Positions 1-64,000 of a stretch of DNA of 64,000 nucleotides are shown here, in pieces. Made by a program: the position numbers and the translations under genes. The notes beneath the pieces were generated by a model that worked only from the letters and a program-made list of their open reading frames with translations, had not been told where the DNA came from and ran no database searches. Positions within the stretch are counted from its first letter, which is position 1. The number at the start of each line of letters is the position of its first letter. The stretch is from Roseibium aestuarii (lineage in GTDB: Bacteria > Pseudomonadota > Alphaproteobacteria > Rhizobiales > Stappiaceae): assembly GCF_008477545.1 (NCBI RefSeq), contig NZ_VORA01000005.1, positions 1-64,000 of the forward strand, read 5' to 3'.

Positions 1-50
1 AAGACAGCCGGGAGAGCACCCCCATCATAACAGCATCCAAAACGAACAAT

Positions 51-148
51 CCCGGGCTTGACCCGGGATCCAGTATCCATCGGCGCGCGTTGTCGAAAAA
101 GGCAGCAGCCTCAGCCGGTTACTGGATCCCTGCCTGCGCAGGGATGAC
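51..148. repeat. Dispersed palindromic intergenic repeat, copy 1
   Basis: The element starts with a CCCGGG-CTTGA-CCCGGG hairpin (51-67) and ends with a CCCTGC-loop-GCAGGG hairpin (128-143) followed by GATGAC. Inverted GATCCAGTA (67-75) and TACTGGATC (120-128) lie inside. A second copy with the same architecture and the shared core CCTCAGCCGGTTACTGGA is at 34661-34763. It sits just downstream of the OmpA-like gene. Such palindromes are widespread between genes in Hyphomicrobiales; a role as transcript-end structure is inference. Confidence 0.75.
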
Positions 149-158
149 GCGTCGCCGA

Positions 159-1190
159 TCAGCGCTCCGTGAGTTTCAGTTCGATGCGGCGGTTCTTGGC
201 GTTGGTTTCCGGGGTGTCGCCGTCTTCAAGCGGCTGGAATTCTCCGAAGCCGGCGGCGACGAGGCGCTTTGGGTCGACGCCCTTGTCGATCAGGTAGCGC
301 ACGACGGAGATGGCGCGGGCGGCGGAGAGTTCCCAGTTGTTGCGCAGGCGGCCGGTGCCGGAGAGGGGGCGGGCGTCCGTGTGGCCGTCGACGCGCAGCA
401 CCCAGTTGATCTCTTCCGGGATCTGCCGGCTGAGTTCGAGGATCGCTTCGGCCAGCTTGTCGAGTTCGCCCTGACCGGCCGGGTTGATCTCCTCCGACCC
501 GCTGTCGAAGAGAACCTCGGACTGGAAGACGAAGCGGTCGCCGACCACGCGGATGTCGGAGCGCTGGGACAGGATTTCCCGCAGGCGGCCGAAGAAATCG
601 GAGCGGTAGCGGGAGAGTTCCTGCACCCGCTGCACGAGGGCGGCGTTCAGGCGCTTGCCGAGGCTGGCGATCTTGGCCTGGCTCTCGCTCTCCTTGGCCT
701 CGGAGGCCTCGAGCGCGGCATTGGCGGCGGCAAGCTGGCGGCGCAGGGCGGAGATCTGCTGGTTCAGGAGCTCCACCTGGGCAAGGGCTCGGCGGGACAC
801 CTGCTTCTCGTCATCGAGCAGGTTTTCAAGCTGGGCAGCCCGTCCTCCGGCTGCGTCCACCGCACCGGACTGGGTGTCGAGCAGGCCGAGCAGCCGGTCC
901 CGTTCGTCGGTCGCCGACGACAGGCTGGACTGGAGCCCGGCGATGGTGTCCTCGAGCTCGGAATTGCTCGCCCGTTCCAGGGCAAGGAGCTCGGTCAGTT
1001 CGCTGATTTGGGCATTCAGCCGGTTCAGCACCGTGTCGCGGCCGGACAGCTGCTGGGACAGGAAGAACTGCGCCAGCATGAAGATCGACAACAGGAAGAT
1101 GATGACGAGCAGAAGCGTCGCCATGGCATCCACGAAGCCCGGCCAGTAGTCGGTGTCCTGGGCTCTCCGGCGGCGGCGGTATCCGGCCAT
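159..1190 (-). CDS. OmpA/MotB-like peptidoglycan-binding inner-membrane protein
   Basis: This is a 343-residue protein with one N-terminal membrane segment (about 19-44), a long coiled coil (about 50-200) and a C-terminal OmpA-like domain (about 225-343) with the typical DGHTD and NNWELSAARA motifs. An aspartate at the start of the membrane segment (D21 in FVDAMATLLLV) is placed like the proton-carrying Asp of MotB, TolR or ZorB. It follows the MotA/TolQ-like gene by 3 bases, so the two are probably co-translated and form one membrane complex. The family is known for anchoring to peptidoglycan. The specific process driven is unknown; flagellar motor use is less likely because the coiled-coil linker is much longer than in MotB. 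Confidence 0.85.
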   Translation of the reverse strand: MAGYRRRRRAQDTDYWPGFVDAMATLLLVIIFLLSIFMLAQFFLSQQLSGRDTVLNRLNAQISELTELLALERASNSELEDTIAGLQSSLSSATDERDRLLGLLDTQSGAVDAAGGRAAQLENLLDDEKQVSRRALAQVELLNQQISALRRQLAAANAALEASEAKESESQAKIASLGKRLNAALVQRVQELSRYRSDFFGRLREILSQRSDIRVVGDRFVFQSEVLFDSGSEEINPAGQGELDKLAEAILELSRQIPEEINWVLRVDGHTDARPLSGTGRLRNNWELSAARAISVVRYLIDKGVDPKRLVAAGFGEFQPLEDGDTPETNAKNRRIELKLTER

Positions 1191-1193
1191 GGA

Positions 1194-2183
1194 TTACTCC
1201 TTGGCCCGGTCGAAGGCGGCGGCGATGGAGGCGAGCAGGTCTTCCACCCGCTTCTGCTGGGCGCTCTGGCCCTCGGCCCATTCCCGCATCATCTGCTGCT
1301 CGGAGCGCACATGCTTGACGAGGCCCTGAATGCCCTCGGCCAGATTGGCCATGGCCTGGGTGGAGGCCCGGTTGCCACCTTCCTCGACAGATTTCTGCAA
1401 GAGGGCGATGGAGGCCTGGATCTGCTGGGTGGTGGAGGCGGTGGCCGGATCGATGAAGGGATCCTCCGGTTCGATGTCGGTCACCGTGGAGAGCCAGTCT
1501 TCCAGCTCGGTGTAGAAGCGGTTCTGTGCCTGGCCGGCCTGAAGGTCGAGGAAGCCGAGGATGAGCGAGCCGGTGAGGCCGAAGAGCGAGGACGAGAAGG
1601 CGGTGCCCATGCCCGACAGCGGCGCCTCGAGCCCGGCCTTGAGATCCTCGAAGATCACGTTGGCATCGCCCGATCCCACGTTGAGGTTCTGGATGGTGGC
1701 GCCTACGGCGCTGACCGTCTGGAGCAGGCCCCAGAAGGTGCCGAGCAGGCCGAGGAAGACCAGCAGGCCGGTGAGATAGCGCGAGATCTCGCGGCTTTCG
1801 TCCAGGCGCATGCCGATCGATTCCAGGATCGAGCGGGCGGTGGTCGGGGTCAGGGCCATCTCGCCGACCTTGTTGCCCAGAAGGGTCGCCATGGGGGCGA
1901 GCAGGACAGGGGTGCGGCGTTCGAAGGCCGGGTCGCCCAGCCGGAAGCTGTTGACCCACGAGATCTCCGGGAACAGGCGGATGACACGGCCGAAAAGCAG
2001 CAGGACGCCGAAGGCCGCGACGAGCACGATCAGGCCGTTGAGGCCCGGATTGCTCATGAAGGCTTCGGAAATCTGCCGGTTCAGGATGAAGGCTATGAAG
2101 GCCACGATCACCAGGAAGATGATCATGAAGGACAGGTAGGCCCGGGGGCTGGACAGGCTGTAGGGGTCGTAGTCGCGTGACAT
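1194..2183 (-). CDS. MotA/TolQ/ExbB-family proton-channel-like membrane protein
   Basis: The protein has 329 residues from the chosen ATG at 2183; an upstream in-frame TTG at 2192 is less likely. Two hydrophobic segments lie near the N-terminus (about 16-34 and 49-67). A long helix pair follows with LLVFLGLLGTFWGLLQTV and MGTAFSSSLFGLTGSLILG, the arrangement of the MotA/TolQ/ExbB channel domain. The last 80 residues are a soluble, helical tail. It is paired with the downstream OmpA/MotB-like gene. Inference: it is the ion-channel half of a peptidoglycan-anchored, proton-driven complex, neither the tol-pal TolQ (present elsewhere in the window) nor a typical MotA. Confidence 0.85.
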   Translation of the reverse strand: MSRDYDPYSLSSPRAYLSFMIIFLVIVAFIAFILNRQISEAFMSNPGLNGLIVLVAAFGVLLLFGRVIRLFPEISWVNSFRLGDPAFERRTPVLLAPMATLLGNKVGEMALTPTTARSILESIGMRLDESREISRYLTGLLVFLGLLGTFWGLLQTVSAVGATIQNLNVGSGDANVIFEDLKAGLEAPLSGMGTAFSSSLFGLTGSLILGFLDLQAGQAQNRFYTELEDWLSTVTDIEPEDPFIDPATASTTQQIQASIALLQKSVEEGGNRASTQAMANLAEGIQGLVKHVRSEQQMMREWAEGQSAQQKRVEDLLASIAAAFDRAKE

Positions 2184-2293
2184 GGTCGCCAATCAATCGC
2201 CTCGTGGAACGGTCACAGATTGATAGCGTGATTTTCGGAGGCTTGGGAACCGTTAAAGTTAACTGTTTGAAATGTCACACAGGGCCGGACAGC

Positions 2294-2318
2294 AAAACGC
2301 CCCGGAAATCCGGGGCGT
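2294..2318 (-). terminator. Intrinsic terminator of the suhB-type gene
   Basis: A perfect 9-bp stem (2297-2305 with 2310-2318), a 4-base loop and TTTT on the minus strand lie about 40 bases past the stop of the inositol monophosphatase gene. Confidence 0.85.
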
Positions 2319-2357
2319 CGCAAGGCATCAATCGGGCTGCGAAAGGGGTGAGAACCC

Positions 2358-3152
2358 TCAGCCGCGCGCTTCCTTCAGCAGGCGCAGGATGTGGTGGTGG
2401 GCATATTCGTTGCCCGCGACCACGGAACCGCTTTCCAGGAAGCCCTGCTTGCCGTCCGGGTCGGAGACCCAGCCGCCGGCTTCCTTGACCAGCAGGGTGC
2501 CTGCCGCGATGTCCCAGGAATTGAGGTCGTGTTCCCAGTAGCCGTCGAGACGACCCGAGGCGGTCCAGGCGAGGTCCAGGGATGCCGCGCCGCAGCGGCG
2601 GATGCCGGCAACTTCCGGCATGAAGTGGCGCAGCTCCTTCAGGGCGCGGCCATGGTCGCCCTTGCCGATGAAGGGCAGGCCGGTGCCGAAGACCATTTCC
2701 GGCAGCTCGGAGCGGCCGGCCACGCGCAGGCGGCGGTCGTTCAGGAAGGCGCCACGGCCCTTCTCGGCGGTGTAGAGCTCGTCCATGACCGGGTTGAAGA
2801 TCACGGCGGCGACGATCTGGCCCTGACGCTCGAGCGCGATGGAGCTGGCGAAGATCGGAATGCCGTGCAGGAAGTTGGTGGTGCCGTCGAGCGGGTCAAC
2901 GTGCCAGCGGTGCTGACCGTCGGTGCCTTCGATGACGCCGCTTTCTTCCATGACCAGACCGAAGTTCGGACGGGCCTTGATCAGTTCGGCGCGAATGATG
3001 TCTTCGGCGCGACGGTCGGCCGCCGAGACGAAGTCCCCCGGCCCCTTGCGCGACACCTGAAGGTTTTCGACCTCACCGAAATCACGGATGAGGCTGCGGC
3101 CAGCCTTGGTGGCGGCCTGAACCATGACATTGAGGATTGCTGTACGGGCCAT
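2358..3152 (-). CDS. suhB: Inositol monophosphatase family protein (SuhB-like)
   Basis: This 264-residue protein matches the Mg-dependent IMPase family in length and motifs: EESG (metal-binding Glu), the DPLDGTTNF signature that carries the metal-binding aspartates, and WDIAAG near the C-terminus. The enzyme hydrolyses inositol-1-phosphate and related sugar phosphates in the cytoplasm. In E. coli SuhB also binds NusA in the rRNA antitermination complex; whether that applies here cannot be told. It follows efp by 81 bases on the same strand and ends in a strong terminator. Nothing looks degraded. Confidence 0.92.
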   Translation of the reverse strand: MARTAILNVMVQAATKAGRSLIRDFGEVENLQVSRKGPGDFVSAADRRAEDIIRAELIKARPNFGLVMEESGVIEGTDGQHRWHVDPLDGTTNFLHGIPIFASSIALERQGQIVAAVIFNPVMDELYTAEKGRGAFLNDRRLRVAGRSELPEMVFGTGLPFIGKGDHGRALKELRHFMPEVAGIRRCGAASLDLAWTASGRLDGYWEHDLNSWDIAAGTLLVKEAGGWVSDPDGKQGFLESGSVVAGNEYAHHHILRLLKEARG

Positions 3153-3172
3153 TGTTCTCGCCGAAATTCTTG

Positions 3173-3204
3173 GGCCCGACGCCTCTTTTCAGGGGCGCCG
3201 GGCC
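3173..3204 (-). terminator. Strong hairpin between efp and the suhB-type gene
   Basis: Fourteen positions pair (3173-3186 with 3191-3204), with one wobble and one mismatch around a 4-base loop. There is no T-tract on the minus strand, so it may be an mRNA-processing or attenuation structure instead of a full terminator. Confidence 0.5.
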
Positions 3205-3233
3205 GGAAGTTGAAGTCAGGAAAAGCGGCAGCC

Positions 3234-3797
3234 TCAGTCGGCGCGCTTCACGTATTCGATGGTGCCGGTGTCGACGACGATCTTTTCACCCGAAGTGATG
3301 AACGGGGGAACGAGAACGCGCACGCCATTTTCCAGAACGGCCGGCTTGTAGGAAGAAGACTGGGTCTGGCCCTTCACCACGGCATCGGCCTCGGTGATCT
3401 GAAGGGTCACGAACTGCGGCAGGCTGATGCCGATCGGACGCTCTTCATGCATTTCCACGGTGACCATCATGCCGTCCTGCAGGAAGGCGGCGCGGTCGCC
3501 GACGAAATCGGCCTGGAGTTCCAGCTGCTCGTAGGTCTCGGTGTCCATGAACACCAGCTGGTCTTCCTGGGTGTAGAGGTACTGGAAGTCCTTCTGCTCC
3601 AGGCGGACGCGCTCGACCTTGTCTTCCGAGCGGAAACGCTCGTTCAGCTTGCGGCCGTCGAGGAGGTTCTTCAGCTCGACCTGAGCGAAAGCGCCGCCCT
3701 TACCCGGCTTCACGTGCTGGGTCTTGACGACGGCCCAGAGGGTGTCCTGATGCTGCAGAACGTTACCCGGCTTGATTTCGTTACCGTTGATTTTCAT
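3234..3797 (-). CDS. efp: Translation elongation factor P
   Basis: EF-P binds between the P and E sites and relieves ribosome stalling at polyproline. From the ATG at 3797 the protein is 187 residues, the normal family length; a longer reading frame starting near 3920 is rejected. The tip of domain I reads KPGKGGAF with Lys33 at the position modified in E. coli (Lys34), so lysine-type modification is possible. The modification enzymes are not in this window. Several products encoded here are rich in consecutive prolines (TolA, the 598-residue protein), which fits a need for EF-P. Confidence 0.95.
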
Positions 3798-3982
3798 GGA
3801 ACGACCGATTGCGATAGAGAAAATGACAGATTTTCGGAGACGCGCCGGGCAGCACACGCAAACAGCGGCCGCGCGAAACCAGTGTGCGGCCTGTCCTACA
3901 CAAATGCTGGCAGCTTTCAAGCAAAAAAGAAAAACCGCCGTCCCCGCACGTCAGCTGTGGTGAAGAGGCTCTTCCCGTGTGC

Positions 3983-5128
3983 CTAGCGGGACGCAGTCTC
4001 CGGCAGCTTCTGGCCGGGCGCGGAAAACTGCAGGGCCATGCGTTCAGCCTCCTTGCGGGTGTCCTCGTCGAGGGAGGCGGCCAGCTTGTCCAGGGCTTCG
4101 TCGTTCACGCCGAGGGTCCTGGCGAGGAAGTGCCAGCGCACCGCCTCCACCGGATCGGGGTCGCGGCCGCGGCCTGCGGCAAAGCACCGGGCGAGCCGGT
4201 TCATGGCAACCGCGTTGCCGGACTGGGCGGCGCGCTCGAACCAGTCGGCGGCCTCGCGCTCGTCCGGCTCCACCCCGCGGCCCTGGAAGCGCAGGATGCC
4301 GTAATAGACCTGTGCCTCCACGTGACCGCGCCGGGCGGCACGGCCCAGCCAGAAGGCGCCCTGGCGCAGGGTTTCCGCATCCGCGTCGGACTTGTCCTCC
4401 TCGGCGGCCTGGAGATAGGACAGGCCGAGATTGTACTGGGCGTCCGGATGGTTGCCTTCGGCGGCCTGGCGCAGAAGGGTGAGGGCCTTCGTCACGTCCT
4501 GCGGGCGTCCGACGCCCTCCTGATAGATCAGGGCGAGATTGTACATGGCGGCGGGGTTGCCCGTCGCCGCGACCTTCTCGAACAGGTCGGCAGCCTTCGA
4601 CTTGTCAGCCGGCACGCCCTCGCCCAGCAGATAGAGCTGGGCGAGCTGTTCGGTGGCGGTGATGTCCTCGGCTTCGGCAGCCTTGGCGTACCAGGCGGCG
4701 GCCTTGGTCATGTCTTTCTTCAGTCCCAACCCTGCCTGATAGAGAACGCCCATCAGCGTCTGCGCCTGGGGGATGCCCCCATCGGCCAGGGGCTTGGCGC
4801 GCACGGCCGTGGTCATGAACCAGCCGCGCTGGAAGGCGCCATAGGCCAGGTCCAGCGGATCGATGCCGGAGAGATCGCCCGGCGGCGGGGGCACCATCAC
4901 CGTGCTGGGAAGTTCGCCTTCGGCCAGCGGGCGGGCGGTCTTGGGCGGGGCTTCGGCGGTGGTGACAATGGACGTCGACGGCGTGTCGGGCGTGGACGCG
5001 CCGGTGCCAGCCTGTTCCTGCGCGACAGCCGGCAGGCAGGTGAAGGCCATCGTCATCGCAAGGACGGACAATTTGCCCGAAGATGCGACGCGACGCAGCA
5101 TCCTGTCTCCGCCGGCCGACATGGTCAT
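3983..5128 (-). CDS. Exported Sel1-repeat (TPR-like) protein
   Basis: The 381-residue protein begins with a probable signal peptide (about residues 10-36, ending near LPAVAQEQ), then a low-complexity stretch, then about six Sel1-like repeats (about 110-345), seen as recurring A-x-x-x-L-x-x-x-Y-x-x-G-x-G-V and A-A-x-W-x-x-x-A-A-x-x-G blocks. Sel1 repeats form helical scaffolds for protein binding, often at the envelope. The ATG at 5128 overlaps the stop of the thiE-like gene by 4 bases (ATGA), which implies translational coupling. Later in-frame ATGs (for example at the MLRR position) are possible starts. Partner and function are unknown. Confidence 0.85.
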   Translation of the reverse strand: MTMSAGGDRMLRRVASSGKLSVLAMTMAFTCLPAVAQEQAGTGASTPDTPSTSIVTTAEAPPKTARPLAEGELPSTVMVPPPPGDLSGIDPLDLAYGAFQRGWFMTTAVRAKPLADGGIPQAQTLMGVLYQAGLGLKKDMTKAAAWYAKAAEAEDITATEQLAQLYLLGEGVPADKSKAADLFEKVAATGNPAAMYNLALIYQEGVGRPQDVTKALTLLRQAAEGNHPDAQYNLGLSYLQAAEEDKSDADAETLRQGAFWLGRAARRGHVEAQVYYGILRFQGRGVEPDEREAADWFERAAQSGNAVAMNRLARCFAAGRGRDPDPVEAVRWHFLARTLGVNDEALDKLAASLDEDTRKEAERMALQFSAPGQKLPETASR

Positions 5129-5766
5129 TCCGCGTCCGGGAATTCGTGGCTGTCGAGGATCGCGTTGGCGCGGGCCACGGCTGCGGCCGGGCCGTCCGCG
5201 TGGGTCCAGACCGCGTCCTTCACCGCAACGAAATCGGCGACGGTGGCGGCGGCCGCATCGACGCTCTCGATGTCGGAGCCGGCAAGCGCCACGCAGGGGG
5301 TCTCGAAGAGCTCCGCCCACCACTGGGCTTTGGACAGGGTCTTGTCGTGGGGCTCGGGCTTTTCTTCGAGGTCGAGCCGGCCGATGAAGAGATAATCGAT
5401 CCCGGTCTCGGCCCATTCCATGTCGTCGTGCTTCAGCTTGGTGCCGCCACCGCCAACGATCTTGGCAGGCTGAAGGCTTTCGACCGCCAGCTTCAGGTCT
5501 TCAAGAGAGGTGTCCACATGGGCGCCATCGGCGCCGCAGCGGCCTGCGACCTGCGTATCGTTGTAGATCAGGGCGGCCGCGCCGGCGCCTTGGATGATCG
5601 GCACGAGGCGCTCCGCGATCGTCTGCAGGGTGCGGCCGTCGGTGTCGGGGCGATAGATCAGCACGCAGGCCACGTCGCCTCCGCTCAGGGCGGCCTCGAG
5701 GCTGGGCACGAAGGTGTCCAGGTCAAAGGCGGGCGGGGTCACGAGAAAGAGGCGAGGGCGGTTCAC
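5125..5766 (-). CDS. thiE: Thiamine-phosphate synthase-like protein (ThiE family, divergent)
   Basis: The start is taken as GTG at 5766, preceded by GGAAG, giving 213 residues, the usual ThiE length; a longer frame reaching 5952 has no family character upstream. ThiE joins HMP-pyrophosphate and thiazole phosphate to make thiamine phosphate in a TIM barrel. Seen here: RLFLVTPP at strand 1, YNDTQVAG, GADGAHVD (normally DGVHLGQ) and GTDYLFIGR-like GIDYLFIGRL (normally GADYIGFGP). The usual HS dipeptide and the TxTK phosphate loop are not evident. The fold assignment is firm; catalytic activity is uncertain. Confidence 0.75.
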   Translation of the reverse strand: MNRPRLFLVTPPAFDLDTFVPSLEAALSGGDVACVLIYRPDTDGRTLQTIAERLVPIIQGAGAAALIYNDTQVAGRCGADGAHVDTSLEDLKLAVESLQPAKIVGGGGTKLKHDDMEWAETGIDYLFIGRLDLEEKPEPHDKTLSKAQWWAELFETPCVALAGSDIESVDAAAATVADFVAVKDAVWTHADGPAAAVARANAILDSHEFPDAE

Positions 5767-6022
5767 GGGGCGGATCTTCCAGACTGAAATAGGCTCGGGT
5801 GCGCTGCCGCCGGAGGGCGGGCGCTCGGATCTATTGTCCCTAATCGGGGCGAAAGAGCGGCGCAAGTGACTTCTTTGCAGAAGTGGTGAATGGGGCTCGG
5901 GCAGGGTGCATCGGTTCATCCGCGCATGGGGACGGGCTCCCACTCTCTGCACAGGGACGGTGCTCTGCAGACCGTGCCAGTGTCCCGCGCGCTCCGCCCG
6001 CCGTCCTGCTCGGCCTCGTGTC

Positions 6023-6215
6023 GAGCATCCAGTCTGGATTGCCGGCTCAAGGCCGGGATGACGATGGGGAGGGTACTCTCGCGAGCAGCCCCCCGCGCTC
6101 CGCGCCGTCCCGGATCTCCGCTTGCGCTGCGTCCGGGACGGCGGAAAGGCCGGTGCGGAAGCGTTTTTTGCCTCTCCGACGTCATCCCGGATGCAGTGCA
6201 GTGGAGATCCGGGAT
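6023..6215. repeat. Cluster of palindromic repeat fragments in a 575-base gene-free gap
   Basis: The gap 5767-6340 holds no credible gene. It contains a GCCGG-centred fragment ending GGGATGACGA (6023-6064), a 9-bp perfect inverted repeat (6106-6114 with 6132-6140) and a hairpin (6184-6191 with 6208-6215). All resemble degraded copies of the CCCGGG/ATGAC palindrome family seen at 51-148. No conserved promoter stands out. Confidence 0.6.
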
Positions 6216-6283
6216 CGGTGAGCCTGGGTGGTTCCGTCTGTACGACCCGTCATGGTGCAGGCTGGTGCCAGTCCTGAAACGCA

Positions 6284-6310
6284 AAAGGACCGGCACGGGG
6301 CCGATCCTTT
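6284..6310 (-). terminator. Probable terminator of fba
   Basis: A 10-bp stem with one G-U pair (6284-6293 with 6301-6310) lies 30 bases after the aldolase stop. On the minus strand the T residues form the outer stem; the T-tract is short. Confidence 0.6.
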
Positions 6311-6340
6311 CGGTGTCTGGGTCTGGCGAGACGCGCCGGA

Positions 6341-7408
6341 TCAGGCGATCTTCGGATCCAGGCTGCCCTTCTTGTAGAGGGCGGCCATTTCGGCCAGCGT
6401 GATGATGCGGCCGATCTTCGAGGCCTTGCCGGCGGTGTTGAAGGCTTCCAGACGCTCGACGCAGAGCTTCTGCATCGCATCGCGGGCCGGCTTCATGTAC
6501 TTGCGCGGATCGAACTCGCCCGGGTTCTCGGTCAGGATCTTGCGGATCTGGCCGGTCATGGCCATGCGGTTGTCCGTGTCGATGTTGATCTTGCGCACGC
6601 CGTTCTTGATGCCGCGCTGGATTTCCTCGACCGGAACGCCCCAGGTCTGGGGCATTTCACCGCCGTACTTGTTGATGATTTCCTGCAGGTCCTGCGGAAC
6701 GGAGGACGAGCCGTGCATGACCAGATGGGTTTCCGGCAGGCGGCGGTGGATTTCCTCGATCACGTGCATGGCGAGGATCTCGCCGTCCGGCTTGCGGGTG
6801 AACTTGTAGGCGCCGTGGGAGGTGCCCATGGCGATGGCGAGCGCGTCGACCTTGGTCTCGCGGACGAATTTCACCGCTTCTTCCGGGTCGGTCAGCAGCT
6901 GGTCGTGGCTGAGCACGCCTTCCGCGCCATGGCCGTCTTCCTTGTCCCCCATGCCGGTTTCCAGGGAACCGAGCACGCCGAGCTCGCCTTCCACGGAGAT
7001 GCCGCCCAGATGGGCCATGTCGGTCACGGTCTTCGTCACGCCGACGTTGTAGTCCCAGCTGCCCGGGGTCTTGCCGTCGGCCTCGAGGGAGCCGTCCATC
7101 ATGACGGAGGTAAAGCCGGCCTGGATGGCGGTCATACAGGTGGCGGGCTCATTGCCGTGGTCCAGATGCACGCAGACCGGGATGTGCGGATAGATCTCGC
7201 AGACCGCGTCCATCATGTGCTTCAGCATGATGTCGTGGGCATAGGAACGGGCGCCGCGCGAGGCCTGGATGATCACGGGAGAATCGGTCTGGTCGGCAGC
7301 GGCCATGATGGCGAGCGCCTGTTCCATGTTGTTGATGTTGAAGGCCGGCACGCCATAGTCGTGCTCGGCGGCGTGATCGAGCAGTTGGCGCAGGGTGATG
7401 CGAGCCAT
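6341..7408 (-). CDS. fba: Class II fructose-1,6-bisphosphate aldolase
   Basis: The 355-residue enzyme cleaves or forms fructose-1,6-bisphosphate in the cytoplasm using zinc. Visible motifs are VHLDHGNE (catalytic Asp and Zn-binding His), [16 protein letters not shown] with a Zn ligand His, MHGSSS and NIDTDNR at the phosphate site. The length and sequence are those of the Calvin-cycle-type (CbbA-like) class II subgroup common in Alphaproteobacteria. It lies downstream of tkt, gap and pgk on the same strand, but a terminator and a 245-base AT-rich spacer precede it, so it probably has its own promoter. No RuBisCO genes are seen, so glycolysis/gluconeogenesis is the likely role. Confidence 0.95.
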
Positions 7409-7619
7409 GACAGTCTCCCGTAGGTCAGAGGCGAAATCAGGTTGGAGCGCAGGAAACGCCCCGTCGCGGTTGCAGGACGCGAATTTCGCAATGGTTCTAG
7501 CAAAAGACTAGCCATTTGGAAGATCTGCGCCCGCGATCTAAATCAATTAAATTGCAATTAGTTGCGCCAAATTCGGGATATCTTTAATTCGGACGGGAAA
7601 ATAAATCCAGTCCGAAACA

Positions 7620-7646
7620 AAAAGCCCGGCGCGGGGCCGGGCTTTT
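7620..7646 (-). terminator. Intrinsic terminator of pgk
   Basis: A perfect 11-bp stem (7620-7630 with 7636-7646) with a 5-base loop, flanked by A and T runs, lies right after the pgk stop. Confidence 0.9.
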
Positions 7647-7653
7647 AAATTTT

Positions 7654-8850
7654 TTAAATCTCGAGAGCTTTCACGCCGGGCAGTTCCTTGCCCTCAAGCC
7701 ATTCGAGGAAGGCTCCGCCTGCGGTGGAAACGTAGGAAAAGCTTTCGGCCGCGCCCGCATGATTGAGGGCGGCGACGGTGTCACCTCCGCCTGCGACGGA
7801 CTTCAGCTTGCCGGCCGTGGTCTGCTCTGCGGCAAACCTGGCGGCGGCAACGGTCGCCATGTCGAAGGGGGCGATCTCGAAAGCGCCCAGCGGACCGTTC
7901 CAGACCAGGGTCGCGGCGTCGGCGATGGACGCCTTCACGGCGTCGACGGAAGCTGCACCGGCGTCGAGGATCATGGCGTCGGCCGGCACGGCGTCGACGG
8001 CGACGGTCTCGCTGGCGGCATTTGCCTTGAACTCGCGGGCGACCACGGCGTCGGTCGGCAGGATGATCTTGCAGCCGGCCTTTTCGGCGGCAGCGGTGAT
8101 CTTGCGGGCGGTGTCGGCAAGGTCATGCTCGCAGAGCGACTTGCCCACATCCAGACCCTGGGCGGCCAGGAAGGTGTTGGCCATGCCGCCGCCGATCACC
8201 AGCATGTCGACCTTGGACACGAGGTTTTCCAGCAGGTCGATCTTCGAGGAGACCTTGGCGCCGCCCACGACGGCCAGCACCGGGCGAACCGGGGTGGAGA
8301 GGGCAGCAGCGAGGGCTTCCAGCTCGGCCTGCATGGTGCGGCCGGCATAGGACGGCAGCAGGCGGGCGACGCCTTCCGTGGAGCCATGGGCGCGGTGGGC
8401 GGCGGAGAAGGCGTCATTCACGTAGATGTCGCCCAGAGCGGCAAGGGCCTTGGCGAACTCGGCGTCGTTCTTCTCCTCACCCTTGTGAAAGCGGGTGTTC
8501 TCCAGAAGCAGCACGTCGCCCTCGGACAGGGCCTCGATGGCCTCTTCGGCGGAGGTGCCGATGCAGTCGTCGGCGAAGTCGACCGGCTGGAGCAGATAGT
8601 CGGCCAGCGCCTGGGCAACCGGCTCCAGGGACATGGAGGCGACGCGCTCGCCCTTCGGACGGCCGAAGTGAGCCAGCAGGATCACCTTGGCGCCCTTGGC
8701 GGACAGTTCCTGGATCGTCGGCAGCACGCGCTCGATGCGGGTGGCATCGGTCACCTTGCCCGCGTCATCCATGGGCACGTTGAGGTCGACGCGCAGCAGG
8801 ACGCGCTTGGCCTTGATGTCGGCGAGATCGTCGAGGGTCTTGAAAGTCAT
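7654..8850 (-). CDS. pgk: Phosphoglycerate kinase
   Basis: The 398-residue protein has the full two-domain PGK layout: RVDLNVPM and HFGRPKG near the N-terminus (3-phosphoglycerate site), [24 protein letters not shown], then [10 protein letters not shown] and [11 protein letters not shown] in the nucleotide domain. It makes ATP from 1,3-bisphosphoglycerate. It sits between gap and fba on the same strand. A terminator-like hairpin in the gap/pgk spacer suggests partial separation of transcripts. Confidence 0.97.
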
Positions 8851-8918
8851 GGGATCTCCGTGAGGGCTCGGCGGGCGGGCGCAAAAAGGCAGGGCAGCGC
8901 GGCCCGGACAAACGAAAC

Positions 8919-8948
8919 GGGGCGGATCCGGTTTCCCGTGTCCGCCCC
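8919..8948 (-). terminator. Probable terminator of gap
   Basis: A perfect 8-bp GC-rich stem (8919-8926 with 8941-8948) with a 14-base loop is followed on the minus strand by GTTTCGTTTG. The weak T-tract may let some readthrough into pgk. Confidence 0.6.
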
Positions 8949-8984
8949 GGATGGATCAGGTCAGGATGGTGGTCCCGATCATGC

Positions 8985-9995
8985 TCAGATGAGCTTGGCC
9001 ATGGCGACAGCGGTGTCGGACATGCGGTTGGAGAAGCCCCACTCGTTGTCGTACCAGGTCAGGATACGGACGAAGGTGCCTTCCATGACCTTGGTCTGGT
9101 CCATGTGGAAGATCGAGGAGTGGCTGTTGTGGTTGAAGTCCACGGAAACCAGCTGGTCCTCGGTGTAGCCCAGGATGCCCTTCAGTTCGCCGTCAGCGGC
9201 AGCCTTGATGGCAGCGTTGATCTCTTCCACGGAGGTCTCGCGGGAGGCGATGAAGTTCAGGTCTACCACGGAGACGTTCGGGGTCGGAACGCGGATGGCG
9301 ACGCCGTCGAGCTTGCCCTTCAGTTCCGGCAGCACCAGACCGACGGCCTTGGCGGCGCCGGTGGAGGTCGGGATCATGGACATGGCGGCTGCACGGGCGC
9401 GATACAGATCCTTGTGCATGGTGTCCAGGGTCGGCTGGTCACCCGTGTAGGAGTGGATCGTGGTCATGAAGCCCTTCTCGATGCCGACGGCCTTGTTCAG
9501 CACATAGGCGACCGGAGAGAGGCAGTTGGTGGTGCAGGAGGCGTTGGAAACGACCAGGTCGTCCTTCGTCAGGGACTTGTCGTTCACGCCGAAGACGATG
9601 GTCTTGTCGGCGCCGTCGGCCGGAGCGGAGACCAGCACGCGCTTGGCGCCAGCGGCCAGGTGTGCGGAGGCCTTGTCCTTGGCGGTGAAGATGCCGGTGC
9701 ATTCCATGGCAACGTCAACACCGAGGTCGCCCCACGGCAGGTCCTTGGGGTCGCGGATCGCGGTCACCTTGATCGGCTTGCCGCCGTCGATGGTGATGGT
9801 GTCGCCGCTGACGGTCACTTCAGCCGGGAAGCGGCCGTGCACGCTGTCATAGCGCAGCAGGTGGGCGTTGGTTTCCACCGGGCCGAGGTCGTTGATGCCG
9901 ACCACTTCGATGTCGGTGCGGCCGGATTCGACGATCGCGCGCAGCACGTTGCGGCCGATGCGTCCGAAGCCGTTGATTGCAACCTTGGTTACCAT
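8985..9995 (-). CDS. gap: Glyceraldehyde-3-phosphate dehydrogenase, type I
   Basis: The 336-residue enzyme starts with the Rossmann motif [10 protein letters not shown] and has the catalytic [10 protein letters not shown] with Cys154. The acidic residue in GINDLG after strand 2 favours NAD over NADP. GGGGAGTT lies 4-11 bases upstream of the ATG and serves as ribosome binding site. It catalyses the oxidative phosphorylation of glyceraldehyde-3-phosphate, with Pgk acting next. The gene follows tkt after a strong terminator, so it likely has its own promoter in 9996-10090. Confidence 0.97.
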
Positions 9996-10090
9996 GTTTA
10001 ACTCCCCGAAGTTGTCTTGGCGCCGACGGTGGCGCCCTGTCTCAGCGAATTGAGATTGCGAGTGAATACGCCTTTTGGGTTCATTCGAAA

Positions 10091-10122
10091 ACCGCCGCCC
10101 GGAAGGTATTCCGGGCGGCGGT
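10091..10122 (-). terminator. Intrinsic terminator of tkt
   Basis: A perfect 14-bp stem (10091-10104 with 10109-10122) with a 4-base loop is followed on the minus strand by TTTTC. It is one of the strongest hairpins in the window. Confidence 0.9.
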
Positions 10123-10138
10123 GCCTTTTAAATCAATT

Positions 10139-12136
10139 TTACTTGGGATCCGCGCCGAGCTTGGCCCGGGCTGCGGCCACCACAGCCTTCGGCGTGATGC
10201 CGAAGTGTTCGTAGAGCACCTTGGCGGGGGCGCTGGCGCCGAAGCCGGTCATGCCGATGAAGATGCCGTCGGAGCCGATGAACCGGTCCCAGCCCATGCG
10301 GATGCCGGCTTCCACGGCGATCTTGACCGGGCTCTTGCCCAGGATGGAGGCCTTGTAGTCGTCCGACTGGGCTTCGAAGAGCTCGAAGCTCGGCACGGAG
10401 ATGACGCGGGCCGCGATGCCGGCTGCCTTCAGTTCGCCATGGGCTTCCACGGCGATCTCGACTTCCGAACCGGAGGCGAAGATCGTCACGGCCGCATCAT
10501 CGTCGCTGTCGACCAGCACATAGGCGCCGCGGGCGCAGAGGTTGTCTTCCTCGAAGGACTTGCGCTGGGACGGCAGGTCTTGGCGGGTCAGGGCGAGGAT
10601 GGACGGCTTGTCCTGGGTTTCCAGGGCCAGCTGCCAGCATTCCAGGGTTTCCGTGATGTCTGCCGGACGGAAGAAGTTCATGTTCGGAATGGCGCGCAGG
10701 GCGGCATAGTGCTCGACTGGCTGGTGGGTCGGGCCATCTTCGCCGAGGCCGATGCTGTCATGGGTCATCACGTGGATGACGCGCTGGCCCATCAGGGCGG
10801 CCAGGCGCAGGGACGGACGGCAGTAATCGGAGAAGATCAGGAAGCCGCCGGCATAGGGGATCACGCCGCCATGCAGCGCCATGCCGTTCATGGCTGCGGC
10901 CATGCCATGTTCACGGATGCCGTAGTGGATGTAGCGGCCGGAGAAATCGTCCGGGGTGACCGGCGCGGTCTGCTTGGTCTTGGTGTTGTTGGAGCCGGTC
11001 AGGTCGGCGGAGCCGCCGATGGTTTCCGGCACCACTTCGTTTAGCACGGTGAGGACCGCTTCGGAGGCCTTGCGGGTGGCCATCTTCGGCTGGTCTTCGG
11101 CCAGCTGCTTCTTGTAGTCGAGCACGGCCTTTTCGAAGCCGGCCGGCAGGTCGCCGCGGTTGCGGCGCTCGAACTCGGCGCGGGTTTCGGCGTCGACGGC
11201 CGCGAAGCGCTTCTGCCAGTCCTTGTGGGCATGGGCAGAGCGCAGGCCGGCAATGCGCCAGGCGTCGAGAATGTCGCTCGGGATCTCGAAGGGCTCGTAG
11301 GTCCAGTTGAGGGCCGCACGGGTGCCGGCGATCTCGTCCGCGCCCAGCGGAGAGCCGTGAACGCCGTTGGTGCCGGCCTTCTTCGGTGCGCCGAAGCCGA
11401 TGGTGGTCTTGGCGGCGATCAGGGTCGGGCGGTCGCTGGCCTGGGCCTGACGCAGGGCGGCGGCGATGGCTGCCGGGTCATGACCGTCGACGGACAGGGT
11501 GTTCCAGCCGGATGCGGCGAAGCGTGCGACCTGATCGGTGCTGTCGGTCAGGCTCACGGCGCCGTCGATGGAGATGCCGTTATCGTCCCAGATGACGATG
11601 AGCTTGTTCAGCTTCAGGTGGCCTGCCATGGACAGGGCTTCCTGGCTGATGCCTTCCATCAGGCAGCCGTCGCCGGCCAGCACATAGGTGAAGTGATCCA
11701 CCAGGTCCTTGCCGAAGCGGCTTTCCTGCAGCTTCTCGGCAATGGCCATGCCCACGGCGGTGCCAAGACCCTGGCCGAGCGGGCCGGTGGTGGTCTCGAT
11801 GCCGGCGCCATGGCCGAATTCCGGGTGACCGGCGGTGCGGGCGCCCAGCTGGCGGAAGTTCTTCAGCTCGTCCAGGGAGAAGTCCTCGTAGCCCAGGAGA
11901 TAGAGCAGGCTGTAGAGGAGCATGGAGCCGTGGCCGGCGGAGAGCACGAAGCGGTCGCGGTCCGCCCAGTCCGGGGCGGTCGGATCGAACTTAAGGAACT
12001 GGGTGAAGAGGACCGTCGCAATGTCCGCGGCACCCATGGGCAGGCCCGGGTGGCCGGACTTGGCTTTTTCCACCGCGTCGATGGCAAGGAAGCGGATTGC
12101 ATTTGCCATGCGCTGATGTTTGTCGAGATCGGTCAT
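10139..12136 (-). CDS. tkt: Transketolase
   Basis: From the ATG at 12136 the protein has 665 residues, the normal size; an open frame extends to 12928 but lacks family character. Motifs: [14 protein letters not shown] (substrate and TPP site), [13 protein letters not shown], the thiamine-diphosphate motif GDGCLMEG...N, and FRPAD in the central domain. It moves two-carbon units between sugar phosphates in the pentose phosphate pathway using thiamine diphosphate. It is the first gene of the tkt-gap-pgk-fba run. Confidence 0.97.
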
Positions 12137-12577
12137 GTATGTTCCGTGGCTTGTGCGGCGCGATGCCGTGGACGTCGGTTCGCCTTGGGTGCGGCCAGAC
12201 GGGGCCTCAAGGCGGAAAGGCGCCCGACAAATATCAGGAACCTTGTGTGAGTCAATAAAGCGCGCGCGGGTGCGGCACGCGTTGAGCCTTGTCAAAAAGG
12301 GAATTGAGGATTCTGGACAGGTCGCCATTGACGGGAAGAAGACCCCTTGCCTAATCTTCGGAGGCGCGGCGGAATGAGGCACTCGGCCCTTCGGGCAAGT
12401 GATCGACAGCCCTCGTTTGATTGAAAACTTTTCAGGATCGGGGGACCGAGGCATGTCGGTCGCCCGAACAATTTCCCGCAGGGAGCTTTTTTCTGTAGGC
12501 TCGTCGGCCTGAGGCCCCCCTGCAATGCCTGTGCATTCGACCTGCGCAAGCGGCCCGCAGATGGAACATGGACGGAT
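12137..12577. other. Divergent intergenic region between tkt and the DUF4164 gene
   Basis: This 441-base stretch has no convincing coding frame. Because the flanking genes diverge it must hold both promoters. I could not pick out a confident -35/-10 pair. One GATTC (GANTC) site lies near 12308. Confidence 0.5.
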
Positions 12578-12874
12578 ATGGCGGATACGGGTTTTCAAGC
12601 CGAGCTCTCGATCGAGTCGGCCCTGGACAGGTTGATCAAGGCCGTGGACGGTCTGGAGGGGGCTGTTGATCGGCGCCTCAAGGCCGACCATTCCCTGTCC
12701 TCCCTCCAGGAAGACCTGCAGCGCCTGAGCGAAGACCGGTCCGATCTGGCCAACCGGCTCGACCATGTGCAGGCGCGCGCTGATCGCCTGAGCGATGCGA
12801 ACCGGGACGTGTCCCGCCGTCTGGTGACCGCCATGGAGACCATCCGCGGCGTTCTCAACGTGCACGGAGGCTGA
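12578..12874 (+). CDS. DUF4164 family coiled-coil protein
   Basis: A 98-residue, nearly all-helical protein with heptad-like leucines from about residue 12 to 85. DUF4164 proteins commonly lie directly before zapA in Hyphomicrobiales, as here (10-base gap). The function is unknown; a helper role in ZapA/FtsZ assembly is a guess from position. Confidence 0.75.
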
Positions 12875-12884
12875 CGGTCCGCTC

Positions 12885-13256
12885 ATGGTGCAGATCAACG
12901 TCACGATCAACGGCCGCTCCTTCCGCATGGCCTGCGATGCAGGGGAGGAGGAGCGTCTCTATGCACTTGCCGACCGCTTCGACGGATGGATCTCGGACCT
13001 CAAGGGGTCCTTCGGCGAGATCGGCGACCAGCGTCTCACGGTGATGGCCGGCATCATGGCCACCGACCAGCTGGTGGAGATGGAAAAGCGCGTCGCCAAC
13101 CTGGAGCGGGAGCTTGCCGAGCTGCGCCGCGATGCCCAGTCGGGCAAAGACGGGCTGCGCGCCCGCGAGGCGGAAACAGCAGCGGCGCTGGAACAGGTCG
13201 CAGCCCGCATCGAGGGGCTCGCCCAGAGCGTCTCGCGCAGCCTCAAGCCCACCTGA
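12885..13256 (+). CDS. zapA: Cell division protein ZapA
   Basis: The 123-residue protein has the ZapA N-terminal domain ([16 protein letters not shown], then [15 protein letters not shown]) and a C-terminal coiled coil (about 65-115). ZapA bundles FtsZ filaments at midcell. In many proteobacteria zapA is followed by 6S RNA and a 5-FCL gene; here a LuxR-type gene on the opposite strand lies between. Confidence 0.9.
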
Positions 13257-13272
13257 CCCGACCACGCCTTCC

Positions 13273-14403
13273 TCACAAGGCCCGGCTCAGGAAACAGAAG
13301 CGTTCTAGCCGTGAGATCAACGCCTTCTGGGAAGAGACGCCGCACTTGCCCATGGCGGATTTCAGCTGCTTGCGCACCGTATCCTCGCTCACCCCATGGC
13401 AGCGGGCCAGATCATCAAGCGTTTCGCCTCGGGCAATTGCCCCGATCGCACGGCATTCGGCCGGGGAGATCGAGAAGAGCTGTGCAAACCGGCGGACCTC
13501 CTGATCCGAGAGGTCCAGCGTGTTGGTCATGGGCGTGATCAGCAAGAGGATCCGGCCGCGCGACACCGGAGCAAGCCGGGAGGGTAGGGCCGGGTCGATG
13601 ATGACGCGCACCGCCAGATCACAGGGCTGCTGGAAGCAGGGCGTCAGAAACTCCGAGAAACGGGGTGCCTTGTCTCCGGCGAGAAGATCCAGCTGCTTGC
13701 GCCAGCGGCGCTGGGCGGCCGGATCGGCGAAGCTCAGATGACCTGTGTGGCTCAGCAGGGTGCCGCCGCGCATATGCTCTTCTGCCAGCCGGTTGGCGAA
13801 GAGCACGGCTCCGTGGCGGTCGAGAATGAGAACGCCCTTGCCCGAGAGGGACCAGAGGTCGCCCAGGGTCCGCCGCTGCTGCTGCAATTCCAGGCTCGCC
13901 ACGGTGACGCGCGTGGCCTGGCGCAGGGGCGTCATCAGTCTGGAGATCGCGGCAACCTGCTCGGAGGTGAAGGGGTTCCGGTCGTTGCGCGGTGCCAGGG
14001 CGAAGCCGGTGAAGACGTCGCCGCTCGACAGGTTGCCCTGGGCGAGATTGCGCATGCCCCAGCGGGAGAGGCATTCGTTGTAGGCGACGTCGGTTCGCAG
14101 TTCGGCCTCGCTGAGGACATCATGCTCGAGCAGGACCTTGCCGACGGGCGCCTGTTCCAGCCGGGGAATGCGCGGGTCGATCAGGATGTAATCGGAGAGA
14201 TAGGTCTCGTAGCCTTGCCGGTCGCCGCGGACAAAGCAGTCGAAGAGAGGGCGCTCATCCGCATTGCCTAGGCACAGGACGTTGAATGGGCCGCCGGCTA
14301 CGTGGTCGGAGACGGCCGTCAGGATGTCCGGCCAGAGCTCCGGGTGGATCGCGGCCTCGAACATGGCCTCCACGAGCGCCTCTTCCCCGCACCCCACTTT
14401 CAC
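13273..14403 (-). CDS. LuxR-family transcriptional regulator
   Basis: In this 376-residue protein the last 65 residues form a LuxR/GerE-type helix-turn-helix (SPAECRAIGAIARGETLDDLA, then VSEDTVRKQLKSAMGK). The N-terminal 300 residues contain a stretch with PAS-like character (about 190-230, GVLILDRHGAVLFANRLAEEHM). No autoinducer-binding domain or receiver domain is recognised. It is convergent with zapA (16-base spacing) and faces away from the 6S region. The upstream 14404-14570 segment is AT-richer than its surroundings. The target genes are unknown. Confidence 0.85.
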   Translation of the reverse strand: MKVGCGEEALVEAMFEAAIHPELWPDILTAVSDHVAGGPFNVLCLGNADERPLFDCFVRGDRQGYETYLSDYILIDPRIPRLEQAPVGKVLLEHDVLSEAELRTDVAYNECLSRWGMRNLAQGNLSSGDVFTGFALAPRNDRNPFTSEQVAAISRLMTPLRQATRVTVASLELQQQRRTLGDLWSLSGKGVLILDRHGAVLFANRLAEEHMRGGTLLSHTGHLSFADPAAQRRWRKQLDLLAGDKAPRFSEFLTPCFQQPCDLAVRVIIDPALPSRLAPVSRGRILLLITPMTNTLDLSDQEVRRFAQLFSISPAECRAIGAIARGETLDDLARCHGVSEDTVRKQLKSAMGKCGVSSQKALISRLERFCFLSRAL

Positions 14404-14559
14404 CCTGCGTCTCCCGAGTTTGGTTCAAGACGGTGTCGCATAATTGTGACACCTGCGGATCCTCTTCCGGTTCATTCCCCAAATGGGGGGTGTGGAACCT
14501 GTCAGGATCGTGGCAAGAACCTGACTGTTTGATCAAGATATTTCTATCGAGTCATTTTA

Positions 14560-14672
14560 TTTTGAAGTGCTAGACATTGACGGTGTTTTTGCCGTTGCCC
14601 GACGGGAAGCTGGTACCCGCACCGGTTTCCATAGACTCTTTGAGCCGGACACCTTGTGTCTGGCTCTTTTTT
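14560..14672 (+). ncRNA. Candidate small RNA ending in an orphan terminator
   Basis: A textbook intrinsic terminator on the plus strand (stem 14642-14651 with 14657-14666, one wobble, loop of 5, then six T) has no coding gene upstream on that strand for 1.3 kb. It must end some transcript, most simply a small RNA of roughly 60-110 bases beginning after the AT-rich 14530-14580 segment. No promoter was assigned with confidence and the 5' end is arbitrary. Confidence 0.45.
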
Positions 14673-14757
14673 CTTGTGTCGGGGAAAAATTTTCCCGCGC
14701 CCTTCCGCAGCTCACGATGCGGCGGGGGCTGGTCAGGGCCGCGCAGGAGGATTATAT

Positions 14758-14920
14758 GGGACTTGCGGCTGCCCGATACGTCAGGAAACTTATTCCCCGG
14801 GGCCTTACGCATTCCTTCGGGAGCTGTCCCCGCTTCGGACCGTGGTCTGTTGCACACGGCGCCCACCTACACAGTAGGTTCTCCGGGATTGCATCTTCCA
14901 ACGGTCGGGTGGCTGTCCTT
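14758..14920 (+). ncRNA. ssrS: 6S RNA
   Basis: It lies in the classical place, before the 5-FCL gene and after zapA. The ends pair: 14759-14762 with 14915-14918 and 14768-14776 with 14905-14913 (nine consecutive pairs, including wobbles). Inside is a CGGGG...CCCCG terminal stem and an ACCTAC/GTAGGT hairpin near the 3' side, as in alphaproteobacterial 6S RNA. A TTATAT-like -10 lies just upstream (14752-14757) and a pyrimidine-rich tail follows. 6S RNA mimics an open promoter and sequesters sigma-70 RNA polymerase. The boundaries are approximate. Confidence 0.75.
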
Positions 14921-14955
14921 CCTTTTCCCCTTTCTTTTCGTCCGGATGGTTTTCC

Positions 14956-15522
14956 ATGGAAACGCTGGCTGCGCTGAAGGACAGGCTCCGCCAGGATGCC
15001 CTTCTCCGGCGGGCCGCCATGGATCCGCTGCTGCGCATCGAGGCCGGGCTGACCCTTGCCGAACACGTGGCGGCGCTGGAGCTTGCGCCCGGCTGCATGG
15101 TCGCGGGCTTCTGGCCCATCCGTGATGAAATCGATCCCCGCCCCCTGATGTCGGCGCTGCGCGAGCGGGGGCACCGGCTCTGCCTGCCTGTCGTGTCCGA
15201 GCCGCACCTGCTGTTCCGGGTGCTGGAACGGGGGGCGACGCTGCAGCCCGCGGGCTTCGGCACCCAGGCGCCCGGTCCCGACGCGGAGCAGGTGACGCCG
15301 GACGTGCTTCTCATGCCGCTTGCCGCCTTTGACAGCTTTGGAAACCGGATCGGCTATGGTAAGGGCCACTATGACAAGGCGCTGGCCGCGCTGGAAAGGG
15401 ACCGCCGACGGACCTGCATCGGACTTGCGTTCGAGGCACAGGAGGTGGACCGGGTTCCGGCCGAGCCGCATGACCGGCCGCTGGATGGCATCCTGACCGA
15501 GGCCGGGTTCCGCCGTTTCTGA
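14956..15522 (+). CDS. 5-formyltetrahydrofolate cyclo-ligase
   Basis: The 188-residue protein has the family's RIGYGKGHYDKAL motif near residue 135 (ATP/Mg site), MPLAAFDSFGNR before it, and an N-terminal basic helix. It converts 5-formyl-THF to 5,10-methenyl-THF with ATP. It directly follows 6S RNA, a widely conserved linkage, and is 16 bases before the phosphoesterase gene, so the two are probably cotranscribed. Confidence 0.93.
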   Translation: METLAALKDRLRQDALLRRAAMDPLLRIEAGLTLAEHVAALELAPGCMVAGFWPIRDEIDPRPLMSALRERGHRLCLPVVSEPHLLFRVLERGATLQPAGFGTQAPGPDAEQVTPDVLLMPLAAFDSFGNRIGYGKGHYDKALAALERDRRRTCIGLAFEAQEVDRVPAEPHDRPLDGILTEAGFRRF

Positions 15523-15538
15523 AACTGCTCGAGGCCCC

Positions 15539-16360
15539 ATGAAGCTTCTTTTTCTCGGCGATCTGGTCGGACGGACCGGTCGCACCGCTGTCATTGACCA
15601 GCTTCCGGGGCTGATCGAGGATCATCAGCTCGACTTCGTCGTGGTCAATGGCGAGAACTCCGCCTCCGGCTTCGGCATCACCGAACAGATCCTGCAGGAT
15701 GTTCTGGATGCGGGCGCCGATGTGGTGACGCTCGGAAATCACTCCTGGGACCAGCGCGACACGCTCGTCTATATCGAGCGGCAGGACCGCCTGCTGCGAC
15801 CGGTGAACTATCCCAAGGGCACGCCCGGCCGGGGAGCGCATCTCTTCACCGCCCGCAATGGGGCCCAGGTGATGGTCGCCAATGTGATGGGCCGGGTCTA
15901 CATGGACCCGCTCGACGATCCGTTTGCCGTGATCGACCGGGTGGTCAATGATTGCCCTCTCGGCCAGGTGGCCGATGCGATCATCATCGACATGCATGCA
16001 GAAGCCACCAGCGAGAAGCAGGCCATGGGGCATTTCCTTGATGGCCGCGTGTCGCTCGTGGTCGGCACCCACACCCACGTGCCAACCGCCGACCACCAGA
16101 TCCTGACCCATGGCACCGCCTATATGTCCGATGCGGGCATGTGCGGCGACTATGACAGCGTGCTCGGCATGGAAAAGGACGAGCCAGTGAACCGCTTCCT
16201 GCGCAAGATCCCCGGCGGGCGCTTCACTCCGGCCGGCGGCGACGCAACGATCTGCGGCGTGGCGGTGGAGACCGACGACCGCACCGGCCTGGCGCTCAAG
16301 GTGGCGCCGGTTCGCATCGGTGGACGGCTCGATCCGGTTCTGCCTCCGTTCTGGAGCTGA
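15539..16360 (+). CDS. YmdB-type metallophosphoesterase (TIGR00282 family)
   Basis: The 273-residue protein begins LLFLGDLVGRTGR (metal-binding Asp), then VVNGENSASG, VVTLGNHSWD and VVGTHTHVPTAD, all metal ligands of the calcineurin-like fold. Members of this family hydrolyse 2',3'-cyclic nucleotides in Bacillus (YmdB). The start ATG is 16 bases after the 5-FCL stop. The length is standard and all ligands are present. Confidence 0.9.
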   Translation: MKLLFLGDLVGRTGRTAVIDQLPGLIEDHQLDFVVVNGENSASGFGITEQILQDVLDAGADVVTLGNHSWDQRDTLVYIERQDRLLRPVNYPKGTPGRGAHLFTARNGAQVMVANVMGRVYMDPLDDPFAVIDRVVNDCPLGQVADAIIIDMHAEATSEKQAMGHFLDGRVSLVVGTHTHVPTADHQILTHGTAYMSDAGMCGDYDSVLGMEKDEPVNRFLRKIPGGRFTPAGGDATICGVAVETDDRTGLALKVAPVRIGGRLDPVLPPFWS

Positions 16361-16483
16361 CCGCAAGGCAGACGCGGACAGGCGCGCCTCCCGTTGCTTG
16401 CGCGGGGCGCTGGATTTTGTCCGCGGCTTTGCCTATAAGCATCGCAACTTTCCGACACCTATGCGCAAGAGCCGAGAAGAGCC

Positions 16484-17218
16484 ATGGCAGGACATTCACA
16501 GTTCAAGAACATCATGCATCGCAAGGGTCGCCAGGATGCGATCCGTTCGAAAATGTTTTCCAAGCTGTCCAAGGAAATCACCGTGGCAGCCAAGGTCGGC
16601 GGCCCGGATGCCGATGCCAACCCGCGCCTGCGTCTGGCCATCCAGAACGCGAAGGCCCAGTCCATGCCGAAGGACAACATCCAGCGCGCGATCAACAAGT
16701 CGCAGGCTGGTGAAGGCGACAACTACGAGGAAGTCCGCTACGAGGGTTACGGCCCGAATGGCGTTGCCGTCGTGGTCGAGGCCCTGACCGACAACCGCAA
16801 CCGCTCTGCTTCCAACATCCGCTCCTATTTCACCAAGTGCGGCGGGTCTCTGGGTGAAACCGGCTCCGTGTCCTTCATGTTCGACCGGGTCGGCGAAGTC
16901 ACCTACAAGCCGCAGATTGGCGACGCGGATGCGGTGCTCGAAGCCGCCATCGAAGCAGGTGCCGAAGATGTGGTGAGCGACGAAGACGGTCACACCATCT
17001 ACACCGCCTTCGAGGATCTGAACGAGGTTGCCAAGGCTCTGGAAGCCAGCTTCGGCGAAGCCGAGACCGTCAAGATCATCTGGAAGCCGCAGAACCTGAC
17101 GCCGGTCGACGCCGAAAAGGCTCCCGGCATGATCAAGCTGCTGGACATGCTGGAAGAAGACGACGACGTCCAGAACGTCTACGCCAACTGCGACATCGAC
17201 GAAGCCGCCCTCGCCTGA
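16484..17218 (+). CDS. yebC: YebC/TACO1 family protein
   Basis: The 244-residue protein begins [18 protein letters not shown], the family hallmark, followed by [10 protein letters not shown] and [10 protein letters not shown]. YebC proteins were described as DNA-binding regulators and more recently as ribosome-associated factors that help at difficult proline motifs. In many proteobacteria yebC directly precedes ruvC; here a MazG-like gene and a TSUP permease intervene. A clear terminator follows. Confidence 0.95.
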
Positions 17219-17242
17219 GGCTGTTTCGTCCGCTTCTGAAAG

Positions 17243-17267
17243 CCCCGGCCATCGTGCCGGGGTTTTT
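17243..17267 (+). terminator. Intrinsic terminator of yebC
   Basis: A perfect 7-bp stem (17243-17249 with 17256-17262) is followed by five T. Confidence 0.85.
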
Positions 17268-17396
17268 GTTTGTGGGGCGGGCGTGCGGGGGAGGCAAAGG
17301 TGACAGCGAGGAGCGCCTTGAGGACCGGGAGGCTTGCGCTCGCGGCGCCGTGGGGGCAGAGATGACCCTCCGCCCTTCGAGCCCCGCAGGACCCGC

Positions 17397-17699
17397 ATGA
17401 TCGACAATCTCTTCGAGCTGACCGCCAATGACACCAAGACCCTGCAGGAGCGGGCGCTGAAGCTGTGCGAGGAGGCGGGCGAGGTGGCGCAGGCGGTGCT
17501 GTCGGCCACCGGAGCGCCGGGATCGGCCTACAAGGGTCTCGATCTCGCCGATGTGCGCGAGGAAGCGGTCGACGTGATCATCGTGGCGCTGGCGGTGCTC
17601 GCCCAGGCGAGCGAGAGCGAAGAGGCCTTCAAGCGCGATCTGGAACGGCTGGTGTCGACCAAGGTCGCCAAATGGCAGAAGACGCTCGACCAGCGCTGA
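17397..17699 (+). CDS. MazG-like nucleotide pyrophosphohydrolase
   Basis: The 100-residue all-helical protein carries the MazG metal motif: LCEEAGEVAQAVLS then REEAVDVIIVALAVL, i.e. EExxE followed by ExxD. The family hydrolyses NTPs or dNTPs to the monophosphate and PPi. The ATG at 17397 was chosen because the protein then starts with the usual N-terminal helix; a frame from 17334 adds only arginine-rich sequence. It is convergent with the TSUP gene, 5 bases apart. Confidence 0.8.
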   Translation: MIDNLFELTANDTKTLQERALKLCEEAGEVAQAVLSATGAPGSAYKGLDLADVREEAVDVIIVALAVLAQASESEEAFKRDLERLVSTKVAKWQKTLDQR

Positions 17700-17704
17700 G
17701 GACC

Positions 17705-18466
17705 CTAGCGCAGGAGGCCGTCCATCGCGGGCATGGAGGTGACCGCCGCGATGGCGATCAGGCTGTAGGCGATGACCCGGTAGAATTTCGGGTCGGCGGT
17801 TCGGAAGCCGGTGGAGCCGAGGAAAAGGCCCAGCCCATAGGCGGGAATGCCGGTGACCAAGAGCCTTGCCACATCGAGGGTGAAGAAGTCGCGCAGCCAG
17901 TAGGCGAAGACGGTGCCGATGCTGGAAACGGCAAAGAAGACGATGAGATTGGCGCGGACGATCGCCGGTTCCTTCGCGCTCGACAGCCAGAAGGCGACGA
18001 CTGGCGGGCCGGCGACCTGGCTGACCCCGCCCAGCACGCCGGCAACCGCGCCGACGCCGAAGGACACGGGTGTCGAGGGCTGGCGGTGATAGCGCCAGCC
18101 GGAGACAAGCAGCACCAGAACACCGGCGACAATCGCAAAGATCAACCAGCGCAGCATGAGCACGTCGAGGGTGGCAATCAGCCAGGTGCCCACATGGACG
18201 AAGATCATGGAGGCGACGACCGCCGGGATGATCGTCCGCCAGTCGCAGAGGCGCAGGGCCTTGATGACGAGCGGCATGGCAACCACGAAGTCGAGCACCA
18301 GGAAGCCGGCGGCCGCAGTGGGCGGATAGAGCAGGGCGGTGGCCACGGGCATGTAGATCATGCCGGCCCCGAAGCCCGCGAATCCCCGCACGCAGCCCGC
18401 GATGAACAGGACCGCGCAGAGGAACGCCATGGTTCCCGCAGAGGTGGTGGCAAACAGGTCGAACAT
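17705..18466 (-). CDS. TSUP family (TauE/SafE) membrane permease
   Basis: The 253-residue protein has about eight hydrophobic segments in two halves, with [17 protein letters not shown] in the first and [25 protein letters not shown] in the second, which are the glycine-rich repeats of TauE/SafE permeases. The family exports sulfite, sulfoacetate or related anions; the substrate here is unknown. It is inserted between yebC/MazG-like and ruvC, breaking the usual yebC-ruvC linkage, and diverges from ruvC. Confidence 0.88.
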
Positions 18467-18567
18467 GGGGTCCGCGGGGCGTCCGCACTGGAAAAGAGAA
18501 GGTTGTTTCCTGCGTAGCCGGGGCTTGTGCTGGCGTCAACGCGGAAGTTTTGTTACCGCTTTGTTCT

Positions 18568-19083
18568 ATGATGCATCCGATTCGAGTGCTCGGCATTGAT
18601 CCGGGCTTGCGGCGGACGGGATGGGGGCTGATCGAGGTGACGGGCAATCGTCTGAGCTTCGTGGCGTCCGGGACCGTGACCTCCGACAACAAGTTGAGCC
18701 TGGCCGAGCGGCTGGTCCAGCTTCACGATGGCCTGACCCGCGTGGTGGAGCTGCACCAGCCGGCCGAGGCCGCCGTGGAGCTGACCTTCGTCAACAAGGA
18801 CGCGGGCGCGACCCTGAAACTGGGGCAGGCTCGTGGGGTTGCCCTGCTGGTGCCGGCCCTTGCGCGGGTGCCGGTCTCGGAATATGCGCCGAACCTGGTG
18901 AAGAAGACGGTCGTCGGCACCGGGCATGCGGAGAAGGAACAGATCCGCGTCATGGTGAAGGTGCTGATGCCCAAGGCCGTGTTCGACACGGACGACGCCG
19001 CCGACGCGCTGGCCATTGCCATCTGTCACGCGCATCATCGCAACACGAACAGCGGCCGTCTGGCCCAGTTGGGGGCCGCGTGA
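18568..19083 (+). CDS. ruvC: Holliday junction resolvase RuvC
   Basis: The 171-residue nuclease is read from the tandem ATG at 18568. Catalytic acidic residues are visible in [23 protein letters not shown] and [15 protein letters not shown]. RuvC cuts four-way junctions extruded by RuvAB. It is followed by ruvA after 13 bases. The longer frame from 18550 lacks a ribosome-binding site. Confidence 0.95.
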
Positions 19084-19096
19084 GCGGACAGCAGGC

Positions 19097-19714
19097 ATGA
19101 TCGGAAAACTCAAGGGCACCATCGACAGCTATGGCGAGGACTACGTGATCCTCGACGTGCATGGGGTCGGCTATCAGGTGCATTGCCCCTCGCGTATCCT
19201 GCAGCATCTGCCGCGGGCCGGAGAGGCTGCCGTGCTCAGCATCGAGACGCTGGTGCGCGAGGACATGATCCGGCTCTACGGCTTCTCCGACGAGGCGGAG
19301 CGCGAGTGGTTCCGTCTGCTGATGACGGTGCAGGGGGTTGGCGCCAAGGTGGCGCTGGCGGTGCTCGGCATCCTCAAGGCCTCGGAAATCGCCAATGCCA
19401 TCGCGCTCGGCGACAAGGCCACGATCTCGCGGGCGCCGGGTGTCGGCAAGCGGGTGGCGGAGCGCATTCTGGCCGAGCTGAAGGACAAGGCTCCGGGCTT
19501 TGCCAGCATCGATGCGGGCACGATCGCCGTGTCCCAGTCGGTGGCCGACAACGTGGCGGGCCGTCCGGTGGCGGAAGCCGTGTCGGCCCTCACCAATCTG
19601 GGCTACGGTCAGCCGCAGGCGGCGGCCGCCGTGGCGCGCGCTGCCCAGTCCGCCGGCGAGGACGCCTCGACCGAAACCCTCATCCGTCTCGGCCTCAAGG
19701 AGCTGGCACAGTGA
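19097..19714 (+). CDS. ruvA: Holliday junction helicase subunit RuvA
   Basis: The 205-residue protein has the N-terminal OB fold ([26 protein letters not shown]), two helix-hairpin-helix motifs ([13 protein letters not shown] and [13 protein letters not shown]) and the C-terminal RuvB-binding domain (about 155-205, ALTNLGYG). It binds four-way junctions and loads RuvB. AGCAGGC lies just before the ATG. Confidence 0.96.
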
Positions 19715-19956
19715 TCGCCCTTGCCTATGCCATCATCGGCGTCGTCTTTGTCATTCTGGCCTTCGGCGGCATCTTCATGCTCGATCACTGGTTCTCCCAG
19801 CGGGTCGGCGACCGGCCGTTTGCCATCAAGGGACGCCAGATCGAAAGCGACGATCCCTTCGTTCGCCGTCAGTTCTGGCTCTTCTCGCTGGCCAAGGTCT
19901 TCTATTGCTTCGGCCTGATCGGCCTGCTGATCGCGGTGGTGTCCAATGTCGGATGA
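19711..19956 (+). CDS. Small two-helix membrane protein within the ruv operon
   Basis: This 81-residue protein starts at a GTG overlapping the ruvA stop by 4 bases and ends 11 bases inside ruvB, so its translation is coupled to both. It has two hydrophobic segments (about 2-24 and 58-78) separated by a polar, charged loop. I do not recognise a named family. Its tight packing argues that it is a real gene. Confidence 0.75.
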
Positions 19957-20986
19957 GCCGCGCATCGTGAGCCCGGAGATCCGGGGCGACGAGATCGACA
20001 CCACCATGCGCCCCCAGGCGCTGGACGACTTCGTCGGCCAAGCCCAGGCGCGCGCCAATCTCAAGGTCTTCATCGGCGCGGCCAAGGCGCGGCAGGAAGC
20101 CCTTGATCACGTGCTCTTCGTTGGCCCTCCGGGGCTCGGCAAGACAACGCTCGCCCAGATCATGGCCCGAGAGCTTGGCGTGAACTTCCGTGCCACCTCC
20201 GGCCCGGTGATCGCCAAGGCCGGGGATCTGGCCGCGCTGCTCACCAATCTGGAAGAGCGGGACGTTCTCTTCATCGACGAAATCCACCGGCTCAATCCGG
20301 CGGTGGAGGAAGTGCTCTATCCGGCGATGGAGGATTACCAGCTCGACCTGATCATCGGGGAGGGGCCGGCGGCTCGCTCGGTGAAGATCGATCTGGCCAA
20401 GTTCACGCTGGTTGCGGCGACGACCCGTCTCGGCCTGCTGACGACGCCGCTGCGCGACCGGTTCGGCATTCCGGTGCGGCTGCAATTCTACACAGTTCCG
20501 GAACTGGAACACATCGTCAACCGCGGGGCGCGCATTCTCGGCATCGGCATGGCCGAAGACGGGGCGCGCGAGATCGCCAAGCGGTCCCGCGGCACGCCGC
20601 GCATCGCAGGGCGCCTGCTGCGGCGGGTGCGGGACTTCGCCGTCTTCTCCGGCGTGGACACGGTGGACCGGGCGCTTGCCGACCGGGCGCTCAGCCAGCT
20701 TGAGGTGGATGGGGCCGGGCTCGACAGTCTCGACCGGCGCTACCTGCAGCAGATCGCCGTGAATTTTGGCGGCGGGCCAGTGGGCATCGAGACGATTGCA
20801 GCGGCCCTGTCGGAGCCGCGGGACGCGATCGAGGAAATCGTCGAGCCCTATCTGATCCAGAACGGCTTCCTGCAGCGCACTCCGCGCGGACGGGTGCTGA
20901 CGCCGCTGGCCTTCGACCATCTGGGACTGGCCGTGCCCAACAGCGCGCCCTCCGCCCAGCCCGGGCTCTTCACCGAACAGGACTGA
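19946..20986 (+). CDS. ruvB: Holliday junction helicase motor RuvB
   Basis: The 346-residue AAA+ ATPase shows Walker [10 protein letters not shown], Walker [10 protein letters not shown], sensor 1 AATTRLG and sensor 2 [16 protein letters not shown], then a winged-helix C-terminus ([15 protein letters not shown]). Hexamers drive branch migration with RuvA. The stop codon lies in the first unit of a 14-bp tandem repeat. Confidence 0.97.
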
Positions 20987-21022
20987 CTGGGCCAGACTGA
21001 CTGTGCCAGACTGACTGGGCAG
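20981..21022. repeat. Three-copy 14-bp tandem repeat at the ruvB stop
   Basis: The unit GACTGACTGGGCCA is repeated three times (20981, 20995, 21009); the second copy has one T for G and the third ends G instead of CA. The first copy contains the ruvB stop codon. It is the only clear short tandem repeat in the window. Confidence 0.9.
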
Positions 21023-21068
21023 CACCGATCGGGCAGGCACGCGCCTGACGACGAGACCGGAGACCTTC

Positions 21069-21539
21069 ATGAGCGACACGCAAGTCCCCGAGATGTCCTG
21101 GCCCGGCCTGTCCGGACGGCTGGAGGATGGGTGTCACCGGCTGGGTGTCCGGGTCTATTACGAAGACACGGATTTCACCGGCATCGTCTATCACGCCACC
21201 TATGTGCGGTTCTTCGAGCGCGGCCGGTCGGATTTCCTGCGTCTTGCGGGCATCCATCACGCCGAGCTGCTGAAGGAAGGCGCGGGCGGGATCGCCTTCG
21301 CCGTGCGCCGGATGGGGCTAGAATTCGTCCGGCCCGCCACCATCGATGACGTGCTCGAGGTGCAGACGCGCCTGACGGCCTTCCGGGGGGCGCGCATCAC
21401 CCTGGCCCAGACAATCCACCGGGGCGCGGACCTGTTGGTCTCAGCGGATGTGGAAGTGGCGGTGATCTCCGGCGAAGGGCGGCCGATGCGCCTGCCCCAG
21501 CGTCTTGCCGAGCGGCTGAGCGCCCTGCTGCCTCGCTGA
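21069..21539 (+). CDS. ybgC: Tol-Pal-associated acyl-CoA thioesterase YbgC
   Basis: A 156-residue hot-dog-fold thioesterase with the family motif YYEDTDFTGIVYHATYVRFFERGR, whose Asp is catalytic. YbgC precedes tolQ in most Gram-negative bacteria and acts on acyl-CoA or acyl-ACP. The gap to tolQ here is large (335 bases) and contains a CtrA-type box, so tolQ has its own promoter. Confidence 0.93.
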   Translation: MSDTQVPEMSWPGLSGRLEDGCHRLGVRVYYEDTDFTGIVYHATYVRFFERGRSDFLRLAGIHHAELLKEGAGGIAFAVRRMGLEFVRPATIDDVLEVQTRLTAFRGARITLAQTIHRGADLLVSADVEVAVISGEGRPMRLPQRLAERLSALLPR

Positions 21540-21600
21540 TCGACCCGGGCGGCCGCGTGGTCCTGGACCTGGGTGACCCTCGTCAGATGCGACAGGGGTG

Positions 21601-21622
21601 AATTCAGCTCTGAATTGAGCTG
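21601..21622. promoter_or_regulatory. Nested dyad upstream of tolQ
   Basis: AATTCAG-CT-CTGAATT is a perfect 7-bp palindrome (21601-21616), and CAGCTC/GAGCTG (21605-21610 with 21617-21622) is a second inverted repeat nested with it. It lies 17 bases before the CtrA box. It may be an operator for a dimeric regulator; no regulator is assigned. Confidence 0.4.
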
Positions 21623-21638
21623 GTGCGCCGCAAAATTC

Positions 21639-21654
21639 TTAATGTGTCCTTAAC
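21639..21654 (+). promoter_or_regulatory. CtrA-type box upstream of the tol-pal operon
   Basis: TTAA (21639-21642), seven bases, then TTAAC (21650-21654) match the full CtrA consensus TTAA-N7-TTAAC. It lies 220 bases before tolQ in the 335-base ybgC-tolQ gap (21540-21874), which otherwise holds no gene. CtrA is encoded in this window. Confidence 0.65.
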
Positions 21655-21874
21655 CTTAATAGATTTTCTTGAAAGCCGGATCAAACCCGGCCGACGGTCC
21701 CAGTTTCGCCAAATTCAGCCTTCAAAGGAGACAGATCTCCTCAAGTGCGAAGACGTGCGTTCGTTCAGGCGACGGCGCAGAACTGGAGACCAGACCCGTC
21801 TGGCCCCGGCCAGGGCGTGACGGATCCGGCTCGCGACGAAGACTGATTTGAATTGACCAAGGGGTCCCGGTTTC

Positions 21875-22549
<675 letters not shown>

Positions 22550-22553
22550 TCCC

Positions 22554-23006
22554 ATGGGCATGAGTGCAGGAACTGGTGCGGCCGGAGGCGGCCGTCGCGG
22601 GCGGCGCCGGAAGCGCGTCCAGCCCATGAGCGAGATCAACGTCACGCCCTTCGTGGACGTGATGCTGGTGCTGCTCATCATCTTCATGGTCGCCGCACCG
22701 CTTCTGACGGTCGGTGTTCCCATCGAGCTGCCCGAAACCAAGGCGGGCGCGCTGGAGGGCGACAACGAGCCGATCACCATTTCGGTGAATGCGGAAGGCC
22801 AGATCTATATCCAGGACACCGAGATCGCCATTGACGAGGTGGTCCCGAAGCTGCAGGCCATCGCGGCCAACGGCTACGAGGAACGCATCTATGTGCGCGG
22901 CGACCGCGATGCGGATTATGGCACCGTGATGAAACTCATGGGGCGGATCAACGCGGCCGGGTTCAAACGGCTCGGTCTCGTCACTCTGGAAGAACGGGAC
23001 AAGTGA
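22554..23006 (+). CDS. tolR: Tol-Pal system protein TolR
   Basis: The 150-residue protein begins with a basic glycine-rich tail, then INVTPFVDVMLVLLIIFM with the proton-carrying Asp35 at the start of the single membrane helix, and then the periplasmic peptidoglycan-binding domain. The ATG at 22554, 4 bases after tolQ, gives the usual length. Confidence 0.94.
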   Translation: MGMSAGTGAAGGGRRGRRRKRVQPMSEINVTPFVDVMLVLLIIFMVAAPLLTVGVPIELPETKAGALEGDNEPITISVNAEGQIYIQDTEIAIDEVVPKLQAIAANGYEERIYVRGDRDADYGTVMKLMGRINAAGFKRLGLVTLEERDK

Positions 23007-23012
23007 TCCGCC

Positions 23013-23990
23013 ATGCGGGCAGGTCTTATCGCGTCCGTCACCGGCCATCTGGCCTTGCTGCTCTGGGGGCTTATCGCCTTTCCGGATGTGGACAGCTTTG
23101 ACGCGCCGCAGGTTGAATCGATTCCCCTCGATCTGATTTCCGTTTCCGAGCTGACCAACGTGCAGAAGGGCGAGAAGGACGCGGAAATCCGCGAGATTCC
23201 CGCCACGAAGCCGACGGAAAAGCCGGTGGATGCGCCGCAGCCGGTGGACAAGCCGGCGGAGAAGGTGTCGGAAAAGCCGCTGCCGCCCGAGCCGCAGCCC
23301 GAGCCCACGCCGCCGCCTGCTCCCGAACCGGAACCGACGCCGGAACCCGCGCCTGCGCCGGAAGCCGCCCCCGAGCCCGCGCCCGCACCGGAGCCTGAAC
23401 CGGCCCCTGCGGCAGAGCCCGAACCGGCACCGGCAGAAACGCCCGCGCCTGCACCCCAGCCGGATCCGGCGCCGCAGCCCGAAGCGCCGAAGGTGCCGAC
23501 CAACGCGGTGCCCAAGACCAAGCCGAAGCCGCCCGTGCGCCAACCGGAAAAGCCGAAGGAAGTGGTGGAACCGACCGAGCGTCCGGATCTTCTGGACAAG
23601 GTGGAGCAGGCGCTGGCCAACAGCACGACCTCCCAGCAGCCGGCTTCCGCCGGATCGCGTACCGGGGTGGATCATGCCGGCCTGACGGCAAACGAGAAGG
23701 ACATCATCGCCCAGATGATCCGGGAGAAGTGGAACCGCATGCCGGACCAGTACCCGGACGACCTGAAGGTGGTGCTCGAGTTCTCGCTCACTCCGGACGG
23801 CCGCCTGACCGGCGCGCCGGTGGTGCGCAACTCGCATTCGGACCCGCGCTTCCAGGCGCTGGCGTCCTCTGCGGTGCGCGCGGTCTATCGGGTCGAGGCG
23901 GAAGGGGGCTTTTCCATCCTTCCGGCCGAGAAATATGATGGTCCGAACGGTTGGAACACAATGCGGCCGACTTTGTCGCCGAATGGTTAG
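23013..23990 (+). CDS. tolA: Tol-Pal system protein TolA (proline-rich linker)
   Basis: The 325-residue protein has an N-terminal membrane helix (about 4-24), an extended Pro/Glu/Ala-rich linker (about 65-190) and a C-terminal TolA domain (about 225-320, with WNRMP and [13 protein letters not shown]). TolA reaches from TolQR to Pal and TolB. Unlike the alpha-helical linker of E. coli TolA, this one is dominated by PEP-type repeats, common in Alphaproteobacteria. It depends on EF-P in principle because of many consecutive prolines. Confidence 0.9.
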
Positions 23991-24076
23991 AAAACAGGCG
24001 TCGGCGAAAGCCCTGGCGCCGGGCCGGGTGTTGCCGGTCCTCGACACGCAATACCCGCAGGAAAGATCGGTTTGAC

Positions 24077-25396
24077 ATGATGATGGTCAGATATTTGCGA
24101 CATCTCCTTTTCGGTCTGGGGACGCTTCTTCTCGCCCTCCGGCCCGCTTACGCCCTGGTGGAAATCGACGTACGCGGGGGCAATGTCGAGCCTCTGCCGA
24201 TCGCGCTGCCGTCCTTCTCGGCCGAAGGCGGGGACGCGCGCGTGGCGCAGGAGATGACCCAGGTGATTGCCGCCGACCTGAAGCGGTCGGGCCTGTTCAA
24301 TCCCCTCGATCCGGCGAGCTTCATCCAGCAGAACATGGGTGTGAACACCACGCCGCGCTTTGGCGACTGGCGTGTGATCTCGGCCCAGGCTTTGGTGACC
24401 GGCACCGTGACCGCCCAGCCGGACGGCCGCCTGCGTGCCGAATTCCGCCTGTGGGACGTGTTCGCGTCCGAGCAGCTTCTGGGTCAGCAGTTCTTCACGA
24501 CGCCGGAAAACTGGCGCCGCCTGTCCCACATCATCGCCGACGCCATCTATGAGCGTCTGACCGGTGAGAAGGGCTATTTCGACACGCGCATCGTCTATGT
24601 GGACGAGACCGGGCCGAAGGACAAGCGCGTGAAGCGTCTGGCCATCATGGACCAGGACGGTGCGAACGTGCGCTACCTGACTCGGGGCGATGACCTGGTG
24701 CTGACGCCGCGCTTCTCGCCGACGACCCAGGAAATCACCTACATGTCCTATGCCGGGTCCGAGCCGAGCGTCTATCTGCTCAACATCGAGACCGGCCAGC
24801 GCGAGATCGTGGGCAACTTCCCGGGCATGACCTTTGCACCGCGCTTCTCGCCCACGGGCCAGCAGGTGGTGATGAGCCTGCAGCAGGGCGGCAACGCCAA
24901 CATCTTCACGATGGATCTGCGCAGCCGCAGCACCACGCGCCTGACCAACTCGGCCGCGATCGACACCAGCCCGTCCTATTCTCCGGACGGTAGCCAGATC
25001 GTGTTCGAATCCGACCGTGGCGGCACCCAGCAGCTCTATGTGATGAATGCGGACGGATCGAACCAGCAGCGCATTTCCTTCGGCCCGGGCCGCTATTCCA
25101 CGCCGGTGTGGTCGCCGCGCGGTGACCTGATCGCCTTCACCAAGCAGCATCAGGGCCGCTTCATGATCGGGGTGATGAAGCCGGACGGGAAAGGCGAGCG
25201 CATCCTCACCGAGGGCTATCACAACGAAGGTCCGGCCTGGTCGCCCAACGGCCGCGTCCTCGTGTTCTTCCGTGATACGCCGGGAGCCAACGGTGGTCCG
25301 CAGGTCTGGACCGTCGATCTCACCGGCTACAATGAACAGCGTCTCGTGACCCCGGCCTTCGCGTCGGACCCGTCCTGGTCGCCGCTCATCGACTAA
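24077..25396 (+). CDS. tolB: Tol-Pal system beta-propeller TolB
   Basis: From the ATG at 24077 the protein has 439 residues: signal peptide (about 1-26, ending PAYA), an N-terminal D1 domain, then a six-bladed propeller with repeated [25 protein letters not shown] and [13 protein letters not shown]. Periplasmic TolB binds Pal and TolA. The frame could begin earlier (23951), but that would overlap tolA and lose the signal peptide. Confidence 0.96.
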
Positions 25397-25416
25397 CACA
25401 TCCGGGCAAGGCAGGG

Positions 25417-25500
25417 AACCGGGGCGTTTAAGCTCCGGTTAACCCTGTTTGCCAATCAGGCATTAACCAGCTTCCTATAGGATCTGTTCACCTTGAACAG
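25417..25500 (+). promoter_or_regulatory. tolB-pal spacer with two dyads
   Basis: A 9-bp stem with one wobble (25417-25425 with 25432-25440) lacks a T-tract and may be a weak terminator or processing site after tolB. A second dyad, CTGTTCA-CCT-TGAACAG (25484-25500), lies 25 bases before pal. Two TTAAC motifs (25439 and 25463) lie between, 24 bases apart, which is not the CtrA spacing. Pal may have an extra promoter here. Confidence 0.4.
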
Positions 25501-25525
25501 GTGCTGGGGTTAGGAGACTTCGAAA

Positions 25526-26017
25526 ATGGTACTTGTTGCGAATACTCTGCGTGGCCTGAAGGCCCTGGCCGTGCTCGGCCTGGTCCTGCTGGTCGCCGCT
25601 TGCGCCCAGACCGGGCCGGATGGCCTGAACGGCCAGAACAATGCCACCCCTGGCTCCGGCCAGGACTTCATCGTGAACGTCGGCGACCGCGTCTTCTTCG
25701 AGGAAGACCAGTCCACGCTCACGTCTCAGGCCCAGGGCGTTCTCGACCTGCAGGCCCAGTGGCTGAACCGCTATTCCCAGTACACGATCACCGTGGAAGG
25801 TCATGCGGACGAACGTGGCACCCGCCAGTACAACATCGCGCTTGGCGCGCGTCGTGCCCAGGCTGCCCGCGACTATCTGGTGTCCCGCGGCGTGGCCGCG
25901 AACCGGGTGAAGACGATTTCCTACGGCAAGGAACGTCCGGTCGCCGTCTGCAACGACAACAGCTGCTGGTCCCAGAACCGCCGCGGCGTGACCGTGCTGG
26001 ACAACGCCACCAACTGA
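25526..26017 (+). CDS. pal: Peptidoglycan-associated lipoprotein Pal
   Basis: The 163-residue lipoprotein has a signal peptide ending in the lipobox LVAAC (Cys26 lipidated) and an OmpA-like domain (about 55-160) with VEGHADERGTRQYNIALGARRA, which binds peptidoglycan. It links the outer membrane to the wall and to TolB. A terminator follows. Confidence 0.96.
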   Translation: MVLVANTLRGLKALAVLGLVLLVAACAQTGPDGLNGQNNATPGSGQDFIVNVGDRVFFEEDQSTLTSQAQGVLDLQAQWLNRYSQYTITVEGHADERGTRQYNIALGARRAQAARDYLVSRGVAANRVKTISYGKERPVAVCNDNSCWSQNRRGVTVLDNATN

Positions 26018-26048
26018 GTTCGATCCGGTTTCAGGATCACAGGTTGCC

Positions 26049-26080
26049 GGGCCGGGGAGCGTCGCTTCCCGGTCCTTTTT
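26049..26080 (+). terminator. Intrinsic terminator of pal
   Basis: A 10-bp stem with two wobbles (26049-26058 with 26066-26075) is followed by five T. Confidence 0.8.
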
Positions 26081-26219
26081 CGTGGAACGGGCCGTTTTGG
26101 CAAAATTGCAGGTCGATGCCAAAATTTGGCCGAAGTCGCCGCGCCCTGTGCTAACCCTGCTTCATGCAAGGGGCGAAGCGGAGATGTTCTCCGCTCGGGC
26201 GACGACCAGGAGGGTGAGT

Positions 26220-27176
26220 ATGAAAGCTTTGCGGAGGATTGCAGTCCTCCTTGTGGCCGGTCTGCTGATGGGTGGACTGAGCGTTTCGGCGGAAGCCCAG
26301 CTCTTCGGCCGTAAGAACGACGATTCGAGCGTGCGCATCGATCAGCTTGAGGAAACGATCCGTGCCCTCAACGGTCAGATCGAGCAGATGACCTATCAGG
26401 TGCGCGAGCTGCAGGACCAGCTGCGCCGCATGCAGGAAGACAACGAGTATCGCTTCCAGCAGCTGGAAGGCGGAGCGCCCGCAGGGGCTGCCCAGCCGTC
26501 CAACCGTTCAAGCCTGGAAACCCCCATGGACAGCCATGGGGGAGCCTCCGACACCGCGGCTCTGGGGACCCCTCCCCAGACCCTCGGCACCCTGCCGGAC
26601 GGGGCAGGTGGTGGCGATGCTGACTGGTCTGCCTCCGGCGGATACGGCACCCCCGGTGCTGCTGCCGGTCCGGGCACCGGCCCGATCGATCTTGGCGCCC
26701 TTGCCGGCGGATCGGGTGATCCGCTCGCCTTGCCGCAGGATCCGGGCACGGCGGCCAGCGGTGATGCGATTGCCGGTCTGGCCACTGCGGGCGACCCGCG
26801 CGCCGAATATGATCAGGCCTACGGGCTCGCCGTGGCCGGCAAGTACGATGCGGCGGCCGAAGCCTTCCGCTCGTTCGTCGCCCTTTATCCGGATCATCCG
26901 CTGGCCGGCAATGCGCAGTTCTGGCTGGGCGAAAGCCTCCTGTCCCAGCGCAATTACCGGGATGCGGCCGACGCCTTCCTGCAGGCCTATACGAATTATC
27001 CGCAGAGCGACAAGCGCTCCGACAGCCTGCTCAAGCTCGGCATGTCCCTCAACGGTCTGGGTGAGCGGGAAGCCGCCTGCGCGACCTATTCCGAGCTCCT
27101 GACCAAATTCCCCGGCGCGGCTCCGGCCGTGTTGCAGCAGGCTCAGGACGAGCGTCGGCGTGCCCAGTGTTCCTGA
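26220..27176 (+). CDS. cpoB: Cell division coordinator CpoB (YbgF)
   Basis: The protein has 318 residues from the ATG at 26220, which is preceded by AGGAGGGTGAG. It has a signal peptide (about 1-26, ending AEAQ), an N-terminal coiled coil (about 38-80, trimerisation), a glycine/alanine-rich linker (about 85-185) and three TPR repeats (about 190-318). CpoB coordinates peptidoglycan synthesis with Tol-driven outer-membrane constriction. The stop overlaps tilS by 17 bases. Confidence 0.92.
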   Translation: MKALRRIAVLLVAGLLMGGLSVSAEAQLFGRKNDDSSVRIDQLEETIRALNGQIEQMTYQVRELQDQLRRMQEDNEYRFQQLEGGAPAGAAQPSNRSSLETPMDSHGGASDTAALGTPPQTLGTLPDGAGGGDADWSASGGYGTPGAAAGPGTGPIDLGALAGGSGDPLALPQDPGTAASGDAIAGLATAGDPRAEYDQAYGLAVAGKYDAAAEAFRSFVALYPDHPLAGNAQFWLGESLLSQRNYRDAADAFLQAYTNYPQSDKRSDSLLKLGMSLNGLGEREAACATYSELLTKFPGAAPAVLQQAQDERRRAQCS

Positions 27177-28506
27177 GCGCGGCGCGCAGGATGACCTTCC
27201 GATCAATGACCGTGAACGGGACGGGCTGCTGGCGCCTCTGAGCGCCTTCTCGTCCCTGGCGCTCGGCGTGTCCGGCGGGCCGGACAGCGTTGCCCTCTTG
27301 CGGCTCGTCGATGACTGGCGCGTGGCGACGGGCTGGCCCGGGCGGCTGGTGGTCTTCACCGTGGATCATGGCCTGCGGCCGGAAAGCGCGGTGGAAGCGG
27401 CCGAGGTTGCCGGGCTCTGCGAGCGGCTCGGTCTGCCGCATCAGACCCTTCTCTGGGATACCGGCCGGCCGGCCCCTGGCGCCGGCAATCTTCAGGCGCT
27501 TGCCCGTCAGGCGCGCTACGAACTTCTGAACCACGCTCTCGGGGCTCAAGGGCTCGAGGGGCTGGTTCTTGCCCACCACCGGGATGATCAGGTGGAAACC
27601 TTTCTCGATCGCCTGACCCGTGGCAGCGGGGTCTATGGTCTGGCCGGCATGGCGAGCGTCGAAACCGACGGTCTGGTGCGGGTGCCGGTCCTGCGGCCGC
27701 TGCTCGGTGTACCCAAGTCCCGTCTGCTTGCCACCTTGCGGGTGCGCGGACAGGGCTGGCGCGAGGATCCGAGCAACAGCAACGTGGCCTTCAAGCGGGT
27801 GCGCCTGCGCCAGCTGGCGGAAGAGCTGGCGTGCGAGGGGCTGGACACGTCCCGCATCCTGCAGACGGCCCGACGCATGGGGCGCGCGGCCGAAGCCCTC
27901 GACCGGTGGGTTCAGGATCTGCGTGCGGCGCATGTGGAACGGCATCTGGGCGGACCGATGCGTCTTCCCTGGGCCGTCTTTACCGATCTGCCCGAAGAGG
28001 TGCGGCTGCGGCTGCTGGGCACCCTGCTGCGGGATCTGGGTCGCCATCAGGTGGCGCAGGGCAGGGCGCACCCGGCGCGGCTGTCCCGCCTTGAGGGTCT
28101 GGACGAGCGCCTGCGGGCCGAGGACGGCTGCCGGTCCAGCCTGGGAGGCTGCGTGATCTGGCGGGATGGCGCGGTTCTGCGCCTGTGGCCGGAGCCCGGC
28201 CGCGACGCCGCTCAGGCCCCGGTGATCCGTCTCGATGCCCTGGAACGGGTGACCTGGGACAACCGTTACCGGATCGAGGCTGAGGCTAGCGGAGACGATC
28301 CGTGTGCGGAGCCGCTGTGCCTCGGGCCCTGGCATCTGGCGCCGAAGGATGGTGGCCTGATGCCGGATGCAGATCACCTGCGCGCCTGGGGCGGAAAGGC
28401 CGCTTTCGGTCGCGCGCCCGCCGTGTGGCGTGGGGATCGCGTGGTTCAGATTGTGGGGCTGGACGTGGCCGAAGGTCACAGGGCTTGCGGCTTCGAGCCG
28501 CTTTGA
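27160..28506 (+). CDS. tilS: tRNA(Ile)-lysidine synthase
   Basis: The 448-residue enzyme has the PP-loop motif SGGPDS at about residue 38-43 and the downstream LVVFTVDHGLR and LAHHRDDQVETFL motifs of the TilS N-terminal domain. It attaches lysine to C34 of tRNA-Ile(CAU), changing its decoding to AUA. The GTG start lies within cpoB, suggesting translational coupling. Confidence 0.93.
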   Translation: MPSVPERGAQDDLPINDRERDGLLAPLSAFSSLALGVSGGPDSVALLRLVDDWRVATGWPGRLVVFTVDHGLRPESAVEAAEVAGLCERLGLPHQTLLWDTGRPAPGAGNLQALARQARYELLNHALGAQGLEGLVLAHHRDDQVETFLDRLTRGSGVYGLAGMASVETDGLVRVPVLRPLLGVPKSRLLATLRVRGQGWREDPSNSNVAFKRVRLRQLAEELACEGLDTSRILQTARRMGRAAEALDRWVQDLRAAHVERHLGGPMRLPWAVFTDLPEEVRLRLLGTLLRDLGRHQVAQGRAHPARLSRLEGLDERLRAEDGCRSSLGGCVIWRDGAVLRLWPEPGRDAAQAPVIRLDALERVTWDNRYRIEAEASGDDPCAEPLCLGPWHLAPKDGGLMPDADHLRAWGGKAAFGRAPAVWRGDRVVQIVGLDVAEGHRACGFEPL

Positions 28507-28722
28507 CCGGTGAGCCGGGGCGTTGCGGGTGTATTTGCTCAAATCCTCGGCAGAAAAGCGAAGACTGAACAGAGCTCTTTAAGAAAAAAGTCAGCCGGGA
28601 TGCGCAAGAATGGCGCACTGCCTTGGCACAGGGGGTTTTGCGACCTATCTTGAGGCCAAGTCAGTATCCGCACGAGTAGCCGTCCCGGACGGTTCAGGTA
28701 ACGAGGCGGTCAAGGGAACGAA
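28507..28722 (+). promoter_or_regulatory. ftsH upstream region
   Basis: A 216-base gap. It must hold the ftsH promoter; CTTGAGGCC near 28652 recalls half of a heat-shock (RpoH) element but the -10 partner is unconvincing. Nothing else stands out. Confidence 0.3.
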
Positions 28723-30642
28723 ATGAACGCTAATTTTCGCAACTTCGCCCTCTGGGTGATCATCGCCTTCCTGCTGTTTGCTCTCTTCCAGCTCTTCCAG
28801 AGCCCGGGGCAGCGCAGCGCGAACGATGAGGTGCCCTTCTCCCAGTTCATGGATCAGGTTGAACGGGGAGAGGTCAAGGAAGTCACCATCCAGGGGCAGC
28901 AGATCACCGGCGCCTATGTCAGTGGTCGTCCGTTCCAGTCCTACGCTCCCGGCAACGCCCAGTTCGTGGAAACGCTGCGGACGAAGGATGTGGTGGTCAA
29001 CGCCCGTCCGCCGTCAGACAATTTCTCCCTCGTCGGCGCTCTGATCTCCTGGCTGCCGATGCTGATCATCCTCGGCATCTGGATCTTCGTGATGCGCCAG
29101 ATGCAGGGCTCCGGCGGCAAGGCCATGGGCTTCGGCAAGTCCAAGGCCAAACTTCTGACCGAAGCGCATGGCCGCGTGACCTTCGAGGACGTGGCCGGCA
29201 TCGACGAAGCCAAGGAAGACCTGCAGGAGATCGTGGAATTCCTGCGTGATCCGCAGAAGTTCCAGCGCCTCGGCGGCCGCATTCCGCGCGGCGTGCTTCT
29301 CGTCGGCCCTCCGGGTACCGGCAAGACGCTGACGGCCCGTGCCGTGGCTGGTGAAGCCAACGTTCCCTTCTTCACCATCTCCGGTTCCGATTTCGTCGAA
29401 ATGTTCGTCGGTGTGGGTGCGTCCCGTGTCCGTGACATGTTCGAACAGGCCAAGAAGAACGCGCCCTGCATCATCTTCATCGATGAAATCGACGCGGTCG
29501 GTCGCCATCGTGGCGCCGGTCTCGGCGGTGGCAACGACGAGCGCGAACAGACCCTCAACCAGCTGCTGGTGGAGATGGACGGGTTCGAGCCGAACGAAGG
29601 CATCATCATCATCGCGGCGACCAACCGTCCTGACGTTCTGGACCCGGCTCTTCTGCGTCCGGGCCGTTTCGACCGTCAGATCGTGGTGCCGAACCCGGAC
29701 ATCACCGGTCGCGAGAAGATCCTCAAGGTTCACATGCGCAAGGTTCCGCTGGCACCGGATGTCAACGTGAAGACCCTTGCCCGCGGCACCCCGGGCTTCT
29801 CCGGCGCCGACCTGATGAACCTCGTCAACGAAGCTGCCCTTCTGGCCGCCCGCCGCTCCAAGCGTCTGGTCACCATGCAGGAGTTCGAGGACGCCAAGGA
29901 CAAGGTGATGATGGGCGCCGAGCGCCGCACCCTCGTCATGTCCGAAGAGGAAAAGAAGCTCACCGCCTATCACGAGGCCGGCCATGCCCTGGTCGCCCTG
30001 CATCAGGCTGCGTCCGATCCGATCCACAAGGCCACCATCATCCCGCGCGGCCGCGCCCTGGGCATGGTGATGCGCCTGCCGGAAAAGGACCAGGTGTCTC
30101 TCACCCGCGCCAAGTGCAAGGCCGACCTTGCGGTGGCCATGGGTGGCCGCGTCGCCGAGGAAATGATCTTCGGCTACGAGAAGGTGACCTCCGGCGCGAC
30201 TGGCGACATCCAGATGGCCACGAAGCTGGCGCGTGCCATGGCGACCCAGTTCGGCATGTCCGACAAGCTCGGCCCGCTGCTCTATGGCGAGAACCAGGAA
30301 GAGGTCTTCCTCGGTCACTCGGTTGCCAAGAACCAGCACGTCTCGGACGAAACCCAGAAGATGGTCGACGCGGAGATCAAGTCCTTCGTCAATCAGGGCT
30401 ATGAGACCGCGAAGAAGATCCTGACCGAGAACGAGGAAGAGCTGCATGTCATCGCCCGCGGGCTTCTGGAATACGAGACGCTCTCCGGTGACGAGATCAA
30501 GAACCTGCTCGAAGGCAAGCCGCCGGTGCGCGACAGCGACGACGACCAGCCGGTAGGCCGTTCCTCCGCCGTTCCCTCTGCCGGCGTCAAGCGCGGCGGC
30601 GACGAGGCCCCCGGCGGCATGTCGCCCCAGCCGCAGGCCTGA
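28723..30642 (+). CDS. ftsH: ATP-dependent zinc metalloprotease FtsH
   Basis: The 639-residue membrane protease has two membrane helices (about 7-25 and 103-123), an AAA+ domain with Walker A GPPGTGKT (about 194-201), Walker [10 protein letters not shown] and the SRH motif, and the zinc site HEAGH (about 417-421). It degrades misassembled membrane proteins and unstable regulators such as sigma-32. RpoH is encoded in this window. A strong terminator follows. Confidence 0.97.
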
Positions 30643-30670
30643 CGGAACAAGGGTCCGATCCGATCGATCA

Positions 30671-30697
30671 AGGGGCGCCTCCGGGCGCCCCTTTTTC
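30671..30697 (+). terminator. Intrinsic terminator of ftsH
   Basis: A perfect 9-bp GC-rich stem (30671-30679 with 30684-30692) with a TCCG loop is followed by a T run. Confidence 0.92.
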
Positions 30698-30848
30698 ATG
30701 GGAGAGCGGGGCTTCGTGCTGCTCCTTTCCGCATCGGCAGTTTTCCGTAACACTTGATCACAATTTTTGAACCTTCTGCTGGCAAGACTTGCGTTAAAAG
30801 ACACTGAACGCAGATCATCCGACCAGATTTCGAGAGCATCGAACACCC

Positions 30849-32192
30849 ATGCGCAAGTTCTTCGGAACCGACGGCATCAGAGGCCGTGCCAACACCCCGC
30901 CCATGACCGCCGAACTGGCCCTCAAGGTGGGCATGGCTGCCGGCCTGTCCTTCAAGAATGGCGGTCACCGTCACCGGGTGGTGATCGGCAAGGACACGCG
31001 CCTGTCCGGCTACATGCTGGAAAATGCGCTGGTCGCCGGGTTCACCTCGGTGGGGATGGATGTCTTCCTGCTCGGCCCGATGCCGACGCCGTCGGTCGCC
31101 ATGCTGACCCGCTCGCTTCGGGCGGATCTCGGCGTCATGATTTCCGCCAGCCACAATCCCTTCTATGACAACGGCATCAAGTTCTTCGGGCCGGACGGGT
31201 TCAAGCTCAGCGATGCGATCGAGCTGGAAATCGAGAGCCTGCTGGAAAGCGATCTCGCGCCGCGGCTTGCCGCCTCCCAGGAGCTGGGTCGGGCCAAGCG
31301 CATCGAAGGTGCTCAGCAGCGCTACATCGAATTCGCCAAGCGCACCCTGCCGCGCGAAATGAGCCTCGAAGGCCTGCGGGTCGTGCTCGATTGCGCCAAT
31401 GGCGCGGCCTACAAGGTGGCGCCGGAGGCCCTGTGGGAACTCGGCGCCGATGTGGTGACCATGGGCGTCACCCCGGACGGGTTCAACATCAACAAGGATT
31501 GCGGTTCGACCGCGCCGGAAGCCCTGTCGCGCAAGGTGCATGAAGTGCGCGCCGACATCGGCATCGCGCTGGACGGGGATGCGGATCGGGTCATCATCGT
31601 CGACGAGAACGGTCAGGTGATTGATGGCGACCAGCTCATGGCCGTCGTCGCCCAGTCCTGGCAGTCCGCCGGGCGCCTGTCCCAGCCGGGCATCGTCGCC
31701 ACCGTCATGTCGAACCTCGGGCTCGAGCGCTACCTTGGCGATCTCGGCCTGTCGCTGGCCCGCACCAAGGTGGGCGACCGCTATGTGGTCGAGCACATGC
31801 GCAGCCACGGCTTCAACGTGGGCGGCGAGCAGTCCGGCCACATCGTCCTGTCCGATTTCGCGACCACGGGTGACGGGCTGATCGCGGCCCTGCAGGTGCT
31901 GGCTTGCGTCAAGGACCAGAACCGTCCGGTGTCCGAGGTCTGCCGCCGCTTCGATCCGGTGCCGCAGCTCCTGAAGAACGTGCGCTACGCGGGCGGTTCG
32001 CCGCTCGAAACCCAGCCGGTGAAGGAAGCGATCCGGGAAGGGGAGGACCGTCTGGGCACCTCCGGTCGTCTGGTCATCCGGGCGTCGGGCACGGAGCCGC
32101 TGATCCGCGTCATGGCCGAAGGGGACGATGAGACCCTGGTGCACAAGGTGGTCAACGACATCGCCGAAGTGGTCGCACGCTCCGCTGCGTGA
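30849..32192 (+). CDS. glmM: Phosphoglucosamine mutase
   Basis: The 447-residue protein begins [11 protein letters not shown] and has the catalytic phosphoserine motif [15 protein letters not shown] (Ser near 100), the metal loop [16 protein letters not shown] and the phosphate-binding [12 protein letters not shown]. It converts glucosamine-6-phosphate to glucosamine-1-phosphate for UDP-GlcNAc. The gene following ftsH is a common bacterial arrangement. Confidence 0.97.
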
Positions 32193-32222
32193 AATCCTCG
32201 CCTTCCTCTTGGAAATTTCAGT

Positions 32223-32267
32223 CTCCCGCCTGTCGTCTTGCAAAATGACAGGCGGGAGTTCTTTTTT
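32223..32267 (+). terminator. Intrinsic terminator of glmM
   Basis: A perfect 12-bp stem (32223-32234 with 32247-32258) is followed by TTCTTTTTT. Confidence 0.95.
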
Positions 32268-32286
32268 GTTAATTTTGGATTTACCT

Positions 32287-32302
32287 TTAACTCTTCATTA
32301 AC
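32287..32302 (+). promoter_or_regulatory. CtrA-type box upstream of the outer-membrane protein gene
   Basis: TTAA (32287-32290), N7, TTAAC (32298-32302): a perfect match to the CtrA consensus, within a very AT-rich promoter region (32260-32350). Confidence 0.7.
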
Positions 32303-32329
32303 GTAAAAAATCTCGGTTAAGAAATACGG

Positions 32330-32344
32330 TTAAGTCGAGATTAA
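32330..32344 (+). promoter_or_regulatory. Second CtrA-type box upstream of the outer-membrane protein gene
   Basis: TTAA (32330-32333), N7, TTAA (32341-32344). A further TTAA lies 13 bases before it (32317). Two correctly spaced boxes in one promoter make CtrA control likely. Confidence 0.6.
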
Positions 32345-32422
32345 TTATTTTTGACCATGGTGATCTCATCTCAATCGAGGCTGCGATGTCTTGCGCGGGC
32401 CTTTTTCATTAGGGACGAGGAC

Positions 32423-33223
32423 ATGGGACAATTCTTCAAGCGCCTGTCGATGGCTGTCGTCGCCGTTGCCTGCGCGACCTCCGCATTTGCTGCCGACCTG
32501 CCTGAGCCGGTCATCGAACATGTTCCGCAGATCCCGGCCGTGGGCGGCTGGTACCTGCGCGGCGACATCGGCTACAAGGTCTATGGTGATCCGTCGGGCA
32601 GCTTCCGCGATGGGGTCATCGGTGACCTGCGCTATGTGCGCGAGAGCATGGACGATGCGGTGAACATCGGCGTCGGTGTCGGCTACCGCTTCAACGAGTA
32701 TTTCCGCTCCGATCTGACGGTTGACTACGAGACCCCGTCGAGCGCCAAGGGTTATGCCTTCTGCGGGCTCTGCACGGGTAACCTGTCGACCGAAGGTGCG
32801 GATATCGACGTCTGGACCGTGATGTTCAACGGCTACGTCGATCTGGGCACCTGGTACAACATCACGCCTTATGTCGGTGCCGGTATCGGTGCTTCCTATG
32901 TGCGTGCCTCCAACGCCTATTCGATCAACCCGGGTTCCACCGGCACGGTCAACTACTCCGGCACCAACGGTGAGTGGAACCTGGCCTGGGCGCTCATGGC
33001 CGGTGCGGCCTATGACATCAACCCGAACTGGACCATCGACGCGGGCTATCAGTACCGCAATCTCGGCATGGCCAAGACCGTGCGTCACACGGGCGTCGGC
33101 ACCGGCGGAACCCGCGCGAAGTGGGACGATCTGGTGGCCCACGAGGTTCGTCTCGGCCTGCGCTACAACTTCGGCGGTGCGCCGGTCTATTACGCGCCGC
33201 AGGCGATCAGCAGCAATTTCTGA
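32423..33223 (+). CDS. Outer-membrane beta-barrel protein (Omp25-like family)
   Basis: The protein has 266 residues from the ATG at 32423, preceded by AGGGACGAGG. A signal peptide (1-23, ending SAFA) leads into alternating strands with many aromatic residues, typical of an eight-stranded barrel: GWYLRGDIGYKVYG, VNIGVGVGYRFNEYFRSDLTVDYE, YVDLGTWYNITPYVGAGIGASYV and the C-terminal EVRLGLRYNFGG. Such proteins stabilise the outer membrane in Hyphomicrobiales. The promoter carries two CtrA-type boxes. The two cysteines in FCGLC are unusual in this class. Confidence 0.85.
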   Translation: MGQFFKRLSMAVVAVACATSAFAADLPEPVIEHVPQIPAVGGWYLRGDIGYKVYGDPSGSFRDGVIGDLRYVRESMDDAVNIGVGVGYRFNEYFRSDLTVDYETPSSAKGYAFCGLCTGNLSTEGADIDVWTVMFNGYVDLGTWYNITPYVGAGIGASYVRASNAYSINPGSTGTVNYSGTNGEWNLAWALMAGAAYDINPNWTIDAGYQYRNLGMAKTVRHTGVGTGGTRAKWDDLVAHEVRLGLRYNFGGAPVYYAPQAISSNF

Positions 33224-33250
33224 TCCGCATCCCCGCGGAGATGCTCGAAG

Positions 33251-33279
33251 AAGGCCGGCCTTGCGCCGGCCTTTTTTGT
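33251..33279 (+). terminator. Intrinsic terminator of the outer-membrane protein gene
   Basis: A perfect 9-bp stem (33251-33259 with 33265-33273) is followed by TTTTG. Confidence 0.92.
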
Positions 33280-33294
33280 GCTGGGGGACAATGT

Positions 33295-33389
33295 TCCCGT
33301 GTTCGTGGCCGGGTTGGCGGTGTTCGGCCATTGACGGCGGCACGGGAGGGGAATATCGGGATCAGGGTCCGTGGCAACGGACCCTTTTT
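33295..33389 (+). promoter_or_regulatory. Candidate serC leader with terminator-like hairpin
   Basis: Just before serC lies a perfect 8-bp hairpin (33365-33372 with 33377-33384, GGCA loop) followed by five T, 20 bases from the start codon. Upstream, CCCGTG (33296-33301) can pair with CACGGG (33341-33346) around an inner TGGCC/GGCCA stem. A serC RNA motif with a terminator-like hairpin is known in Alphaproteobacteria; assignment to that family is inference. Confidence 0.5.
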
Positions 33390-33409
33390 GCGTCTTCAAG
33401 GGGTAATCG

Positions 33410-34582
33410 ATGACCGCCGCTTGCACCAAGCCTTCCCTTCGTCCCGCCAACCCGAACTTCTCGTCCGGCCCCTGCTCCAAGCGTCCGGGCTGGTCTCTGG
33501 AGGCGCTGGCGGATGCGCCGCTCGGCCGGTCCCATCGGGCCCCGGTCGGCAAGGTGAAGCTGGAAGAGGCGATCAACCGGACCCGTGAGGTGCTTCAGGT
33601 GCCGTCCGATTATCGCATCGGCATCGTGCCCGCTTCGGACACCGGCGCGGTGGAGATGGCCCTGTGGTCGCTGTTGGGCGCGCGCCCGGTCGACATGGTC
33701 GCCTGGGAGAGTTTCGGCGCGACCTGGGTTTCCGATGTCCTGTCCCAGCTGAGGCTGGATGGCACCCGCCGGATCGAGGCTCCCTATGGTGAGCTGCCGG
33801 ATCTCGGCCAGATCGATTTCTCCCATGACGTGGTCTTCACCTGGAACGGCACGACCTCGGGCGTGCGCGTGCCGAATGGCGACTGGATCCCGGCGGACCG
33901 GGACGGCCTGACCATCTGCGATGCGACCTCTGCCGCCTTCGCGCAGGATCTCGCCTTCGAAAAGCTCGATGTGGTGACCTTCTCCTGGCAGAAGGCGCTT
34001 GGCGGGGAGGCGGCTCACGGCATGCTGATCCTGAGCCCGCGTGCGGTCGAGCGTCTGGAGAGCTACAAGCCGGCCTGGCCGATGCCGAAGATCTTCCGCC
34101 TGACCAAGGGCGGCAAGCTGATCGAGGGCATCTTCGAGGGCGAAACTATCAACACGCCCTCCATGCTCTGCGTGGAGGACTATCTCGATGCGCTGAAGTG
34201 GGCGCAGGAGATCGGTGGCCTCAAGGCCCTGTGCGGCCGGGCAGACGCTAACCTCGCCATCATTTCCGACTGGGTCGTCAGCCGCGACTGGATCGAGTTC
34301 CTGGCGGTCGATCCGGCCACCCGGTCGAACACTTCGGTCTGCCTGCGGGTGGTGGATCCGGCGATCACGGCTCTCGACGAGAAGGCCCAGGCAGGCTTTG
34401 CCAAGCGCATGGCCGCCCTCCTCGACAAGGAAGGCGTTGCCCATGACATCGGCAGCTACCGGGATGCGCCGGCGGGTCTGCGGATCTGGACCGGGGCCAC
34501 GGTTCAGGCGGCCGATGTGGAAGCCCTCATGCCCTGGCTCGACTGGGCCTATGCGGAGGCGCGCAACGGCCTCGGTCTCTGA
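33410..34582 (+). CDS. serC: Phosphoserine aminotransferase
   Basis: The 390-residue PLP enzyme belongs to the SerC subgroup of Rhizobium and Methanosarcina type: [13 protein letters not shown] at the N-terminus, [26 protein letters not shown] and the PLP lysine in [10 protein letters not shown]. It converts 3-phosphohydroxypyruvate to phosphoserine. serA, its usual neighbour, does not follow here; a dispersed repeat and a minus-strand gene come next. Confidence 0.95.
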
Positions 34583-34660
34583 GGGCGCCGCACACACGTT
34601 GATTTCTCGGGAAGGGGTGGCCTCGTGCCGCCCCTCCGCACGGGCCCTCTCTCCTTCGTC

Positions 34661-34763
34661 GTCCTCGGGCTTGACCCGAGGATCCAGTACTCCCCGGCCT
34701 GTGTTTTCAGAAAAGTTGGACGCCTCAGCCGGTTACTGGACCCCTGCCTTCGCAGGGGTGACG
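34661..34763. repeat. Dispersed palindromic intergenic repeat, copy 2
   Basis: Same architecture as 51-148: CTCGGG-CTTGA-CCCGAG (34664-34680), GATCCAGTA, the shared core CCTCAGCCGGTTACTGGA, and a CCCCTGC/GCAGGGG hairpin (34741-34758) followed by TGACG. It lies in the 316-base gap between serC and the EamA gene (convergent), which holds no other feature. Stem changes are compensated on both arms (CCCGGG to CTCGGG/CCCGAG; CCCTGC to CCCCTGC/GCAGGGG). Confidence 0.8.
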
Positions 34764-34898
34764 AGACGATCAGCAGTGCCAGGATCTAAGGGTGTTGCGT
34801 CGGTGCGCCACCGCACTCTCCTCCGTCCTTGCAGCCCTTGCTGCTGCAATCCATGTGGTGACCTCTCCGCAAACGCTCCGCCCTGCGACAAGGCGGCC

Positions 34899-35807
34899 TC
34901 AGGCACCTAAGGACGTGGGGACAGGTGTCTTCCGGGTGAAGAGCCGGCCGTCGAGGACGACCAGTCCGGCCAACAGCAGCCCGAGGCCGCCGGTCTGCGT
35001 GAGCGTCAGGCTTTCGCCCAGCAACAGCGCGCCCAGGATCACGGCCACGGCCGGAACGATCATGGTGACGACAGAGGCGTTGGTTGCGCCGGCGCTGGCC
35101 AGAACCCGGAAGAACAGCAGATAGGCGAAGGCGGTTGCGATCAGGGCGAGGGCGAGCACGCAGCCCCAGGCGGTCAGGGAGGTTTCCAGGGGCGTCCAGG
35201 ACAGCCCGCTGATCAGCGCCACCGGTGCCATGATCACGGTCGAGGCCGTCATCTGTCCCGTGGCGGTGACGAGAGGCGGCATGCCCCGGAACCGGCGCCC
35301 CCAGGAGGCGCTGAGGCCATAGGACACGGCCGCTCCAAGACAAGCCAGCTGCGCCCAGACCGGATCATGGGCAAGACCCGTCAGGCTGGAGGAGAGCAGC
35401 ACGGCAATGCCCCCGAGCCCGACGAGCACGCCGGCGATTCGGTGCAGGCGGACCGGCTCGTGCCCAAGCCACAGCGCGGCGACGAGAAAGGCGAAGATCG
35501 GGGTCGTGGCGTTCAGGATCGAGGCGAGGGAGGCGGAGATCGCCGTCTGACCGAGGAAGAGGAGCGAGAAGGGGATGGCGTTGTTCAGCAGGCCCATCAC
35601 GGCAAAGTCGCGCAGGGTCCTGCGGTCGGTGGGAAAGCGCAGACCCCGGGCGCGCAGCACCAGATGGAGAACGGCGCCGGCCAGCAGGACGCGCAGGAAG
35701 ACAAGCACCAGAGGCGGGATTTCCGCCACGGCGACCTTCGCGACGACGAAAGAGCCGCCCCAGATGGAGCCAAGGAAAAGAAGCATTAGCCAGTTGAGCA
35801 GGGACAT
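34899..35807 (-). CDS. EamA/DMT-family transporter
   Basis: This 302-residue protein has ten hydrophobic segments in two five-helix EamA repeats: LLFLGSIWGGSFVVAKVA and FLRVLLAGAVLH in the first, AAVSYGLSASWGRRF and LALIATAFAYLLFFRVL in the second. The family exports amino acids or metabolites; the substrate is unknown. GGAGAGGA lies before the ATG at 35807. Another in-frame ATG seven codons upstream is possible. Confidence 0.88.
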   Translation of the reverse strand: MSLLNWLMLLFLGSIWGGSFVVAKVAVAEIPPLVLVFLRVLLAGAVLHLVLRARGLRFPTDRRTLRDFAVMGLLNNAIPFSLLFLGQTAISASLASILNATTPIFAFLVAALWLGHEPVRLHRIAGVLVGLGGIAVLLSSSLTGLAHDPVWAQLACLGAAVSYGLSASWGRRFRGMPPLVTATGQMTASTVIMAPVALISGLSWTPLETSLTAWGCVLALALIATAFAYLLFFRVLASAGATNASVVTMIVPAVAVILGALLLGESLTLTQTGGLGLLLAGLVVLDGRLFTRKTPVPTSLGA

Positions 35808-36202
35808 CCGGGTCCTCTCCGGGGACATGAGGCAGGTCGTGGTCGGACGGTTTGCCGGACGACGCAAAGGCTCTATCAGGACGCGGGGCCCAAGGACACC
35901 CGAAAGACGAGCCGCGCGTGGGGACTTGGCAGTCCTGTCAGGGGTGCGCGGCGGGGCATGCCGAACCGGCCCCGACCCTGTGCCGCCCATGCGCCGCCTT
36001 GCGCGGGAGGCTCGTTCCGCAGCCCTGCGCAAAAGGGGGGGGAACCGGCGCAGGAAAATCGCGGTTTTGGGCTCGCATGTTGGGGGGCGAGTGGCTATAG
36101 TCCGCCGCGTTTGCCGTGGGTCTTCGGGCTCTGCGGCTGTCTGTATTCGCGCCCCTCGTCATGCCGGGGCGCAGGTTGCCGTTTCAGGAGGGCATAAAGT
36201 CC
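35808..36202. other. Divergent region between the EamA gene and purA
   Basis: No gene is supported in these 395 bases. They contain an unusual run of eight G (36035-36042), and a perfect 7-bp hairpin (36149-36155 with 36166-36172) in the likely purA leader, 31 bases before the start codon. Confidence 0.45.
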
Positions 36203-37492
36203 ATGGCCAATGTGGTTGTTGTCGGGTCTCAGTGGGGGGATGAAGGCAAAGGCAAGATTGTCGACTGGTTGTCGGAACAGGCCGATGTCATCGTTCGCTT
36301 CCAGGGCGGACACAACGCCGGTCACACGCTGGTGATCGACGGCACGAGCTACAAGCTCTCCCTGCTGCCGTCGGGCGTCGTGCGTGGCAAGATGTCGGTG
36401 ATCGGCAACGGCGTGGTCCTCGACCCGCATGCCTTTGTCGCCGAAGTCGAGAAGCTGAAGGCTCAGGGCGTCGTCGTGACCCCGGAAAACCTGCGCATTG
36501 CCGAGAACGTCACCCTGATCCTGTCGCTGCACCGTGAGCTGGACGCGCTTCGCGAAAACTCCAGCACGGGCACCAAGATCGGCACCACCAAGCGTGGCAT
36601 CGGCCCGGCTTACGAAGACAAGGTCGGCCGCCGGTCGATCCGCCTGATGGACCTGAAGAACCTGGACACCCTGCGCGGCAAGGTGGAGCGCCTGCTGGCT
36701 CACCACAACGCCCTGCGTCGCGGTCTCGATCAGGAAGAAGTCTCTGCGGACGTGATCTACGAAGAGCTGACCAGCGTCGCCGATCAGGTTCTGCCCTTCA
36801 TGGATTCCGTGTGGAAGCTGCTGGACGGCGAGCGCAAGGATGGCAAGCGGATCCTGTTCGAAGGCGCCCAGGGCGCGCTTCTGGACATCGACCACGGCAC
36901 CTATCCCTTCGTGACCTCGTCCAACACGGTGGCCGGTCAGGCCGCCTCGGGCAGCGGCCTCGGCCCGACCGCCATCGACTATGTGCTCGGCATCACCAAG
37001 GCCTACACCACCCGCGTGGGCGAAGGTCCGTTCCCGACCGAGCAGCAGAATGAAGTCGGTGACTTCCTCGGCACCCGCGGTCACGAATTCGGCACCGTCA
37101 CGGGCCGCAAGCGCCGCTGCGGCTGGTTCGATGCGGTTCTGGTGCGCCAGACGGTCTGCACCTCGGGCATCAGCGGCATTGCCCTGACCAAGCTGGACGT
37201 GCTCGACGGCCTGGACGAGATCAAGATCTGCGTCGCCTATGAACTGGACGGCGAGCGAATCGATTACCTGCCGGCCTCCCAAGGCGCGCAGGAGCGGGTG
37301 AAGCCGATCTACGAGACCCTTCCCGGCTGGAAGGAATCCACAGAGGGCGCACGCTCCTGGGCCGATCTGCCGGCACAGGCGATCAAGTATGTCCGTCAGG
37401 TGGAAGAACTGATCGGGGCTCCGGTGGCTCTGCTCTCCACCAGCCCGGAACGGGAAGACACCATCCTGGTGCAGAACCCCTTCCAGGACTAA
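36203..37492 (+). CDS. purA: Adenylosuccinate synthetase
   Basis: The 429-residue enzyme is read from the ATG at 36203, preceded by CAGGAGGG. Motifs: [20 protein letters not shown] (GTP/IMP loop), [46 protein letters not shown] and [10 protein letters not shown]. It joins IMP and aspartate with GTP in AMP synthesis. The length is standard. Confidence 0.97.
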
Positions 37493-37547
37493 CTCCTTAT
37501 AATAAAACGGGATCTGGCCGCGTTTGGCGGTCGGCTCCCGGCTCTTT

Positions 37548-37580
37548 CGGCGGCTTCGGATCTGCGGGGCCGCCGTTTTT
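37548..37580 (+). terminator. Intrinsic terminator of purA
   Basis: A perfect 7-bp stem CGGCGGC/GCCGCCG (37548-37554 with 37569-37575) is followed by five T. The rest of the 323-base purA-to-next-gene gap shows no other feature. Confidence 0.85.
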
Positions 37581-37815
37581 GTCTGTGCCGCAAGGGCAGT
37601 TTGCGTCTTGCTGGCAACGAATTGGCGCTTTCGGGGTTCTCACGACTCATGCCAAGCTTTCCCGGTTTCCGTTCCGGCGTCACAGTCGCGGACAGGTTTC
37701 AAAGGGCCTCGTGCAAACAAGGGGTTCGCCTGGAAGTTAACTTGGTATAAGCCTTGATGAACATGACAGGACTTGATCCGGCGCAGCAGACGGACTTGAG
37801 TCAACGGGCGGGAAG

Positions 37816-39612
37816 ATGGCTGACTATTATTCCATTCTGAAACGGACGATCGAGTCGCTGCCGGAGAACACGGGCGCTGCCCGACGCAGCGTCTACAGCC
37901 GTGCGCGCAATGCGATCGTCAACCAGCTCAAGAGTTACGAACCGGCTCTCTCGCCCTCCGAGATCACGGCTGAACAGCTGCGTCTGGAAGAGGCGATCCG
38001 CAAGGTTGAAGCCGAAGCCGCCCGTGCGACCCTTGGCCTTTCCGCCCGTCCCGCGCCCGCAGGGTCGGCCGGTGCGTCTGCCACCCCGGCGCCTGCTGCT
38101 CCCGCTCCTTCCGCGCCCGCTGCGTCCCCTGCTGCTGCGGCGCCGTCTCCTTCCGCTTCTGCCGCTCCGGCGAGTGCCTCCGCCGGTCTGACGACCCCGC
38201 CGAGCGAGCCGGCTGCCGCCCCGGCCGACCCGCGCGCGACCCGCGCGTCCACCCTCGAGACACCCCGCAGCGAACCGTCCTTCGGCGCCAGCCGTCAGGA
38301 GCCGAACCTGGGGGCACGGCCCACGGCCGCAGATGCCGCGCCCTCCGTTTCGACCGCAAGGTCGGAGCCCAGCTGGTCGTCCGCACAGGATGACGAGGAC
38401 CTGGATCAGGACAGCGGTCTGGATGACGGCCCCGAGACTGACTGGGACGGCGAGGACAATACGGATTACGAGACCACCGCCCCTGCGGTACCGGTGGCCG
38501 CGCCGCGCAAGTCCAAGCGCGACCGGCGTGGCGAGCGGGCTTCCGACCGGCTGTCCGGCGGCCGGGGCAAGTCCGGCGGGGCCTCCTTCGGTCTGATCGG
38601 GCTTCTGGTCCTGATCGTGCTCGGCGCGGGCGGTGTGCTCTATTCCCAGAAGGACATGGTGGCTGCGATGTTCGGGGGTGGCGAAGAGGTCGGCCCGATC
38701 GTTGTCGACACGGCGCCGGTTGCCGGCACTGCCGAACCGGAGGCGCCGAGCGACGAGACGCCGGCGGATGCCGCCGACAGCGCCAAGATCGAGGATCGTC
38801 TTCTGGACGAGAGCGGTCAGCCGGCGGTTGCTGCCGATGCGAGGTCCGTGACGACCCAGCCCATCGTTCCGGGCCAGGGCACCAGCATGTCCACGACCAT
38901 TCCGAGCCTGCCCCTGACGGAAGAGCAGGGACAGGACGGCGCGGCCCTGGATGAGGCGGCCCCCGATGATCTCGGCGCCCTTGCGACCGCATCCGATGCG
39001 GAGACCGCGCCGGTGCAGCCCGTGGAACCGGGCAATGCCGCCTCCGTGGTGCCCACGGAGACTGCGGGAGAAAGCCAGCGCTCGATCCTCTATGAAGAGG
39101 GTGACGTGAACAATGGCGCGGGCACGGCCTCCCAGGGCAATGTGGTCTGGGCGCTGGACACGGACACGAGCCTCGAAGGCAAGGCCTACAAGGTTCTGAC
39201 CGCGAAGGTCGATATCCCCGACCGGAACGTCACCGTCTCCATGCGCATCAAGCCGAATGACGACAGTTCCCTTCCCGCCAGCCATCTGGTCGAGCTGAAA
39301 TACGAGTTCCCGAAGGACTTCCCGGCGGGCGACGTGGTCAACGTGCCGGGCCTTGTGATGAAGCCGACCGAAGAGGCGCGTGGCGATGCGCTCGTCGGTG
39401 CCTCGGTGAAGGTCTCGCCGGGCTATTTCTGGATCGCCCTGTCGAGCATCGACAGCGAGCGGGATCGCAACCTTGCCCTTCTGCGCGAACGGGCCTGGAT
39501 CGACATTCCCATGCTCTATGAAAACGGCAAGCGCGGCATCCTCACCCTCGAGAAGGGGGCTGCGGGCACCGATGCGGTCAATCAGGCCATTTCCGCCTGG
39601 ACGGGGCAGTAG
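37816..39612 (+). CDS. Large single-pass membrane protein with Pro/Ala-rich and acidic linkers
   Basis: I do not recognise a named domain. The 598 residues comprise an N-terminal helical part (1-75), a Pro/Ala/Ser-rich stretch (about 76-160), an acidic stretch rich in Asp (about 195-220), a basic segment, one membrane helix (about 256-276, GLIGLLVLIVLGAGGVLY), another low-complexity region, and a folded, beta-rich C-terminal domain (about 425-598) beginning RSILYEEGDVNN. The topology suggests a cytoplasmic N-terminus and periplasmic C-terminal domain. It stands alone between purA and a terminator. Confidence 0.8.
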   Translation: MADYYSILKRTIESLPENTGAARRSVYSRARNAIVNQLKSYEPALSPSEITAEQLRLEEAIRKVEAEAARATLGLSARPAPAGSAGASATPAPAAPAPSAPAASPAAAAPSPSASAAPASASAGLTTPPSEPAAAPADPRATRASTLETPRSEPSFGASRQEPNLGARPTAADAAPSVSTARSEPSWSSAQDDEDLDQDSGLDDGPETDWDGEDNTDYETTAPAVPVAAPRKSKRDRRGERASDRLSGGRGKSGGASFGLIGLLVLIVLGAGGVLYSQKDMVAAMFGGGEEVGPIVVDTAPVAGTAEPEAPSDETPADAADSAKIEDRLLDESGQPAVAADARSVTTQPIVPGQGTSMSTTIPSLPLTEEQGQDGAALDEAAPDDLGALATASDAETAPVQPVEPGNAASVVPTETAGESQRSILYEEGDVNNGAGTASQGNVVWALDTDTSLEGKAYKVLTAKVDIPDRNVTVSMRIKPNDDSSLPASHLVELKYEFPKDFPAGDVVNVPGLVMKPTEEARGDALVGASVKVSPGYFWIALSSIDSERDRNLALLRERAWIDIPMLYENGKRGILTLEKGAAGTDAVNQAISAWTGQ

Positions 39613-39642
39613 GCCGGACCAGCCGGTGCATTCGGAAGTTTG

Positions 39643-39674
39643 AAAGGGGCGGTGCCGTGTGCGCCGCCCTTTTT
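39643..39674 (+). terminator. Terminator of the 598-residue membrane-protein gene
   Basis: A 10-bp stem with one wobble (39643-39652 with 39664-39673) forms an A-rich/T-rich terminator 30 bases after the stop. Confidence 0.75.
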
Positions 39675-39790
39675 CGTTCGAGCGTCCCGTCACGGCCCCG
39701 GTCACGGCCCCGGTCACGGCGTGGGGGCAGTGCGTCGCGCGGTCGGGCGGGGGTTGCCTTTTGGCTTCCGCTCGGGCAATGTCCGACCCG

Positions 39791-39880
39791 GTCCGAGGGG
39801 TGTTCCGCTGCGGCGGGGCTGAGATGGCGCAAGCCGAACCCTTAGAACCTGATCCGGGTCATGCCGGCGAAGGGACGGAA
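39791..39880 (+). promoter_or_regulatory. TPP riboswitch (THI element)
   Basis: Contains the diagnostic CTGAGA (39819-39824) and, further on, ACCCTT, GAACCTGATC and GGTCATGCCGGCGAAGGGA. P1 can close as TCCG (39792-39795) with CGGA (39876-39879). It binds thiamine pyrophosphate and lies upstream of a thiamine-precursor uptake pair. About 200 bases separate it from the first gene. Confidence 0.95.
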
Positions 39881-39957
39881 ACCTTAGCCTCTTCCCGGAT
39901 CTCCAGTGTCAAAGCCAGCGGTTGCCTTGCGGCCCGCGGGGACGGGAGATCCTTTCA

Positions 39958-40088
39958 TGCTGGTTCGCCAGTTCAGACGGCCTGTGGCCGTGCCTTGCCT
40001 TCATTGTGCCCGCCTCCCGCAGGGGCGCAGCCGGCCCGCGCTCTTGCGCTCGACCCTCGTGCGACGTCGCGACGGGGTGCCGACATGA
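39958..40088 (+). CDS. Possible short leader ORF between TPP riboswitch and transporter
   Basis: This 43-codon frame has GGGAG 8-12 bases before its ATG, and its stop overlaps the permease start by 4 bases (ATGA). The product is arginine-rich (MLVRQFRRPVAVP...), with no family similarity seen. It could couple translation to the permease, or it may be chance in GC-rich DNA. Confidence 0.3.
40055..40077 (+). promoter_or_regulatory. Possible SD-sequestering hairpin before the permease gene
   Basis: CCTCGT (40055-40060) can pair with ACGGGG (40072-40077, one G-U pair), with an inner GCG/CGC stem (40061-40063 with 40068-40070). The paired GGGG is the only ribosome-binding-like sequence before the ATG at 40085, so this may be the riboswitch expression platform. 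Inference. Confidence 0.35.
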
Positions 40089-40840
40089 AGCATCTTCTTG
40101 TCCGCCTTGGTCGTTTCGCCCTCGGGCTTGGGCTGTTCGTCGCGCTCTGGGACGGCATCGTGCGTCTCTTCGCGTTGCCGCCCTTCATGCTGCCGTCACC
40201 GGCAAGGGTTCTGAGCGCCTTCGCGCAGCGGTGGGACTTCCTGCTGCACCATGCGGCACTGACCCTGGGCGAGACGCTGCTCGGCTTCGTCTTCGGCGTT
40301 GCAGCCGGGATCGTCGTGGCTCTGCTTCTCTGGGTCTCGCCTCTGGTGCGCCGGGGGCTTCTGCCTGCTATTCTTGTCACTCAGGCGCTGCCGGTCTTCG
40401 CCATCGCCCCTATTCTCGTGCTGTGGCTGGGGTTTGGTCTTGCCTCCAAGATCGTCATGGCCGTGCTGGTGATCTTCTTCGCCGTGACCTCGGCCTTTTA
40501 TGACGGGTTGACGCGCATGGACGCGGGGCTGGTCGATCTGGCCCGGCTCTATCGGGTCTCCCGCTTCACCGAGCTGCGTCTGTTCCGCCTGCCCGCCGCT
40601 CTGCCGGCGCTGGCTTCCGGTATCCGGATTGCCGCCGTCTTCGCCCCCATCGGCGCCATTGTCGGCGAGTGGGTCGGCGCCAAGGGCGGGCTCGCCTTCA
40701 TCATGCTTCAGAGCAACGCGCGGATGCAGACGGACGTGATGTTCGCCGCCCTGATCCTGCTGGCCCTGATGGTTCTTGTCCTGCGCGCCGTGGTCGACCG
40801 CTCGACCCGCCGCCTCGTTCACTGGCAGGCGGAGACCTGA
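40085..40840 (+). CDS. thiX: ABC transporter permease, thiamine-precursor uptake
   Basis: The 251-residue protein has about six membrane helices and the BPD-type permease EAA-like loop (SAFYDGLTRMDAGLVDLARLY). It is closest in type to the TauC/SsuC/ThiX group. Because it follows a TPP riboswitch and precedes an NMT1-like binding protein, uptake of a pyrimidine (HMP-like) precursor or its derivative (formylaminopyrimidine in ThiXYZ) is likely. The ATPase gene expected in a ThiXYZ operon is not found next to it. Confidence 0.85.
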   Translation: MKHLLVRLGRFALGLGLFVALWDGIVRLFALPPFMLPSPARVLSAFAQRWDFLLHHAALTLGETLLGFVFGVAAGIVVALLLWVSPLVRRGLLPAILVTQALPVFAIAPILVLWLGFGLASKIVMAVLVIFFAVTSAFYDGLTRMDAGLVDLARLYRVSRFTELRLFRLPAALPALASGIRIAAVFAPIGAIVGEWVGAKGGLAFIMLQSNARMQTDVMFAALILLALMVLVLRAVVDRSTRRLVHWQAET

Positions 40841-40866
40841 CCTGCCACGTCCCTAGGAGGAAACCC

Positions 40867-41820
40867 ATGAAACTTCTGAAATCCCTGACCCTTGCGGCCG
40901 GGCTTCTGGTGGCCGGACTGCCGCTTGCCGGCACGGCTCAGGCCAATGAAAAGCTGACCGTCCTGCTCGACTGGTTCGTCAACCCGGACCATGCCCCGCT
41001 GGTCACCGCCGTCGCCAAGGGCTTCTTCGCGGCCGAAGGGCTGGATGTGGAGCTGGTGGAGCCGGCCGATCCGGCCATGCCGCCGAAGCTGCTTGCCGCC
41101 GGACAGGGCGACATTGCCGTGTCCTATCAGCAGACCCTCAATGCCCAGATCGAGGAAGGTCTGCCGGTCGTGCGCATCGGCACGCTGGTCGCCACGCCGC
41201 TCAACAGCCTGATCGTCCTGAAGGATGGTCCGGTGAAGGAACTTCCCGACCTGAAGGGCAAGAAGATCGGCTTCTCCGTCTCCGGCTTCGAGGATGCCAT
41301 GCTGGGCGCCATGCTGAAGAAGGCCGGATTGACCCTGGATGACGTGGAGCTCATCAACGTCAACTTCGCCCTGTCGCCGGCGCTGCTCTCCGGTCAGGTG
41401 GATGCGGTCATCGGCGGCTATCGCAATTTCGAACTGACCCAGCTCGAGCTGGAAGGTCATGCGGGCCTTGCGTTCTATCCGGAGGAAAACGGCGTGCCTG
41501 TCTATGACGAGCTGATCTATCTGGCCCACAAGGACAAGCTGGACGATCCGCGCCTGCCGAAGTTCCTGGCGGCCATCGAGGCAGCGACCATCTATCTGAC
41601 CAATCATCCGGATGCGGCCTGGGACGCCTTTGTGGAGACCTATCCGAACCTCAAGGACGAGCTCAACGAGCGCGCCTGGGCCGACACGCTGCCGCGCTTT
41701 GCCAAGAGCCCGGCGGCACTCGACAAGGGCCGCTACGAGCGCTTCGCCGATTTCCTGCTGGAAGCGGGTCTGATCAAGACCGCCGTTCCGGTCGAGACCT
41801 ACGCGACCACGCTGCGCTGA
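40867..41820 (+). CDS. thiY: ABC transporter substrate-binding protein, NMT1/THI5-like
   Basis: The protein has 317 residues with a signal peptide (1-26, ending TAQA) and the NMT1/THI5-like fold: VLLDWFVNPDHAPLVTAVAKGFF, KLLAAGQGDIAVSYQQT and a two-lobe layout. The WxxNxxH arrangement in LDWFVNPDH is typical of HMP/formyl-aminopyrimidine binders. AGGAGGAAA precedes the ATG. It lies 26 bases after the permease gene and ends at a terminator. Confidence 0.9.
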   Translation: MKLLKSLTLAAGLLVAGLPLAGTAQANEKLTVLLDWFVNPDHAPLVTAVAKGFFAAEGLDVELVEPADPAMPPKLLAAGQGDIAVSYQQTLNAQIEEGLPVVRIGTLVATPLNSLIVLKDGPVKELPDLKGKKIGFSVSGFEDAMLGAMLKKAGLTLDDVELINVNFALSPALLSGQVDAVIGGYRNFELTQLELEGHAGLAFYPEENGVPVYDELIYLAHKDKLDDPRLPKFLAAIEAATIYLTNHPDAAWDAFVETYPNLKDELNERAWADTLPRFAKSPAALDKGRYERFADFLLEAGLIKTAVPVETYATTLR

Positions 41821-41852
41821 CGGCTCACCGATTCCAGGCGACAGGACTTTCG

Positions 41853-41888
41853 AGGCGGGGCGACCGGACGGGTTGCCCCGCCTCTTTT
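41853..41888 (+). terminator. Intrinsic terminator of the thiXY operon
   Basis: A 9-bp perfect stem (41853-41861 with 41875-41883) is followed by CTTTTG. It closes the operon without an ATPase gene. Confidence 0.85.
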
Positions 41889-41892
41889 GTCT

Positions 41893-44178
41893 TCAGGTTT
41901 CGGCGAGAGGGGCAAGCGCCGGGGATCGGTCGACGTCGGTCGTGGCAAAGGCGCGGGCGAACTGGCCGTAGAAGCCCGTCAGCCGCTCGGGTGCCAGGGT
42001 CCGGCAGGTGTCGAGATGCGCGCGGGCATCCTCGGCGCGGCCTTCGCGCCAGGCGTCGATCATGGCCTGATGGGTATGGGACAACTCCTGGAAGGGAGGC
42101 TGGGCGGCGAGGGTCTCGTCGCCGATCAGCGCGAAGAGGCGGACGGGCTCGCTCTTGCCTTTCAGCGGGATCTCGCGGGCTTCCAGATAGGCGAAGTCGG
42201 GCACGGCGTCTCGGGTGGCGGCGGAGACGAGCAGGTCGGCGCCCGCCTCCTTGCAGCTGGATTCGATGCGCGAGGCCACATTCACCGCATCGCCGATGAC
42301 CGAATAGTTGAAGCGCTGGTCCGAGCCCATGTTGCCGACACAGGCCTCGCCGGTGTTGATGCCGATGCCGATCTGCACGCTCTGGACCTTGAAACCCCGG
42401 GCGCGGAAACCGAAGCCGTCGTCCCGGTTCAGGGCGTCGAGCCGTTCCAGCATGGCCAGACCCGCGCGGCAGGCGAGACGCGGATGATCGGTCTGGAGCA
42501 GCGGCGCGTTCCAGAAGGCCATGATGCTGTCGCCGATATACTTGTCGATGGTGCCGTCCTTGCTCAGGATTACGTCCGAGAGGGGCGAGAGCAGGGTGTT
42601 GAGGAAGCTGACCAGTTCCTGCGGCGTGAGCTGCTCGGAAATGGGCGTGAAGCCGCGCACGTCCATGAAGAGGATGGTCATGTCGCGCAGGTCGCCGCCC
42701 AGCACCAGCTGCTCCGGCGAGCTCTCCAGCTGGTTGACCAGATGGGGCGACAGATACTGGCCGAAGGCCTGCCGGACGAAGCGTTTCTCCCGCTCGGTGA
42801 TCACGTAGAGAATGGCGGTGGCCGTGGCAAAGACCAGGAAGGCGGCGATGTTCGGATAGACCGGGTCGATCAGCAGCCCTTCCTCGAAGAAGAGCAGGGC
42901 CGAGCCGCCCATGAGGAGCGTGGCGATGGCGGCGCCGAGCAGGGCGGTGCCGATGGAGCCGAGGGCCGGAAAGGCGAAGATGACCAGCGACCCGACGACG
43001 AAGGTGACGAGGGTTTCCGCCCCATCCGCCCAGTCGGGGCGGCTGATGTAGACCTCTTGCAGGATCTGCTCCAGCGCCTGGGCATGGATCGAGACGCCGG
43101 GAACCACCTGACCGAGGGCCGTGGCGCGAATGTCGAGAAGACCGACCGCGGAGGTTCCGACCAGCACGATTTGCCCCTCGACCCAGGGGCGCACCTGATC
43201 GCGCAAGGCAGGATCGAAGAGATGGCGTGCGGAGAGATAGCGCTCCGGGCGGTCCGTGTCGTAGCGGACCCAGAACTCCCCATCCGCCGTGGTGGGCACT
43301 TCATAGGCGCCGATCTTCACGGCGGTGACGGCGTCGGCGCCGCTGTCCACCTGTCCCGAGGCCCCGGTGGAGCGAACGATGATGCTGCTCGCGCCCTGGG
43401 CCACACGCAGGGTTTCGGCCGCGAGGCTCGGATAGAGCCTTTCCCCGTCCGAAAGGATCAGCGGAATACGCCGCACGATGCCGCGCGTGTCGGCAGAAGA
43501 CAGGGACACACTGCCGGTGCCGCTGGCCCGGGCTTCCAGCATGTCGAGGGCGGGGAGAAGGGCGGGCTCCGGCTTCAGGAAGGTGACCGGATCGGTGCCC
43601 GCATGGGCGAAGGAGGCCTTGGGCTGCGGCGCGCGGCCCGTCGCCTTGCCGACGGTGGCGAAGCCCAGCACCACCGGGGCTTCGGCGATGGCCTCTGCAA
43701 AGGCGGCATCATTGTCGGCAAGCGACGAGAGGGTGCCGATGATGAACTCCTCGTGCACCTTGTTCTCGAACTGAATGGTCTTGGCGATATTGGGGGGCGA
43801 GGAGCGGTCGGGCTCGGAGAAGATCACGTCAAAGGCGATGGCCGCCGCCCCCAGCTCGTTGAGGATCCGCGTCATTTCCGCCAGGCGCGTGCGCGGCCAG
43901 GGCCACTGGCCGAAGGCGTTGAGGGTTTCCTCGTCGATGTCGACGATGCGTACCGGCGGATCGCCATAGTCGCGCGGGGCGAGACGCTGGTAGCTGTCGA
44001 AGGTCAGCTCGCGAACGGAGGCGAGGAATTCCGGATCGGCGGCGCGCAGCAGGGTGAGGACGGTCAGGAGCGTCACCGAGGTGACGGCAATCAGCGCCCG
44101 TTTCGACAGGATGTGTTTCCAGACCGCAGCCATGCCCTTCAAGGCCCCTTCCATCCCGTCGCGGGTCGCGTCGTCCAT
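41893..44178 (-). CDS. CHASE2-domain adenylate/guanylate cyclase
   Basis: The 761 residues comprise a first membrane helix (about 27-46), a periplasmic CHASE2 sensor domain (about 50-400), three membrane helices (about 402-475) and a class III nucleotide cyclase domain (about 510-700) with TILFMDVRGFT (metal Asp), DGTIDKYIGDSIMAFWNAP and GDAVNVASRIE. It makes cAMP (or cGMP) in response to an unknown extracytoplasmic signal. CHASE2-cyclases are common in Hyphomicrobiales. It is convergent with thiXY. Confidence 0.93.
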   Translation of the reverse strand: MDDATRDGMEGALKGMAAVWKHILSKRALIAVTSVTLLTVLTLLRAADPEFLASVRELTFDSYQRLAPRDYGDPPVRIVDIDEETLNAFGQWPWPRTRLAEMTRILNELGAAAIAFDVIFSEPDRSSPPNIAKTIQFENKVHEEFIIGTLSSLADNDAAFAEAIAEAPVVLGFATVGKATGRAPQPKASFAHAGTDPVTFLKPEPALLPALDMLEARASGTGSVSLSSADTRGIVRRIPLILSDGERLYPSLAAETLRVAQGASSIIVRSTGASGQVDSGADAVTAVKIGAYEVPTTADGEFWVRYDTDRPERYLSARHLFDPALRDQVRPWVEGQIVLVGTSAVGLLDIRATALGQVVPGVSIHAQALEQILQEVYISRPDWADGAETLVTFVVGSLVIFAFPALGSIGTALLGAAIATLLMGGSALLFFEEGLLIDPVYPNIAAFLVFATATAILYVITEREKRFVRQAFGQYLSPHLVNQLESSPEQLVLGGDLRDMTILFMDVRGFTPISEQLTPQELVSFLNTLLSPLSDVILSKDGTIDKYIGDSIMAFWNAPLLQTDHPRLACRAGLAMLERLDALNRDDGFGFRARGFKVQSVQIGIGINTGEACVGNMGSDQRFNYSVIGDAVNVASRIESSCKEAGADLLVSAATRDAVPDFAYLEAREIPLKGKSEPVRLFALIGDETLAAQPPFQELSHTHQAMIDAWREGRAEDARAHLDTCRTLAPERLTGFYGQFARAFATTDVDRSPALAPLAET

Positions 44179-44282
44179 GCGGGCGACAGGGTAGGGGGCC
44201 GGTGACGGGCTTGCAAGGCCGGGGCTGTCGAGGGGGCGGCTCCCATTGCGACAGATTTCCGGACGGGGAGACGGAAACAGAA

Positions 44283-44312
44283 GACCCCGCAGCGGGGTTG
44301 TGCTGCGGGGTC
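44283..44312 (-). terminator. Intrinsic terminator of rpoH
   Basis: A perfect 11-bp stem (44283-44293 with 44302-44312) is followed by TTCTGTTTCC on the minus strand, about 40 bases past the rpoH stop. Confidence 0.75.
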
Positions 44313-44350
44313 GTCAAGGACTCGTTTTTTGGGAAGTTCGCGCCCGGCGA

Positions 44351-45235
44351 TCAGGCCGGGCTTGCGCCCATTTCGCGGGCGCTGGATTGAACCGCCTTCT
44401 GCACCTTCTCGAAGGCGCGGACCTCGATCTGGCGCACGCGCTCGCGGCTGACGCCGAATTCGCCGGAGAGGTCCTCAAGCGTCATCGGGTCTTCAGAGAG
44501 GCGGCGCGCCTCAAAGATGCGGCGTTCGCGCTCGTTCAGAACATCCATGGCGCTGGCCAGCATCTGGCGGCGCATGTCCAGCTCTTCCTGGTTGGCGAGC
44601 AGTTCTTCCTGGCTGTCATTTTCGTCGACGAGCCAGTCCTGCCACTCGCCCGCATCCGCTTCGGCGCGGATCGGGGCGTTGAGGCTCGCATCCCCGCCCA
44701 GACGGCGGTTCATCGAGATGACTTCCTCTTCGCTCACCCCGAGCTTGGTGGCGATTTCCCGCACCTGGTCCGGCTTCAGATCGCCCTCTTCCAGCGCCTG
44801 AATCTTGCCCTTGAGGCGGCGCAGGTTGAAGAAGAGGCGCTTCTGATTGGCGGTGGTGCCCATCTTCACGAGGGACCACGAGCGCAGGATGTATTCCTGA
44901 ATGGCGGCCTTGATCCACCACATGGCATAGGTTGCCAGGCGGAAGCCTTTGTCGGGCTCGAAGCGCTTGACGGCCTGCATCAGGCCGACGTTGCCTTCGG
45001 ACACGACCTCGCCGATGGGCAGGCCATAGCCGCGATAGCCCATGGCGATCTTCGCCACGAGACGGAGGTGGGAAGTCACGAGCTTCTCGGCAGCTTCCGG
45101 ATCGTCATGCTCCTTGTAGCGCTTGGCGAGCATGTACTCTTCCTGCGGCTGGAGCATGGGAAACTTGCGGATCTCGTCAAGATAGCGGCTGAGCCCACCC
45201 TCGCCGGCTACCAGTGTCGGTACGTTCTGGGCCAT
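44351..45235 (-). CDS. rpoH: RNA polymerase heat-shock sigma factor (sigma-32)
   Basis: The 294-residue sigma factor has region 2 (LVTSHLRLVAKIAMGYRGYGLPIGEVVSEGNVGLM...YAMWWIKAAIQEYILRSWSLVK), the RpoH box QKRLFFNLRR and region 4 (LSGEFGVSRERVRQIEVRAFEKV). It directs transcription of chaperone and protease genes. FtsH, which degrades sigma-32 in E. coli, is also encoded in this window. Upstream (45371-45378) a TTATATTA on the minus strand is a candidate -10, inside a CGAACCCC/GGGGTTCG dyad. Confidence 0.95.
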   Translation of the reverse strand: MAQNVPTLVAGEGGLSRYLDEIRKFPMLQPQEEYMLAKRYKEHDDPEAAEKLVTSHLRLVAKIAMGYRGYGLPIGEVVSEGNVGLMQAVKRFEPDKGFRLATYAMWWIKAAIQEYILRSWSLVKMGTTANQKRLFFNLRRLKGKIQALEEGDLKPDQVREIATKLGVSEEEVISMNRRLGGDASLNAPIRAEADAGEWQDWLVDENDSQEELLANQEELDMRRQMLASAMDVLNERERRIFEARRLSEDPMTLEDLSGEFGVSRERVRQIEVRAFEKVQKAVQSSAREMGASPA

Positions 45236-45421
45236 GAAATGCGCCCCCTTTCACCCGAATGAATTCGTTTGCTCCTTGTCGGAGAGATCCGCCCTGTCGG
45301 CACGGATCCCGTCCGGTTTGCGAGGCAAACGCAAGACACTCGCGGCCGTTCCTCACGGCCCGCGAACCCCTAATATAAGTGCCCTAGCGCAAATTGCAGG
45401 GGTTCGGGCCGATCACGCGGT

Positions 45422-46447
45422 CTAAAATTTTCGTAATGTCTCGAGAAGTTCCGCGAAATCAGCGGGATAATCGCTCTCGAAGCGCATGGTCTCACCGGTG
45501 GCCGGATGCTCGAAGGCGAGCAGCCCCGCATGGAGCGCCTGACGGGAGAAGCCGGCGACCGTGGATTTCAGCGGTTCATCCAGACGGTTGACCTTGGTCT
45601 TGTAGCCCGCGCCATAATCGTCGTCGCCGATCAGCGGATGCCCGATATGGGCCATGTGAACGCGGATCTGGTGGGTGCGTCCGGTTTCCAGGCGGCATTC
45701 TATCAGGGAGGCCAGCGGCGGTTCGTCCTCAGGGCCGTAACGCTCCTTCACCTGCCAGTGGGTGATGGCGTGGCGGCCGCTGGTCTTGACGACGGCGATC
45801 TTCAGACGGTTGGCATTGGAGCGGGCCAGGTTGGCGTCGATGGTGCCCTTCAGGCTCGCCGGCGCACCCCAGACGAGGGCGGAATAAGCCCGTTCCAGCG
45901 GGCCGGTCCGGCCGTGGTCGGCGAACTGGGCGGAAAGGCCCTGATGGGCGAGGTCGGTCTTGGCGACCACCAGCAGGCCGCTGGTGTCCTTGTCGATGCG
46001 GTGCACGATGCCCGGGCGCTTGACCCCGCCGATGCCGGCCAGGCTGTCGCCGCAATGGTGCAGCAGCGCGTTGACCAGGGTGCCGGTCCAGTTGCCGGCG
46101 CCCGGATGGACGACGAGACCGGCAGGCTTGTCGACGACGATCAGATGCTCGTCCTCGTAGACCACGGTGATCGGAATGTCCTCGGGCTGGGGATCGGCGT
46201 CCTCGGGCTCGGGCAGGACGAGAACCAGCTCGTCCCCTTCGTTGACCCGGTATTTGGCCTCAACTATCTTGCCGCCATTCACGGTCACTTCGCCGGCCTT
46301 GATCAGGGCCTGGACCCGATTTCGGCTGATGGTGTCGAGCTGGCCGGCCAGAACGGCATCGAGCCGCTTGCCGGCATCGTCCGCAGCAACCTTGTAAGCG
46401 AAGTCCGACAGCTCCTCGCCGCGGTCTTCTGGAGACATCTCGTTCAT
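45422..46447 (-). CDS. rluD: 23S rRNA pseudouridine synthase RluD-type
   Basis: The 341-residue protein has an S4-like N-terminal domain (RLDAVLAGQLDTISRNRVQALIKAGEVTVNG) and the RluA-family catalytic motif HRIDKDTSGLLVVAKT, with the catalytic Asp in RIDKDT. It modifies uridines of helix 69 in 23S rRNA (by family). The start codon at 46447 overlaps that of the divergent gene on the other strand; an alternative ATG is at 46438. Confidence 0.92.
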   Translation of the reverse strand: MNEMSPEDRGEELSDFAYKVAADDAGKRLDAVLAGQLDTISRNRVQALIKAGEVTVNGGKIVEAKYRVNEGDELVLVLPEPEDADPQPEDIPITVVYEDEHLIVVDKPAGLVVHPGAGNWTGTLVNALLHHCGDSLAGIGGVKRPGIVHRIDKDTSGLLVVAKTDLAHQGLSAQFADHGRTGPLERAYSALVWGAPASLKGTIDANLARSNANRLKIAVVKTSGRHAITHWQVKERYGPEDEPPLASLIECRLETGRTHQIRVHMAHIGHPLIGDDDYGAGYKTKVNRLDEPLKSTVAGFSRQALHAGLLAFEHPATGETMRFESDYPADFAELLETLRKF

Positions 46448-46802
46448 GACACAACCTGATTTCAATGGCCAGCAGGCGGACGACGCGCCGCTTGATCCGG
46501 CGACCCTGCGCATTCAGACCAAGCTGAAACGGCTGCTTGCCGGATCGTCCCTGGTGATGTTCGCGGGTTTCATCGCCGTCTTCGCAGCAATCTTCTACAA
46601 GATCAATGCCGCTGACGACAGTGCCTCGCGCGATGCCATTGCATCCACCATTTCCCTTGGCGGTGCGGGCCAGGTGCTTCAGGTCTCCCTGAGCGAGGGA
46701 CGGCTGGTGCTTCTCGTCGAGGACGAAGGCAGCCGGATGATCGTCTATGCGGATCCGTCGAGCGGCGAGGTTCTCGGCAAGACCCGGTTCCTCAACCGTT
46801 AA
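46446..46802 (+). CDS. Small membrane protein, DUF6476-like
   Basis: The 118-residue protein has a polar N-terminus, a single membrane helix (about 35-53, LVMFAGFIAVFAAIFY) and a small periplasmic domain (about 70-118). Homologues typically lie divergent from rluD in Hyphomicrobiales; the DUF name is from memory and tentative. Its ATG shares bases with the rluD start (CATG). It ends overlapping the GFA gene's stop by 4 bases. Confidence 0.7.
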   Translation: MTQPDFNGQQADDAPLDPATLRIQTKLKRLLAGSSLVMFAGFIAVFAAIFYKINAADDSASRDAIASTISLGGAGQVLQVSLSEGRLVLLVEDEGSRMIVYADPSSGEVLGKTRFLNR

Positions 46803-47257
46803 AGATCGCGATAGCTCAGCATGCCGGCGAAGGGCGAGCGATCCTTGCCCTTCGCGTCATTGGGGTGATTGACCCCCTCGGTCACGGGGACCTCGGCAAA
46901 GTCGAAGGGGCTGAGACCCTCCAGACAGGCGGCGTTGATGCCGAACTGGGTCGGGTCCGACCGGCGCTGGTGATGTGTGTAGATCCCGCAGACGGCGCAG
47001 AAATGGTGTTTCGCAGCGCCCGTGTTGAACTGATAGAGCGTGAGCTTCTCCGCCCCTTCCAGGATCTCGAAATCGGCAAGCGCTGCAGAGACGGCCACGG
47101 CGCCGCGCATCCGGCAATAGGAGCAGTTGCAGCGGCGCGCGGTGGCAAGGCCCTGGCTCAGCCTGACGCGAAAACGCACGGCCCCGCAATGACATGCACC
47201 TGTGTAGTCGCAGCGCCCGGCATCGATCCCGTCGCGGATCACGGCTTCGCATTTCAT
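46799..47257 (-). CDS. GFA/CENP-V family zinc protein
   Basis: The 152-residue protein has paired cysteine motifs: CHCGAVRF, CNCSYC and CAVCGIYTHHQ, matching the two zinc sites of the glutathione-dependent formaldehyde-activating enzyme (Gfa) family. True Gfa activity is doubtful for most members. The gene is isolated and convergent with the DUF6476-like gene. Confidence 0.85.
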   Translation of the reverse strand: MKCEAVIRDGIDAGRCDYTGACHCGAVRFRVRLSQGLATARRCNCSYCRMRGAVAVSAALADFEILEGAEKLTLYQFNTGAAKHHFCAVCGIYTHHQRRSDPTQFGINAACLEGLSPFDFAEVPVTEGVNHPNDAKGKDRSPFAGMLSYRDL

Positions 47258-47441
47258 CGTCTGACCTCGCCTGTGAATAACTTTTCTGCTGTCATCATGG
47301 CCCGAAAATCCGCGAATTTCCGCGCCCGAAAAAGTTATGAACAGGCCGGTTTCGATTTTTCGTGATTTTGGGGTTGCGCGGTCCGGGAAGGCAATTTATA
47401 TCCCCGCTCATCGGGTTGAGACAAAGTTCTCGACCTCGGAT

Positions 47442-47516
47442 GCGCCCATCGTCTAGCGGTTAGGACGTCGCCCTTTCACGGCGAAAACAGGGGTTCGATT
47501 CCCCTTGGGCGTACCA
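47442..47516 (+). tRNA. tRNA-Glu (anticodon TTC)
   Basis: The cloverleaf is complete: acceptor stem GCGCCCA/TGGGCGT (first pair G-U), D arm with GTCTAGCGGTTAGGAC, anticodon loop CTTTCAC (TTC at 47475-47477), T-arm AGGGG-TTCGATT-CCCCT, discriminator A and an encoded CCA (47514-47516). It matches the widely conserved bacterial tRNA-Glu. A TTTATAT-like -10 lies at about 47395-47401. Confidence 0.97.
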
Positions 47517-47770
47517 TTCTTCTCCCCCGAAGATCAGGTGCAAAGCTGCGGCTCGATCAAGCCTGCGCCCTGTCATTCGGCCTCCTTTCCCACTTCGTCT
47601 TCCTGCCTTTACGATCGCTGATCGCATGCGCGCGTTTGCTCTGCAGCCGGGTGTTCCCTTGCGTGTCTTGCGCAGATTCTGGTGGATTCGACGTTGCGGA
47701 ACGTGCGGAGGGAGGGCATGAAGGAGGATCAGGGGCCGACATCCGGCCTCGGCATCAGGGGGCCTTCATC

Positions 47771-48211
47771 ATGCTCAAGGAATTCCGCAATTTCATCGCC
47801 AAGGGCAACGTGATGGATCTCGCCGTCGGGATCATCATCGGCGCGGCCTTCACCGCCATTGTCCAGAGCCTTGTGAACGACCTGATCAATCCGATCATCG
47901 GTCTGATCATCGGCGGCATCGACTTCACCTCCATGTATGTGGTCCTGTCGGGCGACGTGCCGGCGGGTGCGGGGCTCGATGCTGCCCGGGACAGCGGGGC
48001 TGCCATCTTCGCCTATGGCGCGTTTCTGACCGCCTGCATCAACTTCCTCATCATCTCCTTCGTGGTCTTCATGCTGGTGAAGGCCGTGAACAAGATCCGG
48101 GACGAGGTCGAAGCCAAGCCCGAGCCGGAAGCACCCGCCAAGCCTGCCGCGCCGACCGAGCTCGACGTGCTGATCGACATCCGCAACCAGCTTGCCGCCC
48201 GCAATCCGTGA
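47771..48211 (+). CDS. mscL: Large-conductance mechanosensitive channel MscL
   Basis: The protein has 146 residues from the ATG at 47771. The N-terminal helix and TM1 ([27 protein letters not shown]) and TM2 (about 78-100, [24 protein letters not shown]) match MscL. The channel opens under high membrane tension to release solutes. The C-terminus has a Pro/Glu-rich linker before the helical bundle. A frame extending to 47636 is rejected. Confidence 0.95.
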
Positions 48212-48218
48212 GACAGGC

Positions 48219-48247
48219 GGGAGCGCGACCTGTCTCGCGCTCCCTTT
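48219..48247 (+). terminator. Probable terminator of mscL
   Basis: A perfect 10-bp stem (48219-48228 with 48235-48244) is followed by TTTCCC, just after the stop codon. Confidence 0.7.
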
Positions 48248-48334
48248 CCCTCGTGCCGGGTTTCTTGAACCGGCTTCCGGCATTGGCTAGGCTCGGGGCT
48301 CCACGCCCCCTTCCTCTGGCCTTGCCGGGATCTC

Positions 48335-49798
48335 ATGACCATTTCAGCTTCGCAATCGCTCGACCTGCCCGCCCTCGGTCTGTCCGCTGCCCTTCATGAG
48401 CGCCGTCTGACCTGCACACAGGTCATGGAGGCCGCGCTCGAGCGGATCGACGCCGTCAATCCGGCTCACAATGCCATCGTCAGCCTGCGTCCGCGGGAAG
48501 AGCTTCTTGCCGAGGCCGGCCGAGCCGACGCGGAGCTGGCGGACGGACGCTCGCGCGGGTGGCTTCACGGCTTCCCCTTTGCCATCAAGGACCTGTCCGA
48601 GGCGGCGGGCTTGCCCTGCACCTGGGGCTCGCTGCTCTACAAGGATCATGTCTCCACCCGGGATGAGCTGCATGTGGCGCGGATCCGCGCCGCAGGGGCG
48701 ATCCTGATCGGCAAGACCAACACGCCGGAGATGGGCTTCGGCTCCCACACCACCAACCGGGTCTTCGGCCCGGCGCGCAATGCCTTCGACACGACGCGCA
48801 GCGCGGGCGGGTCGAGCGGCGGGGCAGCCGTGGCGCTCAGCCTCGGTCTCCTGCCCGTCGCCGATGGCAGCGACATGATGGGGTCCTTGCGCAATCCGGC
48901 GGCGTTCAACGGGGTCTATGGCTTCCGTCCGAGCTACGGGCGCATTCCGAACCCGGGCGCGAAGGATCTCTATTTCTCGCAACTCGCGACCTCCGGGCCG
49001 ATGGGGCGCACGGTTGCCGACATGGCGGCCCTGCTCGACACCATGTCCGGCGCCGACCGGTTCGATCCTCTCTGCCTTGATGGACCCCTTGCGGCGCTGA
49101 AGGACTGCGCGGCGGGAGGGCAACGCGCGCGGGTTGCCTGGCTGGGGGATCTGGGCGGCTATCTGCCGATGGAGCCGGGCATCCTGGAGACTTGCGATCA
49201 GGGGCGGGCGATCTTCGCCGCCGCTGGCGTCGAGGTGGAGGACCTGGTGCCGGAGTTCGACATGGCGGACCTCTGGTTCTCCTGGACGGTGCTGCGCTCC
49301 TTCTCGACCGGCTTCCGTCTGCTGCCGCTGGCAGAGGATGCGGAGAAGCTCGCGATGCTTGGCCCGCAGGCCCTGTGGGAGCTGGAGAACCGCCGTCGCA
49401 TCACGCTCGATGACGTGGCCCGGGCTACGGACATTCGCAGCCGCTGGTTCGAGTGTCTCGTGAGGCTGTTCGACCGGTTCGACGCCCTGGTGTTGCCCAG
49501 TGCTCAGGTCTTCCCCTTCGATGTCCACGCCCGCTGGCCGGAGGAGATCGCCGGACGGCGCATGGATACCTATCACCGCTGGATGGAAGTGGTCATTGCG
49601 GCGAGCCTGGTGGGGCTGCCGGTCGCCGCCGTTCCTGCAGGTCTGTCCGCCGAAGGGCTGCCCATGGGGGTGCAGATCATCGGGCGCCCACGGGCAGACG
49701 GTGAGACGCTGGCGCTGGCGGCAGCCTATGAGGCGGCAGGGCGCAAGGGGCCGTTTTCCGGTCTTGACGGCAAGGTGCCGGTCCTGAAGCAGGACTGA
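48335..49798 (+). CDS. Amidase (amidase-signature family)
   Basis: The 487-residue protein carries the Ser-cisSer-Lys triad of the family: the lysine in GFPFAIKDLSEAAG, GSDMMGSLRNPA with the cis-Ser region, and the nucleophile in SAGGSSGGAAVALS. The family includes GatA and various amide hydrolases. No GatB or GatC neighbour is seen, so a free-standing hydrolase is likelier; the substrate is unknown. It is convergent with the coiled-coil membrane-protein gene, with adjacent stops. Confidence 0.9.
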   Translation: MTISASQSLDLPALGLSAALHERRLTCTQVMEAALERIDAVNPAHNAIVSLRPREELLAEAGRADAELADGRSRGWLHGFPFAIKDLSEAAGLPCTWGSLLYKDHVSTRDELHVARIRAAGAILIGKTNTPEMGFGSHTTNRVFGPARNAFDTTRSAGGSSGGAAVALSLGLLPVADGSDMMGSLRNPAAFNGVYGFRPSYGRIPNPGAKDLYFSQLATSGPMGRTVADMAALLDTMSGADRFDPLCLDGPLAALKDCAAGGQRARVAWLGDLGGYLPMEPGILETCDQGRAIFAAAGVEVEDLVPEFDMADLWFSWTVLRSFSTGFRLLPLAEDAEKLAMLGPQALWELENRRRITLDDVARATDIRSRWFECLVRLFDRFDALVLPSAQVFPFDVHARWPEEIAGRRMDTYHRWMEVVIAASLVGLPVAAVPAGLSAEGLPMGVQIIGRPRADGETLALAAAYEAAGRKGPFSGLDGKVPVLKQD

Positions 49799-51010
49799 TC
49801 AGGCGACGCTCTTGGCCTTCGAGCGGCCACCGGTCTTCTCGGGAGCTGCGGGGCTAGCTGCCATGTCAGACACCGCACCGTTCTCTGCCGTCTCGGTGGA
49901 GGCGGTGGTTGCCTGATCCGGGGCATTGGCGATGCTGGCCTTGACGATCCGGCCGAGTAGGGAGCTGGCGGAGGCGAGCACCGGGGCCTCGACGACGGGT
50001 GTCGGCTCGGGCGCAGAGGAGGTCTGCGGCCCGGTCTTCTGCTCCAGAAGTCCGCGGCTGAGGGCCAGGAGATCGGCCCGGAGACCCGCCAGTTCCGGAC
50101 TGCGCTTGAGGTCTGCGCGCAGGCGCTGCAGCTTGGAGGTGGTGCGCTTCAAGGCGCGCTCCCTCTCGCGCACCAGGGCGGTCAGGCGGGCGGTCTCATT
50201 GTCGGCCCACTTGAGGTCGCGCTGCAGGGTCTGCTGCTGCTCGTCTGCCGGGGCTGTGCTCTGTTCCAGCTGGACGGCGAGGCGGGTGACTTCGGCCTGA
50301 GCGGAAATGTAGCGGGCTTCCGCGTCCACCAGATCCGCTTCCAGTCGGCTCGCCCAGGCGCGGGCCTCGGCCAGCTCCGCCACATCCTCGATGGAATGCG
50401 TCTCGTCCGGTGTCTGGCCCTGTTCATAGGCCGCCAGACGCCCCTTCAGGGTGGCGATCTGGGATTCCAGTCCGGTGATCGTCGCCAGGGTCATGGTGTC
50501 GGTGGCCGGCTTCCAGTCGGCATCGTCGCCGCCGTCGCGCAGGCGTGCCAGATCGAGATCGGCCTGGGTGCGGGCAAGGGCCTCTTCCGTCTCGTCGAGG
50601 CGCTGCCGGAGATCCGCCAGCGCGGTCTGGTCGGCGGTCCCGGTGTCCGGAACGGCTTCGGTGTCGTCGCCCTTGCGCTTCTTCTGCTTTTTCAGCTTGT
50701 TGCCCGTCTCTTCCAGATCCCGCGACAGGGTCTCGGCCAAGGCCCTCAGTCGGCCGGCCTCGGCGCGCTCACGGGTCGCAACCTCCCGCTCGTGGTCCAG
50801 CGCCCGCTCCACCTTGCGCAGGGCGAGGGCATGCTGGGCGCGTTCGAAATCCTGAGCGGCGCGCACTTCGGCGTAGGACGCCGGATTGACGGCCAGAATG
50901 GCGTCGCGGGTCAGCCGCACCGCGCGCTTGTAGAAGGCAGGCATGATCGCCAGCCCGAGCAGGACCGCGACGCAAAAGCCGAGCGCTACAAACATTCCAG
51001 CTTCGATCAA
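49799..51010 (-). CDS. Membrane-anchored coiled-coil protein (Hyphomicrobiales-type hypothetical)
   Basis: The 403-residue protein begins MIEAGMFVALGFCVAVLLGLAIMPAFYKRAVRLT, one membrane helix at the very N-terminus, followed by a long, highly charged coiled coil (about 45-330) and a low-complexity tail. Proteins with this N-terminus recur in Hyphomicrobiales, with no function known to me. A TTAACC at 51046 lies before the gene. Confidence 0.8.
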   Translation of the reverse strand: MIEAGMFVALGFCVAVLLGLAIMPAFYKRAVRLTRDAILAVNPASYAEVRAAQDFERAQHALALRKVERALDHEREVATRERAEAGRLRALAETLSRDLEETGNKLKKQKKRKGDDTEAVPDTGTADQTALADLRQRLDETEEALARTQADLDLARLRDGGDDADWKPATDTMTLATITGLESQIATLKGRLAAYEQGQTPDETHSIEDVAELAEARAWASRLEADLVDAEARYISAQAEVTRLAVQLEQSTAPADEQQQTLQRDLKWADNETARLTALVRERERALKRTTSKLQRLRADLKRSPELAGLRADLLALSRGLLEQKTGPQTSSAPEPTPVVEAPVLASASSLLGRIVKASIANAPDQATTASTETAENGAVSDMAASPAAPEKTGGRSKAKSVA

Positions 51011-51141
51011 GGTCGAACTCCGTCGTCCGGAAAGGCTACTCTCTGCCTTCCATCATTAACCGAGCCCGAGCCCGAGGCCAAGACCGCACGCAACCGGTCC
51101 GCACCGGCGGCTGCGGGCGGAACGGGCCCGCCCGTGGCGGA

Positions 51142-51729
51142 TCAGAACGGGTTCCAGGTCGGCTTGGGCGTGAACTTGAGGTAGCCCACGTTGACGCCGA
51201 GACGGGCGCCCACACCGGAGCGGACCGGGACGACCACCACATTGTTGGCGGCCAGAACGGTCATGCCCACGCCGCCGACCAGATAGGCCGAGCCATTCAC
51301 GCCGACATAGCGGGTGTGGATCGCGTTCACCGAGGGCAGATTGTAGACGAGCATCATGACGCGGGCGCCATCACCGCCGAAGTCCCAGCCCAGGGACGGG
51401 CCCTGCCAGAAGATCTTGTGGGTGCCGGCGTTGCGCGTGTAGAGGCTGCCTTCGCCATAGCGCGCGCCGGCCACGATCGCTCCGGAGCCTTCCTCGCCGA
51501 GAATGTAGCCGTTGGGCTCACCATATTGGGAAAAGGCCTTCTCGATCACCGAGGCCAGTCCGCCGGACACGGAGCCGAAGAACTTGTGGCCGGTGTTGAT
51601 GATCTCGTCGGAGGAATAGGTCGTGGAGCCGGCGTTCTGGGCGTGAGCCGCAGGCGCCAGGGCGGCAGACATGGCGGCAGAGAGGGAGATCACGGCGGCG
51701 GCAACCAGGGCCTTGAGGGTGCGGAGCAT
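51142..51729 (-). CDS. eipA: DUF1134 envelope integrity protein EipA-like
   Basis: The protein has 195 residues from the ATG at 51729: signal peptide (1-30, ending AAHA), then the DUF1134 domain (GHKFFGSVSGGLASVIEKA, IFWQGPSLGWDFGGDGAR, VGMTVLAANNVVVVPVRSGVGARLG). In Brucella EipA is a periplasmic beta-barrel needed for envelope integrity and virulence. No full CtrA box is visible upstream. Confidence 0.88.
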   Translation of the reverse strand: MLRTLKALVAAAVISLSAAMSAALAPAAHAQNAGSTTYSSDEIINTGHKFFGSVSGGLASVIEKAFSQYGEPNGYILGEEGSGAIVAGARYGEGSLYTRNAGTHKIFWQGPSLGWDFGGDGARVMMLVYNLPSVNAIHTRYVGVNGSAYLVGGVGMTVLAANNVVVVPVRSGVGARLGVNVGYLKFTPKPTWNPF

Positions 51730-51953
51730 CGTTGGTCTCGCGTTTTGTTGTAAAGGGACGTTTCCGGAACGCAAACTCGAAGCAGGGCACAGGGAAGGAC
51801 AGCCGGACGGCTTCCGATCGACCGGACGTCCGGTCCGCAGGCGGTGCCACATGACCATCAACCGGATCGATCTGTTTCCCCGTCCGATTTGGTAGACTGT
51901 GCAAGAGGACAGACGAATCGCCTACAGGGAATCAGGACAACCGGGTCGAAGCA

Positions 51954-52439
51954 ATGAAAAAGTCGCCAAGAATTGAGACAATCCTGTGGCTGCTGGCGAC
52001 CCTTGCCCTGGTCCTCGCCGACGCAGGGTCTTCGGCCCGGGCCCGTCCCCAGCTTTTTGTCCCCGATCCGATCAGCGGATATGCGCTGGGCGGGCGGGAT
52101 CCGGTGGCCTATTTCGTCGACAAGCGGCCGCGGGCGGGAAAGCGGCAGTACGAGCTCTATTGGGCGGGGGCGCGCTGGGTCTTCGTCAATCAGGGCAATC
52201 GTGCGGCTTTTGAAGCCTCGCCAACCACTTATGCGCCTGCCTTTGCGGGCTGTGCGGCCCATTCTCTGGCCTTGGGGTTTGCGTCAGCCGGAAATCCCAC
52301 GATCTTCGCGATCTATCGCAATCAGCTGCTGCTCTTCCATTCGGATGTGAACCGTTTTCTCTTCCTCGCCAATCCGGAGGCCAACATGGCCGCCGCGCAG
52401 GAACATGCGGCGCGCGTGGGGTGTCAGGCCGGACGGTGA
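51954..52439 (+). CDS. Exported YHS-domain-like protein
   Basis: The 161-residue protein has a signal peptide (about 1-31) followed by a single YHS-like domain: GYALGGRDPVAYFVDKRPRAGKRQYEL, then YWAGARWVFVNQGNRAAFEASPTTYAPAFAGCAA, a pattern seen in YHS proteins of Rhizobiales. The family is loosely linked to metal or redox chemistry. The function here is unknown. Confidence 0.75.
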   Translation: MKKSPRIETILWLLATLALVLADAGSSARARPQLFVPDPISGYALGGRDPVAYFVDKRPRAGKRQYELYWAGARWVFVNQGNRAAFEASPTTYAPAFAGCAAHSLALGFASAGNPTIFAIYRNQLLLFHSDVNRFLFLANPEANMAAAQEHAARVGCQAGR

Positions 52440-52490
52440 GGGGGCTGCGCGGCTTGGCAGGGGGCTCTTGTCAATGTATCCCTGAACATG

Positions 52491-52502
52491 GTTAACCGAA
52501 TC
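52491..52502 (+). promoter_or_regulatory. Half CtrA site plus GANTC site before chpT
   Basis: TTAACC (52492-52497) followed directly by GAATC (52498-52502), a CcrM methylation site, 40 bases before the chpT start. There is no matching second TTAA half. Confidence 0.35.
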
Positions 52503-52541
52503 GTCCCAGACGACCCGCATCCAGAAGAGCCCTGACGCGCC

Positions 52542-53186
52542 ATGCCTGAACTCAAAGAACTTTCCGCCATGGACCTGTCCGCGCTGGTCGCAAGCCGCGT
52601 GTGTCACGACATCATCTCGCCGGTCGGGGCCATTACCAACGGTCTGGAAGTCCTGGACGAGGATCCGGCGGAGGATATGCGCGAATTCGCCATGGACCTG
52701 ATCCGCAAGAGTGCCCGTCAGGCCTCGGCCAAGCTGCAGTTCGCGCGCCTGGCCTTCGGGGCTGCGGGATCGGCCGGCATGGAGATCGATCTCGGCGATG
52801 CCCAGTCGGTCGCGATGGGCTTCATGGAGAACGAGAAGTCGGACCTCGTGTGGGAGCTGCAGCGCGCCTACATGCCGAAGAACCTGGTCAAGCTTCTGCT
52901 CAACCTGATCCTGATCGCCAACCAGTGCATCCCGCGCGGCGGCACCATCACCGTGAGCATGACCGGCGAAGCAGCGTCGCCGACCTTTACGCTTGAGTCC
53001 AAGGGCATCAACCCGCGTATTCCTCTTGGTATGGCGGATATTCTTTCCGGCGAAGAGCCTGAGCGTGTTGATGCGCACTCGGTTCAGCCGATCTACGCAG
53101 TTCTACTCGCGCGGGAATGCGGCATGCGCCTCAATATCTCAAAAGATGAGGAAATCGTTAGGATTACGGCCGCACGGCCTGAGTGA
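52542..53186 (+). CDS. chpT: Histidine phosphotransferase ChpT
   Basis: The 214-residue protein has the phospho-accepting His22 in ASRVCHDIISPVGAI and a degenerate ATPase-like C-terminal half (IEIDLGDAQ-like, LLNLILIANQCIPRGGTI). In Alphaproteobacteria ChpT shuttles phosphate from CckA to CtrA and CpdR. CtrA lies 8 kb downstream. The placement directly before cheA also fits a link between cell cycle and motility. An in-frame ATG ten codons later is an alternative start. Confidence 0.92.
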   Translation: MPELKELSAMDLSALVASRVCHDIISPVGAITNGLEVLDEDPAEDMREFAMDLIRKSARQASAKLQFARLAFGAAGSAGMEIDLGDAQSVAMGFMENEKSDLVWELQRAYMPKNLVKLLLNLILIANQCIPRGGTITVSMTGEAASPTFTLESKGINPRIPLGMADILSGEEPERVDAHSVQPIYAVLLARECGMRLNISKDEEIVRITAARPE

Positions 53187-53315
53187 AATCCAACTTCCCA
53201 AAGGTCTTTCTGCTTCAGCGTATCTTAACTGTTTCGGCCCACTCTGCCCCATGGACGACAGTCCAGCCGCCCGCAAGGACGGTAGTTTTTAGTAACAGTC
53301 GGGTGAGAGCAGGCC

Positions 53316-56093
53316 ATGGACGACCTCCTCAGGGAATTTATTACCGAGACGAACGAAAGCCTCGATGTCGTAGACGTTGAGCTCGTGAAGTTCGAGCAAG
53401 AGCCGAACAACGCGACGATCCTCGACAACATTTTCCGTCTGGTGCACACGATCAAGGGCACCTGCGGCTTCCTCGGTCTTCCCCGTCTGGAGGGTATTGC
53501 TCACGCTGCCGAGACGCTGATGGGCAAGTTCCGCGAGGGTGTGCCCGTCACGCCGGAAGCGGTGTCGCTCATCCTGTCGTCGATCGACCGGATCAAGGAA
53601 ATCATCGCCGACCTGGAACAGGCCGAAGGTGAAGAGCCGCAGGGCGACGACAGCGACCTGATCTCCGAACTCGAGCGCATGTCGACCGATGCCGGCGCCG
53701 TCAACCCGAACGCGCCCAAGGCGCCGGTCGTGGAAGAGCCGGTGGTCGAAGTCGCTGCCGAGCAGACCCTCGAGCGCCCGCTGCGTCCCGGTGAAGTGTC
53801 TCTCGACGAGCTGGAGCGGGCTTTCCGCGAAACCGCCGTCGAAGTGGATGACGCCGCCGAAGCTGCCGCCCCTGCCCCCGCACCGGCTCCCGAGCCTGTT
53901 GCAGAGGCCGAACCGGCGCCTGTCGCCGAAGCCAAGCCGGCTGCCAAGCCGCGCTCTTCCCGCACTGAACGCCTGGAAGCAGGTGATCAGGAAAAGTCGG
54001 AAGAGAAGAAGGGCCCGTCGGTTTCCAACCAGTCCATCCGCGTGGCGGTCGATACTCTCGAACACCTGATGACCATGGTGTCCGAGCTGGTGCTGACCCG
54101 CAACCAGCTGCTGGAAATCGTCCGTCGCCACGAAGACAGCGAATTCAAGGTTCCGCTGCAGCGCCTGTCCAACGTGACGGCCGAGCTGCAGGAAGGCGTC
54201 ATGGCCACCCGCATGCAGCCGATCGGCAATGCCTGGCAGAAGCTGCCGCGCATCGTGCGTGACCTGAGCCAGGAACTGGAAAAGCCGATCGAACTTGAAA
54301 TGATCGGCGCCGAGACCGAACTGGATCGCCAGGTCCTTGAGATGATCAAGGATCCGCTGACCCACATGGTCCGCAATTCGGCCGACCACGGCCTGGAAAT
54401 GCCCGCCGACCGCCGCGCTGCCGGCAAGCCGGACAAGGGCACCATCACCCTTGCTGCCTATCATGAAGGCGGCCACATCATCATCGAAGTGCGCGATGAC
54501 GGTAAGGGTCTGGACGTCGACAAGATCAAGGCCAAGGTGATCGAACGCGGTCTCGCGTCCGAATCCGAAGTCGACAAGATGTCGGACGCGCAGATCCACA
54601 AGTACATCTTCGCTGCGGGCTTCTCCACGGCTGCCAAGGTCACCAGCGTCTCCGGCCGCGGTGTCGGCATGGACGTGGTGCGCAACAACATCGAGCTGAT
54701 CGGTGGTACGGTCGACCTGCGCTCTACCCAGGGCAAGGGCACGTCCTTCATCATCAAGATCCCGCTGACGCTGGCCATCGTCTCGACGCTGATCGTCGAG
54801 GCCAGCGGCGACCGCTTCGCGATCCCGCAGCTGTCGGTGGTGGAGCTGGTGCGCGTGCAGACCAACTCCGAACACCGCATCGAGCGGATCAAGGACACGC
54901 CGGTCCTGCGCCTGCGCAACAAGCTGCTGCCGCTGGTGCATCTGTCCCAGCTGCTCGGCATCTATGAAGGTGCGGACGCGGAAAAGGCGATCGACGACGA
55001 CAACGGCTTCATCGTTGTCATGCAGGTCGGCAGCCAGACCTTCGGCGTCGTGGTCGACGGTGTCTTCCATACGGAAGAAATCGTGGTCAAGCCCATGTCC
55101 ACCATGCTGCGCAACCTGACCATGTTCTCCGGCAACACCATTCTGGGTGACGGCTCGGTGATCATGATCATCGACCCGAACGGGGTTGCGAGCGCCATGG
55201 CAAGCCACGCCTCCAGCTCGGTTGCAGAGCAGCTGGAAGACGAGAACGACGATCAGGCCCGCAAGGCTCTGACCAGCAACTCGACCATTTCGCTGCTGCT
55301 GTTCCGTGCCGGTGCGCCGGAACCCAAGGCGGTGCCGCTGTCGCTGGTTACCCGTCTGGAAGAGTTCGAGGTTTCCAAGATCGAGCGCTCCAACGGCCGC
55401 GACCTGGTGCAGTACCGCGGTGCGCTGATGCCGCTGGTCTATGTCAACGCCGGCGACCAGCACAAAATCGAAGGCACCCAGCCGATGCTGGTGTTCTCCG
55501 ACAGCGGCCGCTCCATGGGCCTCGTGGTCGACGAGATCGTCGACATCGTCGAGGACAACATGAACATCGAGGTCGGTTCCGACCGTCCGGGCGTGCTCGG
55601 TTCTGCGGTCATCAAAGACCGTGCGACCGAAATCCTGGATCTGGGCTACTACCTGCCGCAGGCCTTCGAAGACTGGTTCATGCGCAAGGAAATGGACATC
55701 CAGGCGCTCACGAAGAAGATCCTCTTCGTCGACGACAGCTCGTTCTTCCGCAACATGCTGACGCCGGTCCTGAAGGCTGCCGGTTACGACGTCACCACCT
55801 GCTCCTCCGCGACTGCCGCGCTCGAGCTGCTGGAAGACGGCGGCAAGTACCAGGCCGTGGTCAGCGACATCGAGATGCCGGAAATGAACGGCTTCGAGTT
55901 CTGCGAAGCCCTGCGCCGGGATCCGCGCTTCCGCAACCTGCCGGTTCTGGCCCTGTCGGCCATGGTGACGCCGGCGTCCATCGAGCGGGGCCGTCAGGCC
56001 GGGTTCGATGACTATGTCGCAAAGTTTGACCGTCCGGGCCTGATTGCCGCCCTGAAAGACGTGTTCTCCGGAGAAATGGGAGTTGCTGCATGA
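53316..56093 (+). CDS. cheA: Chemotaxis histidine kinase CheA with C-terminal receiver
   Basis: This 925-residue protein contains an Hpt domain (about 1-110, phospho-His44 in RLVHTIKGTCGF), a low-complexity linker (about 130-230), dimerisation and HATPase domains (about 235-490, HMVRNSADHGLE, DDGKGLD), two CheW-like domains (about 485-620 and 645-790) and a C-terminal receiver (about 800-925, KKILFVDDSSFFRNML, VVSDIEMPEMNG). It phosphorylates CheY and CheB under receptor control. An extra receiver domain often acts as a phosphate sink. Confidence 0.95.
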   Translation: MDDLLREFITETNESLDVVDVELVKFEQEPNNATILDNIFRLVHTIKGTCGFLGLPRLEGIAHAAETLMGKFREGVPVTPEAVSLILSSIDRIKEIIADLEQAEGEEPQGDDSDLISELERMSTDAGAVNPNAPKAPVVEEPVVEVAAEQTLERPLRPGEVSLDELERAFRETAVEVDDAAEAAAPAPAPAPEPVAEAEPAPVAEAKPAAKPRSSRTERLEAGDQEKSEEKKGPSVSNQSIRVAVDTLEHLMTMVSELVLTRNQLLEIVRRHEDSEFKVPLQRLSNVTAELQEGVMATRMQPIGNAWQKLPRIVRDLSQELEKPIELEMIGAETELDRQVLEMIKDPLTHMVRNSADHGLEMPADRRAAGKPDKGTITLAAYHEGGHIIIEVRDDGKGLDVDKIKAKVIERGLASESEVDKMSDAQIHKYIFAAGFSTAAKVTSVSGRGVGMDVVRNNIELIGGTVDLRSTQGKGTSFIIKIPLTLAIVSTLIVEASGDRFAIPQLSVVELVRVQTNSEHRIERIKDTPVLRLRNKLLPLVHLSQLLGIYEGADAEKAIDDDNGFIVVMQVGSQTFGVVVDGVFHTEEIVVKPMSTMLRNLTMFSGNTILGDGSVIMIIDPNGVASAMASHASSSVAEQLEDENDDQARKALTSNSTISLLLFRAGAPEPKAVPLSLVTRLEEFEVSKIERSNGRDLVQYRGALMPLVYVNAGDQHKIEGTQPMLVFSDSGRSMGLVVDEIVDIVEDNMNIEVGSDRPGVLGSAVIKDRATEILDLGYYLPQAFEDWFMRKEMDIQALTKKILFVDDSSFFRNMLTPVLKAAGYDVTTCSSATAALELLEDGGKYQAVVSDIEMPEMNGFEFCEALRRDPRFRNLPVLALSAMVTPASIERGRQAGFDDYVAKFDRPGLIAALKDVFSGEMGVAA

Positions 56094-56572
56094 CCTCGCT
56101 GGATACATCCGTGGCCAACACCAGCGGTGACACCATCCAGTATGTCACCGTGTTGATCGGCGGCCAGCTCTTCGGTCTGCCGATCTCCCAGGTGCATGAC
56201 GTCTTCGTGCCGGAAAGCGTCACTCGCGTGCCGCTCTCCGCGCCGGAAGTGGCCGGTGTCCTGAACCTGCGCGGCCGGATCGTCACCGCCATCAACATGC
56301 GTCGTCGCCTTCACCTTCCGCCGCTGAAGGAAGGCCAGATGATGGCCGTCGGCATCGAGTACAAGCAGGAATCCTACGGCCTGATGATCGACAGCGTCGG
56401 AGAGGTTCTGAACCTTCCGGCCAGCTCTGCCGAACCGAACCCGTCCAACCTCGACAAGCGCTGGGCCGAGATCTCCGGCGGCGTGCACCGCCTCGACGGC
56501 CGACTGATGGTCATCCTGGACGTGGCACGTCTTCTGGGTGCGATGTTCACCGAGCCGATGGCTGCAGCCTGA
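56090..56572 (+). CDS. cheW: Chemotaxis adaptor CheW
   Basis: The 160-residue SH3-like coupling protein (VLIGGQLFGLPISQVHDVFVP, LNLRGRIVTAINMRRRL) links receptors to CheA. Its ATG overlaps the cheA stop (ATGA). Confidence 0.95.
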   Translation: MTSLDTSVANTSGDTIQYVTVLIGGQLFGLPISQVHDVFVPESVTRVPLSAPEVAGVLNLRGRIVTAINMRRRLHLPPLKEGQMMAVGIEYKQESYGLMIDSVGEVLNLPASSAEPNPSNLDKRWAEISGGVHRLDGRLMVILDVARLLGAMFTEPMAAA

Positions 56573-56597
56573 TCAGGTCTCAAGGGGAGAAACCTAA

Positions 56598-56963
56598 ATG
56601 AAACAGTGTCTTGTTGTTGATGACTCGAGCGTCATCCGTAAAGTCGCCCGCCGCATTCTCGAAGACATGAACTTCGAGATCGCCGAAGCCGAAGACGGGC
56701 AGCAGGCTCTCGACCATTGCCGCAAGTCCATGCCGGACGCCATCCTGCTGGACTGGAACATGCCGGTCATGGACGGACTTGAGTTCCTGACCAGCCTGCG
56801 CAACGAGGAAGGCGGCGAACGTCCCGTCGTCGTGTTCTGCACGACCGAGAACGACGTGGCCCATATCGCTCGCGCCATCCGCGCCGGCGCCAACGAATAC
56901 ATCATGAAGCCGTTCGATCGGGAGATTGTCGAAGCCAAGTTCCAGGAAGTTGGCCTCATCTGA
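56598..56963 (+). CDS. cheY: Chemotaxis response regulator CheY
   Basis: A 121-residue single receiver domain with acid pair Asp8/Asp9, phospho-acceptor Asp52 (ILLDWNMPVMDG), conserved Thr in CTTEND and Lys in IMKPFD. It carries the signal to the flagellar motor. AAGGGGAGA precedes the ATG. Confidence 0.95.
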   Translation: MKQCLVVDDSSVIRKVARRILEDMNFEIAEAEDGQQALDHCRKSMPDAILLDWNMPVMDGLEFLTSLRNEEGGERPVVVFCTTENDVAHIARAIRAGANEYIMKPFDREIVEAKFQEVGLI

Positions 56964-57002
56964 AATCTTCATGCCGTCAAGAATTAGATATGGATCCGGC
57001 TG

Positions 57003-58202
57003 ATGGCTGTTGCACAAACGAACTATACGACTGGGTCGACACCCAGCGCTGACCCCATCAAGGTTATGGTCGTCGATGACGCGGTGGTGATCCGCGGTCT
57101 GCTCAGCCGTTGGCTCGACGCGGATGAAAGCCTGCAGGTTGTCAGTTCCCACCGGAACGGCAAGCTGGCGGTCGACGATATCGAGAAGAGCAATCCGGAC
57201 GTCGTGGTCCTGGACATCGAGATGCCGGAAATGGACGGCATGACGGCCCTGCCGCTCATGCTGGCCAAGAAGCGGGATCTCGTGGTGATCATGGCCTCGA
57301 CCCTGACCCGCCGCAATGCGGAGATCAGCCTCAAGGCCCTGTCGCTCGGTGCGGCGGACTATGTGCCGAAGCCGGAGTCCAATTCCGAGGTCACCACCTC
57401 CGTCGATTTCCGTCGCGAACTCATCGAGAAGGTCAAGGCGCTCGGCCAGCGCGCCCGCCGCATGCGGGGCCCCGCCCGCAGCATGCGTGCGGAGACGAAT
57501 GCAGGCCGGGTCAGCTCCCAAGCGCCGGTTGGGCGTCTGGCTGCCGCGCCGCTGCGCACGCCTGCCATTGCGCCTGCTGCAGGGAAGACCTTCAAGCTGC
57601 GTCCCTATTCCAGCGTGCGTCCGCGCATTCTGGCGATCGGATCCTCGACCGGTGGCCCCCAGGCCCTGCAGAAGGTGATGAAGGACATCGGATCCTCTCT
57701 GCATGAGGTGCCGGTGGTCATCACCCAGCACATGCCCCCCACCTTCACGGCCATTCTGGCCGAGCATGTGGGCAAGGCGGCCCTACGCCCCTCCAAGGAA
57801 GGGGCTGATGGCGACGTGCTGCGTCCGGGCGAGATCTATGTGGCGCCGGGCGGCAAGCACATGATCCTGGAGAAGGACGGCGGCGCCGTGAAGATCCGTC
57901 TGACGGATGGCGCGCCGGTGAATTTCTGCAAGCCCGCGGTCGACCCGCTGTTCGACAGCGTCGCCAAGATCTACGGCTCGGCAACCCTCGGCCTCATCCT
58001 GACCGGCATGGGTCATGACGGCGCCGATGGGGTGAAGACCATCGCCGCAGGCGGCGGCAGCATCATCACCCAGGACGAAGCGTCCAGCGTGGTGTGGGGC
58101 ATGCCGGGTGCTGCGGCCAATACCGGGATGTGCAGCGATGTCCTGCCGCTGGACGAGATCGGTCCCAAGATTGTTCGGGTGCTCAAGGGGAACACGCGAT
58201 GA
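57003..58202 (+). CDS. cheB: Chemotaxis methylesterase CheB
   Basis: The 399-residue protein has an N-terminal receiver (Asp71 in VVVLDIEMPEMDGM), a linker (about 150-195) and the esterase domain with the catalytic Ser in IGSSTGGPQAL, His in TQHMPPTFT and Asp in ILTGMGHDGADG. It demethylates receptors when phosphorylated by CheA. No receptor gene lies in the window. Confidence 0.96.
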   Translation: MAVAQTNYTTGSTPSADPIKVMVVDDAVVIRGLLSRWLDADESLQVVSSHRNGKLAVDDIEKSNPDVVVLDIEMPEMDGMTALPLMLAKKRDLVVIMASTLTRRNAEISLKALSLGAADYVPKPESNSEVTTSVDFRRELIEKVKALGQRARRMRGPARSMRAETNAGRVSSQAPVGRLAAAPLRTPAIAPAAGKTFKLRPYSSVRPRILAIGSSTGGPQALQKVMKDIGSSLHEVPVVITQHMPPTFTAILAEHVGKAALRPSKEGADGDVLRPGEIYVAPGGKHMILEKDGGAVKIRLTDGAPVNFCKPAVDPLFDSVAKIYGSATLGLILTGMGHDGADGVKTIAAGGGSIITQDEASSVVWGMPGAAANTGMCSDVLPLDEIGPKIVRVLKGNTR

Positions 58203-59071
58203 ATGCCAGTGAGTTCGAGTTCCTGAAGAAGTTTCTCAAGGAACGATCCGGGCTCGTGCTGTCGAATGACAAGCAGTACCTGGTCGAGAGCCGGCTGCTG
58301 CCGATTGCACGCAACGCCAAGCTCGAAACGTTGAGCAACCTGATCCAGACCTTGCAGCGGCCGGGCAACCGGAAGCTGGAGACGGATGTCGTCGAAGCCA
58401 TGACGACGAACGAATCCTTCTTTTTCCGCGACAAGACGCCCTTCGAGCACTTCAACGAAACCATGCTGCCGGCTCTTCTGCAGAGCCGGGCCTCGCAGCG
58501 GACGCTGAAGATCTGGTGTGCGGCCGCCTCGACGGGGCAGGAGCCCTATTCGCTGGCGATCTGCATCAAGGAAGCGGCCGCAAAGCTCGGCGGCTGGCGG
58601 ACCCGGATCATCGGCACCGACCTGTCCCAGGAAGTGCTGGAGAAGGCCAAGGCCGGTCTCTACAGCCAGTTCGAGGTTCAGCGCGGCCTGCCGATCCAGA
58701 TGCTGCTGAAGTATTTCGAGCAGAAGGGCGATATGTGGCAGATCTCGCCGGCGCTGCGCGCCATGGTCGAGTGGCGTCAGCTGAACCTGCTGGAGAACTT
58801 CAACCATCTGGGAGAGTTCGACATTCTCTTCTGCCGCAACGTGCTGATCTATTTCGACCAGCCGACCAAGATCGAGGTCCTGAACCGGCTGGCCAAGATG
58901 ATCCCGGAAGACGGGTATCTGGTGCTCGGTGCGGCGGAGACCGTGGTCGGGCTGACCGATGCCTTCAAGCCGGTGCCGGAAAAGCGCGGCCTGTTTCAGC
59001 GCAAGCCCTCAGGGGCAAGCGCCACGGTGTCCCGTCCGGCCTTTGCCGCCTCGAGCCTCGGCACGCGCTGA
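58199..59071 (+). CDS. cheR: Chemotaxis methyltransferase CheR
   Basis: The 290-residue SAM-dependent enzyme shows an N-terminal helical domain and MTTNESFFFRDKTPF, then WCAAASTGQEPYSLAI (SAM site), IIGTDLSQEVLEKAK and FCRNVLIYFDQPTK. It methylates receptor glutamates. The ATG overlaps the cheB stop by 4 bases, and a terminator ends the operon. Confidence 0.95.
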   Translation: MNASEFEFLKKFLKERSGLVLSNDKQYLVESRLLPIARNAKLETLSNLIQTLQRPGNRKLETDVVEAMTTNESFFFRDKTPFEHFNETMLPALLQSRASQRTLKIWCAAASTGQEPYSLAICIKEAAAKLGGWRTRIIGTDLSQEVLEKAKAGLYSQFEVQRGLPIQMLLKYFEQKGDMWQISPALRAMVEWRQLNLLENFNHLGEFDILFCRNVLIYFDQPTKIEVLNRLAKMIPEDGYLVLGAAETVVGLTDAFKPVPEKRGLFQRKPSGASATVSRPAFAASSLGTR

Positions 59072-59100
59072 CAGCTCGGCGCGCCTTCTGATCCCCTCGC

Positions 59101-59126
59101 AAAGCCGGCCCTGCGTGGCCGGCTTT
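59101..59126 (+). terminator. Terminator of the che operon
   Basis: A perfect 10-bp stem AAAGCCGGCC/GGCCGGCTTT (59101-59110 with 59117-59126) lies 30 bases past cheR. The T residues are in the stem. Confidence 0.75.
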
Positions 59127-59319
59127 CGCATGTCCGGAGCAGGCATGGCAGGAAGGGGAGACACCGCCATTCCGCGCGATCACGCAGGGCTCGCGAAATC
59201 GTGAAAACCATGGCCAGCAACCGGTTCCTTAAGGGCTTTTCCTGATGGGATGCTGCCCCATGTTCTCCCGGGACGATCCGGACGGAAGAGGTCCGTCCGG
59301 TCCGCACAACAAGGAGAGC

Positions 59320-60318
59320 ATGACGATGGGATCCGTGAAGATCGAAATGTCGCGCCGTGCAGCCCTGGGCGCTCTGGCCCTGGGTGGGGGGATGGCCGCC
59401 ACCGGGATGTCGCCGCTGGGTGGTCTGCGAAGCGCACAGGCCGCCGAGGGCGCTGCCGAGGCGGGTGGAGTTGCCCTGCCTTTCGCGCGCTATCAGGTGG
59501 GCTCCTTTGAGGTCCTGACGCTGCTGGACGGCGCGGCCGTGTTCGAAGAGCCGCAGAAGACCTTCGCCATGAATGTTCCGGCCGAGGAGTTCACCGAGGT
59601 CACGACGGCGAATTTCCTGCCGCTCGACAAGTTCAAGAACTTCTTCACGCCGACCGTGATCAACACCGGCTCCGAGGTGATCCTCTTCGACACCGGCAAC
59701 GGCGAAGCCGCCCGTCCGGGCCGCGGCAATCTGGTTCTGGCTCTCGAAGCCGCAGGCTATTCCGCCGGGGATGTGACGACCGTGGTTCTGACCCACATGC
59801 ACGGCGACCACGTGAACGGCTTGAGCGGCGAGGGCGGTCTGACCTTCCCGAATGCGCGCTACGTGACCGGCGCCAAGGAGTTCGACGCCTGGTCGGCGCA
59901 GGATCCGGAGCAGAACGGCGGCGCCAAGCCCTTTGCCACCAAGGTGAAGCCCCTGGCCGACAAGATAACCTTCTTGGAGGACGGCGGCTCGGTCGTCAGC
60001 GGCATCACCGCCATCGCCGCCTTCGGGCACACGCCCGGCCACATGGTCTATATGGTCGAGAGCGATGGCCAGCAGCTTCTGCTCGCCGCTGACACCGCCA
60101 ATCACTATGTCTGGTCGCTCGGCTATCCGGACTGGGAAGTGCGGTTCGACATGGACAAGGCGGCGGCTGCCGCGACGCGCCGGAAGGTGCTCGACATGCT
60201 GGCCACGGACCGGATCCCCTTCATCGGCTATCACATGCCGTTCCCGGCGGTGGGCTTCGTCGAGGCCCGCGACAGCGGCTTCCGCTATGTTCCGGAGACC
60301 TATCAGCTCGATCTCTGA
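59320..60318 (+). CDS. Tat-exported metallo-beta-lactamase-fold hydrolase
   Basis: The protein has 332 residues from the ATG at 59320, preceded by AAGGAG. A twin-arginine signal (SRRAALGALALGGGMAATG, cleavage near AQA) leads into a zinc-hydrolase domain with THMHGDHVNGL, AFGHTPGHMVYMV and LLLAADTANHYVW metal ligands. Function unknown; the fold covers lactonases, glyoxalase II-like enzymes and others. It is wedged between the che operon and ctrA. Confidence 0.9.
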   Translation: MTMGSVKIEMSRRAALGALALGGGMAATGMSPLGGLRSAQAAEGAAEAGGVALPFARYQVGSFEVLTLLDGAAVFEEPQKTFAMNVPAEEFTEVTTANFLPLDKFKNFFTPTVINTGSEVILFDTGNGEAARPGRGNLVLALEAAGYSAGDVTTVVLTHMHGDHVNGLSGEGGLTFPNARYVTGAKEFDAWSAQDPEQNGGAKPFATKVKPLADKITFLEDGGSVVSGITAIAAFGHTPGHMVYMVESDGQQLLLAADTANHYVWSLGYPDWEVRFDMDKAAAAATRRKVLDMLATDRIPFIGYHMPFPAVGFVEARDSGFRYVPETYQLDL

Positions 60319-60390
60319 GCCAGACAGGACAAGGAAGCGGGGCTGACGGCTGCGGCCGTCGGCCCCATATTTATTCGTGCCGAGGGCAAC

Positions 60391-60417
60391 AAAAAACCCC
60401 CGCACAACGGCGGGGGT
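60391..60417 (-). terminator. Intrinsic terminator of ctrA
   Basis: A perfect 8-bp stem (60396-60403 with 60410-60417) is followed by a run of six T on the minus strand, 25 bases past the ctrA stop. Confidence 0.93.
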
Positions 60418-60441
60418 CCTGCAGACGTCTCGAGGCGCGGC

Positions 60442-61134
60442 TCAGGCCGCGGCTTCGATTTCCGGTTCGCGCAGCACGTAGCCGCGGCCCCAGACGGTCT
60501 CGATGTAGTTCTTGCCCGACGTGGCGGCTGCCAGCTTCTTGCGCAGCTTGCAGATGAACACGTCGATGATCTTCAGTTCCGGCTCGTCCATGCCACCGTA
60601 GAGGTGGTTCAGGAACATTTCCTTCGTCAGGGTCGTGCCCTTGCGCAGGGAAAGGAGCTCCAGCATCTGGTACTCCTTGCCGGTCAGGTGCACGCGCTGG
60701 CCACCGACCTCGACGGTCTTGGTGTCCAGGTTGACCTTCAGGTCTCCGGTCACGATGACGGACTGGGCATGACCCTTGGAGCGGCGCACGATCGCATGGA
60801 TGCGGGCCACCAGCTCGTCCTTGTGGAACGGCTTGGTCATGTAGTCGTCGGCGCCGAAGCCCAGGCCGCGAACCTTGTCCTCGATGCCGGCGTTGCCGGA
60901 GAGGATCAGGATCGGCGTCTTGACCTTGGAAACTCGGAGTGTGCGCAGAACCTCATACCCGGACATGTCCGGCAGGTTGAGGTCCAGCATAATGATGTCA
61001 TAATCGTACAGCTTGCCGAGGTCGATGCCTTCCTCGCCAAGATCTGTCGTGTAGACGTTGAAATTCTCAGACTTCAGCATCAGCTCAATGCTTTGTGCTG
61101 TAGCGCTGTCATCCTCAATCAACAATACACGCAT
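60442..61134 (-). CDS. ctrA: Cell-cycle master regulator CtrA
   Basis: From the ATG at 61134 the protein has 230 residues: receiver domain ([17 protein letters not shown], phospho-acceptor Asp51, Lys in MTKPF) and a winged-helix OmpR-type DNA-binding domain (about 125-225, [27 protein letters not shown]). The C-terminus EAAA resembles the ClpXP-recognised tail of Caulobacter CtrA. It binds TTAA-N7-TTAA boxes to control cell-cycle, flagellar and envelope genes. A CtrA box lies in its own promoter region. Confidence 0.97.
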
Positions 61135-61509
61135 GCCAATCCCCTTGTGTTGCCTTTCCTGGGCAAGTCGCAACGGCTGTTGTCGGTGCCTGCTACGAAG
61201 GACTGCCTTAACCCCGACTCAAAGCTAATTGAGTTATGGTTAACAAAATCTAATCCGTAGCGGCAAGCTCTCTGTTAACGAATCTGTGCACAAGCACTAA
61301 CCCACTGAGACATAGGCAAAAACTGCCTATCTAGCGAGTTAAGGCTCCACTTTAAGAAGCCCCGTTAAGTGACTCCTTTCAGATTCGTTTTCAAAAAGCC
61401 GTTGTCGACCCTTCAAAGGCTCTCGCCTGTCAACGATCCCTTCATTAAGATTAAGCAGAGATGTAAACGATCGGTTACCAACGTGGCGAAACTGAGCGGA
61501 GAATTTTAG
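61135..61509. promoter_or_regulatory. ctrA/fliI divergent control region
   Basis: These 375 bases are AT-rich and carry four GANTC methylation sites (61216, 61280, 61371, 61382) and many TTAA motifs. Three of the latter lie at exact 13-base spacing (61339, 61352, 61365). They diverge to ctrA (minus) and fliI (plus). No coding frame is supported. Confidence 0.6.
61229..61244 (-). promoter_or_regulatory. CtrA-type box in the ctrA-fliI intergenic region
   Basis: TTGA (61229-61232), N7, TTAAC (61240-61244): one mismatch to the consensus, about 95 bases before the ctrA start. The matching sequence is on the plus strand. It suggests autoregulation. Confidence 0.55.
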
Positions 61510-62835
61510 GTGAAGTCACTTTTTGCCGAGATTGATTCGCTGATGGCGACCGAAATCTACGGTCGGGTGGCTGCCGTGCAGGGTCTCCTGGTCGAAATTG
61601 CCGGTCCCGTGCACGAAATGAGCGTCGGTTCGCGACTCATGATCGACAGCGGGGAGGGCAATCCTCCCGTTCCCGCGGAGGTGGTCGGCTTCCGCGATGG
61701 CCATGCCCTGTGCATGCCCTTTTCCAACCTGGAGGGGGTGCGGATGGGTTGCAAGGCGACGGTCACGGCACGTGAGAGCGTGGTTCATCCGTCCAATCAA
61801 TGGCTTGGGCGGGTCATCAATGCCCTTGGGGAACCGATCGATGGTAAAGGAGATCTTCCCGGTGGCGGTTCGCCTCGCAAATTGAGAACCAACCCTCCGC
61901 CGGCTTCCGAGCGTTCACGGGTTGGCGGGCCGATCGATCTGGGCGTGCGCGCGCTCAACACCTTCGTCACCTGTTGCGAGGGGCAACGCATGGGCATTTT
62001 CGCCGGATCGGGCGTGGGCAAGTCCGTGCTCATGTCGATGCTGGCGCGCAACACCGACTGCGACGTCTCCGTGATCGGGCTGATCGGCGAACGTGGCCGC
62101 GAGGTGCAGGAATTCATCGAGGACGATCTGGGCGAGGAGGGGCTGGCCCGTTCCGTGGTGGTGGTCGCCACTTCCGATGAGAGCGTGCTCATGCGCCGGC
62201 AGGCCGCCTATCTCGCCATGACCGTGGCCGAGCATTTCCGCGACGATGGCCAGAGCGTCCTGTGCATGATGGACAGCATTACCCGCTTTGCCATGGCCCA
62301 GCGAGAGATCGGCCTGTCCGTCGGCGAGCCGCCCACTTCCAAGGGTTATACACCCACCGTCTTCACCGAGCTGCCGCGCCTGCTGGAGCGGGCCGGGCCC
62401 GGCAAGGTCGGCAAGGGCATGATCACCGGGCTCTTCACGGTTCTGGTGGAAGGCGACAATCATAACGAGCCGGTGGCCGATGCGGTGCGTGGCATTCTGG
62501 ACGGCCATATCGTGATGGAGCGCGCCATTGCCGAGCGGGGGCGCTATCCGGCCATCAACGTGCTGAAGTCGGTCTCGCGCACCATGCCGCGCTGCGTGCC
62601 CGAGGCGCAGCTGCCGGTCCTGCGCAAGGCCAAGCAGCTGATGGCGACCTTCTCCGACATGGAGGAGCTGATCCGGCTGGGCGCCTATCGCAAGGGCTCG
62701 GACCCGACAGTGGACGAGGCAATCCGCCGGCACGAGCCGCTCGAAACCTTCCTCACTCAATGGAAAGACGAGGCCACTTCCCTGGAAGAGGGTTATTCGC
62801 GTCTTGCCAACCTTTTGGAAATGACTCCGGGATAA
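61510..62835 (+). CDS. fliI: Flagellar export ATPase FliI
   Basis: The 441-residue ATPase starts at a GTG preceded by GGAG at 61498. It has an N-terminal beta domain, Walker [14 protein letters not shown] (about 163-175), [17 protein letters not shown], Walker [19 protein letters not shown] and [18 protein letters not shown]. It energises flagellar type III export with FliJ. It is the only flagellar structural-assembly operon in the window and lies divergent from ctrA. Confidence 0.94.
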
Positions 62836-62863
62836 TGTGATCCGGCAAGGGGAGTATTGAGTG

Positions 62864-63274
62864 ATGAAAACCCGTGAGAGTCTCATTCGGCTGAAGCGTT
62901 TCCAGGTCGACGACAAGCGTCGTCAGCTCAGCCAGATCGAAAGCATGATTGCGGAATTCAACCGCATGGCCGACGAACTGGATGACCAGATCAAGAGCGA
63001 ACAGGAGCGCGTCGGGATCACCGATGTCAGCCACTTCGCCTATCCGACCTTCGCCAAGGCCGCTGCGACCCGCCGGGACAATCTTCGCAATTCCGCCCAT
63101 GAGCTGAATGATCAGCTGGAGCGGGCGCGTGACGAGCTCAACGAGGCGATCGAGGAGCTGAAGAAGTTCGAGCAGCTGGAAGAACGTGACCAGCAGCGCG
63201 AGCGCACCGCTCAGGAACTGGCCGAGCAGGACCAGATGGACGAGATCGCCGGCCGGGCCCACGCCCTGAAGTAA
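62864..63274 (+). CDS. fliJ: Flagellar export chaperone FliJ
   Basis: A 136-residue, entirely helical coiled-coil protein directly downstream of fliI, as typical of FliJ. It engages FliI and FlhA and helps chaperone recycling. The start is taken at the ATG following an in-frame GTG (62861); AGGGGAG lies upstream. Confidence 0.85.
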   Translation: MKTRESLIRLKRFQVDDKRRQLSQIESMIAEFNRMADELDDQIKSEQERVGITDVSHFAYPTFAKAAATRRDNLRNSAHELNDQLERARDELNEAIEELKKFEQLEERDQQRERTAQELAEQDQMDEIAGRAHALK

Positions 63275-63313
63275 CGCTCCCCGCGTTCAATTCTCCTGAC
63301 CCTTTCCGGTCCT

Positions 63314-63379
63314 TGCAGACCCGACCTCCTTCAGGCGCTGATGGCGCCTGAAGTGCCATTCCGAATGGCACAGTCTGCG
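63314..63379 (+). ncRNA. Three-way-junction-like structured element between fliJ and the PqiA-like gene
   Basis: A closing stem GCAGAC/GTCTGC (63315-63320 with 63373-63378) encloses two adjacent perfect hairpins: a 9-bp stem (63330-63338 with 63344-63352) and an 8-bp stem (63353-63360 with 63364-63371). No T-tract follows. It may be an mRNA leader structure, a terminator-like processing site or a repeat. Confidence 0.45.
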
Positions 63380-63452
63380 GCCTCGGCTTCTTCCCCGGCA
63401 GATCTGTGCTAGGGTCCCGGATCCCTTCCGATCCGCGCGCCGACGGCCCTTC

Positions 63453-63884
63453 ATGCGATTGCTTCTTTCCCTTCTTCTGCCGGTTTCCACCTTCGCCTTC
63501 GCGCTGGGCATCACCCTGCCTCTGCTGCGGTTCGACCGGCTGTATTTCTTCCAGGAACGTCCCTCCCTGATCGGCATGCTGCATGGCCTGTGGATCGACG
63601 GGGAAATGGGGCTGGCCCTTCTGGTGGGCACGTTCTCCCTGCTCCTGCCGGCCTGCAAGATCCTGTTGCTGCATGTGGTTCTGCTCGCCGGGCGGCAAAG
63701 CCGCTCGCTTGTCCTGCTCTCGGGCCTGAGCAAGTGGTCCATGCTGGACGTGATGGTGGTCGCGCTGGTGGTCTTTGCGGCCAAGACCTCGGGACTGGCG
63801 GCGGCCAGCGTTCTGCCGGGGCTCTGGTTCTACGGGATCGCGGCGCTGGGGACAGCGGTTGCGGCGCAGCTCTGCAAGGAGTGA
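63453..63884 (+). CDS. PqiA-like integral membrane protein
   Basis: The 143-residue protein has four hydrophobic segments with a spacing typical of one paraquat-inducible protein A (PqiA) half: LRLLLSLLLPVSTFAFALGITLPLLRF, MGLALLVGTFSLLLPACKILLLHVV, SKWSMLDVMVVALVVFAAKT and a final helix. PqiA proteins are linked to lipid transport between membranes with MCE partners, which are not seen here. The single cysteine is in LLPACKI. Confidence 0.7.
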   Translation: MRLLLSLLLPVSTFAFALGITLPLLRFDRLYFFQERPSLIGMLHGLWIDGEMGLALLVGTFSLLLPACKILLLHVVLLAGRQSRSLVLLSGLSKWSMLDVMVVALVVFAAKTSGLAAASVLPGLWFYGIAALGTAVAAQLCKE

Positions 63885-63904
63885 GCTAGCGTCATCCGGC
63901 ACCT

Positions 63905-64000
63905 CAGAGAGGCGAGGCGCGCAAGGTGCGGCGGCGGCGCGGCTTGATTGGCCGACGGGCCGAGAAGCTGCCATCGCCGCGGCGCGGATGGCGGGGGACG
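63905..64000 (-). CDS. Possible C-terminal end of a gene cut by the window edge
   Basis: A minus-strand frame open to the edge ends at 63905 with a strongly basic tail (FSARRPIKPRRRRTLRASPL). It may be the end of a real gene or chance in GC-rich DNA. No product can be named. Confidence 0.25.

Follow-up and report, generated by a model that had tools for sequence, protein, structure and literature searches.

The consensus reported for CtrA is TTAA-N7-TTAAC (PMC7200025), and in Brucella abortus this regulator has been described as binding upstream of omp25 and of other outer membrane protein (OMP) genes, and as affecting OMP levels (Francis et al. 2017, as cited in PMC10538546, PMC10787603 and PMC6607954). 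The Hyphomicrobiales, the order to which Brucella belongs, are stated to lack Lpp (PMC10787603), and beta-barrels of the order with a mature Ala-Asp N-terminus are reported to be linked to peptidoglycan (PMC12729407, PMC10787603). CtrA motifs have furthermore been predicted at LD-transpeptidase genes of Agrobacterium (PMC11527210). Here we describe a conserved outer-membrane barrel gene of the same order whose promoter, judging by its sequence, is very probably controlled by CtrA. Whereas CtrA control of OMPs is already known from Brucella, what is new is the fixed three-half-site promoter of a barrel OMP.

The window (i.e. the whole stretch of 64,000 nucleotides of Roseibium aestuarii DNA that was analysed) carries at 32423-33223 (+) an outer-membrane beta-barrel gene (OMP_b-brl, 266 aa). 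That this gene is real, as the preliminary description had assumed, is borne out by its ATG at 32423, a stop codon ending at 33223, a match to PF13505 (E 9.1e-18) and a modelled eight-strand barrel. Its upstream neighbour is glmM (phosphoglucosamine mutase type, Pfam PGM_PMM I-IV, 30849-32192, +), which ends 230 bp before the barrel ATG and stands beside the barrel gene in most of the 30 loci fetched from relatives. A terminator-like hairpin with a T-run (32223-32268, +; stem of 14 pairs at 32223-32258, then TTCTTTTTTG), recognised by consensus match only, may separate glmM from the barrel promoter. Downstream of it lie TTAACTCTTCATTAAC (TTAA-N7-TTAAC, 32287-32302), TTAAGTCGAGATTAA (an exact TTAA-N7-TTAA, 32330-32344) and single TTAA copies at 32269 and 32317; re-reading of the sequence returned precisely the coordinates first given for these boxes and extra copies. 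The copy at 32269-32272 (+) falls, on our reading of the sequence, right behind the terminator and outside the conserved array. Six of the 37 TTAA of the window are found within 80 bp at this promoter, which makes it the densest spot (the second being the region upstream of ctrA). Because both the number of exact boxes and the TTAA density point to the same place, the promoter retains the rank of strongest CtrA-type signal in the window that it had been assigned.

The array consists of a distal CtrA-type box (TTAA-N7-TTAAC, 32287-32302, +), a middle half-site GGTTAA (32315-32320, −; TTAACC on the lower strand) and a proximal CtrA-type box GGTTAA-N7-TTAA (32328-32344, −; TTAA-N7-TTAACC on the lower strand). 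The unit that is conserved reads GGTTAA-N7-GGTTAA-N7-TTAA. The base 5' of the proximal box is a G in 74/74 orthologues and the base 3' is a C in only 27, and given this invariant preceding G the canonical TTAA-N7-TTAAC sits on the lower strand. The GGTTAA at 32315 provides one more TTAACC, running in the same direction as the inverted proximal box. Counting from the start of the box over 75 promoters (the window plus the 74 exact-box orthologues), an A occupies +27 in 74 and a T occupies +31 in 63. Since these columns correspond to the second and sixth bases of a -10 element, they place a putative -35 (32333-32338, +) inside the proximal box, separated by a 17-nt spacer from a candidate -10 hexamer, CATGGT (32356-32361, +). 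The conserved columns are thus consistent with a box that lies at the -35 with the -10 downstream of it, and transcription would be expected to start near 32368.

As the proximal box is inverted with respect to the written consensus, activation is uncertain, and CtrA could bind here and mainly repress, or gate the promoter both ways, as at pilA of Caulobacter. We judge this unlikely: the presence of several sites and the inversion of the proximal box in 74/74 orthologues would agree with it, as would the report that at pilA activity is driven by the -35 site and lowered by sites 2-4 upstream of it (PMC11264516), but a box on the putative -35 with a conserved -10 occupies the position described there as usual for activation by CtrA in Caulobacter. 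Box orientation varies among the other exact boxes of the genome, and therefore orientation leaves the sign of regulation unsettled.

Between the promoter and the coding sequence, a purine-rich, ribosome-binding stretch (GGGACGAGG, 32412-32420, +) precedes the ATG, and a similar stretch is present in relatives. An in-frame ATG at 32357, overlapping the putative -10, was rejected as start codon because the signal peptide starts at 32423. No consensus pairs indicative of a structured 5' UTR were found in 17 sequences. A search of 32150-33450 against Rfam gave three matches, all under the gathering score; one of them, 3' of the barrel gene (33223-33382), is an end-to-end match to the Caulobacter sRNA family CC3513, sub-threshold at 24.9 of 40 bits (E 0.047). 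GANTC, the CcrM/GcrA motif, occurs within 150 bp of the start in 17/81 promoters and is unconserved, on which count control by CcrM/GcrA was rejected.

Conservation was assessed starting from the protein, using the best 80 of 527 relatives confirmed by an alignment-based genome scan (a redundant set, with many Roseibium). The exact box lies no more than 300 bp from the chosen start in 74/80 orthologues, and the triple TTAA-N9-TTAA-N7-TTAA is found in 60/80 (both numbers are unchanged at 400 bp), or in 75/80 if up to one mismatch is allowed; in 200 shuffles the corresponding means were 0.86 (N7) and 0.015 (triple). Among all gaps from 0 to 20, N7 was recovered in 74 orthologues, N9 in 65 of the 80 (proximal box to middle half-site), N20 in 60 (between half-sites 1 and 3) and N15 in 36 (between the distal box and the middle half-site), every remaining gap occurring in at most 6 of 80. 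The GG pair ahead of the middle half-site accompanies the triple in 54 of its 60 loci, and a second exact box is found in 22/80 named orthologues. The exact box is missing from six orthologues, five of Pseudovibrio and one of Microvirga. The array retains its spacing, its orientation and the -10 in loci of Roseibium, Stappia, Kaistia, Pleomorphomonas, Mesorhizobium and Brucella; Rhizobium and Agrobacterium retain it as well, but there the middle half-site differs by a single base. In a separate comparison of 41 genomes, 38 were matched and 30 loci fetched, of which 29 carried the triple and all 30 the box. Within the own genus the triple was present in 25/25 genomes.

Among 25 representatives (picked by hand, approximately one per genus, so that the box columns are 100% identical by selection), pairwise identity reached 80% in the middle TTAA and 81% in the two GG pairs, as against 33% in the box spacer and 31% in the other 119 columns. 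These values bear on the idea that the cluster is mere AT-rich DNA, acting as an UP-type element or as a site for the silencer MucR in place of CtrA. It is an AT-rich stretch in a window of approximately 59-69% GC, and the MucR of alphaproteobacteria has been likened to H-NS (PMC10746212, PMC12548446). Loose AT-richness would nevertheless not be expected to bring with it fixed spacings, a flanking G that never changes and spacers that behave neutrally, and we consider this explanation very improbable.

We also searched from the DNA pattern. The triple was found in 213/297 genomes of the order, a figure to which AT-rich families add many chance matches. The more demanding GGTTAA-N8-GTTAA-N7-TTAA was found in 98/297 genomes, the reversed control yielding 5 sites in 4 genomes (counted by eye). 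A sample of 289 genomes taken across the class (4 of them, including our own, belonging to the order) gave 6 with a match to the GG-led array; the 5/285 found outside the order, compared with 4 control sites, correspond to background level, and a barrel gene was downstream in 0/5 of these loci. Within the order, a barrel homologue followed on the same strand in 21/30 loci of the triple search and in 24/30 of the GG-led search (in each case the first 30 loci returned, a non-random draw). The barrel match began 58-96 bp past the array in 22 of the 24, and 174 and 332 bp past it in the other two. The 9/30 and 6/30 loci without a barrel homologue included, in the GG-led search, six that all came from one family (f44). 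Five genomes of that family (L251 and L253-L256) share a different, near-identical array, GGTTAATCAAGAT-GTTAACAAA-TTAA, with no barrel downstream. Array and barrel occurred together in eleven families (f1, f11, f13, f14, f16, f18, f28, f29, f42, f6 and f44). In one of these (f28, L241-L248), a second barrel-profile match lies approximately 0.8-1.2 kb further downstream, with the look of a tandem duplication, although in L247 it may be no more than a second match in the same frame.

At the scale of the genome (4,350,289 bases), exact TTAA-N7-TTAA occurs at 34 sites, compared with 15 for the reversed pattern; a single exact site therefore need not carry meaning, and by this control half of them could be due to chance. 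Four exact sites fall in the window, and none in 100 dinucleotide shuffles of it. Among the 34 sites, only those at the barrel promoter and at fliF include two boxes within 60 bp, and the triple occurs twice in the genome (at the barrel gene and at C11:680583), only once with a leading GG. A profile built from 29 promoters scored 38.7 bits at the barrel gene, a value that follows from its construction (the window is one of the 29 sequences). The runner-up in the genome, at 16.9 bits, is an exact box ahead of an LD-transpeptidase gene (L184:2030, G000:C11:373529).

Thirty of the 34 exact sites lie outside called ORFs. Each of the 30 sites beyond the window was taken with its flanking sequence, and 36 neighbouring ORFs (from crude ORF calls) were scanned against Pfam. 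The matches included GcrA, a sigma-70 factor of the rpoD type, FliF (with two overlapping boxes), two flagellins, a type IV leader peptidase, three GGDEF/EAL proteins, PAS_5, DUF2336, a chemotaxis protein, an ABC ATPase that is FtsE-like by eye, a class A penicillin-binding protein, an LD-transpeptidase and an outer membrane efflux protein. Several of these types are classical CtrA targets. Neighbours without an obvious link included an acetyltransferase, FGase, an aminotransferase, BLUF, a sugar transferase and a zinc ribbon; 12/36 ORFs were without a Pfam match, and at two sites (L159, L176) no gene was convincing.

Within the window, the exact boxes other than those of the barrel gene neighbour genes for TolQ-type and Pal-type proteins: TTAATGTGTCCTTAAC (21639-21654, +) lies 222 bp ahead of the tolQ-type gene and TTAAGCTCCGGTTAAC (25428-25443, +) ahead of the pal-type gene. 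A wider regulon, with CtrA driving the barrel, Tol-Pal and LD-transpeptidase genes as a set of envelope tethers, was considered and rejected. The pal box was exact in 3/28 scored loci (30 fetched, 2 without anchor), with one mismatch in 18 more, mostly at a like position; the LD-transpeptidase box, which belongs to the one gene with an exact box among the 12 YkuD genes matched in the genome, was exact in 2/29 (30 fetched, 1 without anchor), with one mismatch in 9 more, at scattered places. This poor conservation weakens the case for a conserved tether regulon and, by contrast, sets the barrel array apart as unusual. It speaks in addition against the view that the barrel pattern arose by chance or simply through shared ancestry of the intergenic region, as the pal and LD-transpeptidase boxes were mostly lost or blurred in much the same genomes and the columns surrounding the array are only 31% identical among the representatives. 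The redundancy of the orthologue set, and the fact that the identity of the GG pairs and box columns was partly selected for, would lean the other way; with the exact box in 74/80 orthologues and the triple in 60/80, the array is not a product of chance, and we regard this explanation as extremely improbable.

The presumed regulator is encoded in the window itself. A ctrA gene (230 aa, 60442-61134, −), assigned by NCBIfam NF045991 (CtrA, 425.1 bits for a cut-off of 350), lies approximately 28 kb from the barrel promoter, and its product matches PDB 4qpj, with a chain named CtrA. Its own upstream region (61211-61368, −) contains several TTAA, including TTAA-N9-TTAA-N9-TTAA at 61368-61339, and the ctrA promoter may use a half-site spacing like that of the barrel array, the N9 gap being common to both.

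An alternative occupant of the array would be a different response regulator of the OmpR family (CenR, ChvI/BvrR or a further one). Regulators of this type bind direct repeats, and the genome has 11 Trans_reg_C matches. BvrR is reported to bind near Brucella omp25 (PMC10538546). However, the CenR motif given for R. sphaeroides, TGA-N8-TGA (PMC9275681), was found in 1/81 promoters and is absent from the promoter of the window (its reverse form, TCA-N8-TCA, in 9/81), and the inverted repeat related to CenK-CenR in S. meliloti (PMC9561847) in 0/81, while TTAA-N7-TTAA was present in 73/81 over the same 160 bp. Judged by these CenR-type motifs, a different regulator of this family is, in our estimation, improbable.

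The barrel protein itself gave weak PDB matches (NspA, OpA60). AlphaFold2 modelling on 22 sequences (pLDDT 82.6) placed a signal helix at residues 2-24, then a low-confidence stretch to approximately residue 41 and eight main strands, and Foldseek matches of the model include OmpA, NspA, OprG and OmpW types; together with PF13505, the model predicts an outer-membrane beta-barrel fold. A23, A24 and D25 are invariant in sets of 10 and 22 proteins, and this conservation places the predicted mature N-terminus after AFA, at Ala24-Asp25 (codons 32492-32497, +). A signal peptide followed by Ala-Asp was recognised in 79/80 orthologues, the exception (L143) beginning with MAAD because its start had been chosen too late. 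By analogy with the barrels of the order, LD-transpeptidases probably attach the protein to peptidoglycan through this Ala-Asp N-terminus. The surface protein had also been called abundant, a qualification that codon use leaves without support, as at least 13/55 likely coding ORFs of the window exceed its codon adaptation index (CAI) of 0.582.

We infer from the spacing and orientation of the sites, conserved in many families, the box over the putative -35, the presence of ctrA and the motif targets across the genome that CtrA controls the barrel promoter; this part of the preliminary description has strong support from the sequence, and the abundance it implied finds none in codon use. Absent from that description were the middle half-site as a member of a fixed array, the inversion of the proximal box, the conservation across the order, the Ala-Asp N-terminus and the ctrA gene in the window. 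In such a scheme, phosphorylated CtrA would bind the proximal box (32330-32344), covering the -35, assisted by the adjacent half-site at 32317 and, in this genome and some of its relatives, by another full box at 32287. Read most simply, CtrA would activate the promoter by aiding RNA polymerase at the -35, and the upstream sites might sharpen or delay the response, or stabilise or gate binding. The barrel would then be exported, fold into eight strands and be tethered to peptidoglycan by its Ala-Asp N-terminus. The promoter thus read suggests that barrel synthesis is tied to the cell cycle, and with it the synthesis of an envelope tether.

In its widest form, this reading makes the inverted three-half-site CtrA array an order-level switch of the Hyphomicrobiales that ties the synthesis of a peptidoglycan-anchoring barrel to the cell cycle, a possibility that we put forward tentatively and stop short of calling probable. 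If it holds, new outer membrane would be fastened to new wall during growth and division, and few CtrA promoters would be as strictly conserved as this one. That the array was kept where the pal and LD-transpeptidase boxes were lost or blurred suggests that selection maintains a link between the cell-cycle circuit and outer-membrane construction, for which the barrel promoter offers a simple reporter and mutation target.

No paper returned by the literature searches describes this promoter array in its title or displayed abstract (a supplementary ChIP-seq table may already contain the gene), and the main text of the S. meliloti CtrA paper (PMC4433202) makes no mention of the outer membrane, omp or ropB. 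Agrobacterium offers a likeness in that a CtrA link to the connection between outer membrane and peptidoglycan has been suggested there through the LD-transpeptidases (PMC11527210); those sites are motif predictions, and the LD-transpeptidase box seen here was exact in only 2/29 loci. With the Ala-Asp barrels of the Hyphomicrobiales (Godessart et al. 2021, as cited in PMC12729407 and PMC10787603) our protein shares the barrel and the predicted mature Ala-Asp; theirs are described as covalently linked, whereas a linkage of ours is suggested by the motif. Brucella abortus, of the same order, resembles our locus in having OMP genes with a CtrA site upstream, but at omp25 CtrA was placed at -389 to -337, whereas here 78 bp separate the box from the ATG, and it falls over the putative -35 and within an array of three half-sites. 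For the mechanism, the closest worked example is pilA of Caulobacter, which has four CtrA sites, one over the -35 and the others upstream (PMC11264516). The pilA sites are reported as off-consensus and irregularly spaced, whereas the barrel array serves a different type of gene and keeps a fixed spacing over many families.
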